Source: an uncultured Lachnospiraceae bacterium (GTDB lineage: Bacteria > Bacillota > Clostridia > Lachnospirales > Lachnospiraceae). From it: a stretch of 64,000 bases of DNA. Numbering within the stretch: the first letter of the stretch is position 1; the number at the start of each line of letters is the position of its first letter. The notes under the pieces are model-generated. The model was not told where the DNA came from. It did no database searches and saw nothing but the letters and a program-made list of their open reading frames with translations. The stretch covers positions 1-64,000 of the forward strand of contig CANQBX010000012.1 of assembly GCA_947589095.1 (NCBI GenBank), written 5' to 3'. Positions 1-64,000 of the stretch are shown in pieces. A program made the position numbers and the translations under genes.

Positions 1-555
1 CAGACCAAGGTGCGGGAGCAGATCGCGCAGAAGCTGGAGCAGCACGATATCGGCCTGCAGGTGATCAACGTGACGATCCAGGATTCGGAACCGCCGACCA
101 CGGAGGTCATGGAAGCCTTCAAGGCGGTGGAAACGGCCCGCCAGGGCAAGGAGACGGCCATCAACGACGCCAACAAGTACCGCAACGAGAAGCTGCCGGA
201 AGCCGAGGCGCAGATCGATAAGATCATGCAGGAGGCCGAGGCACAGAAGACGGAGCGGATCAACGAGGCGAACGCCGAAGTCGCCAAATTCAACGCCATG
301 TACGAGGAGTACGCGAAGAATCCGGAGGTGACCCGCCGAAGGATGTTCTACGAGACCATGGAGGATGTGCTGCCCAGGATGAAGGTCATTATCGACGGTA
401 CGGACGGCACGGAGACGATCCTGCCGCTCGACAGCTTCACGGCGACGGCGGAAGGCACGGACGGCAGCACGGCATCAGGCTCCGGGAATCCGGGCAGCGG
501 GAATAACGCCGCGGCTGACATAACCAGCGGGGAAGCAGCCGGTGGGGCAGAGTAA
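1..555 (+). CDS. hflK: HflK-like SPFH/band-7 membrane protease regulator, C-terminal part (truncated by window start)
   Basis: Open frame from base 1; 'GLQVINVTIQDSEPPTTEVMEAFKAVETARQGKETAINDANKYRNEKLPEAEAQ' is typical of the HflK C-terminal half; hflC lies downstream. Confidence 0.85.
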   Translation, partial: QTKVREQIAQKLEQHDIGLQVINVTIQDSEPPTTEVMEAFKAVETARQGKETAINDANKYRNEKLPEAEAQIDKIMQEAEAQKTERINEANAEVAKFNAMYEEYAKNPEVTRRRMFYETMEDVLPRMKVIIDGTDGTETILPLDSFTATAEGTDGSTASGSGNPGSGNNAAADITSGEAAGGAE

Positions 556-755
556 GCCGACTGCGGATATATGCCGGTTGTGGCGGGCAGCCGATGAGAC
601 GGATCAGACTGGCTGCGGATTTGCTTCGCTGTGCCGGGCCGCAGCCGCAGTAAAGTAAGCCGGCTGCGCATCTGCACCGGTTGTGGCGGGCAGCCGCCGC
701 GGCAGCGGGGCGGTGTGTGACAGCAGAACGATATACATCACCATGGAGGGAGCTT

Positions 756-1088
756 ATGGAAGGAACAGTTCTTGGATTTATCATATGGATGCTTTGTGGT
801 ATGCTGTTTGCCGGAATCGGTATTTTCGCCTTCTTCGCGAAGAAAGCGATGCGCTTCTGGGCGAACGCGGAGATGTTCCCGGTGGAGGATGTGAAGGGGT
901 ATAACCGGGCGGTAGGGAAGTTATGGCTTGTCTACGGTATCGTCTTCATCCTGCTGGGCCTTCCGCTTCTGGCCGGGCAGAATACCCCGCTGATTCTTCT
1001 GGTGACAGTGCCGGGCGCCGTGATAGGAACGATTGTCGTCATGTGCGTCTACACGCTGGTCATTGAGAAGAAATATCGCAGAAAGTGA
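756..1088 (+). CDS. Small membrane protein, DUF3784-like
   Basis: ORF with internal ATG at 756 after a GGAGG-like site; three hydrophobic segments; lies between hflK and hflC. Confidence 0.65.
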   Translation: MEGTVLGFIIWMLCGMLFAGIGIFAFFAKKAMRFWANAEMFPVEDVKGYNRAVGKLWLVYGIVFILLGLPLLAGQNTPLILLVTVPGAVIGTIVVMCVYTLVIEKKYRRK

Positions 1089-1146
1089 AAGGGCTGTAGT
1101 CAGGGAGATTTGATTTGAAATAAAAATTCAGGAAAGGAAGACAGTT

Positions 1147-2016
1147 ATGAAGAAGAGAATTGCGAAGTTTTTGGCAGTTATTATCGTACTTGCGGCGGTC
1201 ATCGGCTTAAGCGGCTCGGTGGTCATCACGAGGGAGAATGAATATAAACTGATCCGCCAGTTCGGACGCGTGGAGCGTATCATTGATACGGCGGGCATTT
1301 CTTTTAAAGTACCGTTCGTGCAGACGGCGGATTCCCTCCCGCGGGAGATTCTGCTTTACGATCTGGCGCCGTCAGACGTCATTACGATGGATAAGAAGAC
1401 CATGCTGACCGACAGTTATGTGCTCTGGCGGATCACGGATCCGCTGAAATTCGCCCAGACGCTGAATTCTTCCGTGACCAATGCGGAGCGCAGAATCGAC
1501 GCCGTAGTCTATAACTCGATCAAAAATGTGATCAGCAGCTTAAGCCAGAACGACGTGATCAGCGGCCGCGACGGCGAACTGTCCGAGGCGATCATGAACA
1601 ACATCGGAACCAGCGTGGATCAGTACGGCATTCATCTGCTGGCCGTGGAGACCAAGAAGCTGGATCTGCCGGCGGACAACAAAGAGGCTGTTTACGAAAG
1701 AATGATCTCCGAGCGCGACAAGATCGCCGCCACTTATACTGCGGAGGGCAAGTCCGAGGCTCAGGTGATCCGCAACACGACGGACCGCGAGATTGCCATC
1801 AATATTTCGAATGCCGAGGCGCAGGCGGCGGCTGTGACGGCTGAGGGCGAGGCGGAGTACATGCGTGTTCTGGAGGCGGCGTACAGCACGCAGGACCGGG
1901 CGGAGTTCTACGCGTTCACGAGATCGCTGGATGCGGCGCGTGCGTCGCTGACCGGCAGCAACAACACGCTGATCCTGCCGGCGGATTCGCCGATCGCGAG
2001 TATCTTTATGCAGTAA
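1147..2016 (+). CDS. hflC: HflC-like SPFH domain protein
   Basis: Signal anchor plus 'GSVVITRENEYKLIRQFGRVERIIDTAGISFKVPFVQ' and 'AEGKSEAQVIRNTTDREIAINISNAEAQAA'. Confidence 0.9.
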   Translation: MKKRIAKFLAVIIVLAAVIGLSGSVVITRENEYKLIRQFGRVERIIDTAGISFKVPFVQTADSLPREILLYDLAPSDVITMDKKTMLTDSYVLWRITDPLKFAQTLNSSVTNAERRIDAVVYNSIKNVISSLSQNDVISGRDGELSEAIMNNIGTSVDQYGIHLLAVETKKLDLPADNKEAVYERMISERDKIAATYTAEGKSEAQVIRNTTDREIAINISNAEAQAAAVTAEGEAEYMRVLEAAYSTQDRAEFYAFTRSLDAARASLTGSNNTLILPADSPIASIFMQ

Positions 2017-2092
2017 CGATGGCTATATATTTGCGGAAAGTGCCGCGATATAAAAGATGTTGGAAAATGTTTTGTATAATGACGTAACTGGG

Positions 2093-2128
2093 AGCGCCGG
2101 GAGGAAGAATGTCCGGCGCTTCTTTTTT
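2093..2128 (+). terminator. Rho-independent terminator downstream of hflC
   Basis: agcgccgg (2093-2100) / ccggcgct (2113-2120) stem followed by tcttttttg. Confidence 0.8.
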
Positions 2129-2547
2129 GCATTTCCATGCAAGCAGAGTTCCGGTGACGTCCTGCTTGCATTCATAGCTGACATAGTATTCCCGGTCTGT
2201 TGGAGGCTGATGGCTGAAATTGCGAAATTACAGGAAAACGGGTGACAGACAGAGAATTCGGTTGTATAATTCTGGTATTATAAGGCAGGAGAGTATTCTA
2301 TCCTTCACGATTACTTCGGACGCGGCGGAAACGATGTGATGAAGCGGATTCGCTGTTTATGGTAAAGACATTTTCTAAAAAAACGTCTATTCTGAAGTGT
2401 GTCGGTAACAGAAAATGAGTTTGCCGTGCTGGGAAAATTCCTCGTATGCGGGTCAGCGGGCGGAGAAAAGTTCCTTGCGGAGTAGCTTTTCCTGCAGGAG
2501 GAATCTCTTGGCAGGCATCAGGCCTGCGAACGGAGGAGGAATTCAGA

Positions 2548-3060
2548 ATGGATATGGTAAGGATCGGTGCATTCCTAAAAGAACTGCGCGTGCAGAGCCG
2601 CATGACCCAGGAGCAGCTTGGAGAGAAGCTGGGTGTGACGAATAAGACCATTTCCCGCTGGGAATGCGGGACGTATCTGCCGCCGGTGGAGATGCTAAAG
2701 GAGCTGAGCGACCTGTACGGGCTTACGATCAATGAGATCATAAGCGGGCAGCGGCTGAATGAGGAGCAGTTCCGCCAGCAGGCGGAGATGAATATCGCGG
2801 ATGCGCTTAAAACCAATGCGTTTACTTTGAAGGAAAGAGTCCGCTATTATAAACGAAAATGGCTGCGGGACCACATTTTCAGGATCGTTCTCTGTGCGGC
2901 CTCATGGATCGTGCTGATCGTTTCGCTTAAACTACAGGGAGTGGACGCGTATCTAATCGGTACGATCGGCGGGCTTCTTGCGGTCATTTTCTATGTGTAT
3001 CTGAATAACCAGATGATGCGGTATGTGGAAAATCGGGCTTATGACGGAAGTGGAAAATGA
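2548..3060 (+). CDS. XRE-family HTH regulator with C-terminal membrane segments
   Basis: 'IGAFLKELRVQSRMTQEQLGEKLGVTNKTISRWECGTYLPP' HTH_3 motif; GGAGGA RBS before ATG 2548. Confidence 0.85.
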   Translation: MDMVRIGAFLKELRVQSRMTQEQLGEKLGVTNKTISRWECGTYLPPVEMLKELSDLYGLTINEIISGQRLNEEQFRQQAEMNIADALKTNAFTLKERVRYYKRKWLRDHIFRIVLCAASWIVLIVSLKLQGVDAYLIGTIGGLLAVIFYVYLNNQMMRYVENRAYDGSGK

Positions 3061-3226
3061 AAAAGATGCTGAAGCGGAAAGATGTTAAGCCGGAAAGCTT
3101 ATGAAGAGAAAATGCGGTCCCGGCGATTGTGCTTTTGACCGGATTATGATATGATAAACGGCGCAGAGAAGAACTGCGATGATGCGGCCGGTGAGATGCG
3201 AACCGGCAGGCAGGAGGAATTACAGT

Positions 3227-4084
3227 ATGAAGATAAGAGATATTCTGGCGCAGGAGCGGCCGACGCTCTCCTTTGAGGTGTTCCCGCCCAAGACGGCGGA
3301 TAAGTATGAGAATGTGGAAGCGGCGGCGAAGGAGATCGCTCTTCTGAAGCCGGATTTTATGAGCGTGACCTATGGGGCGGGCGGCGGAACCAGGCGGTAT
3401 ACGATCGATATCGCGGATAAGCTGAACAATGAATACCATGTGCCGACGCTGGCCCATTTGACCTGCGTTTCTTCCACGCGGGAGCGCGTCCACGAGATCA
3501 TGGACGAGCTGAAGGAGCGCGGGATCGAAAATATCCTGGCGCTGCGCGGGGACATTCCCCAGGACGGACATGTGGAGAAGGACTTTAAGTATGCGTCGGA
3601 GCTGATCCGGGAGATCAAGGCCAGCGGCGATTTCTGCATCGGCGCGGCCTGCTATCCGGAGGGGCATGTGGAGTCGGTGAATAAGACGGCGGACATCGGA
3701 TTCTTAAAGGAGAAGGTGGAGGCCGGCTGCGATTTTGTGACGACGCAGATGTTTTTTGATAATAATATTATGTATAATTTCCTCTATCGGATCCGGGAGC
3801 GGGGGATCACAATCCCGGTGGTGGCGGGGATCATGCCGGTGACCCATGCGAAGCAGGTTGCCAATATCTGCCGGATGTCGGGAACATATCTGCCGGCCCG
3901 GTTCAAGGCGCTGGTGGACCGTTTCGGCGATCGGCCGGCGGCCATGAAGCAGGCCGGAATCGCCTACGCGACGGACCAGATCATCGATCTGATCGCCAAC
4001 GGAGTGGATCACATTCATGTGTATTCGATGAATCATCCGGATGTGGCGGCGAAGATTCGTGAGAATCTGTCGGAGATATTGTGA
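3227..4084 (+). CDS. metF: Methylenetetrahydrofolate reductase
   Basis: 'PTLSFEVFPPKTADKYENV', 'PDFMSVTYGAGGGTR', 'FVTTQMFFDNNIMYNFLYRIRERGITIPVVAGIMPV'. Confidence 0.92.
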   Translation: MKIRDILAQERPTLSFEVFPPKTADKYENVEAAAKEIALLKPDFMSVTYGAGGGTRRYTIDIADKLNNEYHVPTLAHLTCVSSTRERVHEIMDELKERGIENILALRGDIPQDGHVEKDFKYASELIREIKASGDFCIGAACYPEGHVESVNKTADIGFLKEKVEAGCDFVTTQMFFDNNIMYNFLYRIRERGITIPVVAGIMPVTHAKQVANICRMSGTYLPARFKALVDRFGDRPAAMKQAGIAYATDQIIDLIANGVDHIHVYSMNHPDVAAKIRENLSEIL

Positions 4085-4336
4085 GGGCTTACGGCTGGAA
4101 TGCTGCTTGAGGTCGGTAGAATAGAAGTGTGGATTAGGCGTTCTTGCGGCGGAAAACCGTATAGGAGACGGATGAAAGATCTGTCGATGGGATGGAATGT
4201 GGAAGAACAAGTCAGAATGGTCCAAGGAAGAGCCAGACAGAATAACCCGTCTGTGTATAAAACATGCCGGAGTGGCAGTTAATCATAAGTGGTATGGATT
4301 TTTTCTGTAGATTGTAGAGGCAGTGAGGAATTGATC

Positions 4337-4975
4337 ATGGATATCGATTACAGGGAGACGCTTCGATATCTCGGTTATAAGAATCAGGCGGCGGACGACG
4401 CGGTTCTGGCGCTGGTCCGTCAGTGCTGGGCGGAACTTGACCGCACGGCGTCGCCGCGGTCATTCTGGCGGGAGTATCCGCTGACAGTGGCTGGAGGTGA
4501 GATCGACGCCTGTGTATTTCAGACCAGGAGCCGGGCGCTTGGCAGAAATCTTCGCGGATGCGAGAGGATCCTTGTGTTCGCGGCTTCGCTGGGGGCAGGA
4601 GTGGATCTGCTGATCCAGCGATATGAGAAGCTGCAGATGAGCAAGGCGGTGGTGATGCAGGCCGCCGCTGCTGCGTATCTGGAGCAGTACTGCGACAGCG
4701 TCAATGAAGAGATTCGGCAGCGGTATGAGGCGAATGGGTGGTACCTGCGGCCAAGATTTTCTCCCGGGTACGGGGATTTCTCACTGGAGTGTCAGACGGC
4801 GATCGTGGCTGCGCTGGAGGCCGGAAAACGCGTGGGGATCACGCTGACGGACAGCCTTCTGATGGCGCCGTCCAAGTCGGTGACAGCGGTGATCGGAGTC
4901 GGGCGGACGCCGCTTGCGTGTGAAGTGAAGGGCTGCGAGGCCTGCGGGAAGACGGACTGTGAGTTTAGGAGATGA
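4337..4975 (+). CDS. Stand-alone vitamin B12-dependent methionine synthase activation-domain protein
   Basis: 'RFSPGYGDFSLECQTAIVAALEAGKRVGITLTDSLLMAPSKSVTAVIGVGR' matches the MetH reactivation-domain signature; located between metF and metH. Confidence 0.85.
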   Translation: MDIDYRETLRYLGYKNQAADDAVLALVRQCWAELDRTASPRSFWREYPLTVAGGEIDACVFQTRSRALGRNLRGCERILVFAASLGAGVDLLIQRYEKLQMSKAVVMQAAAAAYLEQYCDSVNEEIRQRYEANGWYLRPRFSPGYGDFSLECQTAIVAALEAGKRVGITLTDSLLMAPSKSVTAVIGVGRTPLACEVKGCEACGKTDCEFRR

Positions 4976-5202
4976 CAGTCTTTTAAGAGTGCTGGGACGA
5001 TATTAAAGCAGGACTGCGGCGATGTCGCGGCGAGAAATTGAAAATACAGACCAAGGATGAAGATTGCGAATGAACATCCGGATAAATTCAAGCAGAAAAG
5101 GAATACGGATGTTGAATATAGAAGACAGAAAATTGCATGGGCGCCTGTGCAGCGGAGAAATGTAGGAACGTCCGGATATGGATTTGCGGAGGAATATGAT
5201 TT

Positions 5203-7905
5203 ATGGGTATCTTGGAGACAATCAGAAAGCGGAAACTGTTTTTTGACGGCGGCATGGGGAGCCTTCTTGTGGCGAAAGGCCTGCAGCCGGGAGAACTGCC
5301 GGAGACCTGGAATGTGACGCATCCGGAGGTGCTGCAGGAGATCCATCTGCAGTATCTGCGGGCCGGAAGCGACGAGATCACGACGAATACATTTGGGGCT
5401 AACGGGCTGAAGTTTGGAAGCGACGGGGAGTTTTCGTTAAAGCGCCTTGTGACAGCCGCGGTGGAGAACGCGAAGATCGCCAGAGAGCGGTTCGCGGAGG
5501 AGCGGAGAGCGTTGGCCGATGGAATGCCTGCCGATGCGACGGAAACTGTGGAATGTCCGGCGGCTATACAGATGGCGGAGAATTTAACAGACGGTGCGGC
5601 AAAGGCGGTATGGAATTCGCCGGGCAGCGCAGCAAAGGCGGCTGGTAACCCGGTAAGTGATGCAGTAGGATCGGAACACTGCGCGTACATCGGTCTTGAT
5701 CTGGGACCCACCGGCAAGCTCTTAAAGCCGCTCGGCGACCTGGCTTTCGAGGATGCCTATAAACTGTATAAAGAGGTTGTAATCTACGGCGCGGAGGCAG
5801 GCGCTGATTTCGTGCTGGTAGAGACCATGAGCGACGGCTACGAGGCCAAGGCTGCGATCCTGGCGGCGAAGGAGAACTGCGATCTGCCCGTATGCGCGAC
5901 GATGATCTTTGATAAGAAGGGAAAGCTTCTGACCGGCGGCGACGTGGCTTCCACGGTGGCCCTGCTGGAAGGGCTTGGCGTGTCCATGCTGGGCGTCAAC
6001 TGCGGCCTGGGGCCGGTGCAGATGAAGGAGATTCTGAAGGAGATCCTTAAAGTGGCGTCGGTGCCGGTGATCGTGAATCCCAACGCCGGACTGCCGAGAA
6101 CCGAGAATGGAAAGACGGTCTACGATATCGACGCGGATGAATTTGCCGGCGTCATGGAAGAGATCGCCGATATGGGCGCCAACGCGCTGGGCGGATGCTG
6201 CGGGACCACACCGGAGCATATCGCGAAGATGACGGCGTTGTGCCGGAATAAGAAGCAGATACTGCCGGAAGAGAAGAACCGGACGGTCATTTCTTCCTAC
6301 GCCCAGGCGGTGGAGATCGGACAGTCTCCGGTGCTGATCGGCGAGCGGATCAATCCGACGGGCAAATCGAAGTTCAAGCAGGCCCTGCGCGATCACGATA
6401 TCGAATACATCCTGCGGGAGGGCGTGACCCAGCAGGATCACGGCGCTCATGTGCTGGATGTCAATGTGGGCCTGCCGGAGATCGACGAGCCGTCCATGAT
6501 GGAGGAAGTGGTCCGCGAGCTGCAGAGCGTCATCGACCTGCCACTGCAGATCGATACGTCGAATATCGAAGCAATGGAGCGGGCGTTGCGGATCTATAAC
6601 GGCAAGGCGCTGATCAATTCGGTCAACGGCAAAGAGGAATCCATGCGGGCGGTCTTCCCTCTGGTGAAGAAATATGGCGGCGTGGTGGTGGCGCTGACGC
6701 TGGATGAATCCGGCATCCCGGAGACGGCGGACGGCCGGATCGGGATCGCGAAGAAGATCTACCGGGTGGCGGCGGAGTATGGGATCGCGAAGAAGGATAT
6801 CCTGATCGACGCCTTATGTCTGACGGTCAGTTCCGACAGCAAAGGAGCGCTTACGACCCTGGAGACGCTCCGGCGCGTGCGGGACGAGCTTCACGGGAAG
6901 ACCGTGCTGGGCGTGTCTAACATTTCCTTCGGCCTGCCCCAGAGGGAGATCATTAACGCTTCATTTTTCACGATGGCGATGCAGAACGGGCTGAATGCGG
7001 CCATTATCAATCCGAATTCCGAGGCGATGATGCGGGCGTATTACAGCTTTAAGGCGCTGGCGGATCTGGATCCTCAGTGCGGGGAATATATTTCCGTGTA
7101 CAGCGGACAGACGGCGACGCTGGGACAGTCTGCAGCGGTGGGAAGCAGCGCGGGCTCCCTGACAGGAACCGGTAAGGCAGCAGGGGCCGGGGCGTCGGGC
7201 ACGGCAGCCGGGCGTGCGGCTGGTTCCGCAGGCGGAACGGAAGGTGCGAAATCACTCGGAGGCAGCGGAACTGCAGACGGAGAATTGGCTCGCTGCATTC
7301 TCCGCGGTCTGAAAGAACAGGCACAGGCGGCAGTGCGGGAGCTTCTTGCGCAGCGCGATTCGCTTGCGATCATCAATGGGGAGATGATCCCGGCTCTGGA
7401 CCAGGTGGGCAAGGGCTTTGAGAAAGGTACCGTATTCCTGCCGCAGCTTCTGATGAGCGCGGAAGCCGCCAAAGCGGCCTTCGAGGTCATCAAGGAACAT
7501 ATGAGCCGCAGCGGCGAGACGCGGGAGAAGAAAGGAAAGATCATCCTTGCGACTGTGAAGGGAGATATCCACGATATCGGTAAGAACATCGTGAAGGTGC
7601 TCCTTGAGAATTACGACTATGAAGTGATCGACCTGGGCAAGGATGTTCCGCCGGAGATGGTGACCGCAGCCGCGGCGGAGCATCATGCACCGCTGGTAGG
7701 CTTAAGCGCCCTGATGACAACCACGGTCCCGGCCATGGAGGAGACGATCCGGCTTCTCCGCCGGGAGACGCCCTGGGTAAAGATCATGGTGGGAGGCGCT
7801 GTTCTGACGGAAGAGTATGCAGAAACCATCGGCGCGGACCGGTACTGTAAGGACGCAATGGCGTCGGTGAATTATGCAGAGGAGATTTTTGCGGGACAAG
7901 GCTGA
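5203..7905 (+). CDS. metH: Cobalamin-dependent methionine synthase (Hcy, pterin-binding, Cap and B12-binding domains; no activation domain)
   Basis: 'FDGGMGSLL', 'GGCCGTTPEHI', 'LIGERINPTGKSKFKQAL', B12 motif 'GDIHDIGKNIV'. Confidence 0.93.
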   Translation: MGILETIRKRKLFFDGGMGSLLVAKGLQPGELPETWNVTHPEVLQEIHLQYLRAGSDEITTNTFGANGLKFGSDGEFSLKRLVTAAVENAKIARERFAEERRALADGMPADATETVECPAAIQMAENLTDGAAKAVWNSPGSAAKAAGNPVSDAVGSEHCAYIGLDLGPTGKLLKPLGDLAFEDAYKLYKEVVIYGAEAGADFVLVETMSDGYEAKAAILAAKENCDLPVCATMIFDKKGKLLTGGDVASTVALLEGLGVSMLGVNCGLGPVQMKEILKEILKVASVPVIVNPNAGLPRTENGKTVYDIDADEFAGVMEEIADMGANALGGCCGTTPEHIAKMTALCRNKKQILPEEKNRTVISSYAQAVEIGQSPVLIGERINPTGKSKFKQALRDHDIEYILREGVTQQDHGAHVLDVNVGLPEIDEPSMMEEVVRELQSVIDLPLQIDTSNIEAMERALRIYNGKALINSVNGKEESMRAVFPLVKKYGGVVVALTLDESGIPETADGRIGIAKKIYRVAAEYGIAKKDILIDALCLTVSSDSKGALTTLETLRRVRDELHGKTVLGVSNISFGLPQREIINASFFTMAMQNGLNAAIINPNSEAMMRAYYSFKALADLDPQCGEYISVYSGQTATLGQSAAVGSSAGSLTGTGKAAGAGASGTAAGRAAGSAGGTEGAKSLGGSGTADGELARCILRGLKEQAQAAVRELLAQRDSLAIINGEMIPALDQVGKGFEKGTVFLPQLLMSAEAAKAAFEVIKEHMSRSGETREKKGKIILATVKGDIHDIGKNIVKVLLENYDYEVIDLGKDVPPEMVTAAAAEHHAPLVGLSALMTTTVPAMEETIRLLRRETPWVKIMVGGAVLTEEYAETIGADRYCKDAMASVNYAEEIFAGQG

Positions 7906-7930
7906 CCGGCTTAGGCCGGTTCAGCCTTGT
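7896..7930. terminator. Bidirectional hairpin shared by convergent metH and histidine kinase genes
   Basis: acaaggctgaccggc / gccggttcagccttgt inverted repeat (one bulge); contains both stop codons. Confidence 0.7.
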
Positions 7931-9755
7931 TTCCCTGCGGGCGGAGCGTCGGTGACGCCTTGCCTGTATTCTCCGGCGTTTTGGGAACAGAGAAGCTGAT
8001 ACAGGTTCCCTGCCCGCGGATACTTATGACCGAGAGGCCCGGGTTGCCAGGGTAAGAGAGAATGAGCCTGCGGTGGATGTTCTTCACGCCGATGCGCGAA
8101 TTGGAGCCGGGTTCTTCGCGGTCGAGAGAAGCGCGCAGGTTGTAAAGAGTTTTCTTATCCATGCCGGAGCCGGTGTCGAGTATGTGGATGCGCAGACAGT
8201 CTTCGCGGTTCAGGATTTTTATTCGTATAATGCAGCGATCCTCCGGTCCGGAAATGCTGTACCGGATGCTGTTTTCAACGAGAGGCTGGAAGAGGAGCCG
8301 CAGAACAGAGTATTTTTTGCATTCTTCATCATAATCCCATAAAAGGGAGATCTGCCCCGGATAATGAAATTTCTGGATCTCAAAGTATTCTTTGCAGGCC
8401 TGGATCTCTTCGCCCAATGGGACGGGAGTGGAGGAGTCCTCCAGGGCATATCGCAGGATATCCGACAGATAATGGATCAGCTGGCTTGCCGCGGCCTGAT
8501 ACCCTTCTTTCTTGATGATCTCCATATCGATCGACTGCAGCGTATTAAAGAAAAAGTGCGGATTGATCTGAAGCTGCAGAGCCATCAGATCGCTTTTTGT
8601 TTTCTTAAGCTCGGATTCCCGGATCTGAAGCGTCAGCATATTATTCCGGATGAAGGTCTGGATTACCTGATTCAGGATCAGATTGTATTCGTCCAGTTCC
8701 CGTTTGTTCTCCAGAATAGTCGAATCGGCCTGATACGTCCCTCTTTCAACGTTGCTGAATATATCAAGCAGGCGTTCGATCTGATTAAAACTCCTGTTTG
8801 TCATGTAGAGGCTGAACAGAAGGCAGAACACCGCGGCGGTAATAACCCCGATGATGACGCAGTAAATGATTTGATACAGGAGCTGGTAGATATCCCTGCG
8901 TGGGACAAGGGAGAGAAAATGCAGGTTCAGCTTTCCGAGCGTGCAGTCGGTCAGAATATAGGCGTCGCCCCTGTAATGGACCGTGCCGGAGACTCCCCGG
9001 CTTTTTTGGCTGCCAAAGGTAAGCTGGGAAAGGATATCCCTATCGGGATCAAACTGCATAGACTGGGCATTCGGATTGGCAAAGAGGAGCTGTCCGGATG
9101 AATCCGTCACGATGATCGCCTCGTTCGGATAGTTCTCAATGGAAGAAAGCTTCTCGGAAAGCGTCTGAATATTTAGGTTCGTTACAAGGACCCCGTCATA
9201 ATATTTGATCCTTCGGAAGAGGGTGACAGCCGTATGCTCCGATTCAAATTCATAATTGGAGAAGGAGCGCTTCTCAACCCAGCTTGTTACCCCGGGATCC
9301 TGCTGCAGATAACTGTCCAGCCAGCCGGTATCGGTGGCGGAACGAATCGTCTGAACGTCTTTGTTGGTCTGATAAAACATATCATGGTTATTCGCCAGAT
9401 AGATATATATGGATTCCACATTGTTAAAATTGGTAACCGAGTTTTCCAGGATCGAGGAGATCAGGTCTTTGGCGATGTATTCCTTGTAGTCGAGCGATTT
9501 CTGATTCAGGATCTTATGAAGCGAACCGGAAACAGCTGTGCTGTTGTTAAAGATCGCGGCAAGGCCGTCGCTCTGGGACATGATCTCATTAATCAGTTCC
9601 GAACCGATGAGAAACGTACTTTCTGATTTTTGGTTAATATCCCGGCGGATACGGATAAATGAATAAATTGACAGAATAATCCCCATGATAAGAACGGGAA
9701 GGGAAAAAACAAGAAAATACTGAAAAAACTTGCGGAAGAAATATCTTCGTTTCAT
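7911..9755 (-). CDS. YesM-family sensor histidine kinase
   Basis: Two TM segments, 'LQLQINPHFFFNTLQSIDMEI' (His_kinase), 'LRLLFQPLVENSIRYSI' and HATPase motifs. Confidence 0.9.
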   Translation of the reverse strand: MKRRYFFRKFFQYFLVFSLPVLIMGIILSIYSFIRIRRDINQKSESTFLIGSELINEIMSQSDGLAAIFNNSTAVSGSLHKILNQKSLDYKEYIAKDLISSILENSVTNFNNVESIYIYLANNHDMFYQTNKDVQTIRSATDTGWLDSYLQQDPGVTSWVEKRSFSNYEFESEHTAVTLFRRIKYYDGVLVTNLNIQTLSEKLSSIENYPNEAIIVTDSSGQLLFANPNAQSMQFDPDRDILSQLTFGSQKSRGVSGTVHYRGDAYILTDCTLGKLNLHFLSLVPRRDIYQLLYQIIYCVIIGVITAAVFCLLFSLYMTNRSFNQIERLLDIFSNVERGTYQADSTILENKRELDEYNLILNQVIQTFIRNNMLTLQIRESELKKTKSDLMALQLQINPHFFFNTLQSIDMEIIKKEGYQAAASQLIHYLSDILRYALEDSSTPVPLGEEIQACKEYFEIQKFHYPGQISLLWDYDEECKKYSVLRLLFQPLVENSIRYSISGPEDRCIIRIKILNREDCLRIHILDTGSGMDKKTLYNLRASLDREEPGSNSRIGVKNIHRRLILSYPGNPGLSVISIRGQGTCISFSVPKTPENTGKASPTLRPQGNKAEPA

Positions 9756-9758
9756 GGT

Positions 9759-10532
9759 CTAGTCCTCCTGTATGGGATCGGACGGCGCGCGGCCTATGCG
9801 GTCGCGGAATTCTCTCGGCGTAATGTGGTAATACTGTTTGAAAGCCCTGGTGAAGTTTTTGGGATTGTCGTATCCGACCATCAGCGAGACTTCATAGGTC
9901 TTATAGTGGATATCCTTAAGGATTTCGGCGGCTTTTTCCATTCGGCACCGGGCGAGATAGTCGGAAAAGGTTTCTCCGGTGATCCGGCTGAACAGCCTGG
10001 AAAGGTAGCCGGGACTCAGACTGACGGAGACCGCCGCGCTTTCCAGAGAGGCGTCTGTCAGGTGAGAGGACACATACTGTTTTACTTCGGTGGCAATGCG
10101 CTCATGGTAAGAAAAATCATCTGCGGCCCGGAAATTCTCTTTCTCCTCCCGCTCAGGAGGCTGCATCTGCTCGCTGATACGGAGTACGGCGGCAGAAAGC
10201 TCCTCGTATTTGATCGGCTTAAGGAGAAAATCGTGTACCTGATACCGGATCGCCTGCTGGGCGTAATTGAACTGACGGTATCCGGTCAATACGATCACAT
10301 GGATAAAGTTCTGGCTTTCCCGAAGCATTTGAACCAGCTCCAGTCCGGTGATCCCCGGCAGACGGATGTCCGTGAGAAGAATATCCGCCGGATTCTGCAT
10401 CAGATACCGGTATGCGTCCTGCCCGTTTGCAAAATCGGCCACAACGGATACATTGAGGCTGCTCCAGGGAAACAGACTTTTCAGACAGTCCCGGAGATTG
10501 GTCTCATCTTCTACGATAACGAGTCTCAGCAT
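9759..10532 (-). CDS. YesN-like response regulator with AraC-type HTH
   Basis: REC domain 'RLVIVEDETNLRDCLKSLF...LLTDIRLPGITGLEL' and C-terminal 'LSPGYLSRLFSRITGETFSDYLARCRMEKA'. Confidence 0.92.
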   Translation of the reverse strand: MLRLVIVEDETNLRDCLKSLFPWSSLNVSVVADFANGQDAYRYLMQNPADILLTDIRLPGITGLELVQMLRESQNFIHVIVLTGYRQFNYAQQAIRYQVHDFLLKPIKYEELSAAVLRISEQMQPPEREEKENFRAADDFSYHERIATEVKQYVSSHLTDASLESAAVSVSLSPGYLSRLFSRITGETFSDYLARCRMEKAAEILKDIHYKTYEVSLMVGYDNPKNFTRAFKQYYHITPREFRDRIGRAPSDPIQED

Positions 10533-10697
10533 GCGATACCTCCACCTTTGCGCGCGAAAAGATACTTTATGTCATATAATGATACTTTTGGTTTTATGTT
10601 AGCATAATAAAGGACTTTTTGTCAATACCGGCGCCTTTTTTTGGCGGTTGGAACATGTTACAGTACAGATACAAAATTAAAAAAGGAGGATAACTGT

Positions 10698-12074
10698 ATG
10701 AAAAGGAAACTAGCTGCTTTAGGACTATCTGTGGTCATGGTGTTTACACTGGCCGCATGCAGTCAGGATCAGGTCTCCACGGCGACGCAGGAGGAGTCAC
10801 TCAAAGAGACTACGGCCGCTCAGACGGCAGAAGAAACGCAGGCGGCAGAAACATCTGCCGCGGCGCAGACGGATGAAGATGTAACGCTGCGGTTTATGTG
10901 GTGGGGCAGTGATGTACGTCATCAGGCTACGCTGGACGTGATCGCTCAGTATGAGGCCCTCCATCCCAATGTCCGGATCGAAGCGGAGTACGGCGGCTAC
11001 GATGGGTATTTTGAGAAGCTGACGACTCAGCTTTCCGGGGGAACCGCTGCGGATATTTTCCAGTACAACGCGAATACCGTCAGCGATCTGCTCGCGATCG
11101 GAGATGTGTTTACGGATCTGAGCGATTACACGGATATCCTGGATATTTCCGGCTTCGATGAAGGATTTCTGGAGAGCTTTTCCTATGACGGCGACACGAT
11201 GATCGCGCTTCCTTCCGGTATAAACGGAGGTATATGGCTGACGAATACGGCGCTGCTGGATGAAGCCGGGATCAGCATGGAGGACATTAAGACATGGGAT
11301 GACTTTATCGCGGCCGGCATTCAGCTTCATGAGTACAATAACGATTATTACCTATTTAATATCGACATTGATACGCTTGGAAAGGAGCTGTTCGGATCCT
11401 TCATGGCCCAGCTGACAGGAGAGGATCTGATCGATACGGAGAATTACGAACTGAATTTTACCAGAGACGATCTGGAAAAGGTGTTCACCCTGATCGACAG
11501 CTTCTACAAAAATAATGTGGTGGAGCCTGCGGCTGACAGCGCGCCTTACGCTCTGCAGATCAATACGAACCCCAAGTGGATCAACCACGAGCTGGCGATG
11601 GCCTATGGCGCGACCAGCAACGTCTATACCGGATATTATGATTTTACGGAGGCAGCCGCAATGGATATGCCGATGTTCGAAGGAGCGAAGGAGAGCGGTA
11701 TCCTGTATATGCCTCCTCAGATGATCGCGATATCTTCTTCCTGCGAGCACCCGGAGATCGCTGCTGATTTCCTCAACTATTTCTATAATGATGAGAACGC
11801 GATCAACACATTGAAAGACTGCCGTTCGATCCAGCCGACCGAGAAGGGAAGAGAGATCTGCGAGGCGAACGGATATCTGGATCCGGTTCTGGTCAGCGCG
11901 GTTAATAAGGCGGTGGAAACGGGAACCAATCACCAGAATATCTATACGCCGGCGGAAATTGTTACGATCTTCCAGGACGCTACGGAAAAGCTGGCTTACG
12001 GTCAGGCAGATGTAGAGAGCATTACGGATGAGACCATGACGCTTCTGGAGGAAGCGCTGGAAAGATTCCGGTAA
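10698..12074 (+). CDS. Sugar ABC transporter substrate-binding lipoprotein
   Basis: Lipobox 'VMVFTLAACS', 'LRFMWWGSDVRHQATLDVIAQYEALHPNVRIEAEYGGYDGY'. Confidence 0.92.
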   Translation: MKRKLAALGLSVVMVFTLAACSQDQVSTATQEESLKETTAAQTAEETQAAETSAAAQTDEDVTLRFMWWGSDVRHQATLDVIAQYEALHPNVRIEAEYGGYDGYFEKLTTQLSGGTAADIFQYNANTVSDLLAIGDVFTDLSDYTDILDISGFDEGFLESFSYDGDTMIALPSGINGGIWLTNTALLDEAGISMEDIKTWDDFIAAGIQLHEYNNDYYLFNIDIDTLGKELFGSFMAQLTGEDLIDTENYELNFTRDDLEKVFTLIDSFYKNNVVEPAADSAPYALQINTNPKWINHELAMAYGATSNVYTGYYDFTEAAAMDMPMFEGAKESGILYMPPQMIAISSSCEHPEIAADFLNYFYNDENAINTLKDCRSIQPTEKGREICEANGYLDPVLVSAVNKAVETGTNHQNIYTPAEIVTIFQDATEKLAYGQADVESITDETMTLLEEALERFR

Positions 12075-12086
12075 TCCGGTGTCGGG

Positions 12087-12128
12087 AGATGCCGCGGGCG
12101 CAGGGCGGCTGCGGCATCTTTCTTGTCT
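12087..12128 (+). terminator. Intercistronic terminator/attenuator between substrate-binding protein and permease genes
   Basis: agatgccgc / gcggcatct stem (12087-12095 / 12111-12119) followed by ttcttgtctt. Confidence 0.6.
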
Positions 12129-12223
12129 TCCGGAATGCAAATCATGTACTGGGGGCTAAAGCGTTTTACGGGATCTTGAAGTCATCAGAATCAAATGAGT
12201 GAGACAGGGGGATTAGGGATAGG

Positions 12224-13096
12224 ATGAAACGAAGAATCGGGAAAATAGAGGGATATCTCTACATTCTTCCATGGATTGCAGGTTTTTTGCTGCTTCAGTT
12301 TCTGCCTTTAATCAATTCCTTCCGGTATTCTCTGACGAATATCCGGCTTGGAGGAGATTATGATTTTATCGGACTTGATAATTATGTGAGAATGTTCACG
12401 AAAGACAGGGATCTGGCCGGTTCGATGTGGGTAACGCTGAAATATATCCTCTTATCGGTACCGTCGAAGCTTCTGTTCGCGCTGGCGGTGGCGATGCTTT
12501 TAAATATGCGCATAAAAGGGATACGGATATTTCGAACCATATATTATCTTCCGTCGATACTGGGCGGGAGCGTAGCCATATCGGCTTTGTGGCGGGTAAT
12601 GTTTATGAAATCCGGGATCATCAATAACCTGTTCGGACTTTCCGTCAACTGGCTGGGGGATCCCCGGTACGCGCTTGCAACGATCACACTGATCGACGTC
12701 TGGCAGTTCGGTTCCTCCATGGTGCTGTTTTTTGCAGCGCTTAAGCAGGTATCCCAGGATCTTAAGGATGCGGCGCAGATCGACGGCGCGGGAAAGCTGC
12801 GCGTTTTCTTCTACATAACCCTGCCGATGATCAGCCCGATCATACTGTTTAACCTGGTAATGCAGACGATCAATACGCTTCAGAACTATACATCGGCTTA
12901 TGTGGTGACAGGCGGAGGCCCGATCAAATCGACCTATGTCATGGGCCTTAAGATATATGAAGATGCTTTCGTCAAGTCGAACCTTGGCTATGCCAGCGCG
13001 GAATCATGGCTTCTGTTTGTCTTCCTGCTTGCGCTTACGGGAGTGATATTCCTGTCGTCAAGATTCTGGGTATTCTATGCGGACGAAGGAGGATGA
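12224..13096 (+). CDS. Sugar ABC transporter permease (MalF/UgpA type)
   Basis: Multi-TM protein with EAA motif 'DAAQIDGAGKLRVFFYITLPMISPIILF'. Confidence 0.92.
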   Translation: MKRRIGKIEGYLYILPWIAGFLLLQFLPLINSFRYSLTNIRLGGDYDFIGLDNYVRMFTKDRDLAGSMWVTLKYILLSVPSKLLFALAVAMLLNMRIKGIRIFRTIYYLPSILGGSVAISALWRVMFMKSGIINNLFGLSVNWLGDPRYALATITLIDVWQFGSSMVLFFAALKQVSQDLKDAAQIDGAGKLRVFFYITLPMISPIILFNLVMQTINTLQNYTSAYVVTGGGPIKSTYVMGLKIYEDAFVKSNLGYASAESWLLFVFLLALTGVIFLSSRFWVFYADEGG

Positions 13097-13102
13097 TGAG
13101 GA

Positions 13103-13939
13103 ATGCGTAAGAAGATCGGAAAATGGTGTTCGTTCCTCTTTGTGACGGCTTTGGGAATCTGTATGATATACCCCTTGATCTGGCTGTTTTTCGCGTCTTT
13201 TAAGACAAACAATGAGATCAATCTCGGTACGGCGCTGCTTCCGGAGCACTTCGATCCGTCGGGCTTTGTAAAGGGATGGCGTTCGACCGGACAGTATACG
13301 TTTACAGACTATTTTATCAATACATTTGTTATGGTGATACCGACCGTACTGTTTACGGTTCTGTCCTGTACGCTTACCGCTTATGGGTTCGCCAGATTTC
13401 GCTTTGCCGGGAACCGGTTTTTGTTCGGTCTCATGCTTTCCACGCTGATGGTTCCGAATTCGGTGCTGATCATCCCCAGATATCTTTTGTACCGGGATGT
13501 CGGGTGGCTGAATACATATATGCCGTTCTGGATGCCCGGACTTTTGGGGTGTTATCCGTTTTTTATCTATCAGGAGGTACAGTTTTTGCGGGGGGTCCCG
13601 CGGGAGCTGGATGAGGCGGCGAAGATTGACGGCTGCGGTTCTCTTCAGATCCTTGTGCGCATCCTTGTGCCGATCCTGAAACCGTCGCTGATGTCCGTGT
13701 GCATTTTTCAGACGATATGGACGTGGAACGATTTTATGAATCCGCTGATCTACATCAACAGCGTGTCGAAATACCCGATCGCCCTGGCGCTGCGGATGAG
13801 TCTCGACGTGGCGTCCTCCGCGAATTGGAATGAGATCATGGCAATGGCGTGTGTATCCATCGTTCCGCCGGTTATCCTGTTCTTCTGCCTGCAGAAGTAT
13901 TTTGTGGAGGGGATCGCGGCTACGGGACTTAAAGGATAG
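13103..13939 (+). CDS. Sugar ABC transporter permease (MalG/UgpE type)
   Basis: Multi-TM protein with 'ELDEAAKIDGCGSLQILVRILVPILKPSL'. Confidence 0.92.
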   Translation: MRKKIGKWCSFLFVTALGICMIYPLIWLFFASFKTNNEINLGTALLPEHFDPSGFVKGWRSTGQYTFTDYFINTFVMVIPTVLFTVLSCTLTAYGFARFRFAGNRFLFGLMLSTLMVPNSVLIIPRYLLYRDVGWLNTYMPFWMPGLLGCYPFFIYQEVQFLRGVPRELDEAAKIDGCGSLQILVRILVPILKPSLMSVCIFQTIWTWNDFMNPLIYINSVSKYPIALALRMSLDVASSANWNEIMAMACVSIVPPVILFFCLQKYFVEGIAATGLKG

Positions 13940-13963
13940 AAGTGAAGAATACGGAAGGAGAGA

Positions 13964-15685
13964 ATGAAAATGGCTGAATTTGAATTTCGCGGGCTTGAGA
14001 TCCATGATTCGACACAGATCTGGAATCTGGATGAGATCCGCAGGCGGCTGGATTTCATGGTAAAGAATCACATGAACGCAATGGTATTCCATGAGCCGGG
14101 AATCGAAGACAAGATCGTTTTTCCGGCAAAATTTCTCGGAGGGAGCGGCGATCCGGCCAGTTATTACGACGCGTTTCTGGAAGTGGATCATGCGATCCTG
14201 TTTCATGCGCTCAGGGAGAATCTGAATCTGAACCGCAGGGATTACATGAACCATGTGATACGGGAGGCCAAAGAGGCCGGAGTGGATGTGTATTTTGAGA
14301 ATAAGGAGCTCTGGTTTTCTGATTTCATCCTGAAATACCGGAAGGAACTGATGCAGGACGGCGTCATCTGTCCCAGTGATCCGTTCTGGTATGAGGAATT
14401 TCTGCCGTACAAATATAAGGAACTGTTTCTGGCGCTGCCGGATCTTGCGGGGATCGTCTGCTCCATCGGTACAGGCGAAGCCAGGCTGGCTATCAGCAAT
14501 ACATTTGCCTGCAGCTGCGAGCGCTGCCGGAATCTGGATCCGGTGGATTGGTACAAAAATATGATCATGGCGCTGCACAAGCCGTTCCATGAGGCCGGGA
14601 AAAAGCTTATTATCCGTGATTTTATCTATACAAAGGATGAACAGGAGCGCTTCCGGAAAGCGTTTATGGATATGCCGGAGGAGATTGTTCTTTCCCTGAA
14701 GAATACGCCCCATGATTTTTATCCTACCTTCCCGGATAATCCGCTGATGGGGCAGGTATCGCCTCACCCGCAGATTACGGAATACGACGTAAACGGCCAG
14801 TTTTTCGGATGGGGAGCGCAGCCTTCGGCTATGCTTCAGGATATCCGCAGAAGGCTGCGCTATGCGAAAGACCATCAGGTGACCGGCTTCCTTGCGAGGA
14901 CAGACTGGGAAGGCGTGCAGGACTGGACGTGCTTCGATAATCCCAACATGGTAAATCTGTACGCGATAGCGGCCTATGCCGAGAATGAGGATACAAGAGA
15001 GGAAGAGATCTATCTGCGATGGCTTTCGGGAGAGCATATGATCCGGGAGGATCTGACGCCCGGTCAGCTGAAGCGTTGCGTCGATACGGTGAGAGATATC
15101 ATGGATGAGACCTGGCCGATCGTGGAAAAGACGAATTTTGTGAACGGATGCCTGTTTTCCAATGACAGCTGCATGCATCTTACTCCGGATCAGTTTACCT
15201 TCATCGGAGGAACCCATCACAGCCTGAGCGAGTGGGATCCGGAGAAGAAGGATGCCCTGGAAATGACGGTGGAAAATATTGAGCGGATCCTGCGAGATAA
15301 GGATGAAGCGCAGATGCTGTGCGAGAAACTGGCCGATAAGGTCTGCGCCGGCAATATGGGTCTGACAGAGAAGGCTTATGAAGATCTGAAAGAACACTTT
15401 GAGTTCATGCGCTGGCATGTGCGGGGATTCAGACTGACTGCGAGAGGGTACTGCTTTGGCCGGTATGTGAGGGAAGTAAAGGCGGACGAAGTGCTCCTGA
15501 ACGGGCAGACGGCCTTTGAACTGCTGGCCGGTACGATCCGTGAGATGGAAGAATACCATGACGCGGTCTGCAAGGAGCCGTTCATCAGCAAATATCCTTA
15601 CGACGCGCAGCTGAATCCGGAGCGGATCCGGTTCTATACGGATGCCCTGAGGCAGATCGCATTGGCCGCGAAGCGGCAGAAATGA
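13964..15685 (+). CDS. Putative divergent glycoside-hydrolase-like protein (possibly distant GH67/TIM-barrel type)
   Basis: Full-length ORF in the ABC operon; 'GFLARTDWEGVQDWTCFDNPNMVNLYAIAAYAENEDTREEEIYLRWL' is loosely reminiscent of alpha-glucuronidases; assignment tentative. Confidence 0.5.
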   Translation: MKMAEFEFRGLEIHDSTQIWNLDEIRRRLDFMVKNHMNAMVFHEPGIEDKIVFPAKFLGGSGDPASYYDAFLEVDHAILFHALRENLNLNRRDYMNHVIREAKEAGVDVYFENKELWFSDFILKYRKELMQDGVICPSDPFWYEEFLPYKYKELFLALPDLAGIVCSIGTGEARLAISNTFACSCERCRNLDPVDWYKNMIMALHKPFHEAGKKLIIRDFIYTKDEQERFRKAFMDMPEEIVLSLKNTPHDFYPTFPDNPLMGQVSPHPQITEYDVNGQFFGWGAQPSAMLQDIRRRLRYAKDHQVTGFLARTDWEGVQDWTCFDNPNMVNLYAIAAYAENEDTREEEIYLRWLSGEHMIREDLTPGQLKRCVDTVRDIMDETWPIVEKTNFVNGCLFSNDSCMHLTPDQFTFIGGTHHSLSEWDPEKKDALEMTVENIERILRDKDEAQMLCEKLADKVCAGNMGLTEKAYEDLKEHFEFMRWHVRGFRLTARGYCFGRYVREVKADEVLLNGQTAFELLAGTIREMEEYHDAVCKEPFISKYPYDAQLNPERIRFYTDALRQIALAAKRQK

Positions 15686-15692
15686 GGCGGGT

Positions 15693-18353
15693 ATGAAAAG
15701 TATCGTAATAAACCGAGAGATATTCCGTGATAAAGTGATGGGGTGCTGGCTTGGGAAAAACGCCGGAGGAACGCTGGGCGAGCCGGTAGAAGAGAAGTTC
15801 GGAAAGGATGAAATGTTCCATGTGGACTGGTATCCTTCCCTGCCGGAAGGCGGGATTCCCAACGACGATCTGGAACTCCAGCTTATCTGGCTTCAGCTGA
15901 TTCTGAAAAAGGGACCGGGAATCACCGCGGCGGATTTTACCGAAGCATGGATGGATTGTGTGGCGTACAATTTTGATGAATACGGATTGAGTAAGGAAAA
16001 CATGCAGAAAGGGCTTATGCCTCCGGTCTGCGGCTGGAATAATAACGCGTTTCGGGACTGCATGGGAAGTCCGATCCGCTCTGAAATATGGGCCTGTCTG
16101 TCTCCGGGATGCCCCCGGACAGCCGCATGGTATGCTTTCCAGGATGCTGTTGTGGATCACGGCGGCGGTGAATCCGTGTACGGAGAGATATTTAATGCGG
16201 TTCTGGAATCGGCGGCATTTGTCAACAGCGACAAATTCGAATTGCTGGAGCTGGCGCTTGCGTCCATACCGGAATCGTGCCTGACCCATCAATGCGTAAG
16301 GCGGGCGATCGACAATTATCACAGCGGCATGGAATACGCCGATAACCGAAACGATCTGAAGAATGCATTTTATAATCCGGTAGCGCAGTATTCGCCTCTG
16401 AATCTGGGGTTTCAGACAATAGGATGGCTGTATGGCGAGGATTTCGGAGATTCGATCTGCAAAGCGGTAAACTGCGGATGGGACACGGACTGTACGGCAG
16501 CTACACTGGGCGCTGTTCTGGGGATTATCGGAGGCGCGTCATCCCTTCCGGATCGATGGCTGAAGCCCCTGGGATACCGTATTTCCACGAATATGACGAC
16601 CGGAGGGATCCGCAACCTGACGGCACCTACCGATATCCGCGAGCTGACCGAGACCGTATGCAGGCAGGCAGAAAGGGTATGCGAATACTGGGGGAATCCG
16701 GTCCGGTTCGAGGATGACGCGAAGATGGACAGCGGCGTTCAGCTTGACGTTCCCGACCTGTCGTGGATGAAGGCTTACCGGCCAAATGAACTGCTGTATG
16801 ACCTGGGAGGGATCCGCGCGGCGGTTGCCTATGATAAAGACGCGGCCATTCTTGGCGACCGGCCTTCCCGCATCGAATTGAGACTGTATAATGATCATCC
16901 GATCGAAAAAAGAGTGCAGACGGTGCTTTGCCTTCCCGACGGTTTTCATGCGGATCCGGCGGGACAGCAGAGATTGGATCTGAAACCGGACGGATGCGTA
17001 CAGGTATTCTATTCGGTTACGGCGGGGGCAGAGGCGATCAGGGATGCAAACCGAGGATGGTTTCAGATCACGATCGAAGGGGAGCCGGCGCCGCAGACCG
17101 TTCCGCTGGTTCTCCTTGGAGGCAGCCGCTGGCTCTTTTCCCCGTTCTTTGAGGGAAAGCAGCTGGACGACGACTGCGGCGTTTTGGAAAACCGGATTTT
17201 TGACGGAGCGCCGGAGAATTTCCGGGAACAGTGGAATCCGGGAAACCGTCTCTGCCTTGAGAATGATTTCACCGGAAAAGGCGTGATCTACGGGCTGCAT
17301 TATATCTATACGCAGGAAGAGCGGGAAGTGGTTCTCGGAGTTCCCAACAATGGCTATATGAAGCTTTTCCTGAATGGAGAATTTCAGCACAGGACGGTCC
17401 GGAAGGTTCCCGTGCGGGCAAATCTTGGCAACGGAGGCGCTCTTGGCGATCTCTCAAACTATTGTGTTACGAAGCTGAAGGCCGGATGGAATCAGATCCT
17501 GATCAAACTGGAAGCCTCCGATATGCCGCAGGATTCGCATTTCACGATCGGCGGTATGAGCCGGGTATGCAGTAAGAACCATGGTATGCCGGTTCTGGGA
17601 ATCATCCGTTCTGCGTTCCCGTGGGAGGGAAGAACCGCACATATGAAATCCTGCATAAAGCCGGGGTATCTGTCCAGAACGGTAAGAGCAGATGACAGAA
17701 GGATGGAATTCGATAGTAAAAACCAGGAGATCGTGCAGCATGATACCAGGGTCGACGTGCTTTTTATCGGCGATTCCGTGATTCAGATGTGGGAGCTTCC
17801 CGTTTATTTTGCCGACTGCGGATTGCGGATGATCAACAGGGGGATCGGCGGCGACCGGACAGGAACCCTTCTTCATCGCTTCCGTGCGGATGCCATTCAG
17901 CTGAAACCGTCCGTCTGCGTGATCATGGCGGGAGTGAACGATTCCTGGGAACTGGAGACGGATCCGTGGAAGCAGGAGCCGGCGGCGGAAGTGGAGAGCA
18001 TCCTCAGAGACGCGCTCGCCAATATGGAGGAAGTCCTGAAAATGTCTGCGGATGCCGGTATAAAGACAGTTCTCTGCTCAGCGCTTCCCACGGCCATGAA
18101 CTGGACCCAGCAGGATGCGCAAAGAAATGTTTATGTGAAGCTGTATAACGACGGCCTGAAGGAACTGGCTTTGCAATACGGAGCCGCATATGCGGATTTC
18201 TATCGTGAATTTGTGCGCGGCGGAAGTGCTTCCGTGAAACCGGAGCTTACCCGGGAGGGCCTGCATCCAAATGTATTTGGCTACGATATTATGGCCCGAA
18301 TTCTGAAGGAAACGATGGGGTGGGGCGGTCAGTCTGCCGGATCCGCACTCTGA
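15693..18353 (+). CDS. ADP-ribosylglycohydrolase-fold / linker beta-domain / SGNH-GDSL hydrolase fusion
   Basis: N-term 'FRDKVMGCWLGKNAGGTLGEPVE...NDDLELQLIWL', 'AVNCGWDTDCTAATLGAVLGIIGG'; C-term 'DVLFIGDSVIQMWELP...GGDRTGTLLHRF...IMAGVNDSW...GLHPNVFGYDIMA'. Confidence 0.85.
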   Translation: MKSIVINREIFRDKVMGCWLGKNAGGTLGEPVEEKFGKDEMFHVDWYPSLPEGGIPNDDLELQLIWLQLILKKGPGITAADFTEAWMDCVAYNFDEYGLSKENMQKGLMPPVCGWNNNAFRDCMGSPIRSEIWACLSPGCPRTAAWYAFQDAVVDHGGGESVYGEIFNAVLESAAFVNSDKFELLELALASIPESCLTHQCVRRAIDNYHSGMEYADNRNDLKNAFYNPVAQYSPLNLGFQTIGWLYGEDFGDSICKAVNCGWDTDCTAATLGAVLGIIGGASSLPDRWLKPLGYRISTNMTTGGIRNLTAPTDIRELTETVCRQAERVCEYWGNPVRFEDDAKMDSGVQLDVPDLSWMKAYRPNELLYDLGGIRAAVAYDKDAAILGDRPSRIELRLYNDHPIEKRVQTVLCLPDGFHADPAGQQRLDLKPDGCVQVFYSVTAGAEAIRDANRGWFQITIEGEPAPQTVPLVLLGGSRWLFSPFFEGKQLDDDCGVLENRIFDGAPENFREQWNPGNRLCLENDFTGKGVIYGLHYIYTQEEREVVLGVPNNGYMKLFLNGEFQHRTVRKVPVRANLGNGGALGDLSNYCVTKLKAGWNQILIKLEASDMPQDSHFTIGGMSRVCSKNHGMPVLGIIRSAFPWEGRTAHMKSCIKPGYLSRTVRADDRRMEFDSKNQEIVQHDTRVDVLFIGDSVIQMWELPVYFADCGLRMINRGIGGDRTGTLLHRFRADAIQLKPSVCVIMAGVNDSWELETDPWKQEPAAEVESILRDALANMEEVLKMSADAGIKTVLCSALPTAMNWTQQDAQRNVYVKLYNDGLKELALQYGAAYADFYREFVRGGSASVKPELTREGLHPNVFGYDIMARILKETMGWGGQSAGSAL

Positions 18354-19321
18354 ACGGAGGAAGTCTCCAGAACTCTCCAGTCCTCCTCCGTACATTCCGC
18401 GTGGCTGTAACGTGCCTTCTCGTACAGGCGGTGCAGCACGGCGTCTTCCAGACCGGCGCTCTGCTCCAGCTCGCGGGGGGAAGCCCATTCGCCGGGCAGG
18501 CCGATGCATTTCTGCTGCTTCCGCCCGGTCAGGATCTGTTTCTTATAATATCTGCGTATACGGGCCTCATAGGACAGAAAGTACCGGAGGCCCTTTTTCT
18601 GCGGCGCCTGTTCCGGTTCAGGGGAACTGAGGTGCGCCAGAATATCCAGGGTCGGCTTTAAGTAGATCTTCTCGTCCTCGTCAAAATGACGCGGCCGGGT
18701 GACGAATTCCCACACTTTGCCGGCGCCCTTGCGGATCCCGTAAAAGCAGAGAACAAGGACCAGGAGCATCGCGCCGTATTCGACGATCGCGGACAGGACC
18801 GCGACCCAGGCCGGAGGCGGTCCGGGATTCTGCACCTCGCCCAGAAGCGCCTGCATATCCGGGTTCGGTGTGGGCGGAGGCGTCGGGGTATAGTCGATGG
18901 GCATCTCAGGGACTTCCGTTACCGGGCGGTTGGCGAACCATTCCGCGATGGCGCGCCACAAGGGCTCCATCGCATAAGCCGTCACAACGATGCCGATGAG
19001 CGCGGCGATCAGAAAAACCGTCATGCAGAACGAATTGACATAGGAGATCTGCTTTAAGGGCATATGATCCGTATCCTTGAACAGATCCAGGAACCGGTAA
19101 TAGGAGTTTAAATTTTTGTGGACGATATAGACCACCACCAGGGTCAGGAACCCCACGAAGCCGGCCAGCTTAAATCTCGCTCCCGATTCCGGGGCGCCGT
19201 ACCGGACCATAAAGGCCCCAAGAAGATAGAAAAGTACAAGGAAACCAGCCAGGGCCCCGTAGAAATTCGTGCGGTCCCTGGATATCCAGTAGTTAAACCA
19301 TTTACGTGTACGAATGGCCAT
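18329..19321 (-). CDS. DUF4129 domain-containing membrane protein
   Basis: TM segments and C-terminal 'ASPRELEQSAGLEDAVLHRLYEKARYSHAECTEEDWRVL'; follows DUF58 and MoxR genes. Confidence 0.7.
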   Translation of the reverse strand: MAIRTRKWFNYWISRDRTNFYGALAGFLVLFYLLGAFMVRYGAPESGARFKLAGFVGFLTLVVVYIVHKNLNSYYRFLDLFKDTDHMPLKQISYVNSFCMTVFLIAALIGIVVTAYAMEPLWRAIAEWFANRPVTEVPEMPIDYTPTPPPTPNPDMQALLGEVQNPGPPPAWVAVLSAIVEYGAMLLVLVLCFYGIRKGAGKVWEFVTRPRHFDEDEKIYLKPTLDILAHLSSPEPEQAPQKKGLRYFLSYEARIRRYYKKQILTGRKQQKCIGLPGEWASPRELEQSAGLEDAVLHRLYEKARYSHAECTEEDWRVLETSSVQSADPAD

Positions 19322-20579
19322 AGGGCACCTCCCAATCATAAAGCTCGGCGAAGCGGAGCGGAGCGATACGAAGTTCATTGTCCGGCCGCCGGGGCAGGAT
19401 CCACTGGGAACCGATGCTCTGACGGCAGAGGGCGTCGAAATGCTCTGCCAGAGATTTCCGCTGTCCGGGAGAGATCATGACATACAGCGTCGAGTCCGTA
19501 CTGAAGCTGTTGCTCCTCTTATCGATCATGTAGAAGAGCAGCTCTTCCATGGTGACATGGCGGTTCTCGCCGGCGATCTTCGCGCCGGTGTTAAGACGGA
19601 TGCCGGGAGAGGCCTGCTTATTGGCATACAGCGCGTCCAGAGCAGAGTTCGGATCAGCGTTTCGCATGCCGTGGGCGCCGGCTGTTCCGGTGGACAGCTG
19701 GACCCGCGCCAGAAGCTCCAGGATGCTGCGCAGATGCTCCTTTCCGGCGCCCGCGTCCAGGCGGGAGGGCAGCCCGGTAAGGCAGTCGCAGCCGTTGGAC
19801 CAGATGGCCACGGGAATCCCGCGGTCGATCATCCATTTGGCCATGGAACCGGCAAGACGGATGGATTCCTCGGTCAGATCCTCGTCGGTCCAGAGGCGTT
19901 CCGCTTCCATATCCAGCAGGATCGTCACGTTCCAGGAGGAAGCGGGCGTGTAGACATTGACCTTCAGCTCCCCGGTATGGGCCGTGGCCTTCCAGTTGAC
20001 GGTCTTATAGGGATCGTAGGACTGGTATGGCCGGACGGACTGGGTCTCGAAGGGATCCTTAAGAAGCGCCTGCCTGGCCAGAATCTGGCCCATCAGATTC
20101 TTAAGCGGCAGTTCCAGCCGGACCGGGTCGGCCGGCCCGGGATACACATACATGAAGGTATCCTCAGGAACCGTGGCGACGCAGTGGCCGAAGAAGAACA
20201 GGTCGTAGCTGACCAGGTCGATACTGCCGATATGATAATATCCCCGCTTTTTGCAGGTGAAGTCCAGTGTCCGGCGGATCTCCTGCCACGGCATGCAGGA
20301 GAAAATGTCGCTCCGGTAGTTCTGGTCGGTGATCTTGAAGTTGTTGGACGCGGAGAAGACCAGGTACCGGCCCATCTGGAATTTCACATGAAGCACCGGA
20401 AGCGGGAGAAACTTGCGGTTGGTGATGATCTCCTTTAACTGTCCGGTATCGCCTTCCACGGCGGCCCTCTGTACAAAGGAGAGCCGGGCGGTCAGCCCCC
20501 TGTCCCAGAACTTCTGGAAAAGCCGTCCCTGAAGTATCATGAACAGCCATGCGGCGATGATTGCAACGGCGATCTTCAT
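19302..20579 (-). CDS. DUF58 domain-containing protein
   Basis: 'QSVRPYQSYDPYKTVNWKATAHTGELKVNVYTP' DUF58 signature; downstream of MoxR ATPase. Confidence 0.85.
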   Translation of the reverse strand: MKIAVAIIAAWLFMILQGRLFQKFWDRGLTARLSFVQRAAVEGDTGQLKEIITNRKFLPLPVLHVKFQMGRYLVFSASNNFKITDQNYRSDIFSCMPWQEIRRTLDFTCKKRGYYHIGSIDLVSYDLFFFGHCVATVPEDTFMYVYPGPADPVRLELPLKNLMGQILARQALLKDPFETQSVRPYQSYDPYKTVNWKATAHTGELKVNVYTPASSWNVTILLDMEAERLWTDEDLTEESIRLAGSMAKWMIDRGIPVAIWSNGCDCLTGLPSRLDAGAGKEHLRSILELLARVQLSTGTAGAHGMRNADPNSALDALYANKQASPGIRLNTGAKIAGENRHVTMEELLFYMIDKRSNSFSTDSTLYVMISPGQRKSLAEHFDALCRQSIGSQWILPRRPDNELRIAPLRFAELYDWEVPYGHSYT

Positions 20580-21526
20580 AGACGTTTTCCCCAGTCTTCG
20601 GTAGGAAGCGGCACGGTCTGCAGGATACGTGTGATTATCTCTGCGGCGGAGGTCTGGGTGCCGAATGTACGTGCGGTCACCAGGCGGTGTGCCAGCACCG
20701 GCACAGCCAGAGTTTTGATGTCCTCCGGAACCGCGTAGTCCCTTCCCAGTACCAGCGCGTGGGCGCGGACGGCGCGGTAGAACGCCAGGCTTCCGCGGGG
20801 ACTGACTCCGCTTAAGATCTGGCTGTCATTACGGGTAGCCTGGATCAGTTCGATCATATAGTCCATAAGGATCGGATGGACATAGACGTCCGCGGCCAGA
20901 TCCCGCAGTTCGGCTAGCTGTGCGGCGCCGCAGACCGGCGTCAGGCTGTCCAGCGGGCTGGTCTTCCCGAAGCGGTTCAGGATCGCCAGTTCTTCCTCCT
21001 TATCCGGATATCCCATGGGAAGCTGCATCAGGAAGCGGTCCATCTGGGCTTCCGGAAGCGGATAGGTGCCGGCGGTCTCGATCGGGTTTTGGGTAGCGAT
21101 CACGAGAAACGGTTCCGTGAGCGGCATCGTGTCGCCGTCGATGGTCACCTGGCGTTCCTCCATGGATTCCAGAAGACTGGACTGGGTCCTGGGCGTGGCG
21201 CGGTTGATCTCGTCGGCCAGAAGGATATTGGTAAAGACCGGGCCCTTACGCAGGACGAAACGGCTTTCCTGCTGGTCGAAATAATTCAGTCCCGTCACAT
21301 CCGACGGCAGAAGATCCGGAGTGAACTGGATCCGGGCGAAATGAAGATCCATGCTTTTAGCCAGCGCCTTGGCCAGCATCGTCTTGCCGGTGCCGGGTAC
21401 GTCTTCCAGAAGGACGTGGCCCTTAGCCAGCAGGGCGGCCAGCAAAAGATCGATGGTGTCTTGCCGGCCTACGATGACTTTATTGATATTTTGACGAAGT
21501 TCATTGATGCGTGCGGTCTGTTCCAT
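20576..21526 (-). CDS. MoxR-family AAA ATPase
   Basis: 'GHVLLEDVPGTGKTMLAKALAKSMDLHFARIQFTPDLLPSDVTG', 'LADEINRATPRTQSSLLESMEERQVT'; ATG preceded by AGGAGGAAA on the minus strand. Confidence 0.93.
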   Translation of the reverse strand: MEQTARINELRQNINKVIVGRQDTIDLLLAALLAKGHVLLEDVPGTGKTMLAKALAKSMDLHFARIQFTPDLLPSDVTGLNYFDQQESRFVLRKGPVFTNILLADEINRATPRTQSSLLESMEERQVTIDGDTMPLTEPFLVIATQNPIETAGTYPLPEAQMDRFLMQLPMGYPDKEEELAILNRFGKTSPLDSLTPVCGAAQLAELRDLAADVYVHPILMDYMIELIQATRNDSQILSGVSPRGSLAFYRAVRAHALVLGRDYAVPEDIKTLAVPVLAHRLVTARTFGTQTSAAEIITRILQTVPLPTEDWGKRL

Positions 21527-21766
21527 CTGATTTCCTCCTGACATGCAGACGCGGTCTTCCGTTTCCTTCGGCATACGGTAGCGCCTGTGTTATTGTCTTA
21601 AGTATACCACTGGACTGGCTCTTTGCGCTATATGTTTGTGTATAATTATGAAAAAATTTTGTGAGAGGACTGCCTGACATTGCAGATGCACTTATGGGAG
21701 AGTACTGGTTGGTGAGGGGCAATTCCGTCTGGTGGGGGTTACTGCGCACATGGTCGTGAAAGGTAC

Positions 21767-22005
21767 GCGAGAGGAAGTCCCGCCGCCTGCGCTCATAGTT
21801 CCGGATGGAAGAGGTTCTAAGACGCGAAACGGCCGCCTCCGGGGCACCGTCAAATTCGTGAGAAATCCTGAAAGGATTTCTCACTCAGCTTGCGCTCCGC
21901 CCCTGACTTGAGGTCAGGGGCTCCGACCCCGGAGGCGGCCGCTTCGCGCCTGAGAACCTCTAACCATCCTTCACAAATCGCGCAGACGGCGGGACTTCCT
22001 CTCGC
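21767..22005 (-). repeat. Long imperfect-palindrome element A (structured RNA/ssDNA candidate)
   Basis: Outer 19-bp perfect IR gcgagaggaagtcccgccg (21767-21785)/(21987-22005); nested pairing through agaggttct and cggccgcctccgggg/ccccggaggcggccg; apical perfect hairpins 21858-21868/21874-21884 and 21899-21907/21913-21921. Confidence 0.85.
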
Positions 22006-22079
22006 TGTGTTTCCGCGGGATGCAGGCGGTGAAATGTTGGCAGGAGGCAGCAGAAATGCGAAGATAGGGAGCGCCGCCG

Positions 22080-22147
22080 GTCAGAATGATCCTCAAAATC
22101 AGTAGAGCGCCGCTGTTTTCGTCAGAATGATCCTCAAAATCAGTAGA
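22080..22147. repeat. Two 27-bp direct repeats (gtcagaatgatcctcaaaatcagtaga)
   Basis: Identical copies at 22080-22106 and 22121-22147, 14-bp spacer. Confidence 0.9.
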
Positions 22148-22196
22148 TTTGAAAGATACAACCGCTCCTTCAAACCTTCTGCAGGCGATAACGCAG

Positions 22197-22448
22197 CGGG
22201 ACAGGCGGGGGCGGGGCACATCCCGGACGCGATTTACGAAGAAGGGTTAGTCTTTCTTAATGAAAAAACGCCAGTTTGAGGGTCGGAGCCCATGACCACA
22301 AGTCATGGGCGGAGCGGCAACCTGAGCGTGAACTCATCAGGAGTTCACGCGAATTTGCCGTTGCCCTCAAACCGGCGTTTTTGAATTTAGAAAGACTTCC
22401 CTTCGGAGTCATGAGCGTTCGGGATGTGCCCCGCCCCCGCCTGTCCCG
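22197..22448 (+). repeat. Long imperfect-palindrome element B, homologous core to element A in opposite orientation
   Basis: Outer 29-bp perfect IR cgggacaggcgggggcggggcacatcccg (22197-22225)/(22420-22448); nested agtctttct/agaaagact and aacgccagtttgaggg/ccctcaaaccggcgtt; apical hairpins 22288-22296/22302-22310 and 22326-22335/22341-22350. Confidence 0.85.
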
Positions 22449-22636
22449 CGTACCTCCCGCGACCACATAAGCAGATATTTTCGCTTTAAATACCCTTCCG
22501 AGAGTCACTATTTATGTCGCTAAACAACCTTTCCGCGTCTCCGCATTTATCGTTATAGTCCCCAACTCCGCATTTCCTCAAATTTTCGATTGCCATATCA
22601 TTTCCGCAGTGCTAATATAGTATAAACAGCAAAATA

Positions 22637-22713
22637 CGAAGAAAGTGTCACTGGCGCTTTCTTCGCATGGAAATACAGGAAACGTGCCACTGGCACGCTT
22701 TCTGCATGGAAAT
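22637..22713 (-). repeat. REP-like hairpin repeat, two tandem units (minus orientation)
   Basis: cgaagaaag...ctttcttcg and cgtgcc-act-ggcacg hairpins, each followed by gcatggaaat (reverse complement atttccatgc). Confidence 0.7.
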
Positions 22714-22753
22714 GCGAAAAGAAGAATGAATACATAACATGAGGAGGAGTCTT

Positions 22754-23650
22754 ATGTTTCCGATCGTGAAAGCAGAAAAGCTGGCGGACAAGATCTACCT
22801 GATGGACGTGAAAGCGCCGCGGGTAGCCAAGTCCTGTCTGCCCGGCGAGTTTGTTATCGTTAAGATCGACGAGGTGGGGGAGCGGATCCCCTTAACGATC
22901 TGCGATTATGACAGAGAGGCCGGGACCGTCACCATCGTGATTCAGGTGGTGGGCGCGTCCACCCAGAGGATGTGCGAACTGAAAGCCGGCGACGCGTTCC
23001 AGGATTTTGTGGGGCCGCTGGGCAATCCGTCCGAGCTGGTGAAGGAGGATCCGGAGGCGCTTAAGAAGAAGCATATCGTGTTCGTGGCCGGAGGCCTGGG
23101 GACCGCCCCGGTCTATCCGCAGGTCAAATGGCTCCACGAGAACGGCGTGGACGCGGATGTGATCGTGGGCGCGCGGAATAAGGAAATGATCATCCTGGAG
23201 GACGAGATGCGCGCCGTGGCGGGCAATCTCTATATCACCACCGACGACGGCTCCTATGTCCGCAAGGGCATGGGCACCGACGTGCTGCGGGAGCTGGTGG
23301 AGAAGGAAGGAAAGCACTATGATCTGTGCATCGCCATCGGCCCGATGATCATGATGAAATTCGTCTGCCTGCTGACGAAAGAACTGGATATCCCGACGGT
23401 GGTCAGCATGAACCCGATCATGATCGACGGGACCGGCATGTGCGGCGGCTGCCGTCTGATGGTGGGCGGCCAGGTGAAGTTCGCCTGCGTGGACGGCCCG
23501 GAATTCGACGGCCATCTGGTGGATTTCGACGGCGCGATGAAGCGCCAGCAGATGTATAAGACCCAGGAGGGCCGCGCGCTGCTGCGCCTGCAGGAGGGCG
23601 AGAGCCATCACGGCGGCTGCGGAAATTGTGAAGACGGAGGTGCCAGGTAA
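22754..23650 (+). CDS. nfnA: Sulfide/dihydroorotate dehydrogenase-like FAD/NAD-binding protein (NfnA-like)
   Basis: 'RIPLTICDYDREAGTVTIVIQVVGASTQRM', C-terminal Cys-rich 'MCGGCRLMVGGQVKFACVDGPEFDGH'; next to the GltA-like gene. Confidence 0.87.
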   Translation: MFPIVKAEKLADKIYLMDVKAPRVAKSCLPGEFVIVKIDEVGERIPLTICDYDREAGTVTIVIQVVGASTQRMCELKAGDAFQDFVGPLGNPSELVKEDPEALKKKHIVFVAGGLGTAPVYPQVKWLHENGVDADVIVGARNKEMIILEDEMRAVAGNLYITTDDGSYVRKGMGTDVLRELVEKEGKHYDLCIAIGPMIMMKFVCLLTKELDIPTVVSMNPIMIDGTGMCGGCRLMVGGQVKFACVDGPEFDGHLVDFDGAMKRQQMYKTQEGRALLRLQEGESHHGGCGNCEDGGAR

Positions 23651-25047
23651 TGGATGTGCTTAAGAAGGTTCCGGTCCGCGAGCAGGACCCGAAGGTGAGA
23701 GCGACGAATTTCGACGAGGTGTGTCTCGGATACAATAAAGAAGAGGCCATGGCGGAGGCGTCCCGCTGCTTAAAATGCAAGAACGCCCGCTGCATGGGCG
23801 GCTGTCCGGTGTCCATCAATATCCCCGGCTTCATCAAAGAGGTGGAGAACGGCGATTTCGAGGCGGCGGCGAAGATTATCGCCCGGTCGTCGGCACTGCC
23901 GGCGGTCTGCGGCCGTGTCTGCCCCCAGGAGACTCAGTGCGAGGGCGTCTGCGTCCGCGGCGTCAAAGGCGAACCCATCTCCATCGGCAAGCTGGAGCGG
24001 TTCGTAGCCGACTGGTCCCGGGAGAACGGCTTCGTGCCGGAAGCGCCGGAGAAGACCAACGGACACAAGGTGGCGGTCATCGGCTCCGGCCCGTCGGGAC
24101 TGACCTGCGCGGGCGATCTGGCGAAGCTGGGTTATGAAGTGACGATCTTTGAGGCGCTGCACCAGCCGGGCGGCGTGCTGATCTACGGCATTCCGGAGTT
24201 CCGTCTGCCGAAGGACACGGTTGTGAAGACGGAGATCGAGAATGTGAAGAAGCTGGGCGTGAAGATCGAGACCGATGTGGTCATCGGAAAGTCGCTGACC
24301 ATCGACGAGCTTCTGGAGGAAGAGGGCTTTGAGGCGGTCTTCATCGGCTCCGGCGCCGGACTTCCGATGTTCATGGGGATTCCCGGCGAGGAGGCCAACG
24401 GCGTATTCTCCGCCAATGAGTACCTGACAAGAAGCAATCTGATGAAAGCGTTCCGCGACGATTACGATACGCCGATCGCGGCCGGGAAGAAGGTGGCGGT
24501 CGTAGGCGGCGGCAACGTGGCCATGGATGCGGCCAGAACGGCTCTGCGGCTGGGCGCGGACGTCCATATCGTCTACCGCCGCAGCGAGGCGGAGCTTCCG
24601 GCCCGTGCCGAGGAGGTTCATCACGCGAAAGAGGAAGGCATTCAGTTTGACCTTTTGACCAATCCGACGGAGATCCTGACCGATGAGAAGGGCTGGGTCC
24701 GCGGGATGCGCTGTATCCGCATGGAACTGGGCGAGCCGGACGCGTCCGGACGGAGAAGACCGGTTCCGATTCCCGGCAGCGAGTTTGAGATGGAGCTGGA
24801 TACGGTGATCATGTCCCTGGGAACATCTCCGAATCCGCTGATCTCCAGCACCACGAAGGGCCTGGAGACCAACCGCCGCAAGTGCATCGTGGCGGAGGAA
24901 ACCACCGGCAAGACCAGCAAGGACGGCGTCTACGCCGGCGGCGACGCGGTGACCGGAGCGGCTACCGTGATCCTGGCAATGGAAGCCGGGCGCGCGGGAG
25001 CGAGAGGGATCCATGCGTATCTGTCGGGAGAGAAAGCGGAGGCGTGA
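23650..25047 (+). CDS. nfnB: Glutamate synthase small subunit-like / NADH-dependent reduced ferredoxin:NADP oxidoreductase subunit B
   Basis: 'EASRCLKCKNARCMGGCPVSINIPGFI', 'VAVIGSGPSGLTCAGDLAKLGYEVTIFEALHQPGGVLIYGIPEFRLP'. Confidence 0.88.
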   Translation: MDVLKKVPVREQDPKVRATNFDEVCLGYNKEEAMAEASRCLKCKNARCMGGCPVSINIPGFIKEVENGDFEAAAKIIARSSALPAVCGRVCPQETQCEGVCVRGVKGEPISIGKLERFVADWSRENGFVPEAPEKTNGHKVAVIGSGPSGLTCAGDLAKLGYEVTIFEALHQPGGVLIYGIPEFRLPKDTVVKTEIENVKKLGVKIETDVVIGKSLTIDELLEEEGFEAVFIGSGAGLPMFMGIPGEEANGVFSANEYLTRSNLMKAFRDDYDTPIAAGKKVAVVGGGNVAMDAARTALRLGADVHIVYRRSEAELPARAEEVHHAKEEGIQFDLLTNPTEILTDEKGWVRGMRCIRMELGEPDASGRRRPVPIPGSEFEMELDTVIMSLGTSPNPLISSTTKGLETNRRKCIVAEETTGKTSKDGVYAGGDAVTGAATVILAMEAGRAGARGIHAYLSGEKAEA

Positions 25048-25145
25048 TGATTTCGGCAACGGCTGTCGCGTGATCATTCCAGCAGCGGCTATCGCAGGAT
25101 TAATCCGGAAGTAGCCGTAGCAGGACCATTCTGACAGAGACCGTC
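25042..25145. repeat. 26-bp imperfect tandem repeat, four units
   Basis: gcgtgatgatttcggcaacggctgtc / gcgtgatcattccagcagcggctatc / gcaggattaatccggaagtagccgta / gcaggaccattctgacagagaccgtc; unit 1 contains the nfnB stop codon. Confidence 0.75.
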
Positions 25146-25323
25146 GCGGTGGTGAAGAATTTCCTTGACGTAAGGCCCGGGAATATGCTATGATGAATCC
25201 GGCTTAAGGAAAGAGCGGACAATGAGAGAGCAAGGCAGTTTGTGGGGGAGCCCATTGATTTCCTTGCTCTTTTTTATCGCATATGGAATCGCTTGTACAA
25301 GTCTGTATAAAAGGAGACCAGCT

Positions 25324-26793
25324 ATGAACAGTCAGCGATATGAGGTAGACGTTGCGGTGATCGGCGGAGGCGTGATCGGCTGTGCCATCGCCAGGGAACT
25401 GTCCAGGTACGATCTGCGGGTGTGCCTTCTGGAGCGTACGGAGGACGTCTGTTCCGGCACGTCCAAGGCCAACAGCGCGATTATCCACGCGGGATACGAC
25501 GCGGCTTCCGGTTCCCTGATGGCAAAGATGAATGTGGAGGGAAACCGGATGATGGACCGGTTGGCCGCGGATCTGGATATTCCGTTCAGGCGCAACGGTT
25601 CTATGGTGCTGTGCTTTTCCGAGGAGGATATGCCGGGTCTGCAGGAGCTTTATGTGCGCGGCGTGACAAACGGCGTACCGGGCCTGCGTATTATTTCCGG
25701 AGACGAAGCGCGGCAGATGGAGCCGAATCTGACCGATGCGGTTGCGGCGGCGCTGTACGCTCCCACCGGCGGCATCGTATGTCCGTTCAACATGACGGTC
25801 GCGCTGGCGGAGAACGCCTGCGAGAATGGGGTGGAGTTCCGCTTTCTCACGGAAGTGACGGAGATCCAGAAATACGGAGAAGGATATGAACTGACTGTGC
25901 GGGAAGCCGAAGTATCTGAGACCGGCGCTGACCGGACCATCACAGCCCGTTTTGTGGTCAACGCTGCCGGCGTCTACGCCGACCGTTTCCACAATATGGT
26001 CAGCCGCCGCAGGATCTCGATCACGCCCCGCAGGGGTACATACTGCCTGCTGGATCGGGAGGCGGGCGGCCATGTGGATAGGACTATTTTCCAGCTTCCC
26101 GGCAAATACGGCAAGGGCGTTCTGGTAACGCCTACGATCCATGGGAATCTTCTGATCGGTCCTACGGCGGCGGATATCGGGGATAAGGAAGGCACGTATA
26201 CGACGGCGGAAGAACTGGCGGAGGTGACGGCAAAATCTGCCCGCGGTGTAAAGGATATCCCGTACCGGCAGGTGATCACGTCGTTCGCCGGGCTCAGGGC
26301 GCACGAGGCGGGACATGAATTCATTCTGGGAGAGCCGGAGGACGCGCCGGGATTCTTCGACGCGGCCGGGATCGAATCGCCGGGGCTTTCCAGCGCGCCG
26401 GCTATCGGCGTGTATCTGGCGCAGATGATCGCACGGAAGGCCGGAGCATCCATGAAGGAGCATTTTATAGCGACGCGGAAGGGAATCCCCCATGTGGCGG
26501 CCATGGACCGGGAGAGCCGGGCCGCGCTGATCGCGAAGCGGCCGGATTACGGAACCATCGTCTGCCGGTGTGAGAATGTGAGCGAAGGCGAGATCGCAGA
26601 CAGCATCCGCCGTCCGCTGGGCGCCAGGTCGCTGGACGGCATCAAGCGGAGAGTGCGGCAGGGAATGGGCCGCTGCCAGGCGGGTTTCTGTACGCCCAGG
26701 ACCATGGAGATATTGTCGCGGGAGACCGGGATCCCCATGGAGAAGATCTGCAAGAACCAGCCGGGGTCGGAGATGATCACGGGCGGGGTATAA
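25324..26793 (+). CDS. glpA: Glycerol-3-phosphate dehydrogenase-like FAD oxidoreductase with BFD-like [2Fe-2S] domain
   Basis: 'VDVAVIGGGVIGCAIARELSRYDLRVCLLER', C-term 'CRCENVSEGEI...GMGRCQAGFCTPRTMEI'. Confidence 0.82.
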   Translation: MNSQRYEVDVAVIGGGVIGCAIARELSRYDLRVCLLERTEDVCSGTSKANSAIIHAGYDAASGSLMAKMNVEGNRMMDRLAADLDIPFRRNGSMVLCFSEEDMPGLQELYVRGVTNGVPGLRIISGDEARQMEPNLTDAVAAALYAPTGGIVCPFNMTVALAENACENGVEFRFLTEVTEIQKYGEGYELTVREAEVSETGADRTITARFVVNAAGVYADRFHNMVSRRRISITPRRGTYCLLDREAGGHVDRTIFQLPGKYGKGVLVTPTIHGNLLIGPTAADIGDKEGTYTTAEELAEVTAKSARGVKDIPYRQVITSFAGLRAHEAGHEFILGEPEDAPGFFDAAGIESPGLSSAPAIGVYLAQMIARKAGASMKEHFIATRKGIPHVAAMDRESRAALIAKRPDYGTIVCRCENVSEGEIADSIRRPLGARSLDGIKRRVRQGMGRCQAGFCTPRTMEILSRETGIPMEKICKNQPGSEMITGGV

Positions 26794-26847
26794 GAAGGAT
26801 CATCGCGGAGAAGACTGGCCTGTGCGGCGGAAAGTAGAGGATAGGAT

Positions 26848-28116
26848 ATGAGGCATCATGATATTGTGATCGTCGGCGGAGGCCCCGCGGGTCTGGCGGC
26901 GGCTGTGGCGGCGAAGAAAGCCGGGATAACGGATATACTGATCCTGGAGCGGGACAATGTACTGGGAGGCATTCTGAACCAGTGCATTCATAATGGCTTC
27001 GGGCTTCACACCTTTAAGGAAGAACTGACAGGGCCGGAATATGCGGCCAGATATATCGCCCGGGTGGAAGAGGAGCAGATTCCCTATTGCCTGAATACGA
27101 TCGTGGCGGATATCACGCGGGACCGTCAGGTCACTTACATAAACCGCGAGGAGGGCCTGGTCACGATCCGGGCGGGCGCGGTGATCCTGGCCATGGGCTG
27201 CAGGGAGCGTCCGCGCGGCGCTCTGAATACGCCGGGGTACCGTCCCGCGGGGATCTATTCGGCGGGAACCGCCCAAAGGCTTATGAACATCGAAGGTTAT
27301 CTGGTGGGAAAGGAAGCCGTGATCCTGGGCTCCGGCGACATCGGACTGATCATGGCGCGGCGCATGACGCTGGAAGGCGCGAAGGTGAAAGCGGTCGCCG
27401 AGATCATGCCTTATTCCGGTGGATTAAAGCGCAACATCGTCCAGTGTCTGGACGACTACGGGATCCCGTTAAAGCTGAGCCACACCGTAGTGAATATCCA
27501 CGGAAAGGACCGTCTGACCGGCGTGACCATCGCCGAGGTGGATGCGAATAGGAATCCGATTCCGGGAACGGAAGAATACTATTCCTGCGATACGCTGCTT
27601 CTGAGCGTGGGCCTGATCCCCGAGAATGAACTGTCGAAGGGCGCGGGCATTTCCCTGAACCGTGTCACATCAGGGCCGAATGTGAATGACCGTCTTGAGA
27701 CGGAAGCGGAAGGTATCTACGCCTGTGGCAATGTGCTCCACGTCCACGATCTGGTGGATTTCGTGTCCCAGGAGGCGGCGCTGGCCGGGCAGAATGCGGC
27801 GGAGTATGTGATGGGGCAGAACGCGGCGCAGGCGGCCGGGCATACGATCCCCCTGGTCGCGGCGGACGGCGTACGCTATACCGTTCCGCAGTTCCTGGAA
27901 ACGGCAGGTATGCGGGATTCCGTTACCGTCCGGTTCCGTGTGGCGGACGTCTACAAAGACCGGTATATTTCCGTATACTATGATGATAAACGGATTTCCC
28001 GGACGAAGAAAAAGGTTCTGGCTCCCGGAGAGATGGAGCAGGTGGTTCTGACAAAGAAGAGCCTGACGGAATATCCGCAGACGGAGCGGATCACGATCCG
28101 GACGGAGGTGGAGTGA
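26848..28116 (+). CDS. FAD/NAD-dependent oxidoreductase (GlpB-like partner)
   Basis: 'HDIVIVGGGPAGLAAAVAAKKAGITDILILERDNVLGGILNQCIHNGFGL'. Confidence 0.85.
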   Translation: MRHHDIVIVGGGPAGLAAAVAAKKAGITDILILERDNVLGGILNQCIHNGFGLHTFKEELTGPEYAARYIARVEEEQIPYCLNTIVADITRDRQVTYINREEGLVTIRAGAVILAMGCRERPRGALNTPGYRPAGIYSAGTAQRLMNIEGYLVGKEAVILGSGDIGLIMARRMTLEGAKVKAVAEIMPYSGGLKRNIVQCLDDYGIPLKLSHTVVNIHGKDRLTGVTIAEVDANRNPIPGTEEYYSCDTLLLSVGLIPENELSKGAGISLNRVTSGPNVNDRLETEAEGIYACGNVLHVHDLVDFVSQEAALAGQNAAEYVMGQNAAQAAGHTIPLVAADGVRYTVPQFLETAGMRDSVTVRFRVADVYKDRYISVYYDDKRISRTKKKVLAPGEMEQVVLTKKSLTEYPQTERITIRTEVE

Positions 28117-28478
28117 TGGAAGTAAGGGAAATGATCTGCATTAACTGTCCCATGGGCTGCCCGCTGACCGTAACCATGAACGGGGACAGAATAACTGTGA
28201 CAGGCAATACCTGCCCCCGGGGCGCGGATTACGCGAAGAAAGAGGTCTTAAGCCCCACGCGCATCGTCACATCCAGCGTACGGGTAAACGGAGGAACCAT
28301 CGCCAGGGTATCGGTGAAGACGAAGACCGATATTCCCAAAGGGAAGATCTTCGATGTAATGAAGGAAATCCGCGCCGCCCGTGTGGACGCACCGGTGAAA
28401 ATGGGGGATGTTGTGATTGAGGACTGCGCCGGGACCGGCGTGGAAGTGATCGCGACGAAGAGCGTCGCACGCGCGTGA
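28113..28478 (+). CDS. DUF1667 domain-containing protein (Cys-rich)
   Basis: 'MICINCPMGCPLTVTMNGDRITVTGNTCPRGADYAKKE'; overlaps the stop of the preceding gene. Confidence 0.85.
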   Translation: MMEVREMICINCPMGCPLTVTMNGDRITVTGNTCPRGADYAKKEVLSPTRIVTSSVRVNGGTIARVSVKTKTDIPKGKIFDVMKEIRAARVDAPVKMGDVVIEDCAGTGVEVIATKSVARA

Positions 28479-28583
28479 GAGTGTATTTTATGCAGGCAGT
28501 ATACAGTTTGCGATTTGGGAACAAGGCGTATCGATAAGGCGCAATGGTTTGCTTTGAAAAACATAGCAGGGAGATGATATCCG

Positions 28584-29534
28584 ATGAGCACGTTTAAGTC
28601 CGACTGTCCGGAAAATGTGGGCAGGGGGGAATTTGCATCTCAGAAAACGGACACGCCGGAAATGACGGACGACAGGATCCGGGCGGAAAAGCTGAAGGAG
28701 ATCGATCTTTTTGTACTGGACCTGGATGGAACCTTCTATCTGGGCGACCGTCTGATCGACGGCGCGCTGGATTTTGTGAATTATGTCTGGAAGAGCGGAA
28801 AGAAGATATTATTCTTTACGAACAATTCCTCCCGATCCCCGAAGGTCTATATGGAACGGCTGGCGGGGATGGGCTGTCCCATCGGCCGGGACCAGATCAT
28901 GACCTCCGGCGATGTGACGGTCGCGTATCTGAGGGAGACTTATCCGGGGAAAACCGTTTATCTGGTCGGTACGCCGGCTCTGGAGGAAAGCTTCCGGCAG
29001 GAAGGAATCTGCCTGTGGGATCCGGAAAACGCCGGACCGGCCGGCCGGATGGCCGCTTCACGGCCGGATATCGTGGTTGTCGGCTTTGATACTACGCTGA
29101 CCTATGAAAAGCTGGAGCGGGCCTGCACCTACATTCGGGAGGGAGCCGTTTTCCTGGCGACCCATCTGGATATCAACTGTCCGACCGAATACGGCTTTAT
29201 GCCGGACTGCGGCGCCATCTGCGCGGCGGTTACGCTGTCCACGGGCGCAGAGCCCAAGTATCTGGGGAAGCCGTTTAAGGAGACCGTGGATATGGTGCTT
29301 CTGAAGACCGGCGTCCGCAGGGAGAAGGTGGCGTTCGTGGGAGACCGGCTCTATACGGATGTTGCCGTAGGCGTCAGCCACGGCGCGAAAGGATTTCTGG
29401 TGCTGTCCGGGGAGACGAAGCCGGAAGACATCAAAAACTCCCAGGTAAAACCGCATGAAGTGTACGGTTCCCTGGGAGAAATGAAGCATCTTTTGTGTGG
29501 TGAGAAACCCGGTCAAAAGACTTTCGGAAAATGA
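28584..29534 (+). CDS. HAD-superfamily NagD-like phosphatase
   Basis: 'DLFVLDLDGTFYLGDRLIDGALDFV', 'KILFFTNNSSRSP', 'VAFVGDRLYTDVAVGVSHGAKGFLVLSGE'. Confidence 0.9.
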   Translation: MSTFKSDCPENVGRGEFASQKTDTPEMTDDRIRAEKLKEIDLFVLDLDGTFYLGDRLIDGALDFVNYVWKSGKKILFFTNNSSRSPKVYMERLAGMGCPIGRDQIMTSGDVTVAYLRETYPGKTVYLVGTPALEESFRQEGICLWDPENAGPAGRMAASRPDIVVVGFDTTLTYEKLERACTYIREGAVFLATHLDINCPTEYGFMPDCGAICAAVTLSTGAEPKYLGKPFKETVDMVLLKTGVRREKVAFVGDRLYTDVAVGVSHGAKGFLVLSGETKPEDIKNSQVKPHEVYGSLGEMKHLLCGEKPGQKTFGK

Positions 29535-29640
29535 CGCACTCACATCTGGTGTATGACGCAGATACTGCTATCCGGTAGGATACTTCTGATCGGCAAAAAC
29601 AGCAAAAATGTGTCTGAAGTGGATAGCAACACGGGAACGG

Positions 29641-30702
29641 TTATACGGCCCTGGCCGCGCCGGAACTGCCGCCTACGACCAGACGGCTTTGGTATTCCAG
29701 CCGGTGGATCGTGCCGGACTGCGCCTCAAACGGCTGCTTTTCCATCTTTTCTGCAAGAAGGCGGATGCTGCTTCGTCCGCGTTCCACGATGGCGTGTTCC
29801 ACGGTCGTCAGCTCCATGCCGTGGAACCGGGACGGATAGATATTGTCAAAGCCGCAGAGGCTGATATCCTCCGGAATCCGGCGGCCCTCGTCAATCAGCG
29901 CCTCCCGGACGCCGTAAGCCACCATATCGTTGATGGCCACCATGGCGGTCACCTCCGGACTTTCATCCAGGCAGCGCTTGGCCAGCGAATAGCCCACCTC
30001 ATGCTCCACGTCGATCACATGCAGTTCCTGTTCCGAAGACACATCCTCGCTGAAGATGGTCACACTTCCGGAAGGGCAGGACTGGTGGTATTCATCCTGA
30101 AGCCCCATGCAGCGCTTTATCCGTGAGGAATGCTCTTCATTCAGCGTTGTGGACAGATACGCGATGTGTTTGTGGCCCATACCGATCAGATGGGAAGCCA
30201 TCATACGGCCGGCCTCGTAATTATTGACATCCACCGTATCGATCTTGATGTCGATGGAACGGTCCCCGACCGTGACCATCGGTACCTGAAGGCTGGCCTC
30301 CTCGGCAAGCGGCGGCTGCTGCGGGATCATCGCGAAGATCACGCCGGCCACCATCTTCTCTTTCGCCAGTTCCAGCGCCTCGCGTTCGGCCTCCTTGTCC
30401 CAGTAGGTGGTGTAGATCAGGCTGGAAAATCCGCGCAGGCGCGCTTCCTGCTCCATACTCTGGACCAGGGTGGCGTAGTAGGGATTCATCATGGATGGAC
30501 AAATGATCAGGATCAGCTGACGCTGGTTTCGATGCGGAGTACGGTGCTTCTGCACATAACCGAGCTCCTGGCTGGCATTGTTAACATTCTGAACCGTTTC
30601 TTCCGAAAAACGGGAAAGGTTGCGGCCGTTTAAGATCATAGAAACACAGGCGGTCGACACGCCCGCCTTGTCGGCAACTTGTTTGATTGTAACTTTTTTC
30701 AT
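29641..30702 (-). CDS. LacI-family transcriptional regulator
   Basis: 'MKKVTIKQVADKAGVSTACVSMILNGRNLSRFSEETVQNV' HTH plus periplasmic-binding-like domain. Confidence 0.92.
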   Translation of the reverse strand: MKKVTIKQVADKAGVSTACVSMILNGRNLSRFSEETVQNVNNASQELGYVQKHRTPHRNQRQLILIICPSMMNPYYATLVQSMEQEARLRGFSSLIYTTYWDKEAEREALELAKEKMVAGVIFAMIPQQPPLAEEASLQVPMVTVGDRSIDIKIDTVDVNNYEAGRMMASHLIGMGHKHIAYLSTTLNEEHSSRIKRCMGLQDEYHQSCPSGSVTIFSEDVSSEQELHVIDVEHEVGYSLAKRCLDESPEVTAMVAINDMVAYGVREALIDEGRRIPEDISLCGFDNIYPSRFHGMELTTVEHAIVERGRSSIRLLAEKMEKQPFEAQSGTIHRLEYQSRLVVGGSSGAARAV

Positions 30703-30954
30703 ACATTTCCCCCTGCTGATATGGTAGGCGGTTGACAAAGCTTCTACTCATTATTTATTGTAACATTTTTTCAACGTAATATCAAGTAAAATGAATGAAA
30801 AGTCCGGCCTAATATATTGACGAAATATCATAATATATGGTAAGTTATGTATACAAAGAAAATATATTTGGCGGAGTATTGTGGAATCCATGCAAATTGA
30901 TGCTGAAATATCAAAAAGTTCAATAGATAATTTTAACCAAAGGAGATTGCGGCA

Positions 30955-31683
30955 ATGAAAGTGATTGCACACAGAGGTTACAGCGGAAAGTATCCGGAGA
31001 ACACGATGCTGGCGTTTGAGAAGGCCGTAGAGGCCGGATGCGACGAGATTGAACTGGACGTCCATATAACGAAGGACGGGCAGGTGGTGGTCTGCCATGA
31101 CGAAGTGCTGGGCCGGACGGTAGACGGCGCGGGTCCGGTGAAGGATCATACGTATGAGGAACTGCGGCAGATGAATGCGGCCAGGCTGTATCCGCAGCTG
31201 ACTGAGTTCGAGAGGATTCCGCTGTTTGAGGAATACTGCGCATGGGCGGCAGGACAGAATATTTCCACGAACGTGGAGCTGAAGACCGGATTCTATTATT
31301 ATGAGGAGATCGAGGAGAAGACGGCGGAGATCGTGAAGCGGTACGGCCTGCAGGCCCGCATGATGTTCTCTTCGTTCAATCACGTGAGCCTTCTGCGGAT
31401 GAAGCAGCTGCTGCCGGAATGCGAGTGCGGCGCGCTGATCAGCCGTTTCGGTATGGGCAACGCGGGATACTACTGCAATCGGTATGGGTTCGAGTGCTAT
31501 CATCCGGATCATACGGGCGTGACGGACGAGATTCTGGAAAGCTGCCGCCGGTACGGAATCCGTATCAATGCCTGGACGGTCAATGATATGGAGGATCTGG
31601 CGAAGGCTTATGAAAGAGGGTACGCGGGAGTGATCACCAATTATCCGCTGGAGTGCAGAGAGTGGCTTAGTAAGAAGGAGTAA
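30955..31683 (+). CDS. Glycerophosphodiester phosphodiesterase
   Basis: 'VIAHRGYSGKYPENTMLAFEKAVEAGCDEIELDVHITKDGQVVVCHDE'. Confidence 0.92.
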   Translation: MKVIAHRGYSGKYPENTMLAFEKAVEAGCDEIELDVHITKDGQVVVCHDEVLGRTVDGAGPVKDHTYEELRQMNAARLYPQLTEFERIPLFEEYCAWAAGQNISTNVELKTGFYYYEEIEEKTAEIVKRYGLQARMMFSSFNHVSLLRMKQLLPECECGALISRFGMGNAGYYCNRYGFECYHPDHTGVTDEILESCRRYGIRINAWTVNDMEDLAKAYERGYAGVITNYPLECREWLSKKE

Positions 31684-31774
31684 TGTAATTCGGACAGCGC
31701 GCCGCCGGTGCCTGTTTTTGTGGGTTGATAGGATGCGGACAGCGCGCCGCCGACGTGCTGACACGATTTAAAAA

Positions 31775-31802
31775 GGCGGTCTTCTGTTGGAGGAAGACCG
31801 CC
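31775..31802 (-). terminator. Hairpin upstream of deoB with T-run on the minus strand
   Basis: ggcggtcttc / gaagaccgcc stem; minus-strand reading continues into tttttaaatc. Confidence 0.45.
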
Positions 31803-31824
31803 GTCTACAAAGAAGGGAGAAGAA

Positions 31825-33015
31825 ATGGGAAAATATCGTCGCATTTTTGTAGTCGTCATCGATTCTTTAGGCATCGGCGCCATGCCTAATGCCGCGGAGT
31901 ACGGCGACGCCGGGACGGATACGCTGGGGCATATCGATGAGAGGATGGCAACCTTTGCAATTCCGAATCTGGCAAAATTGGGTATGGCCAATCTCCATCC
32001 GCTGATTCATGTGGCGGCAGCGGAGAAGCCGCTGGGCCGTTACGCCAGGCTTTTTGAGGCCAGCGTGGGCAAGGACACGATGACCGGCCACTGGGAGATG
32101 ATGGGACTTCATATCACGAAGCCGTTCAAGACCTTTACGGACACCGGGTTCCCGCAGGAGCTTCTGGATGAACTGACCCGCCGCACGGGACATAAGATCG
32201 TGGGAAATAAGGCGGCCAGCGGCACGGAGATCCTGGATGAACTGGGCGAGCATGAAATCGCGACCGGCGACATGATCGTCTATACATCGGCGGATTCAGT
32301 GCTGCAGATCTGTGGCAATGAGGAGACCTTCGGTCTGCAGGAGCTGTACCGGTGCTGCGAGATCGCCAGAGAACTGACGATGAAGGACGAGTGGAAGGTG
32401 GGCCGCGTCATCGCGAGACCCTATGTGGGCAAAAAGAAAGGCGAATTCAAGCGCACCTCCAACCGGCACGACTATGCGCTCAAGCCCTATGGCAAGACGG
32501 CGCTGGATGCACTGAAGGCGGCCGGCTTCGATGTGATCAGTGTGGGCAAGATCCGGGATATTTTTGATGGTGAAGGTATTACGGAGGCGTATAAGTCCAA
32601 GAGCAGCGTACACGGCATGGAGCAGACTATCGAGATCGCAGATAAGGATTTTCATGGACTTTGCTTCGTGAATCTGGTAGATTTCGACGCGTTGTGGGGG
32701 CACAGGAGAGATCCGATCGGCTACGGTCAGGAACTGGAGCGGTTCGATGTGAAGCTGGGCGAGCTGCTGCCGAAGCTTAAGGAGGACGATCTGCTGATCA
32801 TAACCGCCGACCACGGCAACGATCCGACCCACACGGGGACGGATCATACGAAGGAAACGGTGCCGTTTTTGGCGTATTCGCCATCCATGGCAGACGGCGG
32901 GGCTCTGCCGGATCAGGATACATTCGCGGTGATCGGAGCCACGGTGGCGGATAACTTCGGCGTGAAGATGCCGGAGGGGTGCATCGGGGAGTCGATCCTT
33001 GAGATGGTTGAGTAG
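31825..33015 (+). CDS. deoB: Phosphopentomutase
   Basis: '[32 protein letters not shown]', '[27 protein letters not shown]'. Confidence 0.95.
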
Positions 33016-33232
33016 ATTTTGAAGGCAGATTTTGGAATTGCCGGAGCTTCTTTGAGCGGCACGGGCGGCCGGAAAACGGATGATCGGGGATATACGGATA
33101 GATGAAAAGTGGATGGCAGAAATAGCACGACAGCCTGAAAGAGATGAACTGATAGCGTGGATAATCGGCAGTAGATGAATCGGAAGTGTGTATGGAGAGC
33201 CGGAAAGCGGAAAGTACAAGGAGGGCATCTGC

Positions 33233-33745
33233 GTGAATTTGCGACTGGTAAAAGCGTCGTATGACAATAAGACGCTGGTCTGCGACATGATGGAGGAATG
33301 GTACGCCTCCGGCGAGCATATTGTTCCGTGGGCGATCACGAAAACGGACTGCCACGACTATGACCGCTTTCTGGCCGGTCTGGAGCTGAAGGAAGAAGAA
33401 GACGGAAAGGTTCCCGATTCCACTTTTTTCTGCCTGGATACGGACCGGAACATCTTAGTGGGAGCGGTCAATATTCGGCACCGCTTAAACGACCGCCTTC
33501 TGCTGGACGGCGGACATATTGGCGACGGCGTCCGGCCCTCGGAGCGCGGCAAGGGAGTCGCCACGGCCATGATCGGCCTGGCGCTTGAGGAATGCAGGAA
33601 GCTCGGGATCCGCCGGGTGCTTATGGCGTGCGATAAGGATAACATTGCTTCCGCCAGAAGCATTGTCAAAAACGGCGGTATGCTGGAAAATGAAGTCGTT
33701 GTGGACGGAGAGACGGTGCAGAGATACTGGATATCTGTCTCTTAA
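33233..33745 (+). CDS. GNAT-family N-acetyltransferase
   Basis: 'HIGDGVRPSERGKGVATAMIGLALEECRKLGIRRVLMACDKDNIASARSIVKNGG'; GTG start 33233. Confidence 0.88.
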   Translation: MNLRLVKASYDNKTLVCDMMEEWYASGEHIVPWAITKTDCHDYDRFLAGLELKEEEDGKVPDSTFFCLDTDRNILVGAVNIRHRLNDRLLLDGGHIGDGVRPSERGKGVATAMIGLALEECRKLGIRRVLMACDKDNIASARSIVKNGGMLENEVVVDGETVQRYWISVS

Positions 33746-33902
33746 ATGCTCCTGCACCGTTGTACACAGAACTGGGAATTCTGGTGATGAGCATTTATGA
33801 TTTTCTTCTGCGAGAAGATAGATTGGAGGGAAAGATCTGATTCGAAGCTGCCTTTGATGTAGTAACTGGTTTATGACAATAATGTGTGAAGGAAACAGAA
33901 CG

Positions 33903-34694
33903 ATGAAGAATTCATGGCTTCCGCCAGAGATTGAAAAGAAAGTGAACGGCCTGCCCTATACGGAGAATACCACTGGTATGTCCGGGGCAGGCGTACTTAT
34001 GTATGAGGATATGGTCTTAAAGATCCAGCCTGTTGCCCCATGGACGGAGCGCGAGGTGACGATGCTTCAGTGGCTTGCGGGCAAAGTCCCCGCGCCGGAG
34101 GTGATCGCCTGTGAAGAGCGGGAAGGGAAGATCTATTTGCTGATGACGCGGGTGAAGGGAAAAATGGCGTGCGACGAAGAATTTCTCGACCGGCCTGAGG
34201 TGCTGATCCCGCGCCTGGCAGAGGCGATGCATATGCTGTGGAATGTGGATGTGTCGTCTTGTCCGGTCATGCGGGATCAGGAGACAGAACTTGCGGAGGC
34301 GCGGTTCCGCGTGGAACATGGTCTGGTGGACATGGACAATGTGGAGCCGGCCACCTTTGGGCCGGGCGGATTTAAGGATCCGGAAGCGCTGCTTTACTGG
34401 CTTGAGAATAACCGGCCGTCCTATGAACCGGTGCTGTCCCACGGCGATTTCTGCCTGCCAAACGTATTCTTCACGGAGACCGGGATCGGTGGCTTTATCG
34501 ATCTGGGGGACGCCGGCGTGGGCGACCGCTGGCGCGATATCGCACTGTGCCGCCGGAGCCTGCGGAGCAATATGGAAGGGAAATACGCGTCGGTAAAACG
34601 CAGGGTGGACGCGGACCGGCTTTTTGACGCGCTGGACGTCGCGCCGGATCCGGAGAAACTTAAGTGGTATCTGCTTCTGGACGAGTTGTTCTGA
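33903..34694 (+). CDS. APH(3')-like aminoglycoside phosphotransferase family protein
   Basis: 'LSHGDFCLPNVFFTETGIGGFIDLGDAGVGDRWRDIALCRRSLRSN' matches the APH catalytic and metal motifs. Confidence 0.85.
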   Translation: MKNSWLPPEIEKKVNGLPYTENTTGMSGAGVLMYEDMVLKIQPVAPWTEREVTMLQWLAGKVPAPEVIACEEREGKIYLLMTRVKGKMACDEEFLDRPEVLIPRLAEAMHMLWNVDVSSCPVMRDQETELAEARFRVEHGLVDMDNVEPATFGPGGFKDPEALLYWLENNRPSYEPVLSHGDFCLPNVFFTETGIGGFIDLGDAGVGDRWRDIALCRRSLRSNMEGKYASVKRRVDADRLFDALDVAPDPEKLKWYLLLDELF

Positions 34695-34697
34695 GAG

Positions 34698-34735
34698 AAG
34701 CGGAAAGCAATCCCCTGTTCCGGCCGCTTGTTTTT
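34698..34735 (+). terminator. Probable terminator after the APH-like gene
   Basis: aagcgg / ccgctt stem (34698-34703/34724-34729) followed by gttttt. Confidence 0.5.
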
Positions 34736-34902
34736 CTATCAGGCGAAGTATGAACTTTTAAGATTATGGCTGAAAATGGGACCGGCCGGGATTTGACGGC
34801 TTGCGTCCCTTACATTTTTATGCTATGATGGTAAACTGATATGACAAACTTCCATGCGCTGCTTAAGCGGTGCATCTACATCATGATGCCCAGGAGGACG
34901 AG

Positions 34903-35820
34903 ATGATTCAGAAACTGATCGAGAAGATTCAGAAGACCAAAGCACCGATCTGTGTGGGACTGGATCCCATGCTCAGCTACATTCCGGAACACATTACAAA
35001 GAGAGCCTATGCCGAACTCGGCGAGACCCTGGAGGGGGCGGCCGAGGCCATCTGGCAGTTTAATAAAGAAATCGTGGACAATGTCTGGGATCTGATACCG
35101 GCAGTGAAGCCGCAGATCGCCATGTACGAGCAGTTCGGAATCCCGGGGCTTGCGGTATATAAGAAAACGGTGGACTACTGCCGGAGCAAAGGACTGATCG
35201 TCATCGGCGACGCCAAGCGCGGCGATATCGGCTCCACATCCGCGGCCTACGCGACGGCCCATCTGGGACATGTGAAGGTGGGTTCGGCTGTTCTGGCTGG
35301 ATTTGACACAGATTTTGTGACGGTGAATCCGTATCTGGGTACTGACGGCGTAAAACCGTTCGTGGATGTATGCGCGGCAGAAGATAAGGGAATCTTTGTG
35401 CTGGTGAAGACCTCTAATCCGTCCAGCGGCGAGTTCCAGGACAGGCGGATCGACGGCCGGCCTCTGTACGAGCTGGTGGCCGATAAAGTGGTGGAATGGG
35501 GCAGCGCTTCCATGGACGGAACCTACAGCAACGTCGGCGCGGTAGTCGGGGCTACCTACCCGGAGATGAGTAAGATCCTGCGTAAACAGATGCCGAACAC
35601 TTATTTCCTGGTGCCGGGTTACGGCGCTCAGGGCGGCACGGCCCAGGATCTGAAATACTGCTTCAATGAGGACGGCCTGGGAGCTATCGTGAATTCCTCC
35701 CGCGGCATCATCGCGGCTTATAAGAAGGCGCCGTATGATAAGTTCGGAGCGGAGCATTTCGGCGAGGCGTCCCGGCAGGCTGTGATCGATATGGTCGCGG
35801 ATATTGGGAGCGTATTGTAA
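34903..35820 (+). CDS. pyrF: Orotidine 5'-phosphate decarboxylase
   Basis: 'PICVGLDPMLSYIPEHI', 'GLIVIGDAKRGDIGSTSAAYA'. Confidence 0.93.
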   Translation: MIQKLIEKIQKTKAPICVGLDPMLSYIPEHITKRAYAELGETLEGAAEAIWQFNKEIVDNVWDLIPAVKPQIAMYEQFGIPGLAVYKKTVDYCRSKGLIVIGDAKRGDIGSTSAAYATAHLGHVKVGSAVLAGFDTDFVTVNPYLGTDGVKPFVDVCAAEDKGIFVLVKTSNPSSGEFQDRRIDGRPLYELVADKVVEWGSASMDGTYSNVGAVVGATYPEMSKILRKQMPNTYFLVPGYGAQGGTAQDLKYCFNEDGLGAIVNSSRGIIAAYKKAPYDKFGAEHFGEASRQAVIDMVADIGSVL

Positions 35821-35967
35821 ACGCTGCGCAGAATCTTGCTTTTCCCAGTGATCTGTAGATAGAAGCGTTTTATTGGTGAACTATGATTGTTGTAAGTGCG
35901 GTTCTGCATAAGCTGTACTTTGAAGAAGTAAAGAATTGTGTTTAGCGTTAATTAAGTAGGAGTATCT

Positions 35968-36747
35968 ATGTCTAAGATAAAAATGACTGCAAAAGTCGTC
36001 AGCCAGGAGATGATCGGCACCGACATCTACAGTATGTGGATCCAGGCTGAGGGGATCGCGGCCCAGACCCGCGCGGGTCAGTTTGTCTCGGTCTACACGA
36101 AGGACGCGTCGAAGCTTCTTCCGCGGCCCATCAGTATCTGTGAGATCGACCGAGAGGCGGGCACATTGCGCCTGGTCTACCGGATCGCCGGAGGCGGCAC
36201 GAAGGAGTTCTCCGGATACAGAGCCGGGGATACGGTCACGGTGCTGGGCCCCCTGGGAAACGGCTTCCCGGAGATCGCGGCGGACCGGCATGCGTTTCTG
36301 ATCGGCGGCGGTATCGGAATCCCGCCGATGCTGGAGCTGGCGAAGGAATTACATTGTGAGAAGACGGCGGTTCTCGGTTACCGGGACGCGCAGCTTTTCC
36401 TGAAAGAGGAATTCGAATCTTATGCGAAAGTAGTCGTCGCTACCGAAGACGGCAGTGTGGGCACGAAGGGAAATGTGCTGGACGCGATCCGGGAACAGGG
36501 ACTGACGGACTCTGACTCCGTCATCCTTGCCTGCGGCCCCACGCCCATGCTTCGCGCGCTGAAGGCCTTCGCGGCGGAGCATCGGATCGAATGCTGGCTG
36601 TCCCTGGAAGAACGAATGGCCTGCGGCGTCGGCGCGTGCCTGGCCTGCGTCTGTCAGACCGGCGAAGTGGACGCCCATTCGAATGTACACAATAAGCGGA
36701 TCTGCAAGGACGGGCCGGTGTTTGAGGCCGGGGAGGTGGAACTGTGA
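35968..36747 (+). CDS. pyrK: Dihydroorotate dehydrogenase electron transfer subunit
   Basis: 'LLPRPISICEIDREAGTLRLVYRIAGGGT', Cys-rich 'ERMACGVGACLACVCQT'. Confidence 0.93.
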   Translation: MSKIKMTAKVVSQEMIGTDIYSMWIQAEGIAAQTRAGQFVSVYTKDASKLLPRPISICEIDREAGTLRLVYRIAGGGTKEFSGYRAGDTVTVLGPLGNGFPEIAADRHAFLIGGGIGIPPMLELAKELHCEKTAVLGYRDAQLFLKEEFESYAKVVVATEDGSVGTKGNVLDAIREQGLTDSDSVILACGPTPMLRALKAFAAEHRIECWLSLEERMACGVGACLACVCQTGEVDAHSNVHNKRICKDGPVFEAGEVEL

Positions 36748-37649
36748 TCGATACGAGAGTGACCATCGCCGGCGTGGAACTGAAGAATCCGGTCATGACG
36801 GCTTCCGGAACCTTCGGTTCCGGGGAAGAATATTCGGAATTTGTGGACTTAAGCCGCCTGGGCGCCGTGGTGACCAAGGGCGTCGCCAATGTCCCCTGGC
36901 CGGGAAATCCGACGCCCCGCGTCGCCGAGGTCTACGGCGGGATGCTGAACGCCATCGGCCTGCAGAATCCGGGCGTTGATGTGTTTGCGCGGCGGGATAT
37001 TCCGTTTCTGAAGAGATACGATACGAAGATCGTGGTCAATGTCTGCGGGCGTACCGCGGAAGACTATATCGACGTGGTGGAGCGGCTGGGCGACGAGCCG
37101 GTAGATCTGCTGGAGATCAATATTTCCTGTCCCAATGTGAAGGAGGGCGGCATCGCTTTCGGACAGGATCCAAAGGCAGTGGAGGATATTACCCGGCAGG
37201 TGAAGAGCCACGCCAGGCAGCCGATCATCATGAAGCTGAGCCCCAATGTGACCGATATTACGGTCATGGCGAAGGCGGCGGAGGCCGGCGGCGCGGACGC
37301 GGTCTCACTGATCAATACGCTGACCGGCATGAAGATCGATATCCATAAGAGGACGTTCACGCTGGCCAATAAGACCGGTGGTATGTCCGGCCCGGCCATC
37401 AAGCCGATCGCGGTGCGTATGGTCTATCAGGCGGCCAACGCGGTGAAGCTGCCCATTATCGGCATGGGCGGGATCGCGACGGCGGAGGACGCCATCGAGT
37501 TTCTGCTGGCGGGCGCGACGGCGGTTTCCGTTGGAACCGCGAATTTCTTCAATCCTTGCGCAACGGTGGAGATCGTGGAAGGAATTGAGAACTATATGAA
37601 AAAATATGGGATCGCCGATGTGAAAGAACTGATCGGCGCGGTCAGGTGA
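36744..37649 (+). CDS. pyrD: Dihydroorotate dehydrogenase B catalytic subunit
   Basis: 'ELKNPVMTASGTFGSGEEYSEF', 'ISCPNVKEGGIAFG', 'IIGMGGIATAEDAIEFLLAGATAVSVGTANF'. Confidence 0.94.
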   Translation: MIDTRVTIAGVELKNPVMTASGTFGSGEEYSEFVDLSRLGAVVTKGVANVPWPGNPTPRVAEVYGGMLNAIGLQNPGVDVFARRDIPFLKRYDTKIVVNVCGRTAEDYIDVVERLGDEPVDLLEINISCPNVKEGGIAFGQDPKAVEDITRQVKSHARQPIIMKLSPNVTDITVMAKAAEAGGADAVSLINTLTGMKIDIHKRTFTLANKTGGMSGPAIKPIAVRMVYQAANAVKLPIIGMGGIATAEDAIEFLLAGATAVSVGTANFFNPCATVEIVEGIENYMKKYGIADVKELIGAVR

Positions 37650-37849
37650 TATAAAGTCGGAGCCGCATGTATGGAATCGGATAAGACTTTGTGCAAAGCA
37701 GAGCAGCCGGCAGTCGGTTATTGGCAGCCGATGCAGTTTTAAGTAAAGAAAACTGCAGTTGGGCTGGATAAAAGAATATTACAGAAACAGAAAAATAACT
37801 CGTGAAGCACGGAGAATTGCAGCAAGATAGTAAAAGGAGAAATGTGGTA

Positions 37850-38524
37850 ATGGAAAAGTATAAACAGGAATTTATAGAGTTCATGGTGGAAAGCAACGTG
37901 CTGAAATTCGGCGATTTTACCTTGAAAAGTGGGAGAAAGTCCCCGTTTTTTATGAACGCGGGCGCCTATGTGACCGGCTCCCACCTGATGCGTCTGGGCC
38001 GCTACTACGCGGCGGCGATCCACGAGCATTACGGAGATGATTTTGACGTACTCTTCGGGCCGGCGTATAAGGGCATTCCGCTGAGCGTGGCGACGGTGAT
38101 CGCGTTCCATGAGATGTACGGCAAAGAGATCCGTTACTGCTCCAACCGCAAGGAAGTCAAGGATCACGGCGATACCGGGATCCTGCTGGGCAGCAGGCTG
38201 CAGGACGGCGACAAGGTCGTCATTATTGAGGATGTGACTACCTCCGGCAAGTCGATCGAGGAGACGTTTCCGATCCTGAAGGCCCAGGGCGACGTAACGA
38301 TCGTTGGACTGATGGTGTCCTTGAACCGTATGGAGCGGGGCAAAGGCGAGAAGAGCGCCCTGGAGGAGATCAAGGAGCTTTACGGCATCGAGGCCAACGC
38401 GATCGTGACCATGGCGGACGTGGTGGAGCATCTGTATAACCGGGAATGCCAGGGGCGGATCGTGATCGACGATACATTGAAAGCGGCGATCGACGCATAT
38501 TATGAGCAGTACGGCGCAAAATGA
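37850..38524 (+). CDS. pyrE: Orotate phosphoribosyltransferase
   Basis: 'LKSGRKSPFFMNAGAYVTGSH', PRPP motif 'VVIIEDVTTSGKSIEE'. Confidence 0.94.
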   Translation: MEKYKQEFIEFMVESNVLKFGDFTLKSGRKSPFFMNAGAYVTGSHLMRLGRYYAAAIHEHYGDDFDVLFGPAYKGIPLSVATVIAFHEMYGKEIRYCSNRKEVKDHGDTGILLGSRLQDGDKVVIIEDVTTSGKSIEETFPILKAQGDVTIVGLMVSLNRMERGKGEKSALEEIKELYGIEANAIVTMADVVEHLYNRECQGRIVIDDTLKAAIDAYYEQYGAK

Positions 38525-38625
38525 AGACCGGCGCGGTCAGGTTTCTGTTGTTTCGGAACGCCGGGTCGTCCTGGTATGCTGGAATCGAAACCGTGCTCGC
38601 ATGAAAGCGTGCAGAAGGGAGAAGA

Positions 38626-38778
38626 ATGATGGAGAAGGTCTATAGAACGATGAGAAATACCGGAGCGGCCAATATTGCGGTCGGCATCATCATGATCGTG
38701 GCGGGACTCAGCGCCGGGATCGTAGCGATCGTCAGCGGGGCGGTTCTGCTTAAGAGAAAATCAGAGCTGACGTTCTGA
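38626..38778 (+). CDS. Small (50-aa) single-TM membrane protein
   Basis: Not in ORF track; ATGATGGAG after gagaag; translates to MMEKVYRTMRNTGAANIAVGIIMIVAGLSAGIVAIVSGAVLLKRKSELTF. Confidence 0.65.
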   Translation: MMEKVYRTMRNTGAANIAVGIIMIVAGLSAGIVAIVSGAVLLKRKSELTF

Positions 38779-38858
38779 TCATACTTCAGGATGCGGGAAA
38801 GGACGCCTGCGGCGCAGCTTACTGCATCCGCCGTGACGGATTAGACTGGAGCACAATT

Positions 38859-39329
38859 ATGTTTTCAAAATATACGAAGAACCAGAGGCGCGTCCTTGTG
38901 GTATTTTTCCTGTACCTGTCCGTGCTGATCTATCTGGTGCTGTTTTCCGAGACTTACCGGAGGGGCGGAGGTCTCGGCGGTTATGCCTATAATCTGGAGC
39001 CGTTTAAGGAGATACGGCGGTTTTACGGAAATATCGAGCAGCTGGGATTCAGGGCGGTGTTTGTCAATCTGGCCGGGAACATCCTTGCGTTTATTCCCTT
39101 TGCTTTTTTCCTTCCTGTAGTCAGCGAGAAGGCAGGAGGATTTTTTCAGACAGTGTTTCTCACCTTCATTTTAAGCCTGTGTATCGAGTGTACGCAACTT
39201 GTTACGAAGGTGGGAAGCTTTGATGTGGATGATCTGATACTGAATACGGCGGGCGGGCTGATCGGCTATCTGCTGCACTGGATCGGCCAGCGGATCTGGA
39301 TGAGGAGGAAATCAGGTGCCGGGACATAA
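38859..39329 (+). CDS. VanZ-like family protein
   Basis: 'NLEPFKEIRRF...FVNLAGNILAFIPFAFFLPV...LSLCIECTQLVTKVGSFDVDDLILNTAGGLIGYLL'. Confidence 0.9.
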   Translation: MFSKYTKNQRRVLVVFFLYLSVLIYLVLFSETYRRGGGLGGYAYNLEPFKEIRRFYGNIEQLGFRAVFVNLAGNILAFIPFAFFLPVVSEKAGGFFQTVFLTFILSLCIECTQLVTKVGSFDVDDLILNTAGGLIGYLLHWIGQRIWMRRKSGAGT

Positions 39330-39756
39330 GAATAGCAGGTTCAGGCCGAAGCGTCGTCCTCTGTCCGAAGAGGAGCGGGAGGCGCTTAAGGCCAGGCAGG
39401 AGCGGAAGGAACGGAATATCCGGGAGCAGAAGGAAGCGGCCGCCAGCCGCGTATCCTATGTGCGCAAGCCTGTTTCCGGGCGGAGCGTCATCGGAACGGT
39501 TCTGACGGTGATCGCCCTCGCTTTTGGCGGGTATTGCCTTTATCTTGGCTATGACACGTATGGGCAGGTGCCGTTTTCGGCCGGCGGTCCGGCGCTCTGC
39601 AGCATGCTTTGCGGCGCGGCGGCATTTGTATATCACATCTGTGCCCTGCGGGAGCGGGACACGAACGGAATCCTGTCTAAAATTGGAATTGTTCTTGCGG
39701 CGGCGCTGCTTCTTGCGTGGATTGCGATTTTAGTAATCGGAACACAGGGATTATAA
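39316..39756 (+). CDS. Small conserved membrane protein of unknown function
   Basis: Basic N-terminus and three hydrophobic segments; overlaps the VanZ-like gene by 14 bp. Confidence 0.6.
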   Translation: MPGHKNSRFRPKRRPLSEEEREALKARQERKERNIREQKEAAASRVSYVRKPVSGRSVIGTVLTVIALAFGGYCLYLGYDTYGQVPFSAGGPALCSMLCGAAAFVYHICALRERDTNGILSKIGIVLAAALLLAWIAILVIGTQGL

Positions 39757-39840
39757 GAAATTCGTTATCATAGAATTCCTGCGGGAGAATGCACAGGCCT
39801 GCAGGTAATCGTGAATTTCAGCAGAAAAGAGGTAACAGGG

Positions 39841-41913
39841 ATGGATTATCGTGAATTCTGGCAGGAGGAAAATGAATCCGTGCGGGAGCGGTATGAGCTT
39901 TCTGTTGAGCGGCTCGGCCTGATCCGGACGGAGGAGACGGTACCGGAGCCTTTTCGGGCATATTTCAAGGCGGTGGCGGAGTTTATGACGGACGCAGCGC
40001 TGGTGTATGAGATGAACGACACCGGGGCGTTCCGGGAGATGCCGCTTGACAGGCTGAAACAGGTGAATGAGGCACTGTACCATGGCATTCTGCCCGGAGC
40101 GTATGATACCAGCTACGCAAATCCCTCCTATGCGGCGGCCCAGTTGGGAGAGGATTACGGAAAGCTGCTTTCCTATCTTTTGTCGGAGATCCGCGGGCAG
40201 ATCGTATTCGCCCATGAGTGCCGGCTTACGGAGCTGACCATTTTAAATGAGCTGTTCATTGAAATTTATAATATGTTTGAGGAAGAGGAACTTCCCTCGC
40301 CGGAACGGATCCAGGAGACGATTTACTGGTTTATCAGCGATTATACGGATCTGACGGCGGAGTACCGGCTGCGGGAGCAGGTGGATCCGGCACTTTCATT
40401 TGCGAAAGACATCGTGACGGGGGCGGATCTGTCGGATCTGCGGTACCTCTATTTCTATGGGGAATATGTGTCCGAGGAAGAACTGAAGATCGCCCGCTTC
40501 ATGAACTCGCTGCCGCAGAAGACCATCGACTGCATGGCGGACACTTATACGGAGGGCTATCGGATAGGCTTTACCGTTATGAATGTGGATCTGTCGAAGA
40601 AGAAAAGCGTGGCGGTGGTCTATGAGCTGGGCTACGAGCGGATGTTGAAGAAGGCGATCGAGAATTTTACCGCTATGGGTCTGGATGTGATCGTCTATCG
40701 CGGCGGCGTCTGGTCCATGGACCGGCAGGGCGGCCGCAGGGCCGGCTATCACGGTACATCCCCCAACCGGCAGTATGATTACGACCATCGCTTTGACAGC
40801 GCGGTCTATTACCAGAAGGCGTATACGGACCGCAGGCAGGCGGTGCTGGGCACGGTCTATGAGACGTATAAAAAGCAGTGTGCGGATTACGCGGGACCGG
40901 CGGTCATCGAGACCTTCGGCGAAGCCGGTTTTGAGCCTGTGAACAAGCCGGAGGCGTGGGCGCTCACGGAGAAGCAGGAGAAGCTGAAGGTAGCGGCGGC
41001 GGGCACGGCGGCCCTGCTGCGGGAGAAATATATCCCCAGCGATGAGACCAGCTTCACGATCATCGCGTTCCCGAAGCCGTCCATCGGCCCGGATTTCGAG
41101 GAAATATTTGCGGAGACCATCCGCATCAATACGCTGGATTATGAACTGTATAAGAAGATCCAGCAGAATATCATTGACCGTCTGGATCAGGCGGAATACG
41201 TGATCGTCACCGGCGCCGGGGACAATCACACGCATATGAAGGTGATGCTGCATAAGCTTTCCGACCCGGCGGCCCAGACGAATTTCGAGAACTGCGTGGC
41301 GGATGTGAATATACCGCTGGGAGAAGTATTTACTTCCCCGGTGCTTACCGGAACCGAGGGCGTGCTGGAGGTCAGCAGCGTCTATATCGGCGAGTTCCAG
41401 TTTAAGAACCTGCATATGGAATTTAAAGACGGGAAGATCACGGATTACAGCTGCGCCAACTTTGACGACCCGGCGGAGAATAAGAAGCTTTTAAAGCAGA
41501 TGATCCTGCAGAACCACGGCACGCTGCCCATCGGGGAGTTTGCCATCGGTACTAACACGGTCGCTTACGCCATGGCCCGGCGGTTCGGCATCATCGACCG
41601 TCTGCCGATCCTGATCGTGGAGAAAATGGGACCGCATTTCGCGGTGGGAGACACCTGCTACAGCCGCGCGGAGGATTCGCCCATGTATAATCCCAACGGC
41701 AAAGAAGTGATCGCCAGGGAGAACGAGTGCTCGGCGCTGCGCCGTACGGAGCCGGAGAAGGCGTATTTTAACTGCCATACGGACATCACGATCCCCTATC
41801 CGGAGATCGGCGAGATCTATGGCGTGACGGCGGAGGGGGAGAAGCTGCCGGTCATTGCCGGCGGGCGGTTCGTCGTGCCGGGGACGGAGCTTTTAAATGA
41901 GGCGCTGGAATAG
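39841..41913 (+). CDS. M29-type leucyl aminopeptidase-like protein
   Basis: 'VIVTGAGDNHTHMKVMLHKLSDPAAQTNFENCVADVNIPLGEVFTSPVLTGTEGVLEV', 'GEFAIGTNTVAYAMARRFGIIDRLPILIVEKMGPHFAVGDTCYSRAED'. Confidence 0.8.
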   Translation: MDYREFWQEENESVRERYELSVERLGLIRTEETVPEPFRAYFKAVAEFMTDAALVYEMNDTGAFREMPLDRLKQVNEALYHGILPGAYDTSYANPSYAAAQLGEDYGKLLSYLLSEIRGQIVFAHECRLTELTILNELFIEIYNMFEEEELPSPERIQETIYWFISDYTDLTAEYRLREQVDPALSFAKDIVTGADLSDLRYLYFYGEYVSEEELKIARFMNSLPQKTIDCMADTYTEGYRIGFTVMNVDLSKKKSVAVVYELGYERMLKKAIENFTAMGLDVIVYRGGVWSMDRQGGRRAGYHGTSPNRQYDYDHRFDSAVYYQKAYTDRRQAVLGTVYETYKKQCADYAGPAVIETFGEAGFEPVNKPEAWALTEKQEKLKVAAAGTAALLREKYIPSDETSFTIIAFPKPSIGPDFEEIFAETIRINTLDYELYKKIQQNIIDRLDQAEYVIVTGAGDNHTHMKVMLHKLSDPAAQTNFENCVADVNIPLGEVFTSPVLTGTEGVLEVSSVYIGEFQFKNLHMEFKDGKITDYSCANFDDPAENKKLLKQMILQNHGTLPIGEFAIGTNTVAYAMARRFGIIDRLPILIVEKMGPHFAVGDTCYSRAEDSPMYNPNGKEVIARENECSALRRTEPEKAYFNCHTDITIPYPEIGEIYGVTAEGEKLPVIAGGRFVVPGTELLNEALE

Positions 41914-43041
41914 ATGATGGAGACGGACAGGAAAAAACAGTTGGATCCGCAGTTTTTGTTGTTATCCGCTTTGGGTATGATTTTCGTCGTGGACGGTCAT
42001 ATAAACGGCAATTATATGGATCTGGGAGGTTTCTTCCCATATTATTCGTTTCATGTGCCGCTTTTCTTCTTTATTTCCGGGAATTTCTACCGGGATCAGC
42101 ATCTCGGACAGATTCCGGCATACATAAAGAAAAAGGCGCTCCGGCTTATGCTGCCGTATTTTATCTATAATGCCGTCTATGGATGTATAGCATGGCTTCT
42201 GCATATGGCCGGTTTTACGATGGGCGGAGAACTGACCATACAGAATCTATGTGTTGAGCCGTTTATCACGGGGCATCAGTTCGTTTATAACCTGGCCGCG
42301 TGGTTTGTTCCGGCTCTGTTTGTCGTTGAGATCGCGAATCTTCTGATCCATCGTATTTTTTATAAGCTTTTGCAAAATGAGTCGGGATACCTTCTGATTG
42401 AACTGCTGGCCGGGATGTGCGGAGTTATGCTTGCCATGTCCGGTAAGAATACCGGCATATATTTGCCCATTGTCCGGACATTATTCTTCCTTCCCTTTTA
42501 TCAGGCCGGCATATGGTGCAGGAAAACGGCTGCGGCGTCGAAATGCGCGAACAATTTTTTGTATTTCGGCGTTATTTTTCTCATCCAGTTCAGTCTGCAC
42601 CTGAGCGGGTGCCGTCTGGTAAATGAAACAGTATTTTGCCGGGACTTCACAAATCCGTTCGTTCCATATATAGCGGCGGCCGCCGGCATCGCTTTCTGGC
42701 TCAGGGTCACAAAGATACTTGCGCCGGCTTTCGAAAAAAGCCGCTTCGTGTCCTACTTCGGCAGCCACACCTATGCGGTTATGACGCACCATCTGATGGC
42801 TTTGATGGCCGTAAAAACGGTGCTGGCGCTGATTGCCAAGTTCACTCCGCTGTTTGGCGATTTTCAGTTCCATTTCTATAAAACAGATATATGGTATTAT
42901 TATCTTCCGGGCCAGTCGGCGCATTTTAGGATCCTGTATCTGTTCGTTGCCATTGCCCTGCCGCTTTTGTTTCAATCCATTCTTGAAAAAATCTCCCGGT
43001 TCACCCGTTCCCTGAGGCGCAGAAGATATCCGGCGTCGTGA
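41914..43041 (+). CDS. Acyltransferase 3-family membrane protein
   Basis: 'FVVDGHINGNYMDLGGFFPYYSFHVPLFFFISGNFYRDQ' and ~10 TM segments. Confidence 0.8.
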   Translation: MMETDRKKQLDPQFLLLSALGMIFVVDGHINGNYMDLGGFFPYYSFHVPLFFFISGNFYRDQHLGQIPAYIKKKALRLMLPYFIYNAVYGCIAWLLHMAGFTMGGELTIQNLCVEPFITGHQFVYNLAAWFVPALFVVEIANLLIHRIFYKLLQNESGYLLIELLAGMCGVMLAMSGKNTGIYLPIVRTLFFLPFYQAGIWCRKTAAASKCANNFLYFGVIFLIQFSLHLSGCRLVNETVFCRDFTNPFVPYIAAAAGIAFWLRVTKILAPAFEKSRFVSYFGSHTYAVMTHHLMALMAVKTVLALIAKFTPLFGDFQFHFYKTDIWYYYLPGQSAHFRILYLFVAIALPLLFQSILEKISRFTRSLRRRRYPAS

Positions 43042-44801
43042 GGATACCGGGTAAATGTGAGCGGTTCGTCCAGTCCGTCTTCCATGAGGGAGATCACATG
43101 CTCCCGGCTGGTCAACTGCTCTAAGAGGCTGAGCGCCCGCAGGTCGCAGAGAGCTTCGTAGAAGACCGCCATATGAAGGGATTCCAGCGGTTGGCCGTCC
43201 GGTCCGGGGTAGACTAAGAAGGAATCGCCGGACGGGAAAGCACCGTCCGCGTCCGTGACGGCAAACGGGTCGATATGCCTTTTAGAGAGTCTGGAGTTAT
43301 AGAAATTAAAGCCCCACTGCAGGAATCCGGCCGCCTGATATTTATAAAGCTGCAGACCGATGATCCGGTTCCTGGCGGAAGGCATGCCGAAGAAGCGGTT
43401 GGAGACCTGGTAATTCTGGGCGCAGCAGTAGTAGACCCACAGATCGGCGGGACGCCGTCCTGTGAGGAACGGCTCCAGCGCGCTGGTGGCGATGATGGGC
43501 GTCTCGCAGATGCCGTCGGTAAAACAGCGGTAGTGGCTCATGGCGTCCATGATCGGGAAACCATTAAGAAGACCGGCTGCCTGCGCTTTGGCCGCCTGAT
43601 ACTGGGAAAGGCATGATTCATCCGGTTCATCGGAGATATGGAAGACCGTGCGGTCCCGGATCCCAAGCCGCTTAAGCTCGCCGGTCAGGGCGGGCAGGAA
43701 GGCGTTCAGAAACTGACGGTAATCTTCGCCGAGGGCTTCGCTTTCCCAGCCGAAACGTTTCTTCAGAATGCCGTCTTCCGTGACCATGATCTTCGGACAG
43801 TGGGCGGCGCCCCACTGGGTGTAGAGATGCGCCATTTCGAAATATTCAATACCGCAGTCCAGGCACATGGCAACCCAGCGTTCCAGTTTGGAGAAATCGA
43901 ACGAATAGACGCCGTCTTTGAATTCGATGCCGACTAACTGGATCGTGGTCCGCTCGCCGCCGACATCCGTATCCAGCGGAGGCGTGAAAATGGGCGTGAG
44001 GATCATATTGAGGCCCCGCCGCACGCCCAGGCGGATCTGGCGGCGCATGTATTCCCAATGGGTCTCGGAGAAGACCGGGAGCTTATAATAATCCGCGATG
44101 CAGTCGCCGTGGAACCATTCGGTGACGATCAGCTGCTGTTTGGGCAGCACCGCGTCGATGACTTCTATCGGCGTCTGCAGAATAACAATTTTGTTGTTTT
44201 TATCAATCTCGTGCGTTTTTGCCTCTTCTGACAATTTGAAGGAAGAGGCAGGAATATTCAAAAGTCCTGTATCTGCTGAATTCTGATCTGAAATATCCTT
44301 AGGATATGCCTTATCTTCGTCGATATGAATCGTTATTGTGATCGGGAATGTACCCGCGGGTGTATTCTCGGTTGTTTCAATCTCAATCCAGAAGGCCGTC
44401 CATACATTGCAGGGAAGAGAGCACTTTCCATCTTCAAGCGGAGTCAGAAGATCCGGATACAGACCCGGCCTGTCGGATAGGATATTCCCGTCCCGCGTAT
44501 CATTTACCGGGAGCGTTGAGGGCATCAGATCCACGCGCCGCAGAGTGATCGAAGCAGCGATAGAAGATGCCGCAATGATCTGCACAGGAACAGAAGCATC
44601 TGTGGAGGCGTTGCCATCCTGAAATAGAGCAGAAGAGGACGCCTCTTCCGATGCTGCTTCCGGCGTATCTACAGGCCGCAAGGCCGCCTGGAAAGCGAAT
44701 GTATCATTTTTCAGCATTGTAAAGGGAATTCCGCAGGCGGCAGGGGATTGTTCCGGGAATATCTTCTCCAGGCTTGAAGCAAGAACGGACTGAATGATCA
44801 T
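42972..44801 (-). CDS. DUF4091-type glycoside-hydrolase-like protein
   Basis: 'FWIEIETTENTPAGTF', 'FHISDEPDESCLSQYQAAK', 'LWVYYCCAQ', 'GFLQWGFNFYNSRLSKRHIDPF'. Confidence 0.75.
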   Translation of the reverse strand: MIIQSVLASSLEKIFPEQSPAACGIPFTMLKNDTFAFQAALRPVDTPEAASEEASSSALFQDGNASTDASVPVQIIAASSIAASITLRRVDLMPSTLPVNDTRDGNILSDRPGLYPDLLTPLEDGKCSLPCNVWTAFWIEIETTENTPAGTFPITITIHIDEDKAYPKDISDQNSADTGLLNIPASSFKLSEEAKTHEIDKNNKIVILQTPIEVIDAVLPKQQLIVTEWFHGDCIADYYKLPVFSETHWEYMRRQIRLGVRRGLNMILTPIFTPPLDTDVGGERTTIQLVGIEFKDGVYSFDFSKLERWVAMCLDCGIEYFEMAHLYTQWGAAHCPKIMVTEDGILKKRFGWESEALGEDYRQFLNAFLPALTGELKRLGIRDRTVFHISDEPDESCLSQYQAAKAQAAGLLNGFPIMDAMSHYRCFTDGICETPIIATSALEPFLTGRRPADLWVYYCCAQNYQVSNRFFGMPSARNRIIGLQLYKYQAAGFLQWGFNFYNSRLSKRHIDPFAVTDADGAFPSGDSFLVYPGPDGQPLESLHMAVFYEALCDLRALSLLEQLTSREHVISLMEDGLDEPLTFTRYPHDAGYLLRLRERVNREIFSRMD

Positions 44802-44860
44802 AATTTCCTCCATGATTCACGGGCCGCTGTAAGCAGCAGGAGACTGTGGCTGGAAACAAA

Positions 44861-44886
44861 AAACTCCGGAATCTCTCCCGGAGTTT
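44861..44886 (-). terminator. Rho-independent terminator downstream of rpmB
   Basis: aaactccgg / ccggagttt stem; minus-strand T-rich tail ttttttgttt. Confidence 0.75.
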
Positions 44887-44902
44887 TAGGATCCTTATTC
44901 GA

Positions 44903-45088
44903 TTAGGCTCTCTCGACTAATCCGGAACGCAGGCAGGAAGTACATACGTACATCTTCTTGGTTCCTCCGTTGACCTTCACTCGAACGGACTTCACATTGG
45001 CTCTCCACATCTTATTGGATATTCTATGTGAATGGCTTACCGCGTTTCCAAAGTGTACGGCTCTTTCACAGATTGCACATTTTGCCAT
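44903..45088 (-). CDS. rpmB: 50S ribosomal protein L28
   Basis: 'MAKCAICERAVHFGNAVSHSHRISNKMWRANVKSVRV'. Confidence 0.96.
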   Translation of the reverse strand: MAKCAICERAVHFGNAVSHSHRISNKMWRANVKSVRVKVNGGTKKMYVCTSCLRSGLVERA

Positions 45089-45395
45089 GATCGCACCTCC
45101 TTATAACCGATTAAAGCCTGCTTATGGCTCCACAACATATTGTATCTTACCAGATTGCAGGAGAATTTGCAAGCGAAATTTTCGATGAAATTAAAATATT
45201 TTGCGGAAAAGCAGTGAAGGAGCGAATCCGGCTATTTTTGTGAATAACTGTCAATAGACACATCCGCGATAATATGCTATACTTACTTCGTATGCAGTTC
45301 CATAATCTGGCATCTGGTAAACACGATAAAGTGTAAGATAAAGGAAACGTGGAGATACTTCCATAAGAACGAGAATCGGTAAGGGAGGTTTCGGA

Positions 45396-45752
45396 ATGAA
45401 AGGACGAATCAACAATAAGCTGGGCGAGATCCGGATCAATCCCGAAGTCATTGCCAAGTACGCCGGTCTTACGGCGGTGGAATGCTTCGGAATCGTGGGA
45501 ATGGCCGCTATCAGCATGAAGGACGGCCTTGTGAAACTCTTGAAGCGCGACAGTCTGACGCACGGTATTACGTTAAGTATTGAGGACAATCACATTACTC
45601 TGGATTTCCATGTGATCGTGTCCTACGGCGTCAGCATTTCCGCGGTTGCGGACAATCTGATCGAGAACGTCAAATATAAAGTGGAAGAACTGACCGGCAT
45701 GGAAGTGGATAAGATTAATATCTATGTCGAAGGCGTCAGAGTGATCGATTAA
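45396..45752 (+). CDS. Asp23/Gls24 family envelope stress protein
   Basis: 'INPEVIAKYAGLTAVECFGIVGMAAISMKDG...ISVAVADNLIENVKYKVEELTGMEVDKINIYVEGVR'-like pattern; directly upstream of fakA. Confidence 0.92.
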   Translation: MKGRINNKLGEIRINPEVIAKYAGLTAVECFGIVGMAAISMKDGLVKLLKRDSLTHGITLSIEDNHITLDFHVIVSYGVSISAVADNLIENVKYKVEELTGMEVDKINIYVEGVRVID

Positions 45753-45766
45753 GGAGGAAGCATCCC

Positions 45767-47656
45767 GTGGTTATGAATAGAATGGACGCAAAGACCCTGC
45801 AGAAAGCGTTTCTTGCGGGGGCGAAGGAATTAGAGTCTAAGAAGGAATGGATCAATGAATTAAATGTCTTCCCGGTGCCGGACGGCGATACCGGCACGAA
45901 TATGACGATGACGATCATGTCGGCGGCCCGCGAGGTGGCAGCCATGGAAGAGCCGACCATGGAGACGCTTGCGAAGGCCATTTCCTCCGGCTCCCTCCGT
46001 GGCGCCAGAGGGAACTCCGGCGTGATCCTGTCCCAGCTGTTCCGGGGCTTTACGAAGGAGATTAAGACGCTGGATGTGATCACCACCGCGACGCTTGCCG
46101 GCGCCTTCGTGCGGGCCAAGGAGACCGCGTATAAGGCGGTCATGAAGCCGAAGGAAGGCACGATCCTGACCGTGGCCCGCGGCATGGCGGACAAGGCGGT
46201 GGAGATGGCGGCGAAGACGGATGATATCATCGAGTTTGCGGAAGCCGTCATTGAAGAGGGAGACCGGGTCTTAAGCCAGACGCCGGAGCTTTTGCCGATC
46301 TTAAAGCAGGCCGGAGTCGTGGATTCCGGCGGTCAGGGCCTGATGCAGGTCATGAAGGGCGCGCTTGACGGACTTTTGGGCCGGGGGATCGAATTCACCG
46401 GCGAGGCTGTACATCCGGCAGGAAACGCTGATTCATCGCAGACAGCCGCAGGCGGTTCGGGTCAGGCCGGGACGCCGGCAGGCGGCGGACATACGGCCGC
46501 GCCGTCCGGCGCGGTTCATGTGGATACCGCCAATCTTGAGACTGCCAATATCAAATTCGGCTACTGTACGGAATTTATCGTGAATCTGGAGAAGGATTAC
46601 GATGACGATAAGGAAGCGGAATTCAAGGCGTATCTGGAAAGCCTGGGAGATTCCATTGTCCTTGTCTCCGACGACGAAGTGGTGAAGGTCCATGTCCATA
46701 CTAACGATCCGGGCCTTGCGATCCAGAAGGCGCTGACCTACGGTTCCCTGTCCAGGATCAAGATCGATAATATGCGGGAGGAGCACCACGAGCGGCTGAT
46801 CAAGGACGCGGAGAAGCTGGCGGCGCAGCAGAAGGCGGAAGCGGCGGCGAAGGCAGCGCAGGAGGGCGGCACGGCCGGGAGGACGGCAGAAGGCGGCATC
46901 GGAGCGACCGATTCAGGCAGCGTTTCCTTCGAAAGCGCAGCGGCGCAGATGGAGAGCATGGCGCCGGCAGCAGTTCCGGCGGAGGAGAAGCCGCATAAGG
47001 ACTACGGCTTTATCGCTGTATCTGTCGGCGATGGCTTCGCTGAGATTTTCGAGGGCATCGGCGCCGATTATCTGATCGAGGGCGGCCAGACCATGAATCC
47101 CAGCACCGAGGATATGCTCAACGCCATCGATCAGGTGAACGCCGACACCATTTACATCCTGCCCAATAACGGCAATATCATTCTTGCGGCCCAGCAGGCG
47201 GCTCATCTTGTAAAGGATAAGAGGATCGTTGTGATACCGTCGAAGACCGTGCCGCAGGGTATTTCTGCAATCATCAATTTCACACCGGATCTGCCGCCGG
47301 AGGAGAATGAGGCGAATATGATCGAGGAGATGCAGCACGTCAAGACGGCTGAGATCACCTACGCCGTCCGCCACACGGTTATTGAGGATAAGGAGATCGA
47401 GGAAGGCGATATTATGGGCCTTGGCGACCATCATATCCTTTCCGTGGGCAAGTCCGTGGAGACTACAGCGCTGGAGGCGCTTCGGAATATGCTCGATGAG
47501 GAGTCGGAGCTGGTCAGCATCTATTACGGCCAGGATATCAGCGAGGAAGAAGCCGATACGTTCATGGAGAAGGCCCGGGCAATCTGTCCGGAATGCGAAG
47601 TGGAACTGAATTATGGCGGGCAGCCGATCTATTATTATATGATTTCTGTCGAGTAA
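45767..47656 (+). CDS. fakA: DAK2 domain fatty acid kinase-like protein
   Basis: 'LNVFPVPDGDTGTNMTMTIMSAAREV', 'GARGNSGVILSQLFRGF', 'VDSGGQGLMQVMKGALDGLLG'. Confidence 0.9.
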   Translation: MVMNRMDAKTLQKAFLAGAKELESKKEWINELNVFPVPDGDTGTNMTMTIMSAAREVAAMEEPTMETLAKAISSGSLRGARGNSGVILSQLFRGFTKEIKTLDVITTATLAGAFVRAKETAYKAVMKPKEGTILTVARGMADKAVEMAAKTDDIIEFAEAVIEEGDRVLSQTPELLPILKQAGVVDSGGQGLMQVMKGALDGLLGRGIEFTGEAVHPAGNADSSQTAAGGSGQAGTPAGGGHTAAPSGAVHVDTANLETANIKFGYCTEFIVNLEKDYDDDKEAEFKAYLESLGDSIVLVSDDEVVKVHVHTNDPGLAIQKALTYGSLSRIKIDNMREEHHERLIKDAEKLAAQQKAEAAAKAAQEGGTAGRTAEGGIGATDSGSVSFESAAAQMESMAPAAVPAEEKPHKDYGFIAVSVGDGFAEIFEGIGADYLIEGGQTMNPSTEDMLNAIDQVNADTIYILPNNGNIILAAQQAAHLVKDKRIVVIPSKTVPQGISAIINFTPDLPPEENEANMIEEMQHVKTAEITYAVRHTVIEDKEIEEGDIMGLGDHHILSVGKSVETTALEALRNMLDEESELVSIYYGQDISEEEADTFMEKARAICPECEVELNYGGQPIYYYMISVE

Positions 47657-47666
47657 GGCGATGGGT

Positions 47667-47743
47667 ACGTATTCCGTGCGAATAGAGTACCAGTGACGCT
47701 CCGGAGGTATTCCATGTGAACAGAGCGTCAGTGTGCTCTGGAA
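47667..47743 (+). repeat. REP-like hairpin repeat, two tandem units after fakA
   Basis: gtattccgtgcgaatagagtaccagtgacgctccgga / gtattccatgtgaacagagcgtcagtgtgctctgga; second unit has cagagc/gctctg stem. Confidence 0.65.
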
Positions 47744-47965
47744 GTATCTATCCCATGCTGAAGGGCTTCAGCAGCGCGCTTTCTGTACTGGTCGGAGAGA
47801 TATATAACCGGAAGGTTCTCTGCGAATCTTCCGGTTTTTCCGCTTTCGGGATGTTCCGGCGTCCGGCGGAATTACGATGTGGCTGTATCTTATTTCTACG
47901 GCAGGACAGGCGGTCCTATCCTGCGGTCTGGAGAATCAAATGAAAATCGGGGGGAAAATAGAAGT

Positions 47966-49879
47966 ATGAAACAAGAATATCTGAAGAAGTATTTTGGCTA
48001 CGACCGGTTCCGGGAAGGCCAGGAGACGCTGATCGACGGGATCCTTTCGGGCCGGGACGCTTTGGGGATTATGCCGACCGGGGCCGGCAAATCCATCTGC
48101 TATCAGATCCCGGCGCTGATCCTTGACGGGATCACGCTGGTGGTCTCGCCGCTGATCTCTCTGATGAAGGATCAGGTAGGCGCGTTAAATCAGGCCGGCA
48201 TCCACGCTGCGTATCTCAACAGTTCTCTTTCATCGGTTCAGTATCGGAAAGCTCTGGAACTGGCCGGGCAGGGCCGGTATTCTATCATCTACGTCGCTCC
48301 GGAACGACTCCTGAATGAAGAATTCCTCACTTTCGCATGCAGCAGGAAGATCTCAATGGTGGCAGTGGACGAGGCCCACTGCGTATCCCAATGGGGGCAG
48401 GATTTCCGCCCCAGTTATCTGCGGATCCCGGAATTTATCGGACGCCTTCCGTCGCGTCCGGTAGTCAGCGCGTTCACGGCCACGGCGACAGCCCAGGTGC
48501 GGGACGATATCATCGATCTGCTGAAGCTTCAGGATCCGCTGGTGATTGCCACGGGATTTGACCGGAAGAACCTGTATTTTGGCGTGGAGACGCCGAAAGA
48601 CCGGTACGCGGCGGTGAAGGCGTATCTGATGAATCATCCGGGCGAGAGCGGTATCATTTACTGCCTGACCCGGAAAATGGTCGACGACGTGTGCGGCCGT
48701 TTGATCCGCGACGGGTTCGCGGCAACGAGATACCACGCGGGGCTGGAGGACGAGGAACGGCGAAGGAATCAGGACGATTTCATTTACGACCGGTCCCCGG
48801 TCATGGTGGCGACCAATGCCTTCGGCATGGGGATCGACAAATCCAACGTGCGTTACGTGCTCCACTATGGGATGCCGAAGAATATCGAATCCTATTATCA
48901 GGAGGCCGGCCGTGCGGGAAGGGACGGGGAACCGGCGGAGTGTATCCTGTATTACAGCGGTCAGGATGTGATCACGAACCAGCTGTTCATTGAAAATAAC
49001 CGGGACAATCAGGAGCTGGACGACTTCTCCCGCGCTTTGGTACAGGAGAGGGATCGTGAGCGCCTCAAGAAGATGACATTTTACTGCTTTACCAAAGAAT
49101 GTCTGAGGGATTATATTCTCCGGTATTTCGGGGAGTACGGCAATAATTACTGCGGAAACTGCAGAAACTGTCTGACGCAGTTTGATACCGTGGATGTGAC
49201 GGAGATCGCCGAAAAGCTTCTGGGGTGCGTGAGGACCAGCGGGCAGCGCTACGGGACGACGGTCGTGATCGATACGGTTCATGGGGCAAGTACGGCCAAG
49301 ATCCGGCAGTACCGGATGGACCAGAATCCATTTTACGGCAGCTTAAGCAAGACGCCGGTCTACCGGCTGCGGCAGGTGCTTCAATATCTGCAGATGCAGG
49401 AGTATCTGACGGTGACGGCGGATGAATATGCTGTTGTGAAGCTGACGGCGCGGTCGCGGGAAGTTCTGGACGGGTCGCAGACGGTTACGATGAAATGGGC
49501 GAAGGAGCAGGTTCGTAAGCCGGCGGCTGCGGGCGGCGCGGCTGAAGGTGCAAACGGCTCGGCGGATAGCGGCGGGAAGACCGGGAAGAAAAAGCGCCGC
49601 GGGAAGGCGGCTATAGCCCTGGGTAATGCGGCGGACAGCGGAAAAGGCGTGGCTGATGGCGCGGAGCCGCTGTTTGAGAAATTGAGGGCTCTGCGTCTGG
49701 AGATCGCGAAGGAGGAGAAGGTGCCGCCGTACATCGTGTTCTCGGATAAGACGCTGACCCATATGTGTATCGTGAAGCCGGAGACGAAGGAAGAGATGCT
49801 TACGGTGTCTGGAGTCGGGGAATATAAGTATGGAAAATACGGGGAGCGTTTTCTGGCTAAGATCCGCGAGGAGAAGTAA
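47966..49879 (+). CDS. recQ: ATP-dependent DNA helicase RecQ
   Basis: 'GIMPTGAGKSICYQIPAL', 'VDEAHCVSQWGQDFRPSY', 'AFGMGIDKSNVRYVLHYGMPKNIESYYQEAGRAGRDG'. Confidence 0.95.
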   Translation: MKQEYLKKYFGYDRFREGQETLIDGILSGRDALGIMPTGAGKSICYQIPALILDGITLVVSPLISLMKDQVGALNQAGIHAAYLNSSLSSVQYRKALELAGQGRYSIIYVAPERLLNEEFLTFACSRKISMVAVDEAHCVSQWGQDFRPSYLRIPEFIGRLPSRPVVSAFTATATAQVRDDIIDLLKLQDPLVIATGFDRKNLYFGVETPKDRYAAVKAYLMNHPGESGIIYCLTRKMVDDVCGRLIRDGFAATRYHAGLEDEERRRNQDDFIYDRSPVMVATNAFGMGIDKSNVRYVLHYGMPKNIESYYQEAGRAGRDGEPAECILYYSGQDVITNQLFIENNRDNQELDDFSRALVQERDRERLKKMTFYCFTKECLRDYILRYFGEYGNNYCGNCRNCLTQFDTVDVTEIAEKLLGCVRTSGQRYGTTVVIDTVHGASTAKIRQYRMDQNPFYGSLSKTPVYRLRQVLQYLQMQEYLTVTADEYAVVKLTARSREVLDGSQTVTMKWAKEQVRKPAAAGGAAEGANGSADSGGKTGKKKRRGKAAIALGNAADSGKGVADGAEPLFEKLRALRLEIAKEEKVPPYIVFSDKTLTHMCIVKPETKEEMLTVSGVGEYKYGKYGERFLAKIREEK

Positions 49880-49919
49880 GCGGATACTGGAAAATGGAAC
49901 TGAAATCAGAGATTGAAAC

Positions 49920-49948
49920 TTGACATGCGCATGTAATATGCGTATAAT
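49920..49948 (+). promoter_or_regulatory. Consensus sigma-A-type promoter for hicAB with palindromic spacer
   Basis: TTGACA (49920-49925), 17-bp spacer tgcgcatgtaatatgcg, TATAAT (49943-49948). Confidence 0.85.
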
Positions 49949-49964
49949 ATGGGCAAGGAGATAT

Positions 49965-50168
49965 ATGACAGCGCGTGAAATTTTAAAAGAGCTTCATAGA
50001 GACGGTTGGTATGAAACAGGGCAGGAGGGGTCACATTTGCAGCTGAAGCATCCGACAAAACCGGGTAAAGTCACTGTACCAAAACATTCCGGCGATATTG
50101 CGCCGGGGACATTAAAAAGGATCTGCCAGCAGGCGCAGATCGCAGTTCCTGTGCAGAGAAAGGGTTGA
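49965..50168 (+). CDS. hicA: HicA-like toxin of a type II toxin-antitoxin system
   Basis: 'MTAREILKELHRDGWYETGQEGSHLQLKHPTKPGKVTVPKHSGDIAPGTLKRICQQA'. Confidence 0.93.
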   Translation: MTAREILKELHRDGWYETGQEGSHLQLKHPTKPGKVTVPKHSGDIAPGTLKRICQQAQIAVPVQRKG

Positions 50169-50174
50169 TGGAAA

Positions 50175-50588
50175 ATGATGAATCTGACGTATTTGGCTGT
50201 TATGGAGCCAGGCAAGGATGGCTCCTATAGCGTTTTTTTCCCGGATCTTCCAGGGTGCTTTAGTTATGGCCGGGATCTTGAAGAGGCGCAGAGGATGGCG
50301 GTGGAAGCGGCCAGTCTCCATGTATACGGACTGGAATGTGACGGTGATGCAGTACCTGAACCGTCGGTACATTTGTCTAAAGAAGACACAGAGGGAAATG
50401 TTGTCATGCCTGTGACGATTCACCCGGATCTGTTCCGCATCAAGAAAGATAATGAGCGCATTAAAACCAACATTACGCTTCCAGCGTGGCTGAAGCGGAT
50501 GGCGGAGGAGCAGAAGGTGAATTATTCACGGCTTTTGGAGGCGGCATTGATCGAATATCTGCAGATTTCGAATGTGAAAAATCGGTAG
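50175..50588 (+). CDS. hicB: HicB-like antitoxin
   Basis: 'YLAVMEPGKDGSYSVFFPDLPGCFSYGRDLEEAQRMAVEA' and a C-terminal ribbon-helix-helix-like segment. Confidence 0.93.
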   Translation: MMNLTYLAVMEPGKDGSYSVFFPDLPGCFSYGRDLEEAQRMAVEAASLHVYGLECDGDAVPEPSVHLSKEDTEGNVVMPVTIHPDLFRIKKDNERIKTNITLPAWLKRMAEEQKVNYSRLLEAALIEYLQISNVKNR

Positions 50589-50694
50589 ATGAAGTACAGA
50601 ATGGATTTTGGTTCAGCGGCCTGCCATGTTGCTTTTCCATTCCGCGTAACGTATAATAAAAACGGTTGCAGTTATGCGAGAGAGAGGAAAGTAA

Positions 50695-51213
50695 ATGGGA
50701 ACGGGAATCATCATATGCGGCATGAACGGCAGCGGCAAGAGCACGCTTGGCCGGGCGCTTTCTGAGCGGCTGGGGTTTCATTTTATCGATATTGAGGATC
50801 TGTATTTTCCGAAAAATGATCCGTCCTATCTGTACGCTTCGCCGCGTACGCGGCAAGAAGTGGAGCAGCTGCTCTGGGAGGAGATCCAGGAGCATGAGAA
50901 TTTCGTCCTGGCGTCGGTAAAGGGCGACTACGGCGAGAGGCTCTATCCGTATTTTACGCATGTCGTGCTGATCGAAGTCCCGAAGAATATCCGGATGCGG
51001 CGGGTCAGGGAGCGGTCGTATAAAAAGTTTGGCGCGAGGATGCTGCCCGGCGGGGATCTGTACGAGGAGGAAGAAGAGTTTTTTGAACTCGTAAAGTCGC
51101 GGCCGGAAGATATGGCGGAGAAATGGGCGGCTCAGTTGAAATGTCCCATTCTGCGGGTCGACGGGACGGAGACGGTCGATGAAATCCTGAAAAAATGCGT
51201 GATTTCGCTCTGA
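50695..51213 (+). CDS. P-loop AAA/shikimate-kinase-like ATPase
   Basis: Walker A 'GTGIIICGMNGSGKSTLGRALSERLGFHFIDIEDLYFP'. Confidence 0.8.
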   Translation: MGTGIIICGMNGSGKSTLGRALSERLGFHFIDIEDLYFPKNDPSYLYASPRTRQEVEQLLWEEIQEHENFVLASVKGDYGERLYPYFTHVVLIEVPKNIRMRRVRERSYKKFGARMLPGGDLYEEEEEFFELVKSRPEDMAEKWAAQLKCPILRVDGTETVDEILKKCVISL

Positions 51214-51295
51214 AAAACATTGAAGAAATGCACAAATCTGTTTTATACGGACAATAGGCGGTAAATAGCAAGCCGAGACGTACGGACAATAGGCG

Positions 51296-51967
51296 GTGGA
51301 CGGTTTGAACTACATTACGATTATAGAAGACGACAAAGCGCTGAACAATGGAATCGCGCTGGCGCTCCGAAACGCGGACTATGCGTTCCGGCAGTACTAT
51401 GCGCTTAAGGAGTATGATCCCGCGGAGAAGGCGGATCTGATCATCCTTGATATTAACCTTCCGGACGGAAACGGATTTGATTTCTTAAAGAAGCTGCGGC
51501 AGTCCTCGGATGTGCCGGTGATCGTGTTGACGGCCAACGATCTGGAGACCGACGAGGTCATGGGTCTGGAGCTGGGGGCGGACGATTATATCACGAAGCC
51601 GTTCAGCCTGATGGTGCTGCGGGCGCGGATCGACAAGGCGCTGAAGCGCCGGCCGAGGGCAGAGGAGAACATATACGCCGACGGACGGTACCGGTTCGAT
51701 TTTGACCGGATGGAGTTCGCGAACCGGGGTGCGTCGGTGGAGTTAAGCAAGACGGAGCAGAAGCTTCTGCGGCTGCTGGTGCAGAATAAGGAGCAGACGC
51801 TGACCAGGGACTTTCTGGTGGACCGGATCTGGACGGACGGCGCGGAATACGTGGACGAGAACGCGCTGTCGGTGACGGTGAACCGGCTTCGGAAGAAGCT
51901 GGACGCGGCGGAGGTGATCCGGACGGTGTACGGCATCGGGTATGTGTGGAGCGCGAAAGGACGCTGA
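51296..51967 (+). CDS. OmpR/PhoB-family response regulator (orphan; start GTG 51296 or TTG 51305)
   Basis: REC domain 'LIILDINLPDGNGFDFLKKL...TANDLETDEVMGLELGADDYITKPF' and winged-helix C-terminus. Confidence 0.9.
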   Translation: MDGLNYITIIEDDKALNNGIALALRNADYAFRQYYALKEYDPAEKADLIILDINLPDGNGFDFLKKLRQSSDVPVIVLTANDLETDEVMGLELGADDYITKPFSLMVLRARIDKALKRRPRAEENIYADGRYRFDFDRMEFANRGASVELSKTEQKLLRLLVQNKEQTLTRDFLVDRIWTDGAEYVDENALSVTVNRLRKKLDAAEVIRTVYGIGYVWSAKGR

Positions 51968-52032
51968 GGCTGATCGGGTGTTCAGGGGAGACGGATATGA
52001 TCGGGATCTGTGGAGGAAAATGCGGGACAAGG

Positions 52033-52701
52033 ATGAAACAGAAAATACTGATTATTGAAGATGATGATACAATTCAGACACAGTTGAAAACCCTACTGTC
52101 GGGTAATGGATATGAGGCTGACGCTGTCACCGACTTTTCAAGAGTAATTGAGCAATTCAAAGCATTTGCACCCCATCTTGTTTTGCTGGATATAAAATTG
52201 CCGGGAAACAGCGGCTTTGAAATCTGTTCACAAATCCGCAGCTTTTCCGATATTCCCATTGTGTTTGTAACAAGCAGCAATACAGATATGGATGAACTAT
52301 ACAGTATCATGCTGGGCGGAGATGCTTTTATCACAAAGCCGTATAACACAGCGATATTGCTTGCTAAAATCGCTTCCCTGCTGCGGCGGGCGTATGCGTC
52401 CGGGCAATCCGAAACGCTCGCATGGAACGGCGCGGATTTACATTTGGAAAGCAGTTTGATAGAATATAACGGCCGGAAAGCAGAACTGACAAAAAACGAA
52501 CTGAAAATTCTTTACTATCTTTTTAAGAACGCGGGCAAAATATGCCCCCGCAGCGATATTGTGGATTTTCTCTGGGACAATCAGCTTTATGTGGACGATA
52601 ATGCCCTGAGTGTGAATATGACCCGTATCCGTGAAAAGCTGGCGTCTATTGGGCTTACAGACTTTATCAAAACAAAGCACAGACAGGGGTACACGTTATG
52701 A
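52033..52701 (+). CDS. OmpR-family response regulator (BceR-like)
   Basis: 'MKQKILIIEDDDTIQTQLKTLLSGNGYEA...LVLLDIKLPGNSGFEICSQIRSFSDIPIVFVTSSNTDMDEL'. Confidence 0.9.
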   Translation: MKQKILIIEDDDTIQTQLKTLLSGNGYEADAVTDFSRVIEQFKAFAPHLVLLDIKLPGNSGFEICSQIRSFSDIPIVFVTSSNTDMDELYSIMLGGDAFITKPYNTAILLAKIASLLRRAYASGQSETLAWNGADLHLESSLIEYNGRKAELTKNELKILYYLFKNAGKICPRSDIVDFLWDNQLYVDDNALSVNMTRIREKLASIGLTDFIKTKHRQGYTL

Positions 52702-53711
52702 GCGGCAGGCAATATCTGAAAAATCAGCTGCCCGTTATTTTCATCAATCTGCTGGGTATGCTCGCCCTTGCACTGTTTTTGACTGCAGGCGGGAATGGGA
52801 TTCAAACGGTCCTGTTCGTCCTTGCCGTCTGGCTGATCATCCTTGTTTCCTGTCTGCTGCTGTTTTACTATTCCCGGAAAAAGCATCTTGATAAATTGCT
52901 GGATATGGCAGAGAAGCTGGATGAACGGTATTTGCTGCCGGAAATCATGCAGGCGCCGGAACGGGCCGATGAACAGGTTTTCTATCAGATTATGAAGATG
53001 TCCGAAAAATCCATGCTGGAACACATTGGCGAGATACAGAGGGAGCGGCAGGAATATAAAGAATACATCGAACAATGGATCCATGAAGTCAAAACGCCGA
53101 TTACGGCTATGAAGCTGATCTGCGAGAATAACCGCTGTTCCTTTACCAGAGAACTGATGGCCGAATTGGAAAATATCAGCCGTTTCACGGAGCAGGCTTT
53201 GTATTACGCCCGCAGCGAGCATACGGAAAAGGATTATTCTGTCCGTGAAATCCGTCTAAGTGATGTGGTACATGGAGCCATTGCCGACAACAAGTATCTT
53301 CTGCGGCAGAACAATGTGACCGTTACCGCGGAGAATGTGGAGTACAGTGTCTATTCGGATGATAAGTGGCTGCGTTTTATTTTAGACCAGCTTATCAGCA
53401 ATGCAGTAAAATACCGCACAGGCCAGCCGGTTTTGCATTTTTCTGCCGTCAAAGAAAATGACAGCGTTATCCTGTCTGTTGCGGACAACGGCATGGGCAT
53501 ACCGGAAAGTGACCTGCCCCGCATTTTCGAGAAAGGATTTACCGGACAAAACGGACGGACGATCCATAGTTCTACCGGAATCGGCCTGTATCTTTGCAGG
53601 CGGCTTTGCGACAAGCTGGGAATCGGTATTGCGGCAGGTTCCGGGGGAGAAGGCACCACCATTTCTCTTTCCTTCCATATTAACGACTTTGTGACCGGGG
53701 TGCAGGGCTGA
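52698..53711 (+). CDS. Intramembrane-sensing histidine kinase (BceS-like)
   Basis: Two N-terminal TM segments, 'YIEQWIHEVKTPITAMKLICENN', 'FTGQNGRTIHSSTGIGLYLCRRLCDKLG'. Confidence 0.9.
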   Translation: MSGRQYLKNQLPVIFINLLGMLALALFLTAGGNGIQTVLFVLAVWLIILVSCLLLFYYSRKKHLDKLLDMAEKLDERYLLPEIMQAPERADEQVFYQIMKMSEKSMLEHIGEIQRERQEYKEYIEQWIHEVKTPITAMKLICENNRCSFTRELMAELENISRFTEQALYYARSEHTEKDYSVREIRLSDVVHGAIADNKYLLRQNNVTVTAENVEYSVYSDDKWLRFILDQLISNAVKYRTGQPVLHFSAVKENDSVILSVADNGMGIPESDLPRIFEKGFTGQNGRTIHSSTGIGLYLCRRLCDKLGIGIAAGSGGEGTTISLSFHINDFVTGVQG

Positions 53712-53726
53712 TATGCTCTGCACTTC

Positions 53727-53740
53727 TTACATTTTTGTAA
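53727..53740. promoter_or_regulatory. BceR-type binding box upstream of the ABC transporter genes
   Basis: ttaca-tttt-tgtaa palindrome, fits the TNACA-N4-TGTAA consensus recalled for BceR-like regulators. Confidence 0.6.
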
Positions 53741-53869
53741 GAGCTGCGTAAGGAAATCGGATACAGATAGCCATGAATACCGATTACAATAAAGGCATGA
53801 CCGGATACAAAAGGCCATGAATACAGATTACAATCAGGGCATGAAAGATTTGGAAAGGCAGGAGGACGC

Positions 53870-54637
53870 ATGGAACCAATCTTGAAATTGGAGCATATCC
53901 AAAAAATTTACGGCAGCGAGGGGAACATCACAAAAGCCATTCAGGATATCAGCTTTTCCGTAGAAACAGGTGAATTTCTGGGAATTATGGGAGCGTCCGG
54001 CTCCGGGAAAACAACGCTTCTCAACTGCATTTCCACCATTGATACAGTGAGCGCAGGGCACATCTATCTGGGAGGAACAGACATTACCGAGATAAAGGCA
54101 AAATCCCTCGCCCGGTTCCGGCGGGAGAATTTGGGATTTGTGTTTCAGGATTTCAATCTGCTGGATACCCTGACCGTCTCTGAAAACATTGCGCTGGCGC
54201 TTGCGATCAATAAGACCCCGTCGAAAAAAGCGGAACCTCTTGTCCGGGAGATTGCCGACAGGCTGAACATCCGTGATATTCTGGACAAATATCCCTACCA
54301 GGTATCCGGCGGTCAGAAGCAGCGCTGCGCCTGCGCCAGAGCCATCATTAACAATCCAAAGCTGCTTTTGGCGGATGAACCGACCGGGGCCCTGGACAGC
54401 CACTCCTCTCAAATGCTTCTGTCTACGATACAGAGTATCAATGAGCAGATGGGAGCGACGATCCTTATGGTAACGCATGACGCTTTTACAGCCAGCTATG
54501 CAAACCGTATCCTCTTTTTACAGGACGGAAGGATTTTCACAGAATTGAATAAGGGCAGAGACAGCCGGAGCGCCTTCTTTGATAAAATCCTGGACGTCCT
54601 TACCATGATCGGAGGGGGACAAAGCCATGTATGCTAA
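53870..54637 (+). CDS. ABC transporter ATP-binding protein (BceA-like)
   Basis: 'GIMGASGSGKTTLLNCISTIDTVSAGHIYLGG', 'YQVSGGQKQRCACARAIINNPKLLLADEPTGALDS'. Confidence 0.93.
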   Translation: MEPILKLEHIQKIYGSEGNITKAIQDISFSVETGEFLGIMGASGSGKTTLLNCISTIDTVSAGHIYLGGTDITEIKAKSLARFRRENLGFVFQDFNLLDTLTVSENIALALAINKTPSKKAEPLVREIADRLNIRDILDKYPYQVSGGQKQRCACARAIINNPKLLLADEPTGALDSHSSQMLLSTIQSINEQMGATILMVTHDAFTASYANRILFLQDGRIFTELNKGRDSRSAFFDKILDVLTMIGGGQSHVC

Positions 54638-56840
54638 ACTCGTTTTAAGAAATGCAGAGCGGTCTGTCAAAGACTATCTGATCTACATTGTAACCATGAC
54701 GATCTGCGTCACACTCTTTTATTCATTCCTCTCTATTTCCAGCAGCTATTACCAGCCGGATATAGGCAGCGAATACGATTTTACAATGTTGAGTGACGGG
54801 ATGAAAATGGCAATTTGTGCCGTCACTTTGGTACTGCTGTTTTTGATACGGTTCGTCAATAACTATATGCTGCGCCGCAGGCAAAAGGAGTTTGCGATCC
54901 AGGCCGTCATGGGTATGGAGCAGAGAACCATCGGAAATCTGTTCTTTGCGGAAACCTTTGTCATGGGGATGATTTCGATTGTGACTGGGATTTTCCTCGG
55001 CGTGTTCTGTTCGCAGTTTATGACTGCCATGCTTCTGACTTCCTACGGGAAAGGCTATGAACTGTCATGGACGCTGTTCCCGGATACCGTACTTCTGACG
55101 GTCAGTTTCTTTACCATTAGTTTTATTGCGGCAGGGATGTTCAACACCCGCACCATCAAGAAAACAAGAATCATTGATATGCTTGCGGCAGACCGGGAAA
55201 ATGACCCGGAACTGAAAAGAAGCCGCTGGATTGTCGCAGCTGCCGTCCTGTTTGAACTTTTCACAATATGGATGGCTGTGGCAGGCGTCCAAAAGGTCTG
55301 GTTCTATTATGACAGCCGTTTTGAGCTGCCGGTAAAAGTCATGTTCTGGGGAAATATCATTCTGCCCGCATCGGCCCTGCTTTGGTCTTTGTGGTGGCTG
55401 ATCCGAAAGAAAAAATACGGTTTTTCAAAATGGATTTTGGGGCTGCTCATCTGCTCCGTCCTGAATGCCTGCACAGCGGCCAGTGTACCGGCTTTCATCA
55501 ATCAGTATTATCTTGCGATGGGGGCAGGCATGATCAATCAATATTTATTGTTTGTTCTGGCTGACCTGCTTTTTTTCATCTGTTCCCTGATCTATCTTGC
55601 CGGCAGCTTCATCGCCGCATGGAAAGAAAAATCGCCGGAGCACAGATACAAAGGCGAAAACCTGTTCTTCTTCGGACAGATTACATCAAAACTGAATACC
55701 ACCAGCAAGACGATGACGCTGATCTGCGCGACTCTTGCGCTTGCCATTTTCCTGTTTATTGCCGCCCCAATCCTGACAGGCTGGGCTTCAGGCTATCTGG
55801 ATATACGGTCGATGTATGACGTGCAGATCTTTTCCAGATACAATAATGTATATGATGAAGAAAATCTTCCCGGCGATGATTATGGAATTGTAACGGACTA
55901 CCTCGCAGATCATGGGATTCAAACCGATTATGACTGTACGTTTAACCTCTGCCTTCCGAAGAAAGATGATTTTCACAATCGGTTTAAGTATGATTTTCCT
56001 GTCGCAGCAATTTCATTAAGCGATTACAACACAATTCGGGAAATGCTGGGATACGAGCCGGTTTCTTTATCGGAAAATGAATATACAACGCAATGGAAGG
56101 CAATCGCCGCCGAGGAAGAACGAGACAGCTTTTTGGAGGAGCATACCAGTGTTATGACAGACGCGGGAGAATTGACACTTTCCGGGCAGCCATATTACGA
56201 GGAAGCAATCGGCGAGACGGTGTACAATTCCTACACGGATGTAATCTATGTATTTCCGGACCGTGTCTGTGAAAAGCTGCTTCCCGTAATGCGCAACCGC
56301 TACATCACTGTATCCGAAAGCATTTCCTATGAAAACGCCCGCGAATTGGAACAGGCTTTCTCGGACGAGTATCCGGAAGATACAGATACCGGCGTCAGCT
56401 ATGGTATCCGATTGCGTACCCTGCAGATCAACAGTACAAAAGCGGGCAATTTTGTATTGCAGGCCTCCATGCTTTACGGCGCAGTAGTGCTGATGGTCAT
56501 TTGCCTTACGGTATTATCTTTGCAGCAGCTATTGGACGCGGGGAAATATAAATATCGTTTCGGCGTTCTGCGAAAACTGGGCGTAGAGGAAGAAAGAATA
56601 GGAAGACTTGTGCTGAAGCAATTAGGCGTCTGGTTTGGCCTTCCCATTCTTGTGGCCGTCATAGTTGCCGCTGTTGTGATTGCCTGCTTTATCCAGGCTG
56701 TTTCAGCAGAGATTTCAGCGTATATCGGATTTGGAGCCCTGATGCCGCAGATGGGGATGATCGCGGGAATATTAGCGCTGCTGCTGATCTGCTATTTCAT
56801 CAGTACATGGATACTCTTTAAGCGCTCCATCAAACCATAA
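54627..56840 (+). CDS. FtsX-like ABC transporter permease with large extracytoplasmic domain (BceB-like)
   Basis: 10-TM pattern with ~230-aa hydrophilic insert; 'QLLDAGKYKYRFGVLRKLGVEEERI'. Confidence 0.9.
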   Translation: MYAKLVLRNAERSVKDYLIYIVTMTICVTLFYSFLSISSSYYQPDIGSEYDFTMLSDGMKMAICAVTLVLLFLIRFVNNYMLRRRQKEFAIQAVMGMEQRTIGNLFFAETFVMGMISIVTGIFLGVFCSQFMTAMLLTSYGKGYELSWTLFPDTVLLTVSFFTISFIAAGMFNTRTIKKTRIIDMLAADRENDPELKRSRWIVAAAVLFELFTIWMAVAGVQKVWFYYDSRFELPVKVMFWGNIILPASALLWSLWWLIRKKKYGFSKWILGLLICSVLNACTAASVPAFINQYYLAMGAGMINQYLLFVLADLLFFICSLIYLAGSFIAAWKEKSPEHRYKGENLFFFGQITSKLNTTSKTMTLICATLALAIFLFIAAPILTGWASGYLDIRSMYDVQIFSRYNNVYDEENLPGDDYGIVTDYLADHGIQTDYDCTFNLCLPKKDDFHNRFKYDFPVAAISLSDYNTIREMLGYEPVSLSENEYTTQWKAIAAEEERDSFLEEHTSVMTDAGELTLSGQPYYEEAIGETVYNSYTDVIYVFPDRVCEKLLPVMRNRYITVSESISYENARELEQAFSDEYPEDTDTGVSYGIRLRTLQINSTKAGNFVLQASMLYGAVVLMVICLTVLSLQQLLDAGKYKYRFGVLRKLGVEEERIGRLVLKQLGVWFGLPILVAVIVAAVVIACFIQAVSAEISAYIGFGALMPQMGMIAGILALLLICYFISTWILFKRSIKP

Positions 56841-56974
56841 CGCTGTTTAAGCAACCTGTGATTGCGGGAACAGAAAAAAACGCGTATGCCGGGTGGTAGA
56901 TTTTTCGACAGGAGCATGATATATTGGCATCGATACACGGCCGTGCAAAATAAGTAAGAAAGGAAATTTTGTTT

Positions 56975-57643
56975 ATGAGTTTTGGCAAAAATTTACAGCA
57001 TCTGCGGCGTATGTGCGGAAATATTACGCAGGAGGCTTTGGCGGAAAAGCTGAAAGTCAGCCGGCAGACTATTTCAAAATGGGAACTTAACGAATCGACG
57101 CCGGAAATGGATAAGGCCATAGAGCTTTGCGGACTGTTTAACTGTTCATTGGACAATCTGTTTCGCGAAGAGATGGGCGCCTGCGACGAAGCATACACGG
57201 ATCTTCGCGTGGAGATCGTTCCGGGGTTTCGGTATGTGAAGCACGCGGTGATCAGCAGCGATCCTGAGGGGGACGCCTTTAACTGGGTGCTTAACATCGC
57301 TCGCGACAATGGCGTGGAGCATCCCCGGGTGATCGGCTGGGACTTTCCGTATGTTTCTATGGAGCAGATAAATGTTTACCATATGCACGGCTATGAGGCT
57401 GCGTGGATTCTGCCTGAAGATATAACGCCTCAAAATGTGGAAATCAAGGAGCAGAAGGCTCACAGATATGCCGCGATCCACATCCCTGAACCGTTCAAAA
57501 ATCCGTTTGTGATCATTCCTAACGCATATAAGACATTAATGGAATATATGCGTCTCAACGGTTTGGAGCATACGGACAAAGACGTGATCCCGTGTTTTGA
57601 GACGGACGGCGATTCCATGGATGTTTATATTGCCTGCATATAG
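56975..57643 (+). CDS. XRE-family HTH regulator with GyrI-like effector domain
   Basis: 'MSFGKNLQHLRRMCGNITQEALAEKLKVSRQTISKWELNESTPEMDKAIELC' and C-terminal AraE/GyrI-like region. Confidence 0.82.
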   Translation: MSFGKNLQHLRRMCGNITQEALAEKLKVSRQTISKWELNESTPEMDKAIELCGLFNCSLDNLFREEMGACDEAYTDLRVEIVPGFRYVKHAVISSDPEGDAFNWVLNIARDNGVEHPRVIGWDFPYVSMEQINVYHMHGYEAAWILPEDITPQNVEIKEQKAHRYAAIHIPEPFKNPFVIIPNAYKTLMEYMRLNGLEHTDKDVIPCFETDGDSMDVYIACI

Positions 57644-57924
57644 CAGTTATACAGCGCATTTGCAATTTGCCATTATTCTTGTTTTTTGGTGTATGAGTCG
57701 GTTTTATAACTGAAGCGATGAAACGCGATCTCGTCTGAATGGTCAGATTCAAAAAAGATTATAAATCAGGTACCGCTGTATGGGAATGAAATCCTGTACG
57801 GCGGTTTTTCTAAGTGAAGATGTACAACGTATTGACTGGGAACAGGGGCAGCCGGAACAGGGGACAGGAACAGGGGCAGCGCGTTTCACGGATGTAATTT
57901 ATATAAATTAAATGCAATATATAC

Positions 57925-57953
57925 TTGACATCCGCTCTGGAATGTGGTATTTT
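57925..57953 (+). promoter_or_regulatory. Sigma-A-like promoter for the small XRE operon
   Basis: TTGACA (57925-57930), 17-bp spacer, TATTTT (57948-57953). Confidence 0.6.
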
Positions 57954-58090
57954 TGGGGTAAACAGGAGGCCGACGCAGGTAAATAGCAACCCGAGGAGGA
58001 GGCCAACGCGGCAGGCCGAGAGGATAAATTAAGAGCCATGAGCATGTGAGCAGGCCCGACTGCCGCACGCCTGCCAGCAGGAGGTGGGAA

Positions 58091-58306
58091 ATGAGAAATC
58101 TGAGACTCAAATTCAGACGTATCGAGTTGGAGATGTCGCAGACGATGCTTGCTGAGAAAGTGGGCGTCACCCGGCAGACGATCGGGCTGATCGAAGCGGG
58201 AGATTATAATCCGTCGCTTAAGCTCTGCATCGCGATCTGCAAGGCGTTAGGCACTACATTAAATGACCTGTTCTGGGAGGAGGATGGCAAAAATGAAAAG
58301 CAATAA
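58091..58306 (+). CDS. Small XRE-family HTH regulator
   Basis: 'MRNLRLKFRRIELEMSQTMLAEKVGVTRQTIGLIEAGDYNPSLKLCIAICKALGTTLNDLFWEE'. Confidence 0.92.
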   Translation: MRNLRLKFRRIELEMSQTMLAEKVGVTRQTIGLIEAGDYNPSLKLCIAICKALGTTLNDLFWEEDGKNEKQ

Positions 58307-58781
58307 GAACATTTTAGATGAACGGCAGGAGCAGATATTGCTTCGGATCGAACACAATGGGTGCTGGCTGGCTTTCTGGGGACTGCTGGCAGCTATAATC
58401 GTACAGCTTATTTTAGACGTTGATTTCAGGAATCTTGCGGGGGAATGGATCGTATTTATGCTGCTTTCCCTGTATTTATCCGTGGGATCTATCAGGCAGG
58501 GAATATGGGACCGCCGCCTGAAACCGGATGTGTCGTCGATCGTCGTCAATTCTCTGATAAGCGCGCTTGCCCTGGGAATCCTGGGCTTCGTTCTTACAGT
58601 CAGACGATTCCCGGACAAGATTTTAGGTTCCATGGCTGCCGGAATCGTATATGCGGTCATGGCATTCGTCGTCTGTTTTGTGGTAATGCAGTTATTTGCC
58701 TGTGAGTTTAAGAGGAAACAGTCTAAACTGGAAGAAGAACCGTCGGAGGGAGAGGAAAATGATAAAGCAGATGTTTTATGA
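58284..58781 (+). CDS. Four-TM membrane protein (DUF6773-like)
   Basis: Overlaps the XRE gene; 'ILDERQEQILLRIEHNGCWLAFWGLLAAIIVQLIL'. Confidence 0.7.
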   Translation: MAKMKSNKNILDERQEQILLRIEHNGCWLAFWGLLAAIIVQLILDVDFRNLAGEWIVFMLLSLYLSVGSIRQGIWDRRLKPDVSSIVVNSLISALALGILGFVLTVRRFPDKILGSMAAGIVYAVMAFVVCFVVMQLFACEFKRKQSKLEEEPSEGEENDKADVL

Positions 58782-59475
58782 TGAATATCGTACGGTCAAT
58801 CTTGCCTTTCATGATGCGTTAAATAGCAGAGATCCTGAGAAAGTAAGATCTCTGGCGCTGCAGCTCCACGCGCTCGTCCATCCCGCATGTGTCTCCGGCG
58901 GCAGCGAAAAGACCATGGCGGACTATGTGGCGGAATATATGCTTTCCGGACACCAAAATGATCTGGCGCCCAGACAGCCCTGGGAGACAGACCTTCATTA
59001 CGCCGGTACGGACCGGGTCCCCATGGTGTGGCAGCTCTGGCATACCGCGCGGATAGAGGATCTGGTCAGCAATATCCTTCTGGCGGATCAGGAGCAGATA
59101 TTTAACGACAACTGGCAAAAGAAGATCGGTTCGCCGATCACCGACACGGGCAATGCCCTGGAGGCTGAGGAAGCGGTCCGATTTGGCAAAGCCATCCGGC
59201 CGGAAGCACTTTATGAATATATGATCGAAGTCGGGACGAATACCAGGAAGATCATAGTGGGACTTAAAGACGAGGCGCTTTTCGAGATGGTCCCTGAGGA
59301 ATGGGTCATGAAGATCTATGAGGCAGGCGGCGTTACTTCTGACCTGCGTTCTGTATGGCTGCTGGTATTTTGGGGAAGGCTCACCCGCGCCGGGATGCTG
59401 GAAACACCCATGACGAACCATTACATGATGCACATCCCGCCTTGCCTTGATAACCTTCCGATCATATCTGCTTAA
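58759..59475 (+). CDS. Conserved hypothetical protein (possibly DinB-like helical fold)
   Basis: Full ORF with ATG after GGAGGGAGAGG; helical, His-rich; family tentative. Confidence 0.6.
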   Translation: MIKQMFYDEYRTVNLAFHDALNSRDPEKVRSLALQLHALVHPACVSGGSEKTMADYVAEYMLSGHQNDLAPRQPWETDLHYAGTDRVPMVWQLWHTARIEDLVSNILLADQEQIFNDNWQKKIGSPITDTGNALEAEEAVRFGKAIRPEALYEYMIEVGTNTRKIIVGLKDEALFEMVPEEWVMKIYEAGGVTSDLRSVWLLVFWGRLTRAGMLETPMTNHYMMHIPPCLDNLPIISA

Positions 59476-59501
59476 AGCTTGCGTTTCGTGGAGGAAATTG
59501 A

Positions 59502-59560
59502 ATGAAACGGGAACTCGGAATGGCTCGCGATTAAATTTATCAGAACAGGAAATAAATTCA
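59502..59560 (+). pseudogene. Decayed remnant of the DUF3795-nucleotidyltransferase gene at 61123
   Basis: ttgaatgaaacgggaactcggaatggctcgc matches the 5' end of 61123 and then jumps to gattaaatttatcagaacaggaaa, matching 61467-61490. Confidence 0.7.
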
Positions 59561-59600
59561 TCTTTTCGGGGAGAAGAGAGGCAAATCGGGAAATACTGAC

Positions 59601-60125
59601 ATGGTCTATTTTGATGAAAATGGAATTGTAATTCGGGATCTGCGGCAGAGCGACGCCCAAATCATCACGGATGAAGAAATCGCGCAGGGCTGGGATGCGA
59701 CAATAGACAAATACGAAATGAGACTGAGACACCAGGCCGAAGGCAAAGCGGTCGCATTGGCTGCCGAATGGAACGGCAGCATCGCCGGATACATTAACGT
59801 TTATCCTGATGCCAAAAGCGGCGCGTATGCGAATCAAGGCTATGCGGAGATCGTTGACTTCGGCGTTCTGGAGAAATACAGGCGCAGAGGAATCGGCAGC
59901 AGGCTCATGGATATTGCGGAGCAGATCGCATTTTCTTATTCGGACGTGGTATACCTCGGAGTGGGGCTGCACAGCGGATACGGAAGCGCCCAGCGGATGT
60001 ATGTCAAGCGCGGATACATTCCGGACGGGAGCGGCGTCTGGTATAAGGATCAGATCTGTGAACCGTATCGTGATTGCTGTAATGACGATGACCTGGTATT
60101 GTATCTATCCAAACATAGAAAGTAA
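59601..60125 (+). CDS. GNAT-family N-acetyltransferase
   Basis: 'VDFGVLEKYRRRGIGSRLMDIAEQIAFSYSDVVYLGVGLHSGYGSAQRMYVKRGY'. Confidence 0.88.
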   Translation: MVYFDENGIVIRDLRQSDAQIITDEEIAQGWDATIDKYEMRLRHQAEGKAVALAAEWNGSIAGYINVYPDAKSGAYANQGYAEIVDFGVLEKYRRRGIGSRLMDIAEQIAFSYSDVVYLGVGLHSGYGSAQRMYVKRGYIPDGSGVWYKDQICEPYRDCCNDDDLVLYLSKHRK

Positions 60126-60305
60126 GGATGGCTTGCAACCTCAAGCTGCAGAAATGCAAACATAAGCCTGCGGCAATTATCCGGGATTGTCTGTACAATA
60201 TCTTCCGGATCTGGTCTGATGGTGTTATACGATCCGGTGCCGGACCGAGAACCCGGATGCAACCAAATTCTCGGCCGGTCAGATTATGATACAGGAGCGG
60301 GGTGA

Positions 60306-60695
60306 TTATCGCCCCGCATGTAGCCTTTCAGTCAGGGCATCCTGCAGGATGCGGGAGAGGCTCAATCCAGCGTCTGAAGCCATATCGTCCATCCATTTGG
60401 GAATGCTGACCGTGCGCCGGACAGCGCGTTGATCTCTGACGACAGCGCAGATGAGATTCGCAAACTCATCGGGAGCAGTTTTGATAGACGCCATAGCTGT
60501 AGCGGAAGGAATCTCCATCTTATTATCTGCCAGATATTCAATCCATTGAGATAGTGCAGATTGTGCCATGTGCACGGCGTTTGCCATGTTTTTACCCTCG
60601 GTAATACATCCAGGGAGATCTGGATATGTTATGGTAAAAGAGCCATCTTCATTCGCATGAAAAACTGCAGGATATACATATTCTGCCATAGCCAT
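60306..60695 (-). CDS. hicB: HicB-like antitoxin (second system)
   Basis: 'YPAVFHANEDGSFTITYPDLPGCITEGKNMANAVHMAQSALSQWIEYLADN...SIPKWMDDMASDAGLSLSRILQDAL'. Confidence 0.92.
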   Translation of the reverse strand: MAMAEYVYPAVFHANEDGSFTITYPDLPGCITEGKNMANAVHMAQSALSQWIEYLADNKMEIPSATAMASIKTAPDEFANLICAVVRDQRAVRRTVSIPKWMDDMASDAGLSLSRILQDALTERLHAGR

Positions 60696-60732
60696 CCTCC
60701 TTATTATCTATTTTGAAGAGCTGGCGCGGGCC

Positions 60733-60912
60733 TTATCTCAAACCCGCCGTCTTTAGGATTGCTCTTGCTGTGTATTCGTTTAACTCTCTGTGCCTTGGGA
60801 CTTGTATCGGCCGGCAGCCGTCTTTTGAGTAGATTGTGTGATCTCCGTCATCTCTGGCCATTTCGTATCCGGCTTTTTCTAACTCTTTGATTAAGTCCCT
60901 GCGCTTCATCAT
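60733..60912 (-). CDS. hicA: HicA-like toxin (59 aa, absent from the ORF track)
   Basis: Minus strand reads MMKRRDLIKELEKAGYEMARDDGDHTIYSKDGCRPIQVPRHRELNEYTARAILKTAGLR*. Confidence 0.92.
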   Translation of the reverse strand: MMKRRDLIKELEKAGYEMARDDGDHTIYSKDGCRPIQVPRHRELNEYTARAILKTAGLR

Positions 60913-60928
60913 CTCACCTTCTGGTCAT

Positions 60929-60984
60929 AGTATATTACATAAATTACGTAATGTCAATGTTGAATTGCGTAATTTATGTAATAT
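60929..60984 (-). promoter_or_regulatory. hicAB promoter/operator with 17-bp perfect inverted repeat
   Basis: Minus strand TTGACA-17-TATACT; atattacataaattacg (60932-60948) / cgtaatttatgtaatat (60968-60984). Confidence 0.85.
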
Positions 60985-61122
60985 GTTTTTTTGGATTTTT
61001 TCATTTCTCAGGCAAAAGGAAATACTGCACCCTATATACTTTGCAATATCCCGCTATACTTTTTCTGACGGAAAGGGTATAATGTTCTCAGCGAGAGATC
61101 ATTGTTTACAGGAGATAATTGA

Positions 61123-61986
61123 ATGAAACGAGAACTCGGAATAGCGCGCTGCGGACTGGCATGCTGCTTATGCAGTGAGAATGAGCATTGCAGCGGATGT
61201 AATTCGGGAGAATGCCCGGGCAAGGACTGGTGCGAAAACAGAAATTGTTCCATTGAGAATAATTACACGCATTGCTATGAATGTAAATCTGAATGCAGAA
61301 AAGGCTTGCTTTCCAAAATCAAGCCTTATGGATTTACCTTGTTTATCAAAAGATACGGAGAAAAAGCACTTTTAGATTGCCTTGAGCGGAACGAAAAAGC
61401 AAGCGTTGTTTATCATCGAGAAGGGATTCATGGCGATTATGATGACTTTAATGATGTTGAGAAATTAATTAAATTTATCAAAACAGGAAAGAATGATATC
61501 AACAAGACGATTATCAATGCGGTCATAAAAAAGGCGGAGGCATTGTGCCCGGATTCTCTGGCTTTGATTGGCATATACGGTTCCGCCGCCACTGGAGAAG
61601 AACACAAAAAATCCGATCTTGACTTACTGATTCTGATCAATGATAAAAACGGGTGGGTACTGGCCGACGGATTCATATTGGACGATATTGACGTAGGATA
61701 TGATATTTACTGTACAAGCTGGGATATGCTTGAAAGCGACGCCCAGTGTAACCATGCGCATTTATCAAAGCTGTTCGATTCCGTGATTGTTTACTGCAAG
61801 GATAAAAGCTCGCTGAAAAGACTGGATGAGATCAGGAAAGAGGCTGCGGGTCTTCTTGCGTCAGACAGACGGTATGATAAGGCTGACTTCGCATATTGTG
61901 AAGCAAAAAAGAAATTTGCCGAGTCCATCTTACAGAATCTTTATCAAAGGTCAGAAGCTGCGCAGGCGCTGCCATTCTATTTATAG
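61123..61986 (+). CDS. DUF3795 (Cys-rich) fused to nucleotidyltransferase domain, N-terminal part; probably frameshifted relative to 61995..62543
   Basis: 'CGLACCLCSENEHCSGCNSGECPGKDWC' and NTase motif 'IGIYGSAATGEEHKKSDLDLLIL'. Confidence 0.82.
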   Translation: MKRELGIARCGLACCLCSENEHCSGCNSGECPGKDWCENRNCSIENNYTHCYECKSECRKGLLSKIKPYGFTLFIKRYGEKALLDCLERNEKASVVYHREGIHGDYDDFNDVEKLIKFIKTGKNDINKTIINAVIKKAEALCPDSLALIGIYGSAATGEEHKKSDLDLLILINDKNGWVLADGFILDDIDVGYDIYCTSWDMLESDAQCNHAHLSKLFDSVIVYCKDKSSLKRLDEIRKEAAGLLASDRRYDKADFAYCEAKKKFAESILQNLYQRSEAAQALPFYL

Positions 61987-61994
61987 AAGATGCA

Positions 61995-62543
61995 GTGATG
62001 TTATATAATGGCCGGTATTTCAGAAAAGGAACCAAGCGGACTTTTGATGAACTAAGACAGCTTGATCTTCCCTTTGATCCTGAAGTCATAATTACGGACA
62101 TCATTAGGGCGGAAACAGTTGAAAAGATAAGATCCGGACTGACGGAACTGCTGGTTCTGACCAATGAATACCTGAAAATACCGAAGCAAAAAGCACTCTC
62201 CGCTGCAGCGAATCTGGGGGGAACTTATGAGGAAATGTATTCGAACTGGAAAAACAAAATGGCAGAAGCGGCAGACAGAGACGATAGGTATTCTTCTTTT
62301 ATGAATTTGCTGTCTTTACAAGAGATGATTCATGAGATTGCGGAAGAAATCGAAGTAGACGATTTTGAAATTATGGATAAATTTGATCCGCAGGATCTTG
62401 AAAATAATGTAAGCGTTTTTGATAAAGCCATGAGTAACTACCTTGCGGAGTATGAAAAAGTGGGGATGCGTCCCAAACGGTATGGAAGCGTGGAAGAATT
62501 TGAGAAAGATTATTGGAAAGCAGTTCAGAATAACGGAAAATAA
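61995..62543 (+). CDS. C-terminal helical part of the nucleotidyltransferase (separate ORF because of a frameshift)
   Basis: 'MLYNGRYFRKGTKRTFDELRQLDLPFDPEV' continues the NTase architecture; the upstream same-frame reading AGAAILFIEDAV looks coding. Confidence 0.65.
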   Translation: MMLYNGRYFRKGTKRTFDELRQLDLPFDPEVIITDIIRAETVEKIRSGLTELLVLTNEYLKIPKQKALSAAANLGGTYEEMYSNWKNKMAEAADRDDRYSSFMNLLSLQEMIHEIAEEIEVDDFEIMDKFDPQDLENNVSVFDKAMSNYLAEYEKVGMRPKRYGSVEEFEKDYWKAVQNNGK

Positions 62544-62765
62544 TTAGGGATTATGAACGGCTTTGGAGCAAGTTTATTTATAATCGTTCTTAAGGTTGAA
62601 ATATAAGCTGCGGTTATCTATAATCAAGGAAAATGTGCTTATATGACAGGAAAGGGGCGTAGTTTTATGACCAGAAGGTATGTTATTGCTCAGTAGTCTG
62701 AGCTTAAATAAATGAATGAATCGTAAGCTCAGATGAATCCCGAAAGTATGATTGGGAGGAGCATT

Positions 62766-63056
62766 ATGAGCTATATTAAGGCAGAGAATGTGCTGCCACA
62801 GGAATTAATAGAAACGATTCAGCAATATGTGGACGGAAAACTGATTTATATTCCATGCAAAGAGAAACAGGAGTGGGGCAGCGCGACTTCTGCCAGGGTT
62901 TTCTTTCGTGAGCGCAACGAAAGAATTTATGAAACCTACAAAAGCGGAATGAGCGTACAGGATCTCGCCCACCATTTTTCTTTGTCGGAGAAAAGCATTC
63001 AGAGAATTCTCAGGGATCAGCGGCTTGCCGAAAAGGAAAACGTTGAAAGCATCTGA
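62766..63056 (+). CDS. CD3324-family / Mor-like HTH protein
   Basis: 'MSYIKAENVLPQELIETIQQYVDGKLIYIPCKEKQEWGS...FRERNERIYETYKSGMSVQDLAHHFSLSEKSIQRIL'. Confidence 0.88.
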   Translation: MSYIKAENVLPQELIETIQQYVDGKLIYIPCKEKQEWGSATSARVFFRERNERIYETYKSGMSVQDLAHHFSLSEKSIQRILRDQRLAEKENVESI

Positions 63057-63348
63057 GAATTCGGATATAAAAGTGTATTTCCGTTGCGGAGGCTGCGGGA
63101 AAAAGCAGGAGTTTATGAATTCCTGTAAATTCAGAGTAAATGCCAACGGCAAAAGCGTGGATGTCTGGCTGATCTATCGGTGCAAAAAATGCGGGCATTC
63201 CAAAAACCTCACAATTTATGAGCGGACACGTCCGGGCAAGATACCTGCGGATCTGTTTGAACGCTTTTTAAGCAACGACATGGAAACTGCCCTGGAATAT
63301 GGCAGAAACATAGGTTTTTTGAAGAGAAACAATGCTGAACTCAAGTGA
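63025..63348 (+). CDS. DUF1062 domain-containing Cys-rich protein
   Basis: 'YFRCGGCGKKQEFMNSCKFRVNANGKSVDVWLIYRCKKCGHSKNLTIYERTRP'. Confidence 0.8.
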   Translation: MPKRKTLKASENSDIKVYFRCGGCGKKQEFMNSCKFRVNANGKSVDVWLIYRCKKCGHSKNLTIYERTRPGKIPADLFERFLSNDMETALEYGRNIGFLKRNNAELK

Positions 63349-63503
63349 ATGTCAGCCGGACCCCAGTCCGGCCGATTGTAATAAATAAAAGCTTGACCTT
63401 CTTAAAGTACCGTAGATTTCTTCCCATTTGAGTGGTATAATGTTAATTGCATGGCGGACGATTGTTCGGCAAATCGATGTTGTAGAGGTGAGGTGAAGTC
63501 GGT

Positions 63504-64000
63504 ATGGAAATGTCAACGATGCACTATGTTTTTCACTACAAGAAAAACAGTTTGGCTGAAAAAGAAATAAATCAAATCGCTGATATTCAGGAGGGATGCT
63601 ATACATTTATCAGCGACTGCCTTCATGCTGACGCAAAGGGCAAAATCCACTATCATTTGTTCGATACTCCACAAGAGGTAGGAAAGCAATATGCAATTAT
63701 CCACGACGAGGAGGATGATGAGCCATGCAACGGCTTTGCTCTTCCGGATATCATGAGCAAAGACGGTATGAATCATGTTTTTGCCGTATACAGCGAAACA
63801 ATAAAATGCATCGGTTTCCATGAAGACGCACATATTATTTCCTATTCGATTTGCAGACCGGAGTCGCGGTTCATCAGCGAAGGGCTCGCCATGTTTTTTG
63901 ATCGGTACTGGTGGGGAATCGATAATTATTCCTGGACGAAATGGTATATTGAGCAAGGAAAGAATCCGTCTGTCATCGATCTCTTGGAAAACAGTCATTT
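63504..64000 (+). CDS. Putative gluzincin-type zinc metallopeptidase (truncated by window end)
   Basis: Open frame MEMSTMHYVFHYKKNS... to the window end; HExxH 'GFHEDAHIISYSICRPESRFISEGLAMFF'; not in ORF track because it runs off the edge. Confidence 0.65.
   Translation, partial: MEMSTMHYVFHYKKNSLAEKEINQIADIQEGCYTFISDCLHADAKGKIHYHLFDTPQEVGKQYAIIHDEEDDEPCNGFALPDIMSKDGMNHVFAVYSETIKCIGFHEDAHIISYSICRPESRFISEGLAMFFDRYWWGIDNYSWTKWYIEQGKNPSVIDLLENSH

Follow-up and report, generated by a model that had tools for sequence, protein, structure and literature searches.

Paired long hairpins with a T-shaped apex in Lachnospiraceae chromosomes: a candidate non-autonomous mobile dyad

REPs are dispersed sequences without open reading frames, which often occur as inverted, heterogeneous (HH/TT) dimers with different stems (PMC3733652). 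They lie within 20 bp of the 3′ ends of genes, either convergent or unidirectional, and their termini sometimes supply the stop codon; their movement is attributed to RAYT transposases, which need the unpaired bases of the hairpin (PMC3733652). The window analysed here is a stretch of 64,000 nucleotides from an uncultured Lachnospiraceae bacterium (GCA_947589095.1, contig CANQBX010000012.1), and its moxR–nfnB locus contains a pair of long hairpins, elements A and B, which belong to a family of such pairs (dyads). Like REPs, REPINs and BIMEs, the dyads are dispersed, have no open reading frame, form inverted pairs, often with two types of stem, and lie near the 3′ ends of flanking genes, the copy in the window being an exception; as REP termini sometimes do, the ends of dyads at the degV and gpsA genes probably supply stop codons. 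REPs are 20–40 bp, whereas the hairpins of the dyads are ~240–360 nt, i.e., about ten times longer, and have a T-shaped apex; furthermore, the dyad fold is common to several genera, and the hosts are Lachnospiraceae. No conserved GTAG/GGAG or CGTC tag was found at the foot of the hairpins; GGAG is seen repeatedly at the apex within the window's genus, but not in other genera. The REP family is the nearest known kind and the dyads look like a giant analogue, best filed as a variant rather than a member, because of their size, their branched apex and the retention of their fold between genera.

Other systems can be compared in the same way. With MITEs and foldback elements, the dyads share the lack of an open reading frame, the presence of terminal inverted repeats, and monomeric and miniature derivatives; in genome G241, moreover, most junctions have TA. 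They differ in having a conserved three-way junction and conserved mismatches; in addition, no partner transposase was found for them, and there is no clean duplication outside G241. ERIC and RU sequences are transcribed intergenic palindromes of enterobacteria, ~100–170 bp in length; these are single, shorter hairpins of conserved sequence, not paired dyads. Integron attC sites are folded single strands of DNA by a stop codon, in which the unpaired bases are conserved and the sequence of the stem is free. The dyads are far larger than attC sites and are inverted pairs at ordinary chromosomal genes, and neither an integron integrase nor a cassette array was noted near the copies examined (an unsystematic check of core sites).

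The family was previously uncatalogued: no public model or paper was found that names these dyads. Rfam 15, a search of which the sequence-only reading had proposed, has no matching family at the gathering cut-off, and at relaxed thresholds gave only miRNA models at chance level. The phage and viral collections gave no match, and literature searches on Lachnospiraceae MITEs, on structured RNAs and on long inverted repeats between genes revealed no description of the dyads.

The unit in the window and its fold

The sequence-only reading had described A and B as near-perfect hairpins of ~240–250 nt in opposite orientations, with a common apex, apical helices that differ by compensatory changes, and outer stems that are unrelated in sequence yet each self-complementary. 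Each of these statements was borne out, including the sequences and coordinates of A and B, but the feature itself proved larger than had been thought. Comparison with the moxR–nfnB locus of relatives revealed that A and B each make up half of a single insertion of ~0.86 kb (Table 1), and that a 190 bp interior and 60–120 bp of flank beyond each hairpin were inserted along with them. In three close relatives (G004, G014, G018) the moxR–nfnB region is empty and otherwise intact; thus A, B and their flanks entered together. The simplest polarity is insertion in the lineage of the window, loss in the three relatives being a formal possibility. The unit is flanked by divergent genes, so that no gene reads into it, and its right end reads ...CCCCAACT, which resembles the TTGGG termini of units from other genera. 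A promoter-like site for nfnB (22590–22618) lies ~24 nt downstream of this end.

Table 1. Features of the dyad at the moxR–nfnB locus (positions in the window)
Feature	Position	Strand	Basis or remark
Complete dyad insertion (both hairpins, interior and outer flanks)	21703–22567	none	Same intergenic region in G004, G014 and G018; ends accurate to within a few bases
Tail on the outer side of A, conserved (CGCGTACCTTTCACGACCATGTGCGCA on the minus strand)	21743–21769	−	Tail common to most copies in the genus
Element A (long hairpin, T-shaped apex)	21767–22005	−	Fold z −17.9; R1 match 21790–21981, minus strand, 203 bits
Interior direct repeat, copy 1 (GTCAGAATGATCCTCAAAATCAGTAGA)	22080–22106	+	Sequence
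Interior direct repeat, copy 2	22121–22147	+	Sequence
Element B (long hairpin, T-shaped apex)	22197–22448	+	Fold z −20.0; R1 match 22229–22417, plus strand, 215 bits
Tail on the outer side of B, conserved (CGCGTACCTCCCGCGACCACATAAGCA)	22447–22474	+	Tail common to most copies in the genus

Folded as RNA, A (minus strand) reaches −188.7 kcal/mol and B (plus strand) −186.5, with none of 200 shuffled sequences as stable in either case (z-scores in Table 1). The DNA fold of B (z −19.0) is nearly the same as the RNA fold of its opposite strand (z −18.7), so folding alone is silent as to which strand or molecule matters. At the apex of both elements is a three-way (T) junction bearing two small hairpins. 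Beneath it are conserved internal mismatches, i.e., GCGATTT opposite CATGAGC and a CTTAG/CTTAG step with a T–T mismatch. The long stems that form the lowest part of the two hairpins are unrelated in sequence.

To assess covariation, 61 distinct copies from the genus were aligned without reference to structure, and their RNAalifold consensus was compared with shuffled and slid controls. In the alignment, 99.0% of cells are paired, compared with 87.3% in shuffles; both sides have changed in 29 of the 62 pairs; and the covariation score is 0.343, compared with 0.122 in shuffles, none of 500 shuffles being as high. Covariation, which the sequence-only reading had noted in A and B, is far above both controls. 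Between genera, the stem sequences share nothing; what persists is the CTTAG/CTTAG step and apical hairpin 2 (GnGAAnTCnTCAGGAnTTCnC), together with the flanking motifs CTGAG and GAAT. Single copies contain flips that extend the pairing (GGAG to CTCC), and such flips are a mark of hairpin-templated copying in DNA.

Distribution, geometry and position behind genes

Two covariance models were used: R1, built from the 61 genus copies, and R2, built from the matches of R1 in other genera. R1, used in a covariance search of the kind that had been proposed from the sequence, finds the fold in 8 other Lachnospiraceae genera (31–108 bits); R2 adds one further genus and two weak matches in other families of the order. 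Together, the models place the fold in 9 species of the window's genus and, outside it, in a minimum of 9 genera of Lachnospiraceae. The genome of the window has 12 sites with the core pattern, mostly A/B pairs in the same divergent arrangement, and 23 with R2. Copies per genome with R2 are 24 in G014, 36 in G021, 27 in G148, 16 in G109, 112 in G276, at least 75 in G241, and 92 in G040, the last being perhaps slightly inflated, as one contig of G040 (C35, L352) looks like a mirror-image assembly artefact. R2 found no copies in 17 genomes of the window's genus, and 389 of the 395 genomes in a sample of the order were without copies. Within the genus, the carriers that have a full-length NfnB are those whose NfnB is 96–98% identical to that of the window. 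In a scan of genome contigs, every clear match was to a rabbit-gut Lachnospiraceae assembly; a few matches in unrelated phyla look like chance matches to the pattern.

The arrangement of the hairpins is strict. A tally of neighbours within about 1 kb gave 55 pairs in the order (−,+), one (+,+), one (−,−) and none (+,−), i.e., all 55 of the opposite-strand pairs are divergent. Dyads are ~0.8–1.0 kb across the family. The units of G241 and G148 consist of an outer inverted repeat, a hairpin, an inner inverted repeat and a centre, followed by the mirror image of these parts. In G241, the terminal inverted repeats match and are mostly flanked by TA, and there are derivatives with the same ends: monomers of 327 and 361 bp and miniatures of 154–166 bp. 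In G148, terminal inverted repeats are present, but less strict, and no clean target-site duplication was found either there or in the window's genus.

The outer side of an element usually faces a gene that runs toward it. In G148, a complete genome, 21 of the 24 unit ends have the stop codon of the convergent gene 56–78 nt from the end of the model, whereas 0.013 such stops are expected in an interval of the same width (from their density at the same loci). The same distance recurs in G276, G217, G594 and G267, and in about a third of the copies in the window's genus; G241 and G040 are looser. A second empty site, which like that at moxR–nfnB answers the question of empty sites raised by the sequence-only reading, is found between the convergent tmcAL-like and degV-like genes, where G148 has a unit of 0.76 kb and its congeners have stop-to-stop spacers of 38 nt (G626), 14 nt (G624) and 33 nt (G625). 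The last codons at the degV and gpsA ends differ between species, so that the stop codon there is probably provided by the end of the unit itself.

At the gpsA–lysR locus, G626 has a different long dyad, also running from stop to stop, and a related one at a second locus. These belong to a second foldback family, unrelated in sequence and ~0.6–0.8 kb in length (L376–L395; e.g. at the loci matching L297 and L299), which has at least 5 copies in 400 kb and lies at the same stop-to-stop sites that the first family occupies in G148. Thus, stop-to-stop sites attract more than one family of dyads. In G004 and G014, the unit at an ABC-transporter locus comes after the terminator of the gene; in G021 it comes directly after the stop codon. 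G002 has no unit at this site, which may, however, be a remnant and not a virgin site.

Mobile unit, structured RNA or simple palindrome

We consider that A and B are probably the half-elements of a non-autonomous mobile dyad, usually situated at the 3′ ends of genes, whose folded strand would be recognised in trans by a putative enzyme. The unit is regarded as mobile because it is missing from three relatives of the window and because the G148 unit is missing from three congeners. A unit comprises two divergent long hairpins with conserved T-shaped apices and is dispersed over the chromosomes of Lachnospiraceae; its structure, pairing, dispersal and placement at 3′ ends are observed, the enzyme and the step through single-stranded DNA inferred. 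According to this proposal, the conserved loops and mismatches, set on otherwise free stems, would act as a recognition code for the enzyme supplied in trans. By analogy with the binding of REP hairpins by RAYT transposases, this enzyme would bind the folded strand, most likely as single-stranded DNA. Insertions would survive mainly just behind stop codons, because this would be the only harmless space, and single hairpins would arise later, as units decay through the loss of one hairpin. Several observations count against a mobile unit: no mobilising enzyme was found, no clean target-site duplication was seen in the genus or in G148, the hairpins are about ten times as long as REPs, the retention of the fold between genera, which is unusual for MITEs and REPs, could mean a function for the host, and a weak excess of G–U pairs on the gene-sense strand in two sets of copies hints at transcription or at selection on RNA.

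This excess comes from counts of outer-stem mismatches made without RNA bias, the contexts being distinct but not fully independent. On the element strand, A–C exceeds G–T by 53 to 23 in the genus (P 0.0008) and by 69 to 29 in G148 (P 7e-5), which is equivalent to a modest G–U excess on the gene-sense strand; in G241 and in a mixed set the two are balanced. The sequence-only reading had expected either a structured RNA or a folded, mobile single-stranded DNA. Structure and mobility stand (a fold that covaries across genera, dispersal, empty sites), but as to RNA or single-stranded DNA the wobble counts are mixed: significant in two sets and absent in two, they were rejected as proof of RNA. 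It is unlikely, though it deserves some weight, that the hairpins are structured 3′-UTR RNAs (stabilisers of mRNA 3′ ends, substrates of RNase III, or structures that block transcription), one dyad serving both convergent genes and mobility being secondary. Such a role would agree with the near-constant distance of the tail sides from convergent gene ends in several genera, with covariation alongside conserved loops, and with the G–U excess. However, transcription-associated mutation fits that excess as well as does selection on RNA, the copy in the window lies between divergent genes, and relatives live without the unit at the same loci. A role as an intrinsic terminator was also rejected, as the unit has no T-tract that would give a U-tract.

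Less probable again is an ordinary cut-and-paste MITE whose arms are palindromic merely because hairpin-templated repair copies one arm onto the other, the fold having no function. The terminal inverted repeats and TA junctions of G241, the flips in single copies, and the fully palindromic apex of one monomer (L277) all speak for it. Copying of arms would, however, erase mismatches, yet genera with unrelated stems retain both the mismatched motifs and the sequence of apical hairpin 2. That the hairpins are chance palindromes, or an assembly artefact of the window's genome alone, is scarcely credible: most of the assemblies are metagenomic and one copy-bearing contig is itself a mirror image, but the folds have z below −17 and the family is carried by many independent assemblies, including the single-contig G148 and G109, and this explanation was therefore rejected.

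A bolder version of the mobile dyad, which is possible but doubtful, is that the dyads form a separate class of mobile element. A covarying T-shaped hairpin of ~100 bp, present as an inverted pair, would then be the substrate of a dedicated putative recombinase acting on folded DNA or RNA. If this were true, elements that place themselves at stop codons would remodel, in each genome, from dozens to a hundred gene 3′ ends. Some genomes have more than 100 hairpins, and common gut bacteria thus carry long double-stranded structures behind their stop codons. A fold maintained by compensatory changes across genera is rare in a dispersed repeat; the dyads offer a handle on the recognition and mobilisation of folded strands, and on the effects of structure at mRNA 3′ ends.

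Some units have acquired other sequences. No mobilising enzyme was found: the unit-length G241 copies with open reading frames, considered as possible autonomous elements, proved to contain IS1182-family and IS3-family insertions (L274, L273), whose transposases are passengers. The presence of these elements inside the units suggests that dyad palindromes are targets for insertion. Another apparent copy with open reading frames, L073, is just two single hairpins 2.5 kb apart with ordinary genes between them, and the open reading frame at 2613–3947 of L143 is of low complexity and probably spurious. The interiors of other pairs also contain short tandem repeats; in L078, L083, L085 and L087 these are minisatellite-like, roughly 30–45 bp, and specific to the locus. 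In three copies of G021 (L059, L068, L099), the tail behind the hairpin has grown into short tandem repeats (CGTATCTTTCG-like). The leader of nfnB (22634–22711) contains two short hairpin repeats, with a consensus of about ATACnnnnnnnGTGTCACTGGCnCnnnnnnnGCATGGAA, of which relatives have 0–3 copies at this position; the same short repeats are inserted within long hairpins at L045, L049, L062 and L063.
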